The position numbers were made by a program, and so were the translations under genes. The notes beneath the pieces are model-generated. The model had not been told where the DNA came from. It saw only the letters and a program-made list of their open reading frames with translations, and ran no database searches. A DNA stretch of 31,499 nucleotides from a virus. Positions 1 to 31,499 of this stretch are shown in pieces (position 1 is the first letter of the stretch; each line of letters begins with the position of its first letter). Where the stretch lies: positions 1 through 31,499 of the IMG/VR virus record IMGVR_UViG_3300042471_000049. One strand, written 5' to 3'.

Positions 1-110
1 TTAGATTAGCAGCACGAATAGCTGACCTTAGAAACGATGGAATGAACATAAAAACAACCATTGTTAAGCTAAAAAATAAGAAGCAAGTAGCACAGTATTC
101 AATTAATTAG
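1..110 (+). CDS. HTH_39-like protein, 3' fragment (variant copy of the gene at 31169)
   Basis: This is the 3' end of the helix-turn-helix gene that is complete at 31169-31363, cut by the window edge; the reading frame begins at base 3 and stops with TAG at 108-110. Compared with the complete copy it has four base changes (positions 23, 50, 56, 87). Three are silent and one changes Ile to Val, which is the pattern of natural selection-tested variation rather than sequencing error. It most likely represents the same gene from a second strain in the sampled population, not a second gene. Confidence 0.8.
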   Translation, partial: RLAARIADLRNDGMNIKTTIVKLKNKKQVAQYSIN

Positions 111-112
111 GT

Positions 113-120
113 TATCTTCG
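113..120 (+). promoter_or_regulatory. degenerate -7 box upstream of the leader RNA
   Basis: The sequence TATCTTCG sits where the other copy at the 3' end has TAACTTTG, a perfect match to the Bacteroidetes TAnnTTTG box. It differs from the consensus by one base (position 119). No clear -33 TTTG lies about 20 bases upstream in either copy, so promoter strength is uncertain. Confidence 0.4.
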
Positions 121-125
121 TACAA

Positions 126-209
126 AGGATGTAGGATATCCTAACTAAAACTTATTGGCTCAAAGCTGAAACCCTAATCCTACTGGGGTGGATGCCGAGA
201 GCCTTTTTT
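126..209 (+). ncRNA. candidate structured leader RNA or small RNA
   Basis: The stretch between the promoter box and the first start codon holds several complementary segments. GTAGGAT (131-137) can pair with ATCCTAC (177-183). ACCC (171-174) can pair with GGGT (186-189), which would place ATCCTAC in the hairpin loop and make the first pairing a pseudoknot. ATCC (177-180) can alternatively pair with GGAT (190-193). TAGGATATCCTA (132-143) is also a perfect palindrome. The segment ends in a terminator-like helix (see 157-209). I do not recognise it as a named riboswitch or ribozyme. It could be an attenuator for the replication genes or a free small RNA of about 84 nt. The fold was drawn by eye. 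Confidence 0.45.
157..209 (+). terminator. terminator-like helix just before the DnaD-like gene
   Basis: GGCTC (157-161) pairs with GAGCC (199-203), followed directly by six T (204-209). The ATG at 215 comes five bases later, so termination here would shut off the replication gene. The closing helix is only 5 bp and encloses the other pairings of the leader, so its efficiency may depend on how the leader folds. Confidence 0.45.
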
Positions 210-214
210 ATTTT

Positions 215-865
215 ATGGCTAAAGACCCAGCAGTGTTATTTTACACAAGCGATTTTCTTAGTGGCACTTTTACAATGGATAATGAACAGGTTGGCAAATA
301 CATTAGACTTTTGTGCTTACAACATCAAAAAGGCAAATTAAGTGAAAAGGATATGCTAAGCATATGTAAAGCATATGATAATGAGATTTGGGATAAATTT
401 AAAGTTCAAGATGGTTTATACTACAACGAAAGAATGTTTAATGAAACCATTAGAAGGCAAAAATTTAGTGAAAGTAGAAGAAATAATGCTAAATCACTTA
501 AAAAAGAAAGCACTAGCGAAGCATATGCTGAGCATATGGAAACTGAAACTGAAAATAGAACTATAACTATAAATGAAAATATAAATATAGATTTTGAATG
601 GTTTTGGAATGATTATGATAAAAAGGTAGGGGATAAGCAAAAGCTAAAAAAGAAGTGGAATAAATTAACCGATATAGAAAGGCAAAATGCAATGAATTAT
701 ATTGACCTTTACAAACAATCAGTACCAGACAAGCAATTCCGTAAAAACCCAGAAACCTTTTTAAACAACAAATCTTGGAACGATGAAATCATTAACCGAA
801 GTATTACCCCAATCCATAAACTCTCTTACGCAGAACGAGAGGCTAATGCACTTAGAAGTCTATAA
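215..865 (+). CDS. DnaD-like replication initiation protein (Lin1244/Lin1753-type N-terminus)
   Basis: The N-terminus (DPAVLFYTSDFLSGT, residues 4-18) followed by a helical region ending near residue 60 matches the winged-helix domain that begins many phage replication proteins (Lin1244/Lin1753, DnaD-related). The middle is low-complexity and rich in T, N and E. The C-terminal 80 residues contain an EWFWNDYDKKVGDK...W..L segment typical of phage DnaD-like proteins. In that family such proteins bind origin DNA and help recruit the helicase. An in-frame ATG at 188 exists, but it lies inside the leader hairpin and adds nine residues not seen in the family, so 215 is preferred. It opens the replication block. 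Confidence 0.75.
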   Translation: MAKDPAVLFYTSDFLSGTFTMDNEQVGKYIRLLCLQHQKGKLSEKDMLSICKAYDNEIWDKFKVQDGLYYNERMFNETIRRQKFSESRRNNAKSLKKESTSEAYAEHMETETENRTITINENINIDFEWFWNDYDKKVGDKQKLKKKWNKLTDIERQNAMNYIDLYKQSVPDKQFRKNPETFLNNKSWNDEIINRSITPIHKLSYAEREANALRSL

Positions 866-1517
866 CAAACTTGAACCAGATGAATTAAAGGTTGTGGTTG
901 CTTTAGATACAATGAGTGTTAGCAGATGCTCACCTATTGAGGTTAAAGAACATTTAAAGACCTGTATTGCATTAAGCGGATGCCAAACACCAACAATAGA
1001 ACTATTTCAATTTTTATGCGAATTTGTAATTAAAAACTATGGTAACTTTAAACTAAAAGAATTAGGAGTAGCTTTTGAACTTTACGCAATGGGGAAATTA
1101 TCAGTTGACAAAGCAATTATGTTTACACCTAAATTCTTTGGTGATGTGATGGCAGCTTATAAGCCAATAGCTTTACAAGTAAGACAAAAGACCTATGTAG
1201 AACCGCAACCAATAGAAGTGCCTAAAATCAATGATGATGAAATTATTGAGGCATTGTACGAAAACTGGAATAAGTCTGCTAAAAGAGGCTGGGAATTACT
1301 AAATACTATGGCTTTTGATGTACTATGGAAACGAAAGGAACTAAACAAGGAGAACCTAAGCCAAGAGAAGGCAGACCAAATAAAGAAAAAGATTATAGCA
1401 CATTACAAGGTAACGGCTAAAACACCTAAAGACTTGGAGAAATTAAATAACGAAATATTTATCAAAAACGAGTGCAAAAGATATACTTTGTACTTATTTT
1501 TACAAAACCAATTATAG
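783..1517 (+). CDS. replication-module protein of unknown function
   Basis: This 244-residue protein follows the DnaD-like gene and overlaps it by 83 bases; a second ATG at 846 would cut the overlap to 20 bases and is a plausible alternative start. It is mostly predicted helical, with a segment around residues 95-130 (LKELGVAFELYAMGKLSVDK) like proteins that accompany phage initiators, and a charged Lys/Glu-rich C-terminal third. By position it could be a helicase loader or initiator partner, but no ATPase motif is visible, so function is not assigned. It ends exactly at the terminator that follows. Confidence 0.65.
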   Translation: MKSLTEVLPQSINSLTQNERLMHLEVYNKLEPDELKVVVALDTMSVSRCSPIEVKEHLKTCIALSGCQTPTIELFQFLCEFVIKNYGNFKLKELGVAFELYAMGKLSVDKAIMFTPKFFGDVMAAYKPIALQVRQKTYVEPQPIEVPKINDDEIIEALYENWNKSAKRGWELLNTMAFDVLWKRKELNKENLSQEKADQIKKKIIAHYKVTAKTPKDLEKLNNEIFIKNECKRYTLYLFLQNQL

Positions 1518-1579
1518 CCACCTCAAGAATTAAATATTTTTAACCAAGATAGTAATTAGGGAACTTGGGGTGGTTTTTT
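1518..1579 (+). terminator. Rho-independent terminator
   Basis: CCACCTCAAG (1518-1527) pairs over 10 bp (one G-T wobble) with CTTGGGGTGG (1564-1573), followed by six T (1574-1579). The loop is long (36 bases), unlike the tight loops of the other terminators here. It lies between the stop at 1517 and the small ORF at 1586. Confidence 0.7.
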
Positions 1580-1585
1580 AAACTT

Positions 1586-1705
1586 ATGAAACAATTAACA
1601 TTTATTTACGAATTGCTAAAGTTTACGCTTATTAGTGTTCCTTTAGCTTGTTGCATTTATTTAACTGCACATTTATACTTTGAATTAAAACGATTGATTA
1701 AATGA
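1586..1705 (+). CDS. 39-residue single-pass membrane microprotein
   Basis: This short ORF reads MKQLTFIYELLKFTLISVPL and continues through a hydrophobic stretch (about residues 12-30) to a basic end (KRLIK). It looks like a single transmembrane helix. Its TGA stop overlaps the next start in an ATGA junction at 1702-1705, a strong sign of translational coupling. No function is recognised. It follows the terminator hairpin directly, so it needs read-through or an unseen promoter. Confidence 0.55.
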   Translation: MKQLTFIYELLKFTLISVPLACCIYLTAHLYFELKRLIK

Positions 1706-1899
1706 CAGGAATAGACAACAACATTGAGGTTAAATTAATTTACTTAGATACAAAAGAAGAAATATGGTTTAGGTCAATAGCAAAGGCAATTAGGTTTTTA
1801 GGTACTGACTATAAAACAATTATGACTTATATGAACCCAATAAACAAGAAACGATACAAGCATAACGATAGATTATGTGTTGTTAGATTGAAAAAGTAA
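1702..1899 (+). CDS. small NUMOD1-like DNA-binding protein (tentative)
   Basis: The 65 residues read as two short strands followed by a helical segment: VKLIYLDTKEEIWFRSIAKA at residues 10-29, then IRFLGTDYKTI. This resembles the NUMOD1 module (a strand, then FxSixxAxxxLG and a helix) found in homing nucleases and as stand-alone phage proteins. The C-terminus is strongly basic (NKKRYKHNDR). It is coupled to the microprotein upstream by an ATGA overlap. DNA binding is inferred from the resemblance only. Confidence 0.5.
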   Translation: MTGIDNNIEVKLIYLDTKEEIWFRSIAKAIRFLGTDYKTIMTYMNPINKKRYKHNDRLCVVRLKK

Positions 1900-1910
1900 C
1901 CCTAATTTTG
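1880..1910 (+). promoter_or_regulatory. promoter, TTG-N20-TAATTTTG
   Basis: TTG at 1880-1882 and TAATTTTG at 1903-1910 match the Bacteroidetes/Flavobacterium promoter pattern with a 20-base spacer. The box ends only four bases before the ATG at 1915, so the transcript would begin at or next to the start codon. Confidence 0.5.
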
Positions 1911-1914
1911 CTTT

Positions 1915-2283
1915 ATGCCATTGATACCTTTACCTAAGTTGTTAGAAAAAACCCAAAAGGTAGTTAATGCGTATATAAGAAAACGAGATGAAGGGTTACC
2001 TTGTATTAGTTGCGGAAGCTACAATGGTAATCAAGCTGGACACTACTTTACAGTTAAGGGATATTCGGCATTAAGGTTTAACGAATGGAATATCCATTTA
2101 CAATGTGCTGGGTGCAATATGTTTAAGCACGGCAACCAAGCAATGTACCGAATTGGACTTGTAGAAAGAATAGGTGAAAAAGCGGTGAAGGAGTTAGAGT
2201 TTGAAGCGGTAAACAATAGGCTAAAGAAATGGACAAGAGCAGAATTAATAGAATTAATAAATAAATATGGCGAAGCTAAGTAA
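1915..2283 (+). CDS. ninG: NinG/Rap-like recombination nuclease
   Basis: The 122-residue protein carries the NinG signature: CISC (C30, C33), then GHYFTVKGYSALRFNEWNIH with H43 and H61, then QCAGCN (C64, C67) and GNQAMYR. In lambda, NinG (Rap) is a Holliday-junction/D-loop nuclease acting in phage recombination. The paired cysteines probably bind zinc. It is shorter than lambda NinG (about 200 residues) because it lacks most of the N-terminal region. It fits with the Bet-like annealase at 29052 as part of a recombination set. Confidence 0.8.
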   Translation: MPLIPLPKLLEKTQKVVNAYIRKRDEGLPCISCGSYNGNQAGHYFTVKGYSALRFNEWNIHLQCAGCNMFKHGNQAMYRIGLVERIGEKAVKELEFEAVNNRLKKWTRAELIELINKYGEAK

Positions 2284-2386
2284 CACAGGAAAAGTATCCT
2301 TTGGCAAAAGAAAGTGTGGCAAGTACAAAAAGACATCTGGTCCAAAGGACAAGCCAGTTAAACCATATCGTAAACAAGGTAAATAA
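2267..2386 (+). CDS. 39-residue highly basic microprotein
   Basis: This ORF overlaps the end of the NinG-like gene by 17 bases and its TAA overlaps the next ATG by one base (TAATG at 2384-2388). The product (MAKLSNTGKVSFGKRKCGKY, then KKTSGPKDKPVKPYRKQGK) is about one third Lys/Arg with no hydrophobic core, so it should be disordered and bind nucleic acid or an acidic partner. Tight packing on both sides supports it as a real gene. Function unknown. Confidence 0.6.
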   Translation: MAKLSNTGKVSFGKRKCGKYKKTSGPKDKPVKPYRKQGK

Positions 2387-2577
2387 TGAAAGACACTTAC
2401 GGCAAGAAACTATATACCTGTAAATGCGGTGCAATAACCGAAGGATATCTTTGGTTCGGTAAGATAAAAGAAACCCAATTTGAATGCACTAAGTGTGGCA
2501 AATGGGTAGGATATGACAATTTAGAGAAGAAAGTAGATAGTATTATTTCAATACGAACTCCAACAAAAAACCGATAA
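2386..2577 (+). CDS. small zinc-ribbon protein
   Basis: The 63 residues contain C12-x-C14 and C34-x-x-C37 in a ribbon-like arrangement (YTCKCGAITEG, then FECTKCGKWVGY), expected to bind one zinc ion. Start and stop overlap both neighbours by one base in TAATG junctions, so it is translationally coupled to the basic microprotein and the ParB-like gene. No enzymatic motif is present; nucleic-acid or protein binding is likely. Confidence 0.6.
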   Translation: MKDTYGKKLYTCKCGAITEGYLWFGKIKETQFECTKCGKWVGYDNLEKKVDSIISIRTPTKNR

Positions 2578-3011
2578 TGAACATCAACGAAATCAAACCT
2601 AATCCCAACAACCCAAGAAAGATTGATGGGGATGACTTTGCTAAGTTGGTTAAGTCTATTCAAGAAGACCCAAAGTTACTTGAAGCAAAACCTTTAATTA
2701 TAGATGAGAACAATGTAATTTTAGGAGGCAATCAAAGGTATCGTGCTTGTTTAGAATTAGGCATCCAAGATATACCTGTGATTAAAATGCCTAACTTAAC
2801 AAAGAAAGAGAAAAAGAAATTACTTGTAATTGATAATACTCACTATGGAATGTGGGATATGGATATGTTAGCAAACGATGATTGGGAAGTTGGAGATTTA
2901 TGCGATTGGGGAGTTAACGTTGACTTCTTAGTTCCAACAAATGAAGAACCAAAAGCAATAGACAATACTAAAAAAGGAAAGGTTTGCCCTAATTGTGGCA
3001 TATCTTTGTAA
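2577..3011 (+). CDS. ParB/Srx-fold nuclease-like protein
   Basis: The N-terminal 90 residues match the ParB N-terminal domain: INEIKPNPNNPRKI at the start, LVKSIQE in the middle and GGNQRYRA at residues 50-57. In the family the fold binds CTP/ATP and some members nick DNA. Phage copies next to terminase genes are common and of uncertain role. The C-terminus ends in a short Cys pair (CPNCGISL, C137 and C140) that could hold half a zinc site. No ParB HTH and no ParA partner are present, so plasmid partition is unlikely. Confidence 0.75.
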   Translation: MNINEIKPNPNNPRKIDGDDFAKLVKSIQEDPKLLEAKPLIIDENNVILGGNQRYRACLELGIQDIPVIKMPNLTKKEKKKLLVIDNTHYGMWDMDMLANDDWEVGDLCDWGVNVDFLVPTNEEPKAIDNTKKGKVCPNCGISL

Positions 3012-3034
3012 TACAGGTAAAATACAGGTAACTT

Positions 3035-3382
3035 ATGGCATTCCCAAATATAGAAACACAATTCACTAAAGGAGTAAGCGGAAACCCTAATGGTAGACCT
3101 AAAGGTGTGCAAAATAGTAAGACTCGTTTACTTAGATTACTTGAATTAGTACAAAAGAAACGCAACCCAATAACAGGCGAAGAAGAAGATTTTACAGTGC
3201 TTGAGTTGATGGATATGCAAATGATTAGCAAAGCATTAAAAGGCGACCAAAGAGCCTATGAAGCAGTAGTAGATAGATTAGAAGGTAAACCAAAACAAAC
3301 AACCGACATTAACGCTGATGTTAGAGGTAATGTCCAAATTATAATAGAACCAGATGCAGGATGTGAACCAATTAAAGATTAG
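3035..3382 (+). CDS. terS: terminase small subunit-like protein (DUF5681 type)
   Basis: The N-terminal motif FTKGVSGNPNGRPKG (residues 9-23) is the hallmark of DUF5681 proteins, which lie immediately upstream of large terminases. The rest is helical with a basic segment and a KGDQRAYEAVVDRLEGKPKQ stretch that also recurs in the family. Its expected job is recognising phage DNA for packaging. It overlaps the large subunit gene by 29 bases. The upstream spacer carries a tandem AATACAGGTAA duplication of unknown meaning. Confidence 0.75.
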   Translation: MAFPNIETQFTKGVSGNPNGRPKGVQNSKTRLLRLLELVQKKRNPITGEEEDFTVLELMDMQMISKALKGDQRAYEAVVDRLEGKPKQTTDINADVRGNVQIIIEPDAGCEPIKD

Positions 3383-4520
3383 AGGAACACCTGTCTTTTA
3401 TGCTAATAAAAATGCATATGAGGAAGGTTATCCAATAATTTGTAATGAAGGAGGCTCAAGGTCAAGCAAAAGCTATTCCGTTGTTCAGTTGCTAATTCAT
3501 ATTGCTTCAAGCAAACCCAATACAAGAATTTCGTGTGTATCTCATTCTTTACCACATATCAAGCGTGGAGTTTATAGGGATTTTAAAATGATAATGGAGC
3601 AATGGAATTTATGGGATGAAAGTAGTTTCCGTTATACTGATTTCATTTATACGTTTAAGAACGGCTCTTATATTGAGTTATTTGGTCTTGAAGACCCTGA
3701 TAAAGCAAAAGGACCAGCAAGGGATATATTATTCGTAAACGAGGCAAACCTTATTAGTAAGGCATTGTTTGACCAGCTTTTGATTCGTACAACTGGACAA
3801 GCATTTTTAGACTGGAATCCAGCCGACTTTATTTCTTGGGTATATGAGGTAGCTGATAACCCAAAGAACAAGCGCATCCATTCTACATACTTAAACAACA
3901 TAACTAACTTAAGCGAAAGCCAAATAAAAAACATTGAGCAATACAAAGACTTGCCAGATGACTTTATGTGGAAAGTATACGGCTTAGGAGAAAGAGGAGC
4001 AGCAAAAGAGATTGTCTATACTCAATGGAAACAATACGATGAAGCACCAGATGGCGATGTGTTCTATGGATTAGACTTTGGTTATGTTCACCCAGCTGCA
4101 TTAGTTAAGGTTACGCATCACGAAGGACAAAACTACTTTGAGGAAATAGTTTATCAAAGCGGATTAACTTTAAGCGACCTATCAAGATTGATTAAAGAAA
4201 AGCTACCAGAACGTGCCACAATCTATGCCGATGCAGCAGAGCCTAAATCTATTGAGGAACTTTACCGACAAGGGTTTAACATTAAACCAGCCGTCAAAGA
4301 TGTATGGGCAGGTATAGTAAAGATGAAATCTTATCCAATAAACTTACATTACAATAGTAAAAATCTAAGAAGGGAGTTTATGTCTTACAAATGGAAAAAG
4401 GATAAAAACGATAACGTAATTGAAGAACCTGTAAAGGCAAATGATGACTTGATGGATGCTTGTAGGTATGCCGTGTTTACGCATTTAACCAAGCCTAAAT
4501 TTGAGGTGTCGGTATTTTAG
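3354..4520 (+). CDS. terL: terminase large subunit (PBSX/Terminase_3 type)
   Basis: This 388-residue packaging motor has a Walker A loop GGSRSSKS (33-40), a Walker B DILFVNEAN (124-132, catalytic Glu 130) and a C-terminal RNase H-like nuclease with acidic residues in GLDFGY (about 240), YADAAEP and NDDLMDACRYAVF. It cleaves concatemers and pumps DNA through the portal. Length fits the short PBSX-like group. The preferred start overlaps the small subunit. The lineage is compatible with headful packaging, consistent with a circularly permuted genome. Confidence 0.9.
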   Translation: MQDVNQLKIRGTPVFYANKNAYEEGYPIICNEGGSRSSKSYSVVQLLIHIASSKPNTRISCVSHSLPHIKRGVYRDFKMIMEQWNLWDESSFRYTDFIYTFKNGSYIELFGLEDPDKAKGPARDILFVNEANLISKALFDQLLIRTTGQAFLDWNPADFISWVYEVADNPKNKRIHSTYLNNITNLSESQIKNIEQYKDLPDDFMWKVYGLGERGAAKEIVYTQWKQYDEAPDGDVFYGLDFGYVHPAALVKVTHHEGQNYFEEIVYQSGLTLSDLSRLIKEKLPERATIYADAAEPKSIEELYRQGFNIKPAVKDVWAGIVKMKSYPINLHYNSKNLRREFMSYKWKKDKNDNVIEEPVKANDDLMDACRYAVFTHLTKPKFEVSVF

Positions 4521-4531
4521 GATAAATTGTC

Positions 4532-4539
4532 TAACTTTG
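4532..4539 (+). promoter_or_regulatory. -7 box TAACTTTG before the portal gene
   Basis: A perfect TAnnTTTG box ends 16 bases before the portal ATG. No TTTG lies at the usual 19-22 base distance upstream, so the site may be weak or activator-dependent. Confidence 0.4.
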
Positions 4540-4555
4540 TTAAAATTCATATATA

Positions 4556-5932
4556 ATGGGATTACTTGACTTTTTTACTAAAAGACAAAAACTATCAACT
4601 GTTTTACCACAGATACCTTTTAACGGACAAGTTGCAATACAACAAGGGATAATAACTTGGCAAGGTGGAGATAATATTAGCTTTGTTCGTGATGGTTATT
4701 CAGCTAATGACATAGTTTATTCTATCGTAAAGTTAATTACAGATAAAGCAAAACTTGCTCCATTCCACGTTTACAAAGTTGTTGATGAAGTATCTGCTAA
4801 AAAATACAAGGCTTTAATGAGCCAACCAGATAAGATTGAGAACTGGAAAGATGTAGAAAAGCTACATAAGAAAGCATTTGAATTATATACAGGCGATGCA
4901 AGATTAAACGAGTTATTAAAATATCCAAATGAAGATGATACTTTTGGTGATTTCGTAGAGGCTTGGTGTGCGTTTAAGTTAATCACTGGTAACTCTTTCA
5001 TTTACGCAAAGATGATTGAAGGTGGGAATAACAACGGCAAACCTTATGAGATGTACGTGCTACCTTCTCAATATATGTACGTGTTAGCAAACATTCAAAA
5101 TTTCCCTCCAACTATTAGCGGTTACCAATTAAATTATGGTCCACTTTGGAACTTTACTAAACAAGAAATATTACAAGATAAATACTTTAATCCGCAATGG
5201 AATACAACTGGCAATCAACTGTATGGTCAATCTCCTTTAATGGCTGCTGCGAAAAACTTGACTCGTTCAAACGAAGCGAAAACTGCAGCTGTTGCTTCTT
5301 TCCAGAATGGTGGTCCAGCTGGAGTTCTTTTTATGAATGATGAACGCTTTGACCCAATTAGTGGAACACAACAAGCACAAGCACTTAAAAGAGCAGTAAG
5401 CGAAAAAGGTGGCTCTGCTAACTTTAATTCAATTGCGGTTAGTGGCTACAAAGTAGATTGGAAACAAATCGGATTGAGTCCTGTTGAATTAGATATTATT
5501 GAAAGTGAGAAGTGGGATATGAAAGCACTTTGTAATATTTACGGAGTACCTGCTCAACTTTTAAACGATAGCGATAATAAGACTTATAACAACCAAAGAG
5601 AAGGCGAAAAAGCATTGACATTGCGTTGTGCTATTCCTTTGCTTACAGGTATTAGAGATAACTTAAATCGTAAACTACATTCTGATTGGGGTTATCGTGG
5701 AACTGATATTTATGTTGACTTTGATGCAAGTGTTTACGGAGAATTAGAAGCAAACAAATCGGAGCAAGTAGAATGGTTAGATAAGGCTTGGTGGATTGCA
5801 CCAAAGCAAAAGATGGATATAATGGGATTAGAGATTCCTGATTACATTGACCAAACAGAAATGGAAAAATTATATATTCCATCAAGTTTACAAAGTCCAG
5901 ATGAGTTCCAACCATTAACACTACCTGAATAA
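4556..5932 (+). CDS. portal protein (HK97 family)
   Basis: The 458-residue protein has the HK97 portal layout: an N-terminal region with ANDIVYSIVKLITDKAKLAPF, a core containing GQSPLMAAAKNLTRSNEAKTA, then NGGPAGVLFMND and later IYGVPAQLLND. It forms the dodecameric ring at one capsid vertex through which DNA enters and to which the neck attaches. It follows the terminase and its TAA overlaps the next ATG at 5932. The C-terminal tail (residues about 430-458) is proline/glutamine-rich and probably flexible. Confidence 0.9.
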   Translation: MGLLDFFTKRQKLSTVLPQIPFNGQVAIQQGIITWQGGDNISFVRDGYSANDIVYSIVKLITDKAKLAPFHVYKVVDEVSAKKYKALMSQPDKIENWKDVEKLHKKAFELYTGDARLNELLKYPNEDDTFGDFVEAWCAFKLITGNSFIYAKMIEGGNNNGKPYEMYVLPSQYMYVLANIQNFPPTISGYQLNYGPLWNFTKQEILQDKYFNPQWNTTGNQLYGQSPLMAAAKNLTRSNEAKTAAVASFQNGGPAGVLFMNDERFDPISGTQQAQALKRAVSEKGGSANFNSIAVSGYKVDWKQIGLSPVELDIIESEKWDMKALCNIYGVPAQLLNDSDNKTYNNQREGEKALTLRCAIPLLTGIRDNLNRKLHSDWGYRGTDIYVDFDASVYGELEANKSEQVEWLDKAWWIAPKQKMDIMGLEIPDYIDQTEMEKLYIPSSLQSPDEFQPLTLPE

Positions 5933-6813
5933 TGATTTGGCAAGATTATAGGAAACTATACTTAAACGCAATAAAAACCTACTCACCTAAGTTCAAGAAA
6001 GAACTACAAAGGCAAGTGGATACTTATTGCGATACCCAAGATTTAAACGCTATAAGCGATAAGAAGATAAAAAAGACCATCCAAAACGTTCATATTGCAA
6101 TGGGCGTTAAGATGGCACAAATTGCCGAGAAGAATGTTTCTAAATCGGTTAAAGGTTATTACGGACCAGAGGAGTTTAAAAGTAAGCAAACTGATTTGTT
6201 TACTTATGTGATGCTGACTTATCTTGAACTAAAAGGCTTAGACAATATTGCTGCCGAAATAACGCAAACAACAAAGAACCAAATTCAACAATACTTAATG
6301 AAGTCTGTTGAAGAAGGTTTGACAATGCAAGAAACAATCAAGCTATTAAGAACGGCTGGTATAACGGATTACAGAGCCGAGATGATAGCAAGAACGGAAA
6401 CAGGTAGAGCAGCAAACATAGGCTCAATGGTAGGCACGGCATCCACAGGACTTGTAACTATGAAAGAGTGGATAGCAGCAAGGGATAACCGAACAAGACG
6501 AGTTCCGAGAGATATGTTTGACCATTATCATATGGATGGAATAAAAGTAGCATACGATGAAAAATTTAATGTTAAGACTAAGAATGGAGGTTTTGAGCAA
6601 ATGTTACATCCTTGCGACCCAAGTGGAAGTGCTGGGGATGTTATCAATTGCCGTTGTACGTTAGGTTACGAAGCCGTGCGAGGCGAAGATGGAAAGCCAA
6701 AAAGATTACAAGATAACCCACCCAGAGGGGATATGGGGTTGGTGTGGAATCTAATAAATAACGTGGCTTTGATGCAAATTTCTAACTTAATAAGAGATTT
6801 GTTAGCAGATTAA
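5932..6813 (+). CDS. head morphogenesis protein (Mu gpF/SPP1 gp7-like)
   Basis: The C-terminal half carries the Mu F-like domain: RAEMIARTETGRAAN (148-162), MKEWIAARDNRTRR (177-190), DHYHMDG and the cysteine pair NCRCTLGYE (239-247). These minor head proteins associate with the portal during head assembly and, in SPP1, with DNA ejection. The N-terminal 130 residues are helical. It is coupled to the portal by a one-base TAATG overlap. Gene order portal, F-like protein, protease, capsid is standard. Confidence 0.85.
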   Translation: MIWQDYRKLYLNAIKTYSPKFKKELQRQVDTYCDTQDLNAISDKKIKKTIQNVHIAMGVKMAQIAEKNVSKSVKGYYGPEEFKSKQTDLFTYVMLTYLELKGLDNIAAEITQTTKNQIQQYLMKSVEEGLTMQETIKLLRTAGITDYRAEMIARTETGRAANIGSMVGTASTGLVTMKEWIAARDNRTRRVPRDMFDHYHMDGIKVAYDEKFNVKTKNGGFEQMLHPCDPSGSAGDVINCRCTLGYEAVRGEDGKPKRLQDNPPRGDMGLVWNLINNVALMQISNLIRDLLAD

Positions 6814-6831
6814 AAAAAATTAATAACTTTG
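6798..6831 (+). promoter_or_regulatory. promoter TTTG-N22-TAACTTTG
   Basis: TTTG (6798-6801) and TAACTTTG (6824-6831) form a consensus-like Bacteroidetes promoter. The box ends four bases before the ATG at 6836, which predicts a leaderless mRNA for the head protease and capsid genes. Confidence 0.6.
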
Positions 6832-6835
6832 TTAT

Positions 6836-7579
6836 ATGAGTAAGATTGAAAACAAAAGCTACAATGATATGATTTTGGATATAGAGCCAGAATCAAGAAC
6901 AGTTAAAGCGTGTTGGTCAAGAATTGGAAACGTTGATTTAGACAATGATATTATTGTTGCTGAAGCGTTTACCAAGACTATCAAAGAACGTGGACCAAAA
7001 GGCAAAAATATGATTTGGTCTTTAGTAGACCACAAAGCTGATATGGCACACACTTTGGGTAAGCCTAAAGAGTTATACATTGAAGGCGATATGCTTGTTG
7101 CGGTTACTGACTTAATAGAAACTGAATGTGGCGAAGATGCTATCAAGTTATATGAAGCTGGTTTAATCAATCAACATTCAATAGGTTTTAGTACGTTAAA
7201 GTCAGATGTAAACCAAAAGACTGGTGTGCGTACAATTACCGAATTAAAACTATATGAAGGTTCAGCGGTTCTTTGGGGTGCTAATCCAGAAACACCAACA
7301 TTGGGTTTCAAGGGTGAGTTCAAAGAAACTAAAGAAAACTTATCAATGAGATTAGAAAACTTAATCAAGGCATTTAGAGGTGGTACATTCACAGATGACA
7401 CCTTTGCTTTGATGGAGATTCAAATAAAACAAATACAAGCCGAATTATTAAGTTTGGAGATTACTGAAACAATCACTCAATCCGAGCCATCAATTGAGCC
7501 GACACCAGTGGTAGAAGAAAAGAATAACGAGGAAGTATTGAAGGCAATTAAACAATTTAACAATCTATTTAAAAAGTAA
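6836..7579 (+). CDS. prohead protease (HK97 family)
   Basis: The first 150 residues form a U35-type serine protease domain with the expected histidine in WSLVDHKAD (H66) and serine in NQHSIGFS (S115). It matures the capsid by cleaving scaffold and the capsid delta domain. Residues 155-247 are helical and charged, ending in a Pro/Glu-rich linker, so this tail may contribute scaffold function. It lies two bases upstream of the capsid gene and has its own promoter ending just before the start codon. Confidence 0.85.
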   Translation: MSKIENKSYNDMILDIEPESRTVKACWSRIGNVDLDNDIIVAEAFTKTIKERGPKGKNMIWSLVDHKADMAHTLGKPKELYIEGDMLVAVTDLIETECGEDAIKLYEAGLINQHSIGFSTLKSDVNQKTGVRTITELKLYEGSAVLWGANPETPTLGFKGEFKETKENLSMRLENLIKAFRGGTFTDDTFALMEIQIKQIQAELLSLEITETITQSEPSIEPTPVVEEKNNEEVLKAIKQFNNLFKK

Positions 7580-7581
7580 AA

Positions 7582-8673
7582 ATGGAAAATTTAATCAATG
7601 AAATGGCTGAGAACCTTAAAGGTTTTCAAGCTAATGCAGAAGCACAAATTAAAGAAGTGTCTGCACAAGTAACTGTTGTAAAAGACGAGTTACAAAAACA
7701 AATCGATGGTCAATTAGCTGCTCAAAAGAAAGCTGAGAAGAAAGAAGTAAAATTCATCGACCAAGTTATCTTAGAGAAATTAGATGGCAATTTCGATGCA
7801 ATGGAGAAGTCTTTAAAGAACAATGGTAAGTATCGTTTAGATTTAAGCGATGTTAAGACAATGACTTTAAGTGGTAACTTAACTGGTGATGCACAAGCAT
7901 CTTATGCTCCTAATCCAGCTATCCAACCTTCTCAAAGTTTAAACTTTAGAGATTTAATCCCAACTGTAAGAAGCGAAAGCGGTCTTTATGTTTACTATCG
8001 TGAGAATAGCGGTTTGACTAACAATATTGCTGCTCAAACTGAAGGTTCTAACAAAGGTGAGAACAACTACTCTTTGACTGAAGTTAAAGTTGTTAACGAT
8101 TACCTTGCTGGTTTCTCTACTTTCTCTAAGCAAATGTTAAAGTCTTTACCATTTATGACACAGACTTTACCAAGAATGTTACAAAGAGATTTCTTCAAGG
8201 CTGAGAACGCTGCATTTTTCTCTACTGTATCTGGTGCTGCAACAGGTTCAACTACAACTGCTGAAACTAACGATTTGTTACAATTAGTAGATTATATCGC
8301 AAACCAAAAACAAGCAAACTTTGTAGCTTCATTTGCATTAGTATCTGAAACTCAAATGGCTCGTTTATTGAAAGCAACTATCGCTGCTGGTTACTATGCT
8401 GGTGCTGGTAGTGTTATTGTTAACCCTAATGGTGGTATCACAATCTGGGGTGTTCCAGTTGTTGCTGCATCTTGGGTAACTGATGACAAAGTATTAATCT
8501 TTGATAACAGTTACTTAGAAAGAGTTGAAGTTGAAGGTTTAGCTATTGAGTTCTCTTATGAGAATGGCGAAAACTTCCAAAAGAACTTGGTAACTGCTCG
8601 TATTGAGTGTTACGAAGACATCAACTTAATGTTGACTACTTCTGCAATCTTTGCTGATTTAGGTAACGTATAG
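7582..8673 (+). CDS. major capsid protein (HK97 fold)
   Basis: The 363-residue protein starts with about 75 residues of charged coiled coil (a delta/scaffolding domain) followed by an HK97-fold body with SLNFRDLIPTVRSESGLYVYY, the E-loop region, and FKAENAAFF. The scaffold is probably removed by the upstream protease. Codon use shifts visibly from neighbours (many GCT, GGT, AAC, TTC codons), as expected for the most abundant virion protein. It is followed at once by a strong terminator. A cleavage site between residues 90 and 110 is inferred, not visible. Confidence 0.9.
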   Translation: MENLINEMAENLKGFQANAEAQIKEVSAQVTVVKDELQKQIDGQLAAQKKAEKKEVKFIDQVILEKLDGNFDAMEKSLKNNGKYRLDLSDVKTMTLSGNLTGDAQASYAPNPAIQPSQSLNFRDLIPTVRSESGLYVYYRENSGLTNNIAAQTEGSNKGENNYSLTEVKVVNDYLAGFSTFSKQMLKSLPFMTQTLPRMLQRDFFKAENAAFFSTVSGAATGSTTTAETNDLLQLVDYIANQKQANFVASFALVSETQMARLLKATIAAGYYAGAGSVIVNPNGGITIWGVPVVAASWVTDDKVLIFDNSYLERVEVEGLAIEFSYENGENFQKNLVTARIECYEDINLMLTTSAIFADLGNV

Positions 8674-8697
8674 TTCTAATGGTTTAGTAAATAATGA

Positions 8698-8724
8698 CCC
8701 CTGCCAATTCGGTGGGGGTTTTTT
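8698..8724 (+). terminator. strong Rho-independent terminator after the capsid gene
   Basis: CCCCTGCC (8698-8705) pairs over 8 bp with GGTGGGGG (8711-8718), using two G-T wobbles, around a five-base AATTC loop, followed by TTTTTT (8719-8724). It separates head genes from connector and tail genes. Confidence 0.85.
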
Positions 8725-8733
8725 ATTGGAATA

Positions 8734-8754
8734 AATTAAGTAATTTTGTAAAAA
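8734..8754 (+). promoter_or_regulatory. late-type promoter box TAATTTTG
   Basis: The -7 box TAATTTTG (8741-8748) lies inside a 21-base segment that is repeated at 18108-18128 with one difference. The ATG at 8761 is 12 bases downstream of the box, and transcription restarts here after the capsid terminator. No good -33 TTTG is present. Confidence 0.55.
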
Positions 8755-8760
8755 AAGGAT

Positions 8761-9303
8761 ATGTCTTATTCTAATTATATAAATGACTTTAGTGCAATGC
8801 CTTTGGGTTCTACTTGTGAGCCTGTAACCTTAGCAGAAGCTAAAAGTTATGCAAGAATAACAACTAACGCAGAAGATGCACTAATTGAAATTATGATTAG
8901 TTCTGCAAGAGAAGCGGTTGAAGTAGCTACAGGATTGAGTTTAATCCAAAAGGAAATAGTTGTATTTTTTAACAATGTAAGCGGCAATTTCCCAATACCA
9001 TTTGGTCCAGTAAATATCAACACATTTCAATTGTATGATATGGGTCAAGATGGGTTAGAAATAGAAAGCCCAGATTATGATTTAATTGGTGGAATACATC
9101 CTACATTGGGTTTCCCAAGATATGCTAATCTAAAGGCTACATATTTCGCTGGTTCTACAACAATTCCTAAAGACCTTAAATTAGCCATATTAGACCAAAT
9201 ATCTTATGACTATGAAAATAGAGGTTTAGATAGTGATTCTGGTATTTGTGAGAAGACTTGGAAAGCGTGTCAAAGATGGACAAGAATAAGCCCAATTTTA
9301 TAA
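8761..9303 (+). CDS. head-tail connector (gp6/gp15-like adaptor)
   Basis: The N-terminal segment EPVTLAEAKSYARITTNAED, followed by ALIEIMISSAREAVEVATG, is the signature of HK97 gp6/SPP1 gp15-type adaptors. These form a ring beneath the portal that extends the DNA channel. The 180-residue length is normal. The middle holds beta strands and the C-terminus a short helix (KDLKLAILDQISYDYENRG). It starts the tail operon after the terminator. Confidence 0.8.
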   Translation: MSYSNYINDFSAMPLGSTCEPVTLAEAKSYARITTNAEDALIEIMISSAREAVEVATGLSLIQKEIVVFFNNVSGNFPIPFGPVNINTFQLYDMGQDGLEIESPDYDLIGGIHPTLGFPRYANLKATYFAGSTTIPKDLKLAILDQISYDYENRGLDSDSGICEKTWKACQRWTRISPIL

Positions 9304-9304
9304 T

Positions 9305-9646
9305 ATGAAGTTAGGAAAAGCGAAAGCAAACTACGTTGATGCCAACACGATGACTCGTGAGGTTAAAATCTATGCTGCCACAAGAACAAGTGATGGTCAA
9401 GGTGGGTACACTACCACATTTGCCCTACAAAGCACAGTTTGGGGTGATTTAAGACCAGATAATCAAAATCGTGCAATAGATGACTTAGAATTGCAATTCG
9501 ACCAAAGAAGCGTACTTTTTGTTCGTTTTGGGGTTACAATAAATAGCACCTACGAAGTTGAGGTAGAAGGTTCAAGATACACAATACATTCTGTTAAGAA
9601 CGTTGAGAACCAAAATAGGTTCTTGGAGTTAATAATTTACAAATAA
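9305..9646 (+). CDS. head closure protein (SPP1 gp16-like head-tail joining)
   Basis: A 113-residue beta-rich protein with TREVKIYAATRTSDGQGGY near the N-terminus and VEVEGSRYTIHSVKNVEN, then a hydrophobic strand at the end. This matches phage head-tail joining/closure proteins that seal the connector and bind the tail. Start is two bases after the upstream stop, and its TAA overlaps the next ATG at 9646. Confidence 0.75.
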   Translation: MKLGKAKANYVDANTMTREVKIYAATRTSDGQGGYTTTFALQSTVWGDLRPDNQNRAIDDLELQFDQRSVLFVRFGVTINSTYEVEVEGSRYTIHSVKNVENQNRFLELIIYK

Positions 9647-10224
9647 TGGCATTTGGAATTGACTTATCTGGCATCCCAAGACTTGAAAAAAAGTTAAATG
9701 ATATTACCAATAGCATAGCAACCGATTTGGCTGAAGAAATATCTGCATCTGCTTTAAAGATTGAAAAACAAGCTAAAAGAAATGCACCTACAAATATGGG
9801 TACTTTAAAGCAAAGCATACACGCTACATCTAAAGATAAGTTAACACATTATGTAGAAGTTGGAGTATCTTATGGTGCATATCTTGAATTTGGCACAGGT
9901 GGTAAGGTTTCGATACCTGCTGGTTATGAAAGTTATGCTGCAACATTTAAAGGTAATAAAGGTGGTAGTTTAAATGATATGATTGAAGCCTTAACTTTGT
10001 GGGTAAAAAGAAAAGGATTAGCTGGTACTTATAGCGTAAAAAGTGGTAGAAGATTAGGTGGGAAAGCAGTAAAAGCATCACAAGATGAAAAGTTGGCAAG
10101 GTTCTTAGCTATTAAAATATTGAAGAATGGAATTAGACCACAACCATTTTTAATACCAGCTTATGAAGCAGAAAAGCCTAAATTAATAGAAAGATTAAAA
10201 AAGATATTAAATGCTAAATCCTAA
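9646..10224 (+). CDS. neck/tail completion protein (HK97 gp10-like)
   Basis: The protein shows the gp10-like pattern: LKIEKQAKRNAPTNMGTLKQ (residues about 52-70), then VEVGVSYGAYLEFGTG and a C-terminal KNGIRPQPFLIPAYEAEKPK. Family members lie at the head-tail interface. At 192 residues it is longer than the usual 120-150 because of an insertion after the FGTG motif (residues about 90-145) that contains a short helix and a basic loop. It overlaps the next gene by 14 bases. Confidence 0.8.
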   Translation: MAFGIDLSGIPRLEKKLNDITNSIATDLAEEISASALKIEKQAKRNAPTNMGTLKQSIHATSKDKLTHYVEVGVSYGAYLEFGTGGKVSIPAGYESYAATFKGNKGGSLNDMIEALTLWVKRKGLAGTYSVKSGRRLGGKAVKASQDEKLARFLAIKILKNGIRPQPFLIPAYEAEKPKLIERLKKILNAKS

Positions 10225-10618
10225 TATAGAAATAAAGAAATGGTTTTTTACCAACTTGGCAAGTGCAAGTGGGTTGGTTGTTTACGATGGTTTTGCTCCA
10301 GAAGGTGCAGGTGATGAGTATATTGTAATGACTGGAAGGACATCAAGCCAAGAACAAGGTAAAGCTGGTTATACAAATAGTATTTCAATCGTAGTTGATA
10401 TTATTACAAAAAATGCTAACTTTGGTTATAAACGTGCTGAAACTATAAGCGATTTAGTGTTGGAAGATATAAACTCGGATACAACAATAACCCTATCAAA
10501 TGGGTTTAGTGCATCAAGTTTAAGTGTAGAAAGTATAAGGAATTTAGATGGCTTAAACCCTTTAGATAACGTTTTTAGAGTATTGATAACTTATAACATT
10601 ATAATAACACAAATTTAA
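10211..10618 (+). CDS. tail terminator/completion protein (DUF3168/gp17-like)
   Basis: The 135-residue alpha/beta protein has the layout of tail terminators: an N-terminal helix, then VYDGFAPEGAGDEYIVMTGR, a strand pair NSISIVVDIITK, a helix (YKRAETISDLVLEDINS) and C-terminal strands. Such proteins cap the tail tube and end its polymerisation. Position between the gp10-like protein and the tail tube gene supports this. Sequence similarity is loose, so the call leans on order and layout. Confidence 0.65.
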   Translation: MLNPNIEIKKWFFTNLASASGLVVYDGFAPEGAGDEYIVMTGRTSSQEQGKAGYTNSISIVVDIITKNANFGYKRAETISDLVLEDINSDTTITLSNGFSASSLSVESIRNLDGLNPLDNVFRVLITYNIIITQI

Positions 10619-10629
10619 AATTAAATAAA

Positions 10630-11079
10630 ATGGCAGAAACAAAAGTAAGCGCAAGAGATTATATTCTTTTAGCTGACATAAACAATGATGGAACATTCAA
10701 GCCTGTTGCTTGTTTGACTACCAACTCATTAACATCGACTAATGACACAATAGATGCAACATCTAAGTGTGGTAACGAGTACACTCCAGCTCCTTCTTTT
10801 TCTCAATCTTTTGATTGTGAAGGTTTTGCGATTGATGAAACAGGTACTCCAGCTAAAGATAGCTACCAACAATTATATGCTGCTCACGCTGCTAAAACTT
10901 TATTCGCAATTAAAATGGGTAAAGCAGTTCCATCTTCAGGTGATATCACTTATGGTGGTGCTGGTCAATTAGTGTTTATTAGCGATTTCGGTGTAACTGC
11001 TGACGATAAAGATGATGTTAAATTTACTGCAACTTTCGTAGTAAGTGTTCCTCCTATCACACAAACTGAAACTGTATAA
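10630..11079 (+). CDS. major tail tube protein
   Basis: The 149-residue protein is beta-rich, with TSTNDTIDATSKCGNE (residues about 35-51) and SFDCEGFAIDETG, the pattern of TP901-1-type tail tube subunits. Codon use again favours GCT, GGT and AAC, like the capsid gene, suggesting high expression. It sits exactly where the tube gene is expected, between the terminator and the chaperones. A second protein of apparently the same fold occurs at 15262; this one is the better candidate for the bulk tube by position and codon use. Confidence 0.8.
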   Translation: MAETKVSARDYILLADINNDGTFKPVACLTTNSLTSTNDTIDATSKCGNEYTPAPSFSQSFDCEGFAIDETGTPAKDSYQQLYAAHAAKTLFAIKMGKAVPSSGDITYGGAGQLVFISDFGVTADDKDDVKFTATFVVSVPPITQTETV

Positions 11080-11092
11080 TAAATAAAAAACT

Positions 11093-11446
11093 ATGTACGA
11101 ATTAAAGACTGACAACAACACAATCCACTTAAAGTGGGGAACTTGGGCTATGAAAAGGTTTTGCGAATTAGAGAATAAAAATCTAATGCAACTAATTGAG
11201 GTTTTATCTGGAGGCATTTATGACTTAGATACAATCGTTCATATTGTTCAAGCCGCAGCAGAAAGTGGATACAAGAGCCTTAAAAAGCCTATTGACTTTG
11301 ATGAATTTGATGTGTGCGAATGGATAGACCAAGTTGGTGGGTTATCGGCAAAAGATGGACAATTAGTTGAGTTTATGAAATATATGCAAGACTCAATGAC
11401 TCCAGATTTAAAGCCAGAAAAGGAAACAGACGAAAAAAAAAATTAG
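11093..11446 (+). CDS. tail assembly chaperone, short (G-like) product
   Basis: The 117-residue protein (IHLKWGTWAMKRFCELENK near the start, a helical middle, and an acidic/Lys-rich end) fits the first tail assembly chaperone, which binds the tape measure during tail building. Its last codons run into ten consecutive A residues (11433-11442) before the TAG at 11444-11446. Position between tube and tape measure genes is diagnostic. Confidence 0.75.
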   Translation: MYELKTDNNTIHLKWGTWAMKRFCELENKNLMQLIEVLSGGIYDLDTIVHIVQAAAESGYKSLKKPIDFDEFDVCEWIDQVGGLSAKDGQLVEFMKYMQDSMTPDLKPEKETDEKKN

Positions 11447-11751
11447 GGTTTTATAGTTGGGACTCAATAATTATTCTCGCTATTGAAGTTGGCTTAACGA
11501 TTAACGAGTTTTGGCAATTGACGTGGCGAGAATTTTTGTTGTATAAAACGGCTTATCAAAACAAAGAAGTAAGGGAATGGGAAAGAACAAGGATGGTTGC
11601 TTATTTGATTTATAAAGTAAATACAAGTGAGAAAAGTCCAAAGAGTTTAAAATCATTTTTCCCTTTGCCAAGTGATGAAGTTGAAGATGATAAGCCAAAG
11701 TTGACACAAGAACAATTGGCAAGGACTTTAAAGTTGTATGGAGTAAAATAA
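11093..11751 (+). CDS. tail assembly chaperone, -1 frameshift fusion (GT-like)
   Basis: A -1 slip on the heptamer A AAA AAA (11434-11440) joins the first chaperone to a second open frame ending at 11751. The fusion would be 219 residues: 116 from frame 0, then KLGFYSWDSIIILAIEVGLT and TINEFWQLTWREFLLYKTAY. The second part (FW.LTWREF) is the usual T-domain motif. The -1 frame has no stop between 11440 and 11749, no convincing ATG start, and its conserved segment begins upstream of any start except a TTG at 11518. This is the same logic as lambda G/GT. Confidence 0.8.
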
Positions 11752-11755
11752 TAAA

Positions 11756-13288
11756 ATGGCACAAGAAACGTTAAAACTAACAATAACCGCTGACACGGCA
11801 GAAGCGTTAGCAAATTTGAATAACTTTATAAAGACATCTAAAGGCTTAAAAACCGAGATGCAAAACTTTGGTAATGTTAGCGGACAAGCCACAAATGCTT
11901 TAACAAACTTATCAAGGGTTGCACAAGATGCTCCTTATGGATTTATAGGTATTGCGAATAACTTAAACCCATTATTAGAATCGTTTCAAAGACTAAGTAA
12001 AGAGGCTGGTGGTTCAGGTGCTGCTTTAAAAGCAATGGCTGGTGGTTTAATGGGTCCAGCAGGTATTGGTTTAGCTTTAGGTGCGGTTTCATCTTTAATT
12101 GTTGCATTTGGACCAAAATTAGCTGATTTTATAAGTGGCACAAATGAAGCATCTAAGGCTGAAGATAAGTTTGCACAAAGTTTAAGAGATGCAAGAGCCG
12201 AAGCAAGTGAAACAGGAATAAGATTACAAGCATATTTATCTATAAGTGAAAATGCAAATGTTAGTGAGCAAAAAAGAGCAGAGGCATTTAAAGCAGTTGT
12301 AACTGAATTAAGCAAGGTAAATAAAGCATATGCATCAACAATTACAACTGTTGACCAAGCAAGAGTAGCAGTTGATTTATATACTCAATCTTTAGTAAAT
12401 CAAGCAATTACTACAAGATACATTGATGAAATTGCTAATAAAACAATTGCTTTAGCTGAAGCAAATAAAAGAATAATACAAACAGGAAGGGAATATTATG
12501 CAACTTTAGAGTCAACTAAATTAGCTATTAATGGTTATGCAGACGCATCTGTTTATCAAGCAAGTGCAATTGCTAAAGCAAAGGATGCTAACATAGAGGC
12601 AAGAAATGAAGCATTGGCATTAAGAAGTGGAATTATAGGTTTAAGAACTTCAGTAAATGATTTATATGTTGCTGCTACTAAAGACCCTTTTTTCACATTT
12701 ACTAAAGGCGCAAATGAGACAACAAAAGCAACTGATAAGGCAACAAAAAGTATTGAGAAATTAGGTAAACAAGCAAGGGTTTTAAAGGTTAGTACAACTC
12801 AAATTATACAAACCGAAAATGAAATAAAAACACCTGCAACACCAAATAGGCTAAGTAAGGATTTACCAATGTTTGCGCAACAATATAATGCTGAACAAAT
12901 ATTTAAAAATGAAGCGGCATTAAAAGCATACAATACTCAATTACAATTAGCAAACGGAATTACTGATACAATTACACCAGCATTTGAAGCAATGTTTCAA
13001 GCTATGGCAAATGGTGAAAATATAGGTAAAGCATTGGAACAATCATTTAAACAAATTATTGCTCAATTGACTGCAATGATTATTAAGGCTTTAATATTTA
13101 AAGCTGTTATGACTGCTTTAGGATTGCCAACTGTAGGTGGAGGTGGAGGTTTAACAAGTTTGGCAAGTGATTTTGGCTCTACTCAAAATGGAGGTCAATT
13201 TGTATTACGAGGACAAGATTTATTATTGGCTACAAATAGAGCGCAAAAGGCATCTAATCTTAAAGGACAAAACATTAGTTTAGCATAA
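11756..13288 (+). CDS. tape measure protein
   Basis: The 510-residue protein begins with an alpha-helical region, then carries a glycine/alanine-rich hydrophobic segment (AMAGGLMGPAGIGLALGAVS, about residues 94-113), typical of tape measures that contact the membrane during ejection. Long helices follow, and a C-terminal hydrophobic segment (QLTAMIIKALIFKAVMTALG). Using the rule of thumb of about 0.15 nm per residue, the tail would be near 75 nm, which is short. It starts four bases after the chaperone frame and overlaps the next gene by one base (TAATG). Confidence 0.8.
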   Translation: MAQETLKLTITADTAEALANLNNFIKTSKGLKTEMQNFGNVSGQATNALTNLSRVAQDAPYGFIGIANNLNPLLESFQRLSKEAGGSGAALKAMAGGLMGPAGIGLALGAVSSLIVAFGPKLADFISGTNEASKAEDKFAQSLRDARAEASETGIRLQAYLSISENANVSEQKRAEAFKAVVTELSKVNKAYASTITTVDQARVAVDLYTQSLVNQAITTRYIDEIANKTIALAEANKRIIQTGREYYATLESTKLAINGYADASVYQASAIAKAKDANIEARNEALALRSGIIGLRTSVNDLYVAATKDPFFTFTKGANETTKATDKATKSIEKLGKQARVLKVSTTQIIQTENEIKTPATPNRLSKDLPMFAQQYNAEQIFKNEAALKAYNTQLQLANGITDTITPAFEAMFQAMANGENIGKALEQSFKQIIAQLTAMIIKALIFKAVMTALGLPTVGGGGGLTSLASDFGSTQNGGQFVLRGQDLLLATNRAQKASNLKGQNISLA

Positions 13289-15252
13289 TGGCATACGGAT
13301 TAAGATATACAATAACACAAGAGTTAAGAGATGGAACATCATTAATAGTTAAGATATATGAAAAAAGCTATGTTGGTGCAACTGTTACTCCATATATAGG
13401 AACAAATGTTTCTTTAGTACCAAATGCTACAAATGAAGACCCAATTGCTTCTATAATATCTTCGCAGTTAAATGTGTCTTTTATTATTTCCGACCAAGAT
13501 GATTACGATAATTTCCCTGACTTATTAAACTTTGATGAAACAAAATATTACGTTGAATTAGTTATTGATAATGTAATCAAATGGAGGGGTTTTTTACTTA
13601 ACGATTATATACAAGTTCCATTTACAACAGGTAACCAAGAAGTAAGTATGGCTTGTATTGATGGACTTTCGTTTTTAAGGTACATATATTATGATGGTGA
13701 TGTAAATACAAATTCATTAATTAAATTAATTGATATTATTGGTATTTCTTTAAATCAATTGCCATTTGAAGATATGATATACATTTATGCTTGTTGTTCT
13801 TACTATGCAGATGGAATGTTTGATAGAGGTGATGCTGGTGGAGATGAACCATTTAGTCAAACTTATCAATATAAAAGAGATTTTTATAAATTAGATTATT
13901 ACACTATTTTAGAAAATATAATTAAGACTTTTGGTTGTAGATTATTCCAAGCAAATGGGAATTGGTATATTTTACCAATGAATCAACAGGCTGAAACAAT
14001 TTATTATACAAGATATGTTGTTGAAGATGCGCCAACTGTAAGTGGTAATGGTACATTAACAAATACAATAAACATTCAACCTTATCAAGATGGTAATGTT
14101 CATTTTGTAAATAATAATCAAACTAAAATAGTTAGAAAAGGATTCCCAACTATTGAATCAACTTTGCCGTATAATTACGCTGCAAATTATATATATAATG
14201 GAACTTTTAAATTTACTACTGGTTCTGGTTCTTCATTAAGAGCAAATGGTTGGAGTGAGTTTGAGGTTTCGCCATCAAGAGCAACTTTGGTTGTATTACC
14301 AGAAGACCAATCAAATAGATATGAAATATTTTATTTAGGTGGTGGAAATGCTTATATACAAAACTATTTTGCATTGCCTACTGCGTATGAATATTTGCCA
14401 AAAATGTATGGCACAAGTGCTTCTTTATCTTTTGAATATCAATCTCAAAATGCTGGTGCTAAAATAAGAGTTTATATAACTGCTTTTATTGGTGGAACAA
14501 CATACTATTTAAAAAGTGATGATACTTGGAGTACAACATCAAATTTTAGAGATATTACATATACAACATACAACTCATATATTTCAAGTAATATAGAAAT
14601 ACCTATGGGTCTTTCACAAGCATTAGGTATAACTATTGAAGGATTAATAGGTGTTAAATTTGAAGCAGCTAATGGTGCAGTTGGTGGTTACATTAAAAAT
14701 GTAAAATTAACACAAGGCGATGCTTCTATTAAAGAAGTTGTAATAACAAGAAATATTGGTGCTACATCTCAAATAGCAACAGATATAGATATTCCTTATA
14801 GTGCTATATATCCATATGAAGGAGCATCACCAATACAAAATAATGTGGGTTTATTATTTGATGAAGATGGTGTTATATTAAGAGATTGGTACAGATATGG
14901 ATATCCACCAGAAGATTTTGGTATGTTGGCTGAATTAGTTATGCGACAATATTCAAACTTATTAAGTAAGAATATAGCTACTTTAGAAGGCGATTTAGGT
15001 GCAATATCAGGCACAAATGGGTTTATTTATCTTGATAAAACATATACAATACAAGATTCAAGCACAAATGCTTTGTCTTATAATAACAAAAAGTTTTTAA
15101 TAAATAGGCTTACATCAACTCCATATTTGGATGAAACAAGTCAAATACAACTTTTAGAGATTACTATGGTTGATAATGCTTCTACTGCTACTGTTGATTA
15201 TATTGGGGATGTTACCTTAGAAACTCCAAAAAGATATTTTAATAATGCGTAA
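13288..15252 (+). CDS. tail hub/tip protein (distal tail or tail-associated)
   Basis: A 654-residue, beta-rich, tyrosine-rich protein directly after the tape measure. The first 130 residues (QLNVSFIISDQDDYDNFPDL, then IKWRGFLLNDYIQVPF) resemble the start of baseplate hub proteins of Bacteroidetes siphophages. The central part (residues about 300-490) looks like a carbohydrate-binding-type jelly roll (NYIYNGTFKFTTGSGSSLRA, then a strand-rich region), so it may bind glycans. No peptidase or lysozyme motif is visible. The exact role in the tip is inferred from position. Confidence 0.6.
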   Translation: MAYGLRYTITQELRDGTSLIVKIYEKSYVGATVTPYIGTNVSLVPNATNEDPIASIISSQLNVSFIISDQDDYDNFPDLLNFDETKYYVELVIDNVIKWRGFLLNDYIQVPFTTGNQEVSMACIDGLSFLRYIYYDGDVNTNSLIKLIDIIGISLNQLPFEDMIYIYACCSYYADGMFDRGDAGGDEPFSQTYQYKRDFYKLDYYTILENIIKTFGCRLFQANGNWYILPMNQQAETIYYTRYVVEDAPTVSGNGTLTNTINIQPYQDGNVHFVNNNQTKIVRKGFPTIESTLPYNYAANYIYNGTFKFTTGSGSSLRANGWSEFEVSPSRATLVVLPEDQSNRYEIFYLGGGNAYIQNYFALPTAYEYLPKMYGTSASLSFEYQSQNAGAKIRVYITAFIGGTTYYLKSDDTWSTTSNFRDITYTTYNSYISSNIEIPMGLSQALGITIEGLIGVKFEAANGAVGGYIKNVKLTQGDASIKEVVITRNIGATSQIATDIDIPYSAIYPYEGASPIQNNVGLLFDEDGVILRDWYRYGYPPEDFGMLAELVMRQYSNLLSKNIATLEGDLGAISGTNGFIYLDKTYTIQDSSTNALSYNNKKFLINRLTSTPYLDETSQIQLLEITMVDNASTATVDYIGDVTLETPKRYFNNA

Positions 15253-15257
15253 ATTTG
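15250..15257 (+). promoter_or_regulatory. -7 box TAAATTTG, four bases before a start codon
   Basis: The box overlaps the stop codon of the preceding gene and ends exactly four bases before the ATG at 15262, as at 1903 and 6824. No -33 TTTG is visible, so it is weaker than the other two. A transcript from here would be leaderless. Confidence 0.4.
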
Positions 15258-15261
15258 TAAT

Positions 15262-15954
15262 ATGGCAGCAGTAATTGGAAATAATGTAATGCTTTATTGG
15301 CATAGAACAGATGTAGAACCAGAGGTTGACGTAGCTTTTGCGTGTAGTACAAGTTGTACGTTTAATGTAAACATTGACCAAAAAGAGGTAACAAGCCAAA
15401 CAAGTGCTTGGTTTAGAGAATATAAAAACGATGTGGCTACTTGGAATGTAACCTGTGATGGGTTAATTACTTTAAGTGGTTTTTCATATTTGTTTATGCT
15501 TGAAAAGCAGTTAGCAAGAGAGCCAATAGAGATTAAGTTTGTTGTTGATAATGGAGTTGATGGATTGGTTATTATTAACGGAACTTGTAATATATCAAGT
15601 TTAGCAATAAACGCACCCCAAAAGGATGTGGCTACATATAACATAAGTTTACAAGGTAGCGGAGTATATGGAATAACAGGAACAACTGTTGACCCAGAAG
15701 GAGTTATCATAGTTGGTTCAAACCCTGTTAAAACAAAAGGTTACACGGCAATAGGAGGGGAAACATCAATTACATTTATTGACACAATAGGTTATTCTTG
15801 TCTTTACGTTTCAAGAGGTGGTGTGGATGCACAAAACATTTTAACAACAGGAACTGCAACAGGTGATGATGTTAAGTTTGTAAGTGCGACAGGGGTATTG
15901 ACTTTTGGTAGAGTTTTGGTAGCAGGGGAATATATTAGAGCATTATTTCAATAA
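15262..15954 (+). CDS. second tail-tube-fold protein with C-terminal domain
   Basis: Residues 1-150 read like a TP901-1-type tail tube subunit: NIDQKEVTSQTSAWFREYKN, then VATWNVTCDGL, and later CNISSLAINAPQKDVATYNI. Residues about 155-230 form an added beta-rich domain (TSITFIDTIGYSCLYVSRGG, then TGVLTFGRVL). It lies after the tail hub and before the fibres, unlike the canonical tube gene at 10630. It may be a tip ring, a decorated tube subunit or a collar for the fibres. Fold is inferred from motifs by eye. Confidence 0.6.
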   Translation: MAAVIGNNVMLYWHRTDVEPEVDVAFACSTSCTFNVNIDQKEVTSQTSAWFREYKNDVATWNVTCDGLITLSGFSYLFMLEKQLAREPIEIKFVVDNGVDGLVIINGTCNISSLAINAPQKDVATYNISLQGSGVYGITGTTVDPEGVIIVGSNPVKTKGYTAIGGETSITFIDTIGYSCLYVSRGGVDAQNILTTGTATGDDVKFVSATGVLTFGRVLVAGEYIRALFQ

Positions 15955-15960
15955 AATATT

Positions 15961-17694
15961 ATGAGTCAAATTCAAGTAACTGGCGAAGCAAAAATAAGAA
16001 CATTAACTGGTGCATTAACTGCAACTGCTGGGGTTGTTACTTCAGTTCCTTTAGGTGATGCAAATGGGGTAGCTACTTTAGGAGCTGATGGAAAAGTACC
16101 ATCTGCTCAATTACCAACTTTAGGTTCTTCATATAAGGGAACTTGGAATGCTGCTACTAATACACCTTACATTGTAGATGGTGTTGGTACGGCAGGGGAT
16201 TATTATTTAGTTAGTACAGGTGGTACTTGGAATGGTATAGTATTCGTTGTAGGTAACACAGTAATTTATTCAGGAAGTATTTGGCAAAGAGCTGGTGGTG
16301 GAACTGGGACAGTAACTTCGGTTGGTCTTTCTGCTCCTGCTGCTTTTTCTATTACAGGTTCACCAATTACAGGTGCAGGTACTTTAGCAATAGCTGGTGC
16401 AGGTACTGCTAATGATTATATAAAAGGGGATGGCACTTTAGGTGTATTTAGTAGTGCAGCAGTCGCTTCAATAACTGGAGGAGCATCTACCATAGCTACA
16501 AGCAATTTAGATACATCAAAGGCTTTAAATTCTAACTCAAGTGGTAAGGTTGTAGCTAATATAACAACAGCTACTGAATTAGCTTATTTAAGCGGTGTAA
16601 CTTCTAACGTACAAACACAATTAGATGCAAAAGGTCCTTCTTATACTTTAGGAAGTGTTAGCTCATCGCCTACAAGCGTATTGGTTATTACTGGTTCAGG
16701 TGCGCCTGTTAATGGCTCATTGACTTTTACTGTTAACTTAGCTTCAGGTAGTCAAAATGGATATCTTTCTTCTACTGATTGGACAACCTTTAATAATAAA
16801 CAAAATGCTTTAGGATTTACTCCTTATAATGCAACAAACCCTGATGGTTTTATTAATTCAAGTGGTACTGCGGCTGCAGTTTCAAGAACAGTTTCAGGTA
16901 CAAATACTGCTGAATTAGTTAGAGGCAATATGGCTGACAATGACCAATTTAGAATATTAATAGGCGGTACAGGTACAAATTCAGGTTATGTAGAAATAGC
17001 AACTGCAGATGATGGTACAGAGCCTATTTATGTAAGACAATATACAGGTGTATTTAGTTCAATTACAAGAACTGCTACACTTTTGGATAGTTCAGGTAAC
17101 ACATCATTTCCTAATAATTTAAGTGCTGCAAACTTTAGTGGGTCATCAAGTGGAACAAACACAGGAGACCAAACTTTAGCAGGTTTAGGTGGGCAACCGC
17201 AATTAAATGGAACAGGATTTGTAAAGGCTTCAGGTACTTCAATAAGCTATGATAATAGCACTTATTTAACTACATCATCTGCTGCAAGTACTTATTTGAC
17301 TATATCAAATGCTGCAAGTACTTATTTCCCTTTTAGTGGTGGAACTATTACTGGAGCAACTAATATAAATGGTTTATTGAGAAATTATAATGTTTATAAT
17401 ACTCAAACATCAAGTTATACTTTAGTATTAGCTGATGCAAGTAAGATTGTAGAAATGAACGTAGGTAGTGCTAATACAGTTACAGTACCTACTAATTCAA
17501 GCGTTGCTTTTCCTATTGGAACTGAGATTACTGTAATGCAATACGGAGCAGGTAATACTACAATAGTAGCTGCAAGTGGTGTAACATTTAGAAGCAAAGA
17601 TTTTAGTACACGAATTGGCGACCAATACACAGGTGCTACTTTAATCAAAAGAGATACAAATGAATGGTATTTAATCGGTAATATTCAACCATAA
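15961..17694 (+). CDS. tail fibre protein, 577 residues
   Basis: The sequence is Gly/Ser/Thr/Ala-rich with fibre hallmarks: GVATLGADGKVPSAQLPTLG (about 37-56), which precedes tail-fibre domains in many phages, then GTWNAATNTPY, TSVGLSAPAAFSITGSPITG, YLSSTDWTTFNNKQNALGFT and a C-terminal TITGATNINGLLRNYNVYN region. It probably forms a trimeric fibre attached to the tip. A module of about 48 residues is shared with the larger fibre at 18509. Its TAA overlaps the next ATG at 17694. Confidence 0.7.
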   Translation: MSQIQVTGEAKIRTLTGALTATAGVVTSVPLGDANGVATLGADGKVPSAQLPTLGSSYKGTWNAATNTPYIVDGVGTAGDYYLVSTGGTWNGIVFVVGNTVIYSGSIWQRAGGGTGTVTSVGLSAPAAFSITGSPITGAGTLAIAGAGTANDYIKGDGTLGVFSSAAVASITGGASTIATSNLDTSKALNSNSSGKVVANITTATELAYLSGVTSNVQTQLDAKGPSYTLGSVSSSPTSVLVITGSGAPVNGSLTFTVNLASGSQNGYLSSTDWTTFNNKQNALGFTPYNATNPDGFINSSGTAAAVSRTVSGTNTAELVRGNMADNDQFRILIGGTGTNSGYVEIATADDGTEPIYVRQYTGVFSSITRTATLLDSSGNTSFPNNLSAANFSGSSSGTNTGDQTLAGLGGQPQLNGTGFVKASGTSISYDNSTYLTTSSAASTYLTISNAASTYFPFSGGTITGATNINGLLRNYNVYNTQTSSYTLVLADASKIVEMNVGSANTVTVPTNSSVAFPIGTEITVMQYGAGNTTIVAASGVTFRSKDFSTRIGDQYTGATLIKRDTNEWYLIGNIQP

Positions 17695-18080
17695 TGAAGT
17701 TAGTAAAACAAGGAATAATAATGTCAGCTAATGCAGGTACACCAACTTACATTGAAATTGTCAACTCCTCTTTGGATATTGAAATAGCAAATGTATATAT
17801 TGGTGCGACTTTAATGCAGGTTTGGAGTGGTATATTACCTAATACAACAGGTAATGGAACTACTTTAAAAGTACCTTTAGGTGTAACTATTCCTAATTAT
17901 TACGATATGACTATTTACTATGGTGCATCGTCAACAGGTCAAAGAATAACATTTACAGATAGTACATCAACAGTATATTGTCAAGATACAAATGTTGGGA
18001 ATAATACAATGGTGTTTTATGGTGTTTATGTAGATAATACGACTTATTGTATAATATCGGCTGAAGATGGAACTTGTTAA
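17694..18080 (+). CDS. small tail-associated beta protein
   Basis: A 128-residue protein rich in T, I, Y and N with alternating hydrophobic strands, coupled to the fibre gene by a one-base TAATG overlap. There are no cysteine clusters or catalytic motifs. Position between fibre and baseplate-like genes suggests a fibre tip, adaptor or virion decoration. Not recognised as a specific family. Confidence 0.55.
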   Translation: MKLVKQGIIMSANAGTPTYIEIVNSSLDIEIANVYIGATLMQVWSGILPNTTGNGTTLKVPLGVTIPNYYDMTIYYGASSTGQRITFTDSTSTVYCQDTNVGNNTMVFYGVYVDNTTYCIISAEDGTC

Positions 18081-18107
18081 AATAAGATTAAATTAATAGA
18101 AACGAAT

Positions 18108-18128
18108 AATTAAGTAAATTTGTAAAAA
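18108..18128 (+). promoter_or_regulatory. late-type promoter box TAAATTTG
   Basis: The box TAAATTTG (18115-18122) lies in a 21-base segment that differs from 8734-8754 at one base. The next ATG is at 18138. It would give the adhesion genes their own transcript. Confidence 0.55.
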
Positions 18129-18137
18129 TTATATAAA

Positions 18138-18509
18138 ATGTCTTGCTCTCAATCAAATGCTGACTTTAAACCAGCAAATTACAATATACAGATATGGAGA
18201 AATGATACTTGGAGTCAAGTATTTTTATTGACTGCAAATGAAGTGCCTATTAGTTTAGTAGGTGCTGAGGTTGAGATTCAAGTGCGTAAGAAGCCTAACA
18301 GTACAACTGCTGAGTTAACTTTAACTGAAGGTGCAGGTGGAGGTATTACTGTCGGTGGAGTTGATAACAATCAGATTACACTTAATAAACAAGTAGATAT
18401 TGCTGCTGGAAGCTATGTTTATGATATGGCTATTTTGTTCCCTAATGGCAACGAAAAGACCTATATCTGGGGTAACTTTATTGTTTACGAAGACATAACT
18501 AAATTATAA
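18138..18509 (+). CDS. baseplate/fibre adaptor protein (BppU-like N-domain)
   Basis: The 123 residues form a compact beta protein: NIQIWRNDTWSQVFLLTANE at the start, then EVEIQVRKKPNSTTAELTLT and a closing GNEKTYIWGNFIVYEDIT. This layout (an Ig-like fold describing polymer-like strands) is seen in baseplate upper proteins that attach receptor-binding proteins. Its stop overlaps the large fibre start by one base, which supports a physical adaptor role. The family match is by layout only. Confidence 0.55.
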   Translation: MSCSQSNADFKPANYNIQIWRNDTWSQVFLLTANEVPISLVGAEVEIQVRKKPNSTTAELTLTEGAGGGITVGGVDNNQITLNKQVDIAAGSYVYDMAILFPNGNEKTYIWGNFIVYEDITKL

Positions 18510-21500
18510 TGAGTACAGAGATAACCATAAATCAAGACATAGTAGAAATAAATGTAACTGAAGAAGTAGTTGTAATAGAAGCTCCATCAGGGGCTTATCC
18601 TTTGCCTACAGGGGTTTACTCTGTATTCGGTAGGACAGGTAACGTAGTGGCTCAAGAAGGCGATTATACCTTAACTCAATTAGGGGATGTAACTATTACA
18701 AGTCCATCAACTGGTCAAGTATTAAAATACAATGGCACTACATGGGTAAATGGGACTGATACAGACACAGGATTAACTTCGGTAGGATTATCTATGCCAA
18801 GTGCTTTTAGTGTCGCTAATAGCCCTTTAACGGCTAATGGAACGCTATCGGTAACAGGAGCAGGTACAACGGCTCAATATGTAAGAGGTGATGGTACTTT
18901 AGCTACTTTCCCAACGATTGCTCAAGAAGCACAAAGGTTAATTACAGAGGTTTATAATAGCACAGGTGCTACATTAACAAAAGGTACAGTAGTTTATATC
19001 AATGGTGGTCAAGGTAACTTGCCAACTGTTACTAAAGCAATAGCTACTGGTGATGCTACATCTGCTCAAACTTATGGAGTTGTTCAATCGGATATTACTA
19101 ATATGAACAATGGTTTTGTAGTTGCAATGGGTTCTTTAACAAACTTAGATACTCAAATATATCCAGTAGGAACTCAACTTTATTTAAGTGCTACAACTGC
19201 AGGTGCTTGGACATCAGTTAAGCAATATGCACCTAATCACTTGGTTTATGTGGGTATAGTTGTTAGAAGCCATCCAACTCAAGGTGTGGTTGAAATTAGA
19301 ATACAAAACGGATACGAATTAGATGAGTTACACGATGTATCTGCTCAAAGTCCTACTAACGGAGATATTTTACAATATGTAGCTGCTACTGATTTATGGA
19401 CTAAAGCTGCTGGTACTACAACTAATATTGCTGAAGGTACAAACCTTTATTTTACGGATGCAAGGGCAAGAGCAGCTATTAGCTTAACCACAACAGGCAC
19501 AAGCGGTGCAGCGACTTATAGTGGTGGCACTTTAAACATACCACAATATCAAGGGGTTTTAACTAACCCTGTAACAGGTACAGGTACAACGAACACTTTA
19601 CCAAAGTTTACAGGTACAAGTGCAATAGGTAATAGTAATATTACGGATGATGGTTCTTTGATTACTTTAGGTTCTAATAGTGTTGTAAGTGGTAATGTTA
19701 CAATTCCAAACGCATCATATTATCGGTCATTGACAAGCACAGCAACGACTGTGCGTATGTTAGGAATTAACTCAGGAAATGTTGCTTATGTAGGAGCAAT
19801 TGATGCAGGACCTGTATCTACTATTTTTAACGCATCTTCTACATCGTTAACGGCTTCTTTTTATACATCAGGAACTGAAAAATTAACTATAAATTCAATT
19901 GGTTCAGTTGGAATAGGTACAACAAGTTTGACAGGAATAACTTTAAACATTGCAAAGAATTTAACAGGTGCAACTGCAAGTACACAAGTATTTGCCCAAC
20001 CTATAATACAATCGGATGTAACAGGAACTGCTATTATTTATAATGCATTCCCATCAACACAAGCTGCTGCATTTACAATAAATAACCTTTATTATTATCA
20101 AGCAAATCAAAGCACAATTGGTGCTGCAAGTGCGATTAATACTCAAGTAGGATTTAGGGTAGCATCATCATTAACAGGTGCTACAAATAACTTTGCATTT
20201 AGAAGTGAATTAGCTGCTGCAACAAATGTTTGGAATTTATATATGAATGGAACTGCTGCTAACTATTTAGCAGGTGCATTATTAGTTGGAACTACAACTG
20301 ATGCAGGGTTTTTATTTAGGGTAAATAATGGTACATCAAGATTTAATGGTGCTGCTTTTGCTTTACCATCTTCTAGTGGTACAACACAAACAGGATTAAT
20401 TCAAAGAATAGGCAATAGCAATTCCCTTGTAAATATAGATATGGGTGGTAATGATTCAGGTGGTATGTGGTTGCAGGTTGCTAATTCAGGCAATTTAGCT
20501 GCTACTTATCCTTTAATGCTTAACCCAATTAGTGGTCAAGTATTAATCAATACATCTACAACATCTGCTTTTGCTTTAGATGTTAATGGTACTGCAAGGG
20601 TTAGTGGTCAATTAACTGCTAATAGCTTTGTTCCTACATCAAGCACAATACCTACTAATGGAATGTATTTAAGTGGTACAAACACACTTGGATTCGCTAC
20701 TAATGGTACACTTGATATGGTGCTTGATGCTAATGGTGCTTTAGGAATTGGTACTACATCTTTGACAAATGGCATATTAAGAATTGGTAGAAATATTACT
20801 GGCTCATCAAGTTTTAACGCAGTTGATGTGTTTTCAACTGTTCAATCCGATGTTGTAACATCTTATTCATATAGAAGTGTTCCTGCAACTCAAGCTGCAA
20901 CTTTTTCTACTGACTTAATAGGATTTTTTGCAAGTCAAGGAACAATAGGTGCAGGAAGTACAATCACATCACATACAGGTGTTTTTATTAATAACTTAAA
21001 TGCAGGTTCTGTATATGGAGTTAGGGTATTAAGTAGTAATAGTGGAAGTTCAACTGCACAAGCATTTAGAGGGGATTTAGCAGCAGGAACTAACGTATGG
21101 AACTTATTTATGAACGGAACTGCTAATAACTACATAGCAGGTTCATTGGGTATAGGTACTACAAGTTTAGCAAATTCAAGTTTAAGAGTATCAAGAAATG
21201 GAACAGGTGGAACTGCATATTTAGCTATTGATAATCAGACAATTTTTCAATCGGATGTTACCGCAACTGCAGTTGGATATAATACATTTATAGGAACACA
21301 AGCAACAACTTTTACGCTGAATGCTTTAAATCATTACAGAGCAACACAAGGCACATTTGGTGCTGGTTCAACAATAACAAATCAATTTGGATTTCTTGTT
21401 GATTCAACTTTAATTGGTGCAACTAATAACTATGGATTCTACGGAAATATACCTGCTGCTACGAATAGATGGAATTTATATATGAATGGTACTGCTAACA

Positions 21501-22327
21501 ATTACTTAGCAGGTTCATTGGCGATAGGAACAACAACAATAACAGGATATAATATAAACATTTTTAAATCACTTACAGGTGCTACTACATCACTTGGTGT
21601 GATGAATTCAGGAACAGTTCAATCTGATGTTACATTAAATGCTCAATATTATAGTACTTTTTCAAGTACACAAGCCACTACCTTTACATTATCAAATTTA
21701 GTTCATTATAGGGCACATCAAGGTACATTTGGTGTTGGTTCTACTGTAACAAACCAATACGGATTTATTGTAGAATCTTCTTTAATAGGTGCTACTAATA
21801 ACTACGGATTCTTTGGAAACATAGCAAGTGGCACTAACAGATGGAACTTATATATGGCAGGAACGGCTGCTAACTTTATGGCAGGGAACTTAAATATAGG
21901 TGCAACTACATCATACGTGGCAACTAAATTAGTTGTAAGCGGAAGTGCTGCTAATGGAGCAATAGTTAGTGAAGATACTGCATCAACAGGTTCGTTTATA
22001 AGAATACTCGCTGATACATCAAATGGTAATTTAATTAATTATAGAACTGGAACTGCATTAAGATTTGCAACATCAAATAATGATTTTAGTAGCTTTGCCG
22101 AAGCAGCAAGATTTAATTCTTCAGGTTCTTTTGGAATAGGCACAGGTGCATCAATTAACGCTTCAGCAAGATTACAAGTTGATTCAACTACTCAAGGTTT
22201 CTTACCTCCAAGAATGACTACTACTCAAAAGTTAGCTATTGGTACACCTGCGGCAGGTCTTATGGTTTACGACACAACTTTAAATCAAATGTCATATTAC
22301 AATGGCACAACTTGGATAAACTTTTAA
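18509..22327 (+). CDS. giant tail fibre/receptor-binding protein, 1272 residues, internal repeats
   Basis: The N-terminal part holds YSVFGRTGNVVAQEGDYTLT, a motif common at the start of phage fibres, then TSVGLSMPSAFSVANSPLTA (shared with the 577-residue fibre). Residues 468-591 and 746-1128 contain four copies of a 124-residue unit, each with QSDV near the middle and NxWNLYMxGTAxNYxAG at the end. The C-terminus (QGFLPPRMTTTQKLAI, LMVYDTTLNQMSYYNGTTW) is the standard Bacteroidetes fibre/adhesin end. It most likely carries host specificity. No reverse transcriptase or template repeat of a diversity-generating system was found. Confidence 0.75.
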   Translation: MSTEITINQDIVEINVTEEVVVIEAPSGAYPLPTGVYSVFGRTGNVVAQEGDYTLTQLGDVTITSPSTGQVLKYNGTTWVNGTDTDTGLTSVGLSMPSAFSVANSPLTANGTLSVTGAGTTAQYVRGDGTLATFPTIAQEAQRLITEVYNSTGATLTKGTVVYINGGQGNLPTVTKAIATGDATSAQTYGVVQSDITNMNNGFVVAMGSLTNLDTQIYPVGTQLYLSATTAGAWTSVKQYAPNHLVYVGIVVRSHPTQGVVEIRIQNGYELDELHDVSAQSPTNGDILQYVAATDLWTKAAGTTTNIAEGTNLYFTDARARAAISLTTTGTSGAATYSGGTLNIPQYQGVLTNPVTGTGTTNTLPKFTGTSAIGNSNITDDGSLITLGSNSVVSGNVTIPNASYYRSLTSTATTVRMLGINSGNVAYVGAIDAGPVSTIFNASSTSLTASFYTSGTEKLTINSIGSVGIGTTSLTGITLNIAKNLTGATASTQVFAQPIIQSDVTGTAIIYNAFPSTQAAAFTINNLYYYQANQSTIGAASAINTQVGFRVASSLTGATNNFAFRSELAAATNVWNLYMNGTAANYLAGALLVGTTTDAGFLFRVNNGTSRFNGAAFALPSSSGTTQTGLIQRIGNSNSLVNIDMGGNDSGGMWLQVANSGNLAATYPLMLNPISGQVLINTSTTSAFALDVNGTARVSGQLTANSFVPTSSTIPTNGMYLSGTNTLGFATNGTLDMVLDANGALGIGTTSLTNGILRIGRNITGSSSFNAVDVFSTVQSDVVTSYSYRSVPATQAATFSTDLIGFFASQGTIGAGSTITSHTGVFINNLNAGSVYGVRVLSSNSGSSTAQAFRGDLAAGTNVWNLFMNGTANNYIAGSLGIGTTSLANSSLRVSRNGTGGTAYLAIDNQTIFQSDVTATAVGYNTFIGTQATTFTLNALNHYRATQGTFGAGSTITNQFGFLVDSTLIGATNNYGFYGNIPAATNRWNLYMNGTANNYLAGSLAIGTTTITGYNINIFKSLTGATTSLGVMNSGTVQSDVTLNAQYYSTFSSTQATTFTLSNLVHYRAHQGTFGVGSTVTNQYGFIVESSLIGATNNYGFFGNIASGTNRWNLYMAGTAANFMAGNLNIGATTSYVATKLVVSGSAANGAIVSEDTASTGSFIRILADTSNGNLINYRTGTALRFATSNNDFSSFAEAARFNSSGSFGIGTGASINASARLQVDSTTQGFLPPRMTTTQKLAIGTPAAGLMVYDTTLNQMSYYNGTTWINF
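19910..20281 (+). repeat. fibre repeat copy 1 (124 codons)
   Basis: Begins with GIGTTSLTGITLNIAKNLTG and ends with NYLAGAL; exactly 372 bases to the equivalent next residue. The unit is separated from copy 2 by a unique region of about 460 bases. Confidence 0.7.
20744..21148 (+). repeat. fibre repeat copy 2 (135 codons)
   Basis: Begins GIGTTSLTNGILRIGRNITG and ends NYIAGSL. It is 33 bases longer than the others owing to an 11-residue insertion near SVYGVRVLSSNSGSSTAQAF, and is the most divergent copy. Confidence 0.65.
21149..21520 (+). repeat. fibre repeat copy 3 (124 codons)
   Basis: Begins GIGTTSLANSSLRVSRNGTG, contains TQATTFTLNALNHYRATQGT and ends NYLAGSL. It directly abuts copies 2 and 4. 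Confidence 0.7.
21521..21892 (+). repeat. fibre repeat copy 4 (124 codons)
   Basis: Begins AIGTTTITGYNINIFKSLTG, contains TQATTFTLSNLVHYRAHQGT and ends NFMAGNL. Copies 3 and 4 are the closest pair at the protein level, pointing to the most recent duplication or exchange. Confidence 0.7.
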
Positions 22328-22338
22328 AATAATATAAA

Positions 22339-22653
22339 ATGTCAAATTTTCAATGGGTAATCCCACAAGGTGCAATGCTAACAGAATTAGCAATCGACAA
22401 TCTAACAGATGTAGTAGTACAAGTAAACGCTTATAGACAAATTAGCGATGAAACTACATCAACACAAATCCCTGTATGCGTAGGTTTAGCAGTTCCAACA
22501 GAAGGGTTCATTCCTTATGCTGACCTAACACAAGAAATCGTAGAAGGTTGGTTAAACGCAGGTACAGATGTAGCAGCTTTAGATGCTGAACTTGCTATCC
22601 AATTAGATAACATTATTAATCCTAAGACAGTAGTATTGCCGAATCCATTTTAG
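22339..22653 (+). CDS. tail fibre-associated protein (DUF7936-like, tentative)
   Basis: The 104-residue protein (FQWVIPQGAMLTELAIDNLT, VVQVNAYRQ, then IPYADLTQEIVEGWLNAG and ending KTVVLPNPF) resembles short proteins that follow tail fibre genes in many phages. The ITEEIVxGWL-like middle and the proline-rich end recur in that group. It may help fold or attach the fibre, or be a minor structural part. Start is 12 bases after the large fibre stop. Confidence 0.55.
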   Translation: MSNFQWVIPQGAMLTELAIDNLTDVVVQVNAYRQISDETTSTQIPVCVGLAVPTEGFIPYADLTQEIVEGWLNAGTDVAALDAELAIQLDNIINPKTVVLPNPF

Positions 22654-22664
22654 TAGTATATTTG
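22636..22664 (+). promoter_or_regulatory. promoter TTG-N18-TATATTTG for the lysis region
   Basis: TTG at 22636-22638 and TATATTTG at 22657-22664 with an 18-base spacer match the Flavobacterium promoter pattern. It overlaps the end of the preceding gene and lies 17 bases before the first lysis-region ATG at 22682. Confidence 0.6.
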
Positions 22665-22681
22665 TATATAAAATTAAAACT

Positions 22682-22825
22682 ATGCTACAACTATCAGAAA
22701 CTCAAGTGAAAGAATTAGAAGCGTTTATACAAACGATTCCAACAGCTTACGGACTTCCTTTATTGCAGTTCTTAGGTAAAATTGCACAAGAGCAAAATCC
22801 ACCACAAGAAACAAAAGAAGACTAA
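22682..22825 (+). CDS. 47-residue acidic microprotein
   Basis: The product starts MLQLSETQVKELEAFIQTIP and continues TAYGLPLLQFLGKIAQEQNP with an acidic PQETKED end: one or two short amphipathic helices. A good promoter lies 17 bases upstream, and its TAA overlaps the next ATG by one base (TAATG at 22823-22827). It opens the lysis-region operon. Function unknown. Confidence 0.6.
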   Translation: MLQLSETQVKELEAFIQTIPTAYGLPLLQFLGKIAQEQNPPQETKED

Positions 22826-22998
22826 TGGTACATAATAGCAATCAATCGGACTTATTAACTATTCTTAGCGGTACAACCGCATTTATTGGTGTTGTAAATG
22901 TTCAACCAGTAGTTAGTCTTATAGCGAGTTTGATTGCTATTATTTCAGGTTTATTTGCCATTCGTTATTACATCAAGGCTGCTAAAAGATTTAAGTAA
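22825..22998 (+). CDS. 57-residue small membrane protein, holin candidate
   Basis: Two hydrophobic stretches (about residues 10-27 and 29-46, the latter SLIASLIAIISGLFAIRYYI) are followed by a basic end (KAAKRFK), the profile of small two-helix holins. It is linked by one-base TAATG overlaps on both sides. Several other membrane proteins lie in this block, so which one triggers lysis cannot be told from sequence. Confidence 0.6.
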   Translation: MVHNSNQSDLLTILSGTTAFIGVVNVQPVVSLIASLIAIISGLFAIRYYIKAAKRFK

Positions 22999-23546
22999 TG
23001 TACAAGAATATAGTAATAGCGATATTGGTTATTATTGTATTTCTTTTCATAAAGGATAAATCTGATTACATAGGTCAACCATCGGTTATCATAGATACCG
23101 ACACAGTTTACCAACAGAAAACTTTTACTAAGTACATCAAAGGGAAATCAATCCCTTTTGTCGTTTTAGACACAACCTACCTTATTGATGAGGTTCACGA
23201 TACAATTACAATAGTTAAGGATTATAACCAAGTAAAAGTTTATTCCGATACTATGCGCATAGATTCTATTGGATACGCATACATACAAGACACTATCAGT
23301 CAAAACAAGATTCAAGGCAGAGGTTTTAGTGCCAATTTTAACCTACCAACGATAACAATTACCAAAGTAATTACTCCAAAGCCTAAAAGCGAGGTTTATT
23401 TAGGTGTTTTAGGCGATTTAAGGGCATTTGACAATAAAGTAGGCTTAGGGCTTGGTCTTGGGTTTAAAACGGCTAAAAACGGCTTATTTACAATAAACGC
23501 AACTACAAATCATTATTCATTGGGTTATTATAAAAAATTATTCTAA
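22998..23546 (+). CDS. membrane-anchored protein, DUF6808-like, spanin-type candidate
   Basis: The N-terminus is one transmembrane helix (IVIAILVIIVFLFIKD, residues 5-20), followed by a periplasmic region with repeated strands carrying DT pairs (IDTDTVYQQ, VLDTTYLIDEVHDTITI) and a C-terminal beta region ending YSLGYYKKLF, which ends in an aromatic as outer-membrane beta proteins often do. Related-looking proteins occur in lysis regions of Bacteroidetes phages. It may bridge inner and outer membranes like a spanin, which is an inference from topology and position. Confidence 0.5.
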   Translation: MYKNIVIAILVIIVFLFIKDKSDYIGQPSVIIDTDTVYQQKTFTKYIKGKSIPFVVLDTTYLIDEVHDTITIVKDYNQVKVYSDTMRIDSIGYAYIQDTISQNKIQGRGFSANFNLPTITITKVITPKPKSEVYLGVLGDLRAFDNKVGLGLGLGFKTAKNGLFTINATTNHYSLGYYKKLF

Positions 23547-23547
23547 A

Positions 23548-23817
23548 ATGGCATTACCTGTTGATTTTAAAACATTCGCAAAGAATCCTGTTGTAGCTAC
23601 TTTATTCATCGTTCTATGTGGAATATCTGCATTGTATATTGATGTACGTTCTACCTTTAAAGACCAGATTACAAGCCAAGCGGTTAAGGTGCAAAAATTA
23701 GATGAAAAGGTTGACATAATGCAAGTAGCTTTAAGGAGATGCGATTCATCTTTGGCATCTGCAACGGCTAAGTTAAGCACATTAGAAAGTTTAGGTAAAA
23801 TACAATCTATTAAGTAA
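23548..23817 (+). CDS. inner-membrane coiled-coil protein (i-spanin candidate)
   Basis: An 89-residue protein with one N-terminal membrane helix (VVATLFIVLCGISALYI, residues 15-31) and a C-terminal coiled coil (VKVQKLDEKVDIMQVALRRC, then SLASATAKLSTLESL). This is the topology of Rz-like inner-membrane spanins. It starts one base after the upstream stop and overlaps the next gene by one base. The next product is secreted, which fits a two-component spanin pair. Confidence 0.5.
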   Translation: MALPVDFKTFAKNPVVATLFIVLCGISALYIDVRSTFKDQITSQAVKVQKLDEKVDIMQVALRRCDSSLASATAKLSTLESLGKIQSIK

Positions 23818-24143
23818 TGAAATATTTATTATTTATATTTTTAATGGGGTGTACGGCATCAGCTCAAAACCAAAGCGAGGAAACAAAAGAAGACATAGAG
23901 TTTCAAAAGTTAATGAATAAAGTAACTCAAACGAATGATTTGTCTGTACAAGTACAAGCAAAGGCGAGTAAAAAAGAAGCGGAGTTGGTACAAAAGGCGG
24001 TTGAAACTATAAAAGAATTAAAAAGTGAAGTTACAATATTAAAAACGGAATTAAAAGATGTTAAAGCAACTTTGGATAGTGTTAGTAATGATACTGGTGT
24101 CAGTTTCAGGATTTACGCAATACCCAATAATAAAGAAAATTAA
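23817..24143 (+). CDS. secreted coiled-coil protein (possible lipoprotein)
   Basis: The N-terminus MKYLLFIFLMGCTASAQNQ is a signal peptide. It can be read as a lipobox (LMGC, Cys 12) or as signal peptidase I cleavage before Gln (TASA|QNQ), which is common in Bacteroidetes. The rest is a Glu/Lys-rich coiled coil (residues 25-90). A lipoprotein here would make it an o-spanin partner for the protein at 23548. Its last 86 bases are overlapped by the next gene in another frame. Confidence 0.55.
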   Translation: MKYLLFIFLMGCTASAQNQSEETKEDIEFQKLMNKVTQTNDLSVQVQAKASKKEAELVQKAVETIKELKSEVTILKTELKDVKATLDSVSNDTGVSFRIYAIPNNKEN

Positions 24144-24441
24144 ACAAGATTCGGTTGTTATAATGACCATTGAGCAAGGCAAAGAAATAAACGCTTTGTA
24201 TTTAGGTTATAAAAAGACAATAGATTCATTACAAATTAAAACAAAGTATTATGATTCAGCAATTAATCAAATTAGTAAAAAGCAAGATACAATCAACATT
24301 TACAGATATCATATCCAAAATACTAAACCAGCCACAGGAATTGACCAAGAGTTCAAAGAAGCCTTTGAGAAAGAAAAAGGGATAAATAGGTTATGGACTT
24401 TAGTATTGTTTATGACATTAATACTTATTAAAACACAGTAA
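24058..24441 (+). CDS. secreted/membrane protein overlapping its upstream neighbour
   Basis: This 127-residue protein starts 86 bases inside the preceding gene, so its signal peptide (MLKQLWIVLVMILVSVSGFTQ, residues 1-21) is encoded in a second frame of that gene. A Lys/Gln-rich coiled-coil middle follows, and a C-terminal membrane helix (LWTLVLFMTLILIK, residues about 112-125). The nested arrangement recalls Rz/Rz1. Function is inferred from topology and position only. Confidence 0.55.
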   Translation: MLKQLWIVLVMILVSVSGFTQYPIIKKIKQDSVVIMTIEQGKEINALYLGYKKTIDSLQIKTKYYDSAINQISKKQDTINIYRYHIQNTKPATGIDQEFKEAFEKEKGINRLWTLVLFMTLILIKTQ

Positions 24442-24442
24442 T

Positions 24443-24673
24443 ATGAAATGGATAGCAAATTTATTATCGGATGAAAGAGGGTCAATTAGCACAAAGAGAG
24501 TTATAGCTTTATTGAGTGCTTTGTTTTTATGCATTACTTTATTGGCTAATTCTTTTAGTCATTTAGAAGTAGCACCAAGCGACAAACTTGTTGATGCAGT
24601 AATGGCTATATGTATTGCAGCAATGGGGTCAAGCACTATTGACAAATTCTCAACAAAGAAAGATGCCGAATAA
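24443..24673 (+). CDS. holin-like protein, two membrane helices
   Basis: The 76-residue protein has a first helix (VIALLSALFLCITLLANSF, about 20-38) after a cytosolic RGSISTKR segment and a second one (LVDAVMAICIAAMGSSTI, about 49-66), ending in a charged KDAE. The layout matches small phage holins encoded just before endolysins. It overlaps the 27-residue ORF that follows and lies 70 bases before the M15 endolysin. Confidence 0.65.
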   Translation: MKWIANLLSDERGSISTKRVIALLSALFLCITLLANSFSHLEVAPSDKLVDAVMAICIAAMGSSTIDKFSTKKDAE

Positions 24674-24746
24674 CGAAAAACGAGCATTTGCAATTGGCTT
24701 TACCTTATGGGTAATATTATTAACTTATTTTTTTTATAACGTATGA
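24663..24746 (+). CDS. 27-residue single-helix membrane microprotein
   Basis: MPNNEKRAFAIGFTLWVILL continues as TYFFYNV: one hydrophobic helix after a charged start. It overlaps the holin-like gene by 11 bases, and its TGA overlaps the endolysin ATG (ATGA at 24743-24746), so the packing argues for a translated gene. It could be an antiholin or a coupling peptide. Too short for any family call. Confidence 0.45.
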   Translation: MPNNEKRAFAIGFTLWVILLTYFFYNV

Positions 24747-25207
24747 AACTATCAGCACATTTAGACCTTAGCGAAGTAATTCGTAGTGAATCAGCTAAAA
24801 GAAACGGCATTAGCAATATGCCTATCGCTTTACACATTGAAAACTTTAAGCTATTAGCAGAAAAAGTATTTGAGCCAATTAGAACGCACTTTGGAGTGCC
24901 TATCCACATATCAAGTGGTTATCGTAGTGTTGAATTAAACAAATGCATTGGCGGTTCATTAACGAGCCAACATTGTCAAGGCGAAGCTATTGATATTGAT
25001 ATGGATTCATCAACAAGCGGAGTAACTAATAGAATGGTATTTGACTACATTAAGGATAATTTAGTTTTTGACCAGCTTATTTATGAGTTTGGTGATAGCA
25101 AGAATCCAGATTGGGTTCACGTTTCTTATGAGTCAACAGGTAAACAAAGAAAGCAAGTGTTAAAGGCGGTGCGAGTGAATGGTAAAACAACATACCAAAA
25201 CTACTAA
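24743..25207 (+). CDS. endolysin, M15-type peptidoglycan peptidase
   Basis: The 154-residue enzyme has the M15_3 motifs: HISSGYRSVELN (55-66), then SQHCQGEAIDID (75-86) with zinc ligands H77 and D84, and DWVHVSYE with H126. It cleaves peptide cross-links or the stem of peptidoglycan (L,D- or D,D-specificity cannot be told). No signal peptide is present, so it depends on a holin. It sits beside a GH24-like lysozyme, giving the phage two cell-wall enzymes of different bond specificity. Confidence 0.85.
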   Translation: MKLSAHLDLSEVIRSESAKRNGISNMPIALHIENFKLLAEKVFEPIRTHFGVPIHISSGYRSVELNKCIGGSLTSQHCQGEAIDIDMDSSTSGVTNRMVFDYIKDNLVFDQLIYEFGDSKNPDWVHVSYESTGKQRKQVLKAVRVNGKTTYQNY

Positions 25208-25208
25208 A

Positions 25209-25811
25209 ATGATAAGCAAAAAAGCTATTGAATTAATAATCAAGCACGAAGTCGGAGGTAGAGCCGTTTATGAAAAAAGATACCAAAAGCCAATTTGGGC
25301 AGGAGGTGATTCTGGCTGCACGATAGGTCTTGGCTATGATATTGGTTATGTAACCGAAAAGCAGTTCTTTAGCGATTGGGATGGCTTAAATTTAAACTTT
25401 CTTAATGCGTTAAGAAAAGTGGTAGGGATAAAAGGTGAATCGGTTAAATCAATGATGCGTGGCGAAATACTACAAGTTAGGATTCCGTACAATTTTGCAT
25501 ACGATGTGTTCGTTAATAAGTCGCTACCTAAGTATTATGCTATGACTAAAGCAATTTACCCAGAGTTAGACACTTTAAACGAAGACACAAGAGGTGCGTT
25601 GGTTTCAATGATTTATAACAGGGGAAATAAGTTAGATGGCGATAGGCGAAAGGAAATGAGAGCAATAGTTGAACTTGTGGCTAAAGCTGATTACGAGGGA
25701 ATTGCTGACCAAATAGAAAGAAGCAAAAGACTATGGGAAAATGTAGGATTAGATGGATTGGTCAAACGCAGAGAAGAAGAAGCAGACTTGATTCTAAACT
25801 CACTAACCTAA
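25209..25811 (+). CDS. GH24-like phage lysozyme
   Basis: The start at 25209 follows the peptidase stop by one base; an upstream ATG at 25179 would overlap that gene and add ten basic residues. The sequence has the T4-lysozyme-like triad: Glu 14 in IIKHEVGG, Asp 34 and Thr 38 in GGDSGCTIGLGYDIG. The spacing between Glu and Asp is longer than in T4. Two hundred residues with a helical C-terminus (AIVELVAKADYEGIADQIER) fit the family. It should cut the glycan strand of peptidoglycan. Confidence 0.75.
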   Translation: MISKKAIELIIKHEVGGRAVYEKRYQKPIWAGGDSGCTIGLGYDIGYVTEKQFFSDWDGLNLNFLNALRKVVGIKGESVKSMMRGEILQVRIPYNFAYDVFVNKSLPKYYAMTKAIYPELDTLNEDTRGALVSMIYNRGNKLDGDRRKEMRAIVELVAKADYEGIADQIERSKRLWENVGLDGLVKRREEEADLILNSLT

Positions 25812-25820
25812 AATAAACCT

Positions 25821-26858
25821 ATGGCAACAACAAAAAAAGGCGGAAGCAAAACCACAATGAGTGGTCAAATAGTCTTGGATTATTTAGCTAAATATCCTCA
25901 ATGGATGCCTTCTAACACTTTAGCTTCTTTGATTATGAAGGAGCAATCAGCACACTTTGACAATCAAGAAAATGTACGTTATTTAGTACGTTATTATAGG
26001 GGTAAGACTGGCGAAAGCAAAAGTACAAAAGGAACTAACAAACAATTTATAGAAGATTTTAAACGTACTGCTTCAAACTTTGTGCAGCCACCAACTTGGG
26101 TAGAGGAAAAGGTTGTTTATTGTTTGCCGATAGGAATTAAGAAGATGGGTTTTATAAGTGATTTACAAGTTCCATTCCATGACCCTAAAGCTATTGAGGT
26201 TTGCTTTAAATACTTACAGGAACAAAAGATTGATTCATTATTTATTAATGGCGATTTAGTTGACTTTTACCAATTGAGTGATTTCCAGAAAGACCCAAGA
26301 GTTAGAAAGTTTGACGAAGAATACGAGGCAATAATTGAAATGCTTGGTTTTATAAGAGCAACATTTAGTCAAATACCTATTTACTACAACTTAGATGCGA
26401 ATCACGAATTTAGGTATGAAAGGTATATGAGAACTAAAGCACCAGAGTTATTAGGGTTGAACGGCAAGTTTGACTTAGAGGAAATCTTAATGCTAAATAC
26501 TTTTAACATTATTCCGATTAAAAATATAGACCACGTTAAGTTCGGCAAGTTACCTATCATTCACGGAGATACTACATTTAGAAGGGGTAGCGGTGTAAAC
26601 CCAGCTAAAACTCTTTACGATAGAGTTAAGCAGTCGGCAATTGCTTCTCACGTTCATCAAGTACAATCTTACACAACCAAGAATCAATTTGATGAGGAAG
26701 TATTTACTTGCTGGACCACAGGTCATTTAATGCATCCTAATGTGGAATATTGTAAGCACGTTGATAATTACTCACAAGGGTTTGCGATATTAGAAAAAGA
26801 TGTTGAAGGTTACTACTCGGTGCAAAATAAAAGAATATATAAAAACAAAATTTTCTAA
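25821..26858 (+). CDS. calcineurin-like metallophosphoesterase with N-terminal HTH-like region
   Basis: Residues 108-300 form a calcineurin-fold phosphoesterase: SDLQVPFHD (113-121), NGDLVDFY (143-150), DANHEFR (192-198), HGD (248-250) and SHVHQ (276-280). The first motif has Gln at the place of the usual His (D114-x-Q116), a variant also seen in phage enzymes. Residues about 15-60 are helical and could bind DNA. Substrate is unknown; nuclease or phosphatase activity are both possible. It lies between lysis and regulatory regions. Confidence 0.75.
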   Translation: MATTKKGGSKTTMSGQIVLDYLAKYPQWMPSNTLASLIMKEQSAHFDNQENVRYLVRYYRGKTGESKSTKGTNKQFIEDFKRTASNFVQPPTWVEEKVVYCLPIGIKKMGFISDLQVPFHDPKAIEVCFKYLQEQKIDSLFINGDLVDFYQLSDFQKDPRVRKFDEEYEAIIEMLGFIRATFSQIPIYYNLDANHEFRYERYMRTKAPELLGLNGKFDLEEILMLNTFNIIPIKNIDHVKFGKLPIIHGDTTFRRGSGVNPAKTLYDRVKQSAIASHVHQVQSYTTKNQFDEEVFTCWTTGHLMHPNVEYCKHVDNYSQGFAILEKDVEGYYSVQNKRIYKNKIF

Positions 26859-26859
26859 T

Positions 26860-27051
26860 ATGAGATACCCTAAAAACTTTGCAAAATTGACACCAATACA
26901 ACAAGAGCAATGGTTAGTTACTAAACTAATTGAACTGCACAACTTAGAGCAAGAGATTAAATTAACATTAGGCAAAATAAGAGGTGGCGAAAAACTTATA
27001 TTTAAAGAAATAGACAGACCAGACTTAGCTTTAATGAAAGATGAAGATTAA
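26860..27051 (+). CDS. small helical protein of unknown function
   Basis: Sixty-three residues (start MRYPKNFAKLTPIQQEQWLV), mostly charged helix with a coiled-coil middle (LIELHNLEQEIKLTLGKIRG). The start at 26860 is one base after the phosphoesterase stop; an earlier start would lie inside that gene. It overlaps the HExxH gene by 11 bases. No family recognised. Confidence 0.55.
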   Translation: MRYPKNFAKLTPIQQEQWLVTKLIELHNLEQEIKLTLGKIRGGEKLIFKEIDRPDLALMKDED

Positions 27052-27310
27052 AGTTATATATCGCAAATTAGGTAGGGAACAAGCACACGGCATTGCTGAA
27101 AGTGATGGTGTAGTTTATATAGACTCACGGCTAAAAGGCAAGAAGCAGCTTGAAATCCTGTTACACGAGTGCTTACATATACTTAACCCAATGGATGATG
27201 AAGATGCAATTATTGAGAAAAGTGTAACTTTATGTAAGGTTCTTTGGCAACAAGGATACCGAATGGTAGATAATTCTAACGATACACCATTACAAGATGG
27301 TTCTAAATAG
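27041..27310 (+). CDS. small HExxH metalloprotein
   Basis: The 89-residue protein carries LLHECLHIL with H42, E43 and H46, the zincin active-site motif, after a short strand pair (GVVYIDSRLKGKKQ). The third zinc ligand is not obvious; Asp or Glu in MDDEDAIIEK is a candidate. Such mini-zincins occur in many phages with unknown targets. The gene ends 16 bases before a double terminator region. Confidence 0.6.
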   Translation: MKIKVIYRKLGREQAHGIAESDGVVYIDSRLKGKKQLEILLHECLHILNPMDDEDAIIEKSVTLCKVLWQQGYRMVDNSNDTPLQDGSK

Positions 27311-27326
27311 TTGTTCGTTCATAGTT

Positions 27327-27354
27327 CCTCACCCCTAAAAAGGTGGGGTTTTTT
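27327..27354 (+). terminator. Rho-independent terminator (end of late block)
   Basis: CCTCACC (27327-27333) pairs with GGTGGGG (27342-27348) over 7 bp with one G-T wobble and an eight-base loop, followed by TTTTTT (27349-27354). Confidence 0.8.
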
Positions 27355-27357
27355 ATA

Positions 27358-27365
27358 TATCTTTG
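27358..27365 (+). promoter_or_regulatory. -7 box TATCTTTG between the two terminators
   Basis: A perfect TAnnTTTG box lies right after the first terminator and 28 bases before the second. No -33 TTTG is visible. If active it would give a transcript of only about 50 nt. Confidence 0.3.
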
Positions 27366-27393
27366 GCTTTCATATTGGAGAACTTAGGTTTAA

Positions 27394-27424
27394 CCCTCGC
27401 TATTTCCATAGTGGGGGTTTTTTT
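27394..27424 (+). terminator. second strong terminator
   Basis: CCCTCGCTAT (27394-27403) pairs with ATAGTGGGGG (27408-27417) over 10 bp (two wobbles) around a TTCC loop, followed by seven T (27418-27424). Two strong terminators in tandem isolate the late genes from the early region. Confidence 0.85.
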
Positions 27425-27456
27425 ATCGCTCATATAAAGTTAATTTATCGCTCATA
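27422..27456 (+). repeat. 13-bp direct repeat, operator-like
   Basis: TTTATCGCTCATA occurs at 27422-27434 and 27444-27456, start to start 22 bases, about two DNA helical turns. This spacing puts both copies on the same face of DNA, as for a dimer or iteron-binding protein. Confidence 0.55.
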
Positions 27457-27502
27457 ATAGGTAATATTGTTACTAATTTATATAAAAAAGTAAACCTGTA
27501 AC

Positions 27503-27550
27503 TTGACACATATCCCAATAAAGTAAGTCAATTATTTGACTTTTTGACTT
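27503..27550. promoter_or_regulatory. TTGAC(TT) inverted and direct repeats, operator-like
   Basis: AAGTCAA (27525-27531) and TTGACTT (27536-27542) form a 7-bp inverted repeat with a 4-base spacer. TTGACTT recurs at 27544-27550 and TTGAC occurs at 27503-27507. The cluster lies about 70 bases upstream of the early promoter and may bind the small HTH or RHH proteins encoded in the early block. Confidence 0.5.
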
Positions 27551-27609
27551 ATATACCATTTATCCTTATTATTTGCCGTTCATCACATTTATTTAAAATA
27601 ATTGGCTTG

Positions 27610-27643
27610 TTTGATAAAGTTATAAGGTTTTACCCTATCTTTG
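27610..27643 (+). promoter_or_regulatory. early promoter TTTG-N22-TATCTTTG
   Basis: TTTG (27610-27613) and TATCTTTG (27636-27643) give a consensus-like Bacteroidetes promoter for the early gene block. The first ATG (27664) lies 20 bases downstream of the box, giving a short leader. Confidence 0.65.
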
Positions 27644-27663
27644 AATCCTAAACCAAAAGCAAT

Positions 27664-27879
27664 ATGAAAAATTACACAGAACAAGTTTTAGAATTAAATA
27701 AAAGTTACGAAGTAGATTATAAGTATTGGGTAGCTATAAAACCAATTAAAATAACATCTAAGTCAGTAATTTATATTAAAGCAAATGAGAGTATGCAATG
27801 GGGTTCACAAGAATATAGATTGTCAATCGACAACTTTAAAAAGAAATTATTTATTTTAGGAAACATTAAACTTATTTAA
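27664..27879 (+). CDS. early protein of unknown function, 71 residues
   Basis: The first gene after the early promoter. The product (YKYWVAIKPIKITSKSVIYI in the middle) looks like a small beta-strand-rich protein with a short C-terminal strand (KKLFILGNIKLI). No recognised domain. First-gene early phage proteins often act on the host, but there is no evidence for this here. Confidence 0.55.
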   Translation: MKNYTEQVLELNKSYEVDYKYWVAIKPIKITSKSVIYIKANESMQWGSQEYRLSIDNFKKKLFILGNIKLI

Positions 27880-27895
27880 AACCAAAACAACCAAT

Positions 27896-28024
27896 ATGAA
27901 CAAGCTAAAAACACCACAGGAGAAAGCAAACGAACGCTACAAAGCCGAAAGCATCAAACCTATGTATGCATTTATTATTGTATGCGTGGCATTTTTAATT
28001 ACCGCAATCCTTCAAAACATTTAA
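27896..28024 (+). CDS. 42-residue membrane microprotein
   Basis: A charged N-terminus (MNKLKTPQEKANERYKAESI) leads into one membrane helix (MYAFIIVCVAFLITAILQNI). The start is preceded by AACCAAT, the same context as two other early genes. It ends three bases before the next start. Function unknown. Confidence 0.55.
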   Translation: MNKLKTPQEKANERYKAESIKPMYAFIIVCVAFLITAILQNI

Positions 28025-28027
28025 CCT

Positions 28028-28198
28028 ATGACACCAATTCAATTATTTATTAAGACATTGGAAATTAAATTATTAACCATGCCAAAAGATGGCTATGTAA
28101 AAGAAACAGTACAAGCCTGTTTAGACTTAGCAATAGGCATTAATGAAATCTATGAAAACTCTTATTACAACGTTGGTGAGCCAACAAATCAAGACTAA
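28028..28198 (+). CDS. 56-residue helical protein
   Basis: MTPIQLFIKTLEIKLLTMPK leads into a helix (GYVKETVQACLDLAIGINEI) and a polar end. It starts three bases after the preceding stop and its 3' end is overlapped by the RHH gene. Not recognised. Confidence 0.5.
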   Translation: MTPIQLFIKTLEIKLLTMPKDGYVKETVQACLDLAIGINEIYENSYYNVGEPTNQD

Positions 28199-28370
28199 CC
28201 TACAAACCGAAGCCGACTCTAAAGGCATAACGCTTAGTAAGTTGGTTTATAAAATCCTAAAACAATATGAGCAAACTAATTTATCAAGAGAAACAACTGA
28301 AGTTGCACAAAAGAGCAACAATGCTTCTGGAATTGCTAAAACAAGCACAGGGAAGGCAAAATCTATTTGA
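28143..28370 (+). CDS. ribbon-helix-helix (CopG/Arc-like) regulator
   Basis: Residues 4-45 (MKTLITTLVSQQIKTNLQTE, ADSKGITLSKLVYKILKQYE) form an RHH domain: a strand, then two helices with the GITLSKL turn. Such proteins are dimeric DNA-binding repressors and could control the early promoter. Start could be 28143 or 28152. The last 30 residues are Ser/Thr/Lys-rich and lie in a 104-base overlap with the next gene; the first 56 bases overlap the previous one. Confidence 0.65.
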   Translation: MKSMKTLITTLVSQQIKTNLQTEADSKGITLSKLVYKILKQYEQTNLSRETTEVAQKSNNASGIAKTSTGKAKSI

Positions 28371-28563
28371 GGCTGACCTTGCAGAATGGAGGCGAGGCTT
28401 AGATGATACAAGGACAATGATTAGCGAGGAGGACTTGTTAATTAAGATTGCAAGGATGAATGACATCCAGCGCAGAATCCTTAAAAGCTACCATTACCTT
28501 ATTCTTGACCTTTATACATTAACGGAGGATTTTATGTTACCAATAAACCTTTTACATTTCTAA
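28267..28563 (+). CDS. helical early protein overlapping the RHH gene
   Basis: The 98-residue product is strongly helical (QLKLHKRATMLLELLKQAQG, then DLAEWRRGLDDTRTMISEED and a hydrophobic C-terminus). Its first 104 bases share DNA with the RHH gene in another frame. Its stop overlaps the next start by one base (TAATG at 28561-28565). The charged-helix pattern is convincing as protein, so both overlapping frames appear to be used. Function unknown. Confidence 0.55.
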   Translation: MSKLIYQEKQLKLHKRATMLLELLKQAQGRQNLFEADLAEWRRGLDDTRTMISEEDLLIKIARMNDIQRRILKSYHYLILDLYTLTEDFMLPINLLHF

Positions 28564-29000
28564 TGAGAGAAGTACACAAAACGTATATGGCAGAACTTGA
28601 AATAGAAGTTTTGCGAGAAAAGAACAAAAAACTAAAGCAAGAGATAAATCAATTAAAGGATTTATTAGACAAACATTTAAACATAAAAACAATACGAATG
28701 GACAAAGAACAACAAAAGGAATATGCAATCCAAATGGCTGAAAAGATATGTAATTACTACCAGATTAAATATGGACAAATGATGTCCAAATATAGAGGTG
28801 AGGAGGTTACTTTGGCAAGGCAAATGACTATGTATTTTACTAAGGAAAAGACAGAATTAAATGGCGAGGAAATAGGCAAAATCTTTAATAGGGATAGAAC
28901 AACAGTATTGCATTCAATCTCTAAGATTCGTGGACAACTCTCAAATAAGTTTGATGATACCATAAAAAAGGACATTTTCAACTTAAATGTGTTACTTTAA
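28563..29000 (+). CDS. DnaA domain IV-like origin-binding protein
   Basis: The 145-residue protein has an N-terminal coiled coil (residues 8-40, LEIEVLREKNKKLKQEINQL) and a C-terminal helix-turn-helix matching DnaA domain IV: ARQMTMYF (85-92), then IGKIFNRDRTTVLHSISKI (104-122), close to the IGxxFxxRDHxTVxHAxxKI signature. It lacks the AAA+ part. Binding DnaA boxes on phage or host DNA, possibly to capture or inhibit the host initiator, is an inference. Confidence 0.7.
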   Translation: MREVHKTYMAELEIEVLREKNKKLKQEINQLKDLLDKHLNIKTIRMDKEQQKEYAIQMAEKICNYYQIKYGQMMSKYRGEEVTLARQMTMYFTKEKTELNGEEIGKIFNRDRTTVLHSISKIRGQLSNKFDDTIKKDIFNLNVLL

Positions 29001-29032
29001 TTTGGTTATTAACACTAAAGTACCTAATTTTA
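29001..29032 (+). promoter_or_regulatory. promoter TTTG-N20-TAATTTTA
   Basis: TTTG (29001-29004) and TAATTTTA (29025-29032) fit the Bacteroidetes pattern except for the last base of the -7 box. The start codon of the annealase gene is at 29052. Confidence 0.45.
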
Positions 29033-29051
29033 AACTCTAAAACCAACCAAT

Positions 29052-29771
29052 ATGAATGACCAACAACTGGCTAAAAAGCCACAACTTTCGTACACGAAAG
29101 ACCAAGTAGAGTTGATTAAATCGCAGATTGCTCCAGAGGCAACAGTTGATGAACTAAAACTCTTTTTGTACCAAGCACAACGCACAGGACTTGATGCATT
29201 ATCAAGACAAATTTATTGCATCCATCGTAATGTAAAAACACCAAATGGATGGAGTAAAAAAATGACCATACAAACAAGCATTGATGGATTCCGAGTAATC
29301 GCTGAACGTAGCGGAAACTATGGTGGACAAAGCGAACCAATCTTTGTAGAACAAGATGGCAAGTTAATTTCTTGTAAGGTTTCAGTATTTAGATTTCACG
29401 GAGAAACAAGGTATGAAGCATCGGTAGGAGTAGCTTATTGGGATGAATATTGCCAAAGAACAAACGATGGCAAACCAATGGGTTTATGGGCAAAGATGCC
29501 ACATACAATGTTAAGTAAAGTTGCGGAGGCATTAGCTTTAAGAAAGGCTTACCCACAAGATTTAAGCGGTCTTTACACAGGCGATGAAATGGCACAATCA
29601 ACAGAGGAAACTCCAGCCTATATTAAGACGCACGAAAACTTAGAGGACTTAGAGTTAGCGATTGATTTATGCATAAATACTACCGAGTTAAGCCAACTTT
29701 ATGCACTAAATAGCGAACTTGCAACTAAAGATGTAACTAAATTATTTACCAAGAAAAAACAAACTTTATGA
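29052..29771 (+). CDS. bet: Bet/RecT-family single-strand annealing protein
   Basis: The protein shows the lambda Bet pattern: DELKLFLYQAQRTGLDALSR (37-56), QIYCIHR, TIQTSIDGFRVIAERSGNYG (about 76-95), EASVGVAYW and KMPHTMLSKVAEALALRKAY. It anneals complementary single strands during recombination and replication. Length (239 residues) is normal. No adjacent exonuclease gene (Exo/RecE) is recognisable; the SSB-like protein 330 bases downstream and the NinG-like nuclease across the junction are the likely partners. Ends in an ATGA overlap with the next gene. Confidence 0.85.
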   Translation: MNDQQLAKKPQLSYTKDQVELIKSQIAPEATVDELKLFLYQAQRTGLDALSRQIYCIHRNVKTPNGWSKKMTIQTSIDGFRVIAERSGNYGGQSEPIFVEQDGKLISCKVSVFRFHGETRYEASVGVAYWDEYCQRTNDGKPMGLWAKMPHTMLSKVAEALALRKAYPQDLSGLYTGDEMAQSTEETPAYIKTHENLEDLELAIDLCINTTELSQLYALNSELATKDVTKLFTKKKQTL

Positions 29772-30013
29772 CACCAATAAATAAACTTTGGGATTTAAGA
29801 GAGAATGTTAAGTTCTGGAATTACAAAGTAGATACAAGCTACCCACATAACGCAAAGGAAATGATGGATAAGCTAAACGCAGCAAAGGATGAACTTAAAA
29901 GACATAAATTAAGATATTTCCCAGAGTTGTTAGACCAACCTAAAAGAAATTACATACCTTATAAAATGTTAGCTGATAAATTTGAAGTATTTGAAAACTA
30001 TTTAAACGATTAA
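29768..30013 (+). CDS. 81-residue helical protein of unknown function
   Basis: Coupled to the annealase by an ATGA overlap (29768-29771). The product is charged and helical (NAKEMMDKLNAAKDELKRHK at residues 28-47) with aromatic residues near both ends. It probably works with the recombination genes by position. Not recognised. Confidence 0.55.
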   Translation: MTPINKLWDLRENVKFWNYKVDTSYPHNAKEMMDKLNAAKDELKRHKLRYFPELLDQPKRNYIPYKMLADKFEVFENYLND

Positions 30014-30015
30014 TT

Positions 30016-30096
30016 ATGGATGAACAAGAATTAGAACAGGATAGACAAACAGAAATCCAAATAGAACAAGAACAAATTAATAAACACGAAAACTAA
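30016..30096 (+). CDS. 26-residue Gln/Glu-rich microprotein
   Basis: MDEQELEQDRQTEIQIEQEQ then INKHEN: a very acidic helical peptide starting two bases after the upstream stop and ending five bases before the next gene. Low complexity makes it possible that it is not translated. No function can be given. Confidence 0.35.
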   Translation: MDEQELEQDRQTEIQIEQEQINKHEN

Positions 30097-30101
30097 AAAC
30101 A

Positions 30102-30374
30102 ATGATTGTACTAAACATTTGCAAAGAAGAAATTAACTGGAAGGAAGCTAAAAACGGCAAACACTACGCAAACGTAGCTACCGACTTTTTAAAGCAACCA
30201 GATGAAAAAGGAAACACTCACACTGTATGGAACAACCAAACCCAAGAGGAAAGAGCAGAAAAAGCTAAGAAAAACTATTGTGGTAGAGGTAAGCAAGTTT
30301 CTTATAACGCACCAACAGGTAAAAAAGAATTTGCCGTAAACCAACAAGAAAGCGAGGACGATTTGCCCTTTTAG
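30102..30374 (+). CDS. small SSB-like protein with DDLPF tail
   Basis: The 90-residue protein ends in QQESEDDLPF, matching the acidic C-terminal tip (DDxPF) that bacterial SSB uses to bind partner proteins such as recombinases and repair enzymes. The body (MIVLNICKEEINWKEAKNGK, YANVATDFLKQ) is strand-rich and plausible as a compact OB-type fold, but shorter than bacterial SSB. Its place two genes after the Bet-like annealase supports a DNA replication/recombination role. The tip is seen; ssDNA binding is inferred. Confidence 0.65.
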   Translation: MIVLNICKEEINWKEAKNGKHYANVATDFLKQPDEKGNTHTVWNNQTQEERAEKAKKNYCGRGKQVSYNAPTGKKEFAVNQQESEDDLPF

Positions 30375-30406
30375 AATGTGATATTTTAATTACCATTTTA
30401 ATTCAT

Positions 30407-30414
30407 TATATTTG
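30407..30414 (+). promoter_or_regulatory. -7 box TATATTTG before the HNH gene
   Basis: A perfect box ends 14 bases before the ATG at 30429. No TTTG is visible at the -33 position, only T-rich sequence. It would let the nuclease gene be expressed alone. Confidence 0.45.
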
Positions 30415-30428
30415 TATAAAATAATAAT

Positions 30429-30953
30429 ATGAAGCAATGTTTTAAATGTAAAGAAATAAAGCCTTTAGATGATTTTTATAAACATCCTAAAATGCCTGAT
30501 GGTGTAGTAAATAAATGTAAAATATGCAACAAAAAGGATATTTTAGAAAATTATAATAAAAATAAACTTGACCCTAATTTCATATTAAAAGAAAGAAAAA
30601 GGGGTAGAGAAAAATTTCAAAGGCTTTATTCAGGTAAAACTCATAATAATTATAAAAAACAAATAATTTATAGAGATAAATATCCTGAAAAAATAAAGGC
30701 TGCAAGAAAATCGCAAAGTATGAGTAAGTATAAGCCATTTGAAGGAGCAGAAAAACATCATTGGTCATATAATGAAGGACATTATAAAGATGTAATATGG
30801 TTAAGCACAAAAGACCATAATAAGGCACACAGATTTATTATATATGACCAAGAAAGAATGATGTATAGAAGGATTGACAATCTTCAATTGCTTGATACTA
30901 AAGAATATCACGAAGGTTATATTAAATCAATAATATTAACTGAAGAAGATTAA
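30429..30953 (+). CDS. HNH endonuclease with N-terminal zinc finger
   Basis: The 174-residue protein begins with a four-cysteine zinc site (C4, C7, C30, C33) followed by a basic helical linker. The C-terminal domain KHHWSYNEGHYKDVIWL (109-125) with H110, H111, H118, then H130 and H134 in DHNKAHRFIIYD is a compact HNH/His-Me finger variant. It has its own promoter box, more AT-rich codons than its neighbours and no overlap with flanking genes, as expected of a mobile or recently gained gene (moron or free-standing homing nuclease). Confidence 0.75.
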   Translation: MKQCFKCKEIKPLDDFYKHPKMPDGVVNKCKICNKKDILENYNKNKLDPNFILKERKRGREKFQRLYSGKTHNNYKKQIIYRDKYPEKIKAARKSQSMSKYKPFEGAEKHHWSYNEGHYKDVIWLSTKDHNKAHRFIIYDQERMMYRRIDNLQLLDTKEYHEGYIKSIILTEED

Positions 30954-31011
30954 ACCATTCTAACCCCCACGTTGGGCGATAACGTTAAGCGCAAATTTAA
31001 AACCTACCAAT

Positions 31012-31206
31012 ATGAGAGCAGTAACCATTACACAAATTGACCCTAACGAATTAAAAGATATTATTGAAGATTCTATGTTTAGAGTATTATGCAAACAGAA
31101 ACATAATGATATTATTAAGTTAGAAATTAAAATTAAACAATTAGAAAAACTATTAAAAACCTACAACTATGAGCCAAAACCAACAAATCGCAAACTACCT
31201 AAATAA
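31012..31206 (+). CDS. 64-residue helical early protein
   Basis: Starts MRAVTITQIDPNELKDIIED, an N-terminal pattern seen before HTH modules of phage excisionase-like proteins, but the HTH itself is absent; the rest is a Lys-rich coiled coil (KLEIKIKQLEKLLKTYN). The start is preceded by CTACCAAT. It overlaps the HTH_39 gene by 38 bases. Function unknown. Confidence 0.5.
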   Translation: MRAVTITQIDPNELKDIIEDSMFRVLCKQKHNDIIKLEIKIKQLEKLLKTYNYEPKPTNRKLPK

Positions 31207-31363
31207 AGGTAGAAAATTAACCCCTATTGATGCTTTAAACAAGTTCGGATGCTTTAGATTAGCAGCACGAATAGCAGACCTTAGAAACGATGGAATGAAC
31301 ATTAAAACTACCATTGTTAAGCTAAAAAATAAGAAGCAAATAGCACAGTATTCAATTAATTAG
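31169..31363 (+). CDS. HTH_39-family small helix-turn-helix protein
   Basis: The product contains GRKLTPIDALNKFGCFRLAA then RIADLRNDGMNI, the HTH_39 signature (TPxeALxxFGcfRLaARIxdLR). Such proteins of about 60-80 residues are common beside phage replication genes and are probably DNA-binding regulators. The gene sits directly upstream of the leader RNA promoter (box at 31366), so it is a candidate controller of that promoter. A variant fragment of the same gene begins the window. Confidence 0.75.
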   Translation: MSQNQQIANYLNKGRKLTPIDALNKFGCFRLAARIADLRNDGMNIKTTIVKLKNKKQIAQYSIN

Positions 31364-31365
31364 TT

Positions 31366-31373
31366 TAACTTTG
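31366..31373 (+). promoter_or_regulatory. -7 box TAACTTTG inside a 12-bp palindrome
   Basis: The box is a perfect TAnnTTTG and begins two bases after the HTH stop codon. It overlaps CTTTGTACAAAG (31369-31380), a perfect palindrome that could be an operator. In the other copy (113-120) both the box and the palindrome are broken by one base. Confidence 0.5.
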
Positions 31374-31378
31374 TACAA

Positions 31379-31462
31379 AGGATGTAGGATATCCTAACTA
31401 AAACTTATTGGCTCAAAGCTGAAACCCTAATCCTACTGGGGTGGATGCCGAGAGCCTTTTTT
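31379..31462 (+). ncRNA. candidate structured leader RNA (second copy)
   Basis: Identical over its whole length to 126-209, including all complementary segments and the terminal T run. It is the same RNA seen at the other end of a circular sequence. Confidence 0.45.
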
Positions 31463-31467
31463 ATTTT

Positions 31468-31499
31468 ATGGCTAAAGACCCAGCAGTGTTATTTTACAC
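31468..31499 (+). CDS. 5' fragment of the DnaD-like replication gene
   Basis: The first ten codons (MAKDPAVLFY) of the gene at 215, cut by the window end and identical in sequence to that copy. It shows that the replication gene continues across the junction of a circular map. Confidence 0.8.
   Translation, partial: MAKDPAVLFY

Follow-up and report, generated by a model that had tools for sequence, protein, structure and literature searches.

A covarying kissing-loop leader RNA with a terminator-like end precedes replication initiator and homing endonuclease genes in phages

Purine-type riboswitches have two neighboring hairpins that are joined by a kissing L2-L3 interaction, and attenuators and riboswitch-like leaders that end in an intrinsic terminator place a structured 5' leader behind a promoter, with a GC stem and a U-run before the first start codon. 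In phage T4, the gene 32 mRNA has a 5' pseudoknot beside an A/U-rich start region, and leader hairpins of the stand-alone homing endonucleases lower translation (PMC3014915). The putL RNA of phage HK022, ~70 nt with two stem-loops, closely follows an early phage promoter and needs no phage protein to act; put antitermination works through the zinc-binding domain of the RNA polymerase β' subunit (PMC9378689).

The window analyzed here, a 31.5-kb phage record in IMG/VR (31499 nt in full), carries a leader between a promoter box and the gene of a replication initiator-like protein. The complementary segments marked by an initial annotation of this DNA, 131-137/177-183 (GUAGGAU/AUCCUAC), 171-174/186-189 and 157-161/199-203 (GGCUC/GAGCC), are all present, as are the six T at 204-209 that stop five bases before the ATG at 215. 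The pairing of 131-137 with 177-183 had been described as a pseudoknot; a hairpin at 126-130/138-142 (P1) had been overlooked, and the pairing is a loop-loop (kissing) interaction rather than a plain pseudoknot. Likewise, the helix 171-174/186-189 is only part of the longer P3. The features are as follows, with pairing and double-sided changes taken from the alignments described below.

112-119, plus strand: -7 promoter box TATCTTCG, read from the sequence (consensus TAHHTTTG)
124, plus strand: predicted transcription start, 2 nt 5' of P1, with G119 placed at -5 as in the Flavobacterium johnsoniae map
126-142, plus strand: predicted hairpin P1, 126-130/138-142, with the 7-nt loop 131-137 GUAGGAU (4 of 5 pairs with double-sided changes; 95.3% of cells paired)
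131-137, plus strand: kissing strand 1, partner 177-183 (100% paired over 51 distinct sequences; 5 of 7 pairs with double changes; ten 7-mers)
143-156, plus strand: single-stranded linker of 13-16 nt, with the conserved AACUUAUU at 149-156
157-161, plus strand: 5' strand of P2, GGCUC, partner 199-203 (93.7% paired; 4 of 5 pairs with double changes)
165-166, plus strand: 5' strand of P2b, GC, partner 194-195 (97.1% paired; both pairs with double changes)
171-189, plus strand: predicted hairpin P3, 171-176/184-189, whose loop 177-183 AUCCUAC is kissing strand 2 (99.3% paired; 5 of 6 pairs with double changes)
199-203, plus strand: 3' strand of P2, GAGCC (helix with covariation)
204-209, plus strand: terminator-like U-run right behind P2 (4-6 U per 6 nt after P2)
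215-862, plus strand: first downstream gene, replication initiator-like protein (C-terminal match to phrog_270, weak N-terminal match to DUF1376)
31366-31467, plus strand: the same promoter box, leader (31377-31462) and spacer to the ATG, a terminal overlap and not a second copy

The last of these features arises from the contig ends, 1-246 and 31254-31499, which overlap over 246 bp at 97% identity (239/246). All seven differences fall within 1-120 and none within 121-246, and the imperfect overlap reflects variants from a population that were joined where the assembly of a single, circularly closed contig ends. The contrast between a fully conserved leader and a changing flank, which had been drawn from "two variants", is therefore real, but the variants are the ends of one contig. 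The box at the other end (31366-31373) reads TAACTTTG, the exact -7 consensus. The promoter map of F. johnsoniae gives TAHHTTTG with G at -5 (PMC6847099).

This architecture can be set against the systems above. A stable stem followed immediately by a U-run upstream of a gene, as in intrinsic-terminator attenuators and riboswitch-like leaders, is found in all 52 aligned leaders, but here the hairpin loop is locked by a kissing loop, neither a conserved antiterminator nor an Rfam match was found, and many unrelated genes follow; these genes (replication initiators, homing endonucleases) suggest no riboswitch ligand. Compared with the purine-type riboswitches, the leader has no closing three-way-junction helix, and its kissing sequences vary freely. 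The T4 leaders share with it a tertiary fold or hairpins in phage mRNA near an A/U-rich start, for a replication protein or a homing endonuclease, and are functional analogies, not homologues. The H-type pseudoknot of gene 32 is recognized by the gene 32 protein itself, whereas here the proteins encoded behind a single leader type are many and unrelated, which makes gene-specific autoregulation unlikely; a leader belonging to the gene whose protein binds it, as with gene 32, was not found. With HK022 put, the leader shares a size of ~70-86 nt and two stem-loops, here P1 and P2/P3, directly behind a phage promoter (in most copies). A kissing loop and a U-run are unreported for put and the hosts differ, and the comparison is one of layout, not of homology.

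Alignments of related leaders lend overwhelming covariation support to the predicted structure. Loci of relatives of the downstream protein nearly all bear the leader directly upstream, and an alignment of 22 of these leaders gave five helices in which 98.0% of the cells pair and 18 of 25 pairs have changed on both sides (slid controls, 33-45%); the nested helices were recovered independently by RNAalifold. A covariance model (R1), from which the kissing pairs were omitted, recruited 52 leaders (51 distinct), and across the same number of pairs 97.4% of the cells were paired, compared with 32-46% in slid controls, and 335 cells had changed on both sides. Every one of the 52 leaders has a fully Watson-Crick kissing helix, and ten different 7-mers occur in it. 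The seed alignment (A2) had been selected partly by loop complementarity, and the pattern set required AACUUAUU and ATG; the less biased test is given by the leaders that R1 recruited from terminase-anchored and other loci, all of which have perfect kissing loops, including a new 7-mer, GUACCAG/CUGGUAC, in L281. Kinship among the sequences inflates the cell counts, yet 18 kissing sequences adjoin unrelated genes. The initial annotation had proposed looking for compensatory changes in related phages and had counted an absence of covariation against its reading; the changes are there. It had also been unable to name a class, in agreement with the covariance-model search that it suggested: neither the window nor any of ten diverse loci with distant members matched an Rfam 15 family at the gathering cut-off, and at E up to 10 the region 1-300 had a single unrelated sub-threshold match, on the other strand.

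At the level of sequence, these comparisons establish a conserved RNA fold, predicted to comprise P1, the AACUUAUU linker, P2/P2b/P3, the 7-bp P1-P3 kissing helix and the U-run. P3 stacks on P2b and P2, and its loop kisses the P1 loop through 7 bp; the sequences are compatible with both intra- and intermolecular pairing, and the helix may form in either way. Linker columns A28, A29, U32, U35 and U36 of alignment A4 are constant in 51-52 of 52 sequences. The P2-P3 hairpin has a mean stability of -18.1 kcal/mol, and 4-6 U occupy the 6 nt 3' of P2 in 52/52 leaders, although an A or UA/AC breaks the beginning of the U-run in some members. None of 20,000 dinucleotide shuffles of 111-214 held two hairpins with exactly complementary 7-nt loops. 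The nested minimum free energy of the segment is unremarkable (z -1.46), because the kissing helix is invisible to nested folding, and was dropped as evidence for structure. A promoter-plus-kissing descriptor found 67 distinct matches in 4.7 Mb, all of which were this leader; 0.93 Mb of shuffled sequence contained no match. The leader diverges ~6 times more slowly than the third codon positions of the next gene (0.013 versus 0.079 per site).

The number of IMG/VR phage contigs with the leader is well above one hundred, and most are from small phages. Pattern scans of IMG/VR (AACTTATT, a gap of 40-66 nt and a U-run with ATG) yielded 117 distinct leaders in which the two kissing loops agree; between them they use 18 kissing sequences, and the remaining matches, inspected by eye, contain several more leaders with kissing loops of 6-8 nt and shorter P3 stems. 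A TAHHTTTG box lies 5' of P1 in 104 of the 117, and in 103 of these 104 (about 90% of leaders) P1 starts within -3 to +2 of the predicted transcription start. The terminase of the window shares 35-39% identity with the enzymes of Bacteroides, Phocaeicola and Parabacteroides phages and about 30-33% with those of Flavobacterium phages; judged by promoters and terminase relatives, the carriers appear to be mostly Bacteroidota-type phages. Endonuclease leaders of a further branch (L336, L346, L358, L370, L387 and L415), some on contigs of up to 91 kb, have P1 lengthened by TATTATAGATAG/CTATCTATAATA before GIY-YIG and HNH genes; they lack the TAHHTTTG box at the foot of P1 and possibly use another promoter class.

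Among 395 Bacteroidota genomes, the exact pattern gave no match and no true copy of the leader was present; one 36-bit match was rejected for its different context and missing architecture. The leader was not found in four cultured phage genomes (Bacteroides, Flavobacterium, Parabacteroides), and divergent leaders, compared by blastn with 50,697 phage records, had no convincing match. Regions of cr115_1 and of Polaribacter Leef_1 were inspected, and their kissing was not convincing. In the crAss-like cr115_1 (L543), a hairpin at 213-287 with TGAGTAGAGTC..CGAAAG, directly 5' of TTTATTTTATG, resembles that of L342, with no evident kissing loop. This may mean that only these lytic-looking phages have the leader, though sparse sampling may also explain its absence elsewhere.

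The genes behind the leader are diverse. At least five unrelated N-termini of replication initiators follow it directly, among them DUF1376-like, phrog_6251, Lin1244_N, HTH_36/DnaD_N and DUF6291 types, and elsewhere the next gene encodes a homing endonuclease (HNH with NUMOD4 or AP2, or GIY-YIG), a methyltransferase or a helicase-methylase. Whichever gene follows, its start codon usually lies 3-7 nt 3' of the U-run, and the flanking genes differ on both sides while the leader persists. Where an endonuclease or methylase has been inserted 5' of the replication gene, it sits between the leader and that gene (L044, L058, L069, L048 and L065), and endonucleases at other sites bring their own promoter and leader (L081 at 7441, L304 at 4224, L263 at 3801, L266 at 2853, and L326). 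The earlier reading of a structured leader with a terminator-like U-run in front of the replication gene thus holds for the structure, given the covariation, but not for an exclusive link to replication. In every genome with two copies (G044, L263/L266, G468 and G454/G457), the kissing sequences of the copies differ. A GTGAGAT-type leader with its own promoter stands before different HNH endonucleases at different insertion sites (L081 at 7441-7999, the sites just given in L304, L263 and L266, and also L302 and L320); leader and HNH endonuclease together form a leader-endonuclease cassette.

What the leader does can be read in several ways, and to the one that we favor, a cis-acting 5' leader that would damp the downstream gene by transcription attenuation, we give about an even chance. 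Cis action is favored by the fixed spacing to unrelated genes and by the mobile endonuclease copies; attenuation is favored by these same arguments together with the U-run behind a strong hairpin. The starts of the other genes of this phage are A-rich (A 52%, T 30%), whereas the leader tract has 10 T in 12. U occupies -3 in 97 of 117 leaders, where A favors translation in Flavobacterium (PMC6847099). The A-rich starts elsewhere and the disfavored U at -3 suggest that the U-run is maintained for a role other than ribosome binding, most simply intrinsic termination. Against attenuation we count that the U-rich tract before the ATG could be a ribosome (S1) site and that no conserved, mutually exclusive antiterminator was found among the aligned leaders: no conserved alternative structure showed covariation, and a 4-pair stack, 43-46/90-93, was set aside as A/U-rich and without covariation. 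The competing pairing 177-180/190-193 proposed by the initial annotation does exist in the window, but it is not conserved (66.7% of cells paired; double changes at 1 of 4 pairs).

Under attenuation, P1 would fold first and its loop would capture the emerging P3 loop; P2 would then close beside the U-run, and many transcripts would end as an ~86-nt RNA. Read-through would yield the mRNA that encodes the replication initiator or, in mobile copies, the homing endonuclease. The kissing helix would already be in place when P2 closes and would tune the ease of P2 formation, and the AACUUAUU linker and the inner loops would be likely sites of tertiary or factor contacts. This much of the model is inference: the termination itself, the sensed signal and the direction in which control works.

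The leader could instead be a trans-acting phage small RNA, the ~86-nt promoter-to-terminator unit being the product and the genes behind it mere neighbors reached by read-through. The unit is indeed compact and autonomous, with its own promoter and terminator-like end, the same phage has a second promoter-hairpin-U-run unit (27358-27421), and the leader sequence is more conserved than the adjoining gene. We nevertheless consider this unlikely: many unrelated genes start at a near-fixed 3-7 nt from the U-run, homing endonucleases elsewhere have their own leader copies, and the kissing loops, the natural sites for targeting, vary freely provided that their mutual pairing holds. About equally improbable is a leader acting on translation or mRNA stability with no real termination, much like the leaders of T4 gene 32 or of the T4 homing endonucleases; the transcript would be protected by a hairpin at +1, and ribosome access would be set by the kissing fold together with the U-rich tract. 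P1 begins at the predicted first nucleotide, the structure ends right before the start codon, and RNA structures lower translation of the T4 stand-alone homing endonucleases (PMC3014915); however, the strong hairpin and U-run look like a terminator, and the U at -3 is opposite to the favored Flavobacterium context.

The match in size and position to HK022 putL (PMC9378689) raises the question of a put-like antiterminator, a nascent RNA that would bind RNA polymerase and let it read through early-operon terminators including the adjacent U-run. As no sequence or structural homology backs this likeness, neither a kissing loop nor a U-run at the end is reported for putRNA, and copies before single homing endonuclease genes need no processive antitermination, we regard such a role as quite improbable. 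A DNA-level element, either a replication origin or a recombination boundary whose hairpins act as DNA and mark points of module exchange, would account for a leader that stays while the genes on both sides change and that adjoins replication genes. Orientation, the promoter at +1 and the U-run fit RNA instead, HNH copies lie at other sites, and iteron-like repeats are found inside the initiator gene (335-549) rather than in the leader; we give a DNA-level role hardly any credence, and the origin hypothesis was rejected, there being no excess of DnaA boxes. The iteron-like repeats, AAGCATATG in two pairs, recall a lambda-O-type in-gene origin.

Returning to attenuation, the leader looks, from its sequence features, like an undescribed on/off or volume control, and no kissing leader described in Bacteroidota phages was found in the openly accessible literature. 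Replication initiators and DNA-cutting homing endonucleases, both of which must not be over-expressed, are linked here to one shared RNA control module. Tentatively, and with less confidence than in attenuation itself, we propose that these kissing-loop RNAs of phages make up a new and widespread class and would serve as a general control module, travelling with homing endonucleases and swapped initiators; a private kissing code for each copy would prevent cross-pairing, and a shared host factor, for example RNA polymerase or the ribosome, would recognize the AACUUAUU linker. The leader offers a testable handle on gene control after initiation in Bacteroidota phages, and its kissing sequences, which vary freely yet always match, lend themselves well to compensatory-mutation tests.

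Two other regions of the window have related arrangements. At 1518-1580, a 10-bp stem, CCACCTCAAG/CTTGGGGTGG, with T6 lies a few bases before an ATG near 1586, another terminator followed by a start. The region 27313-27421 contains a terminator, a promoter box TATCTTTG (27358), a conserved 28-nt GGCTTTCATATTGGAGAACTTAGGTTTA and a second hairpin with T7; this small-RNA-like unit is also present in L093, L095, L103, L116 and L118, where its terminator hairpin is variable.
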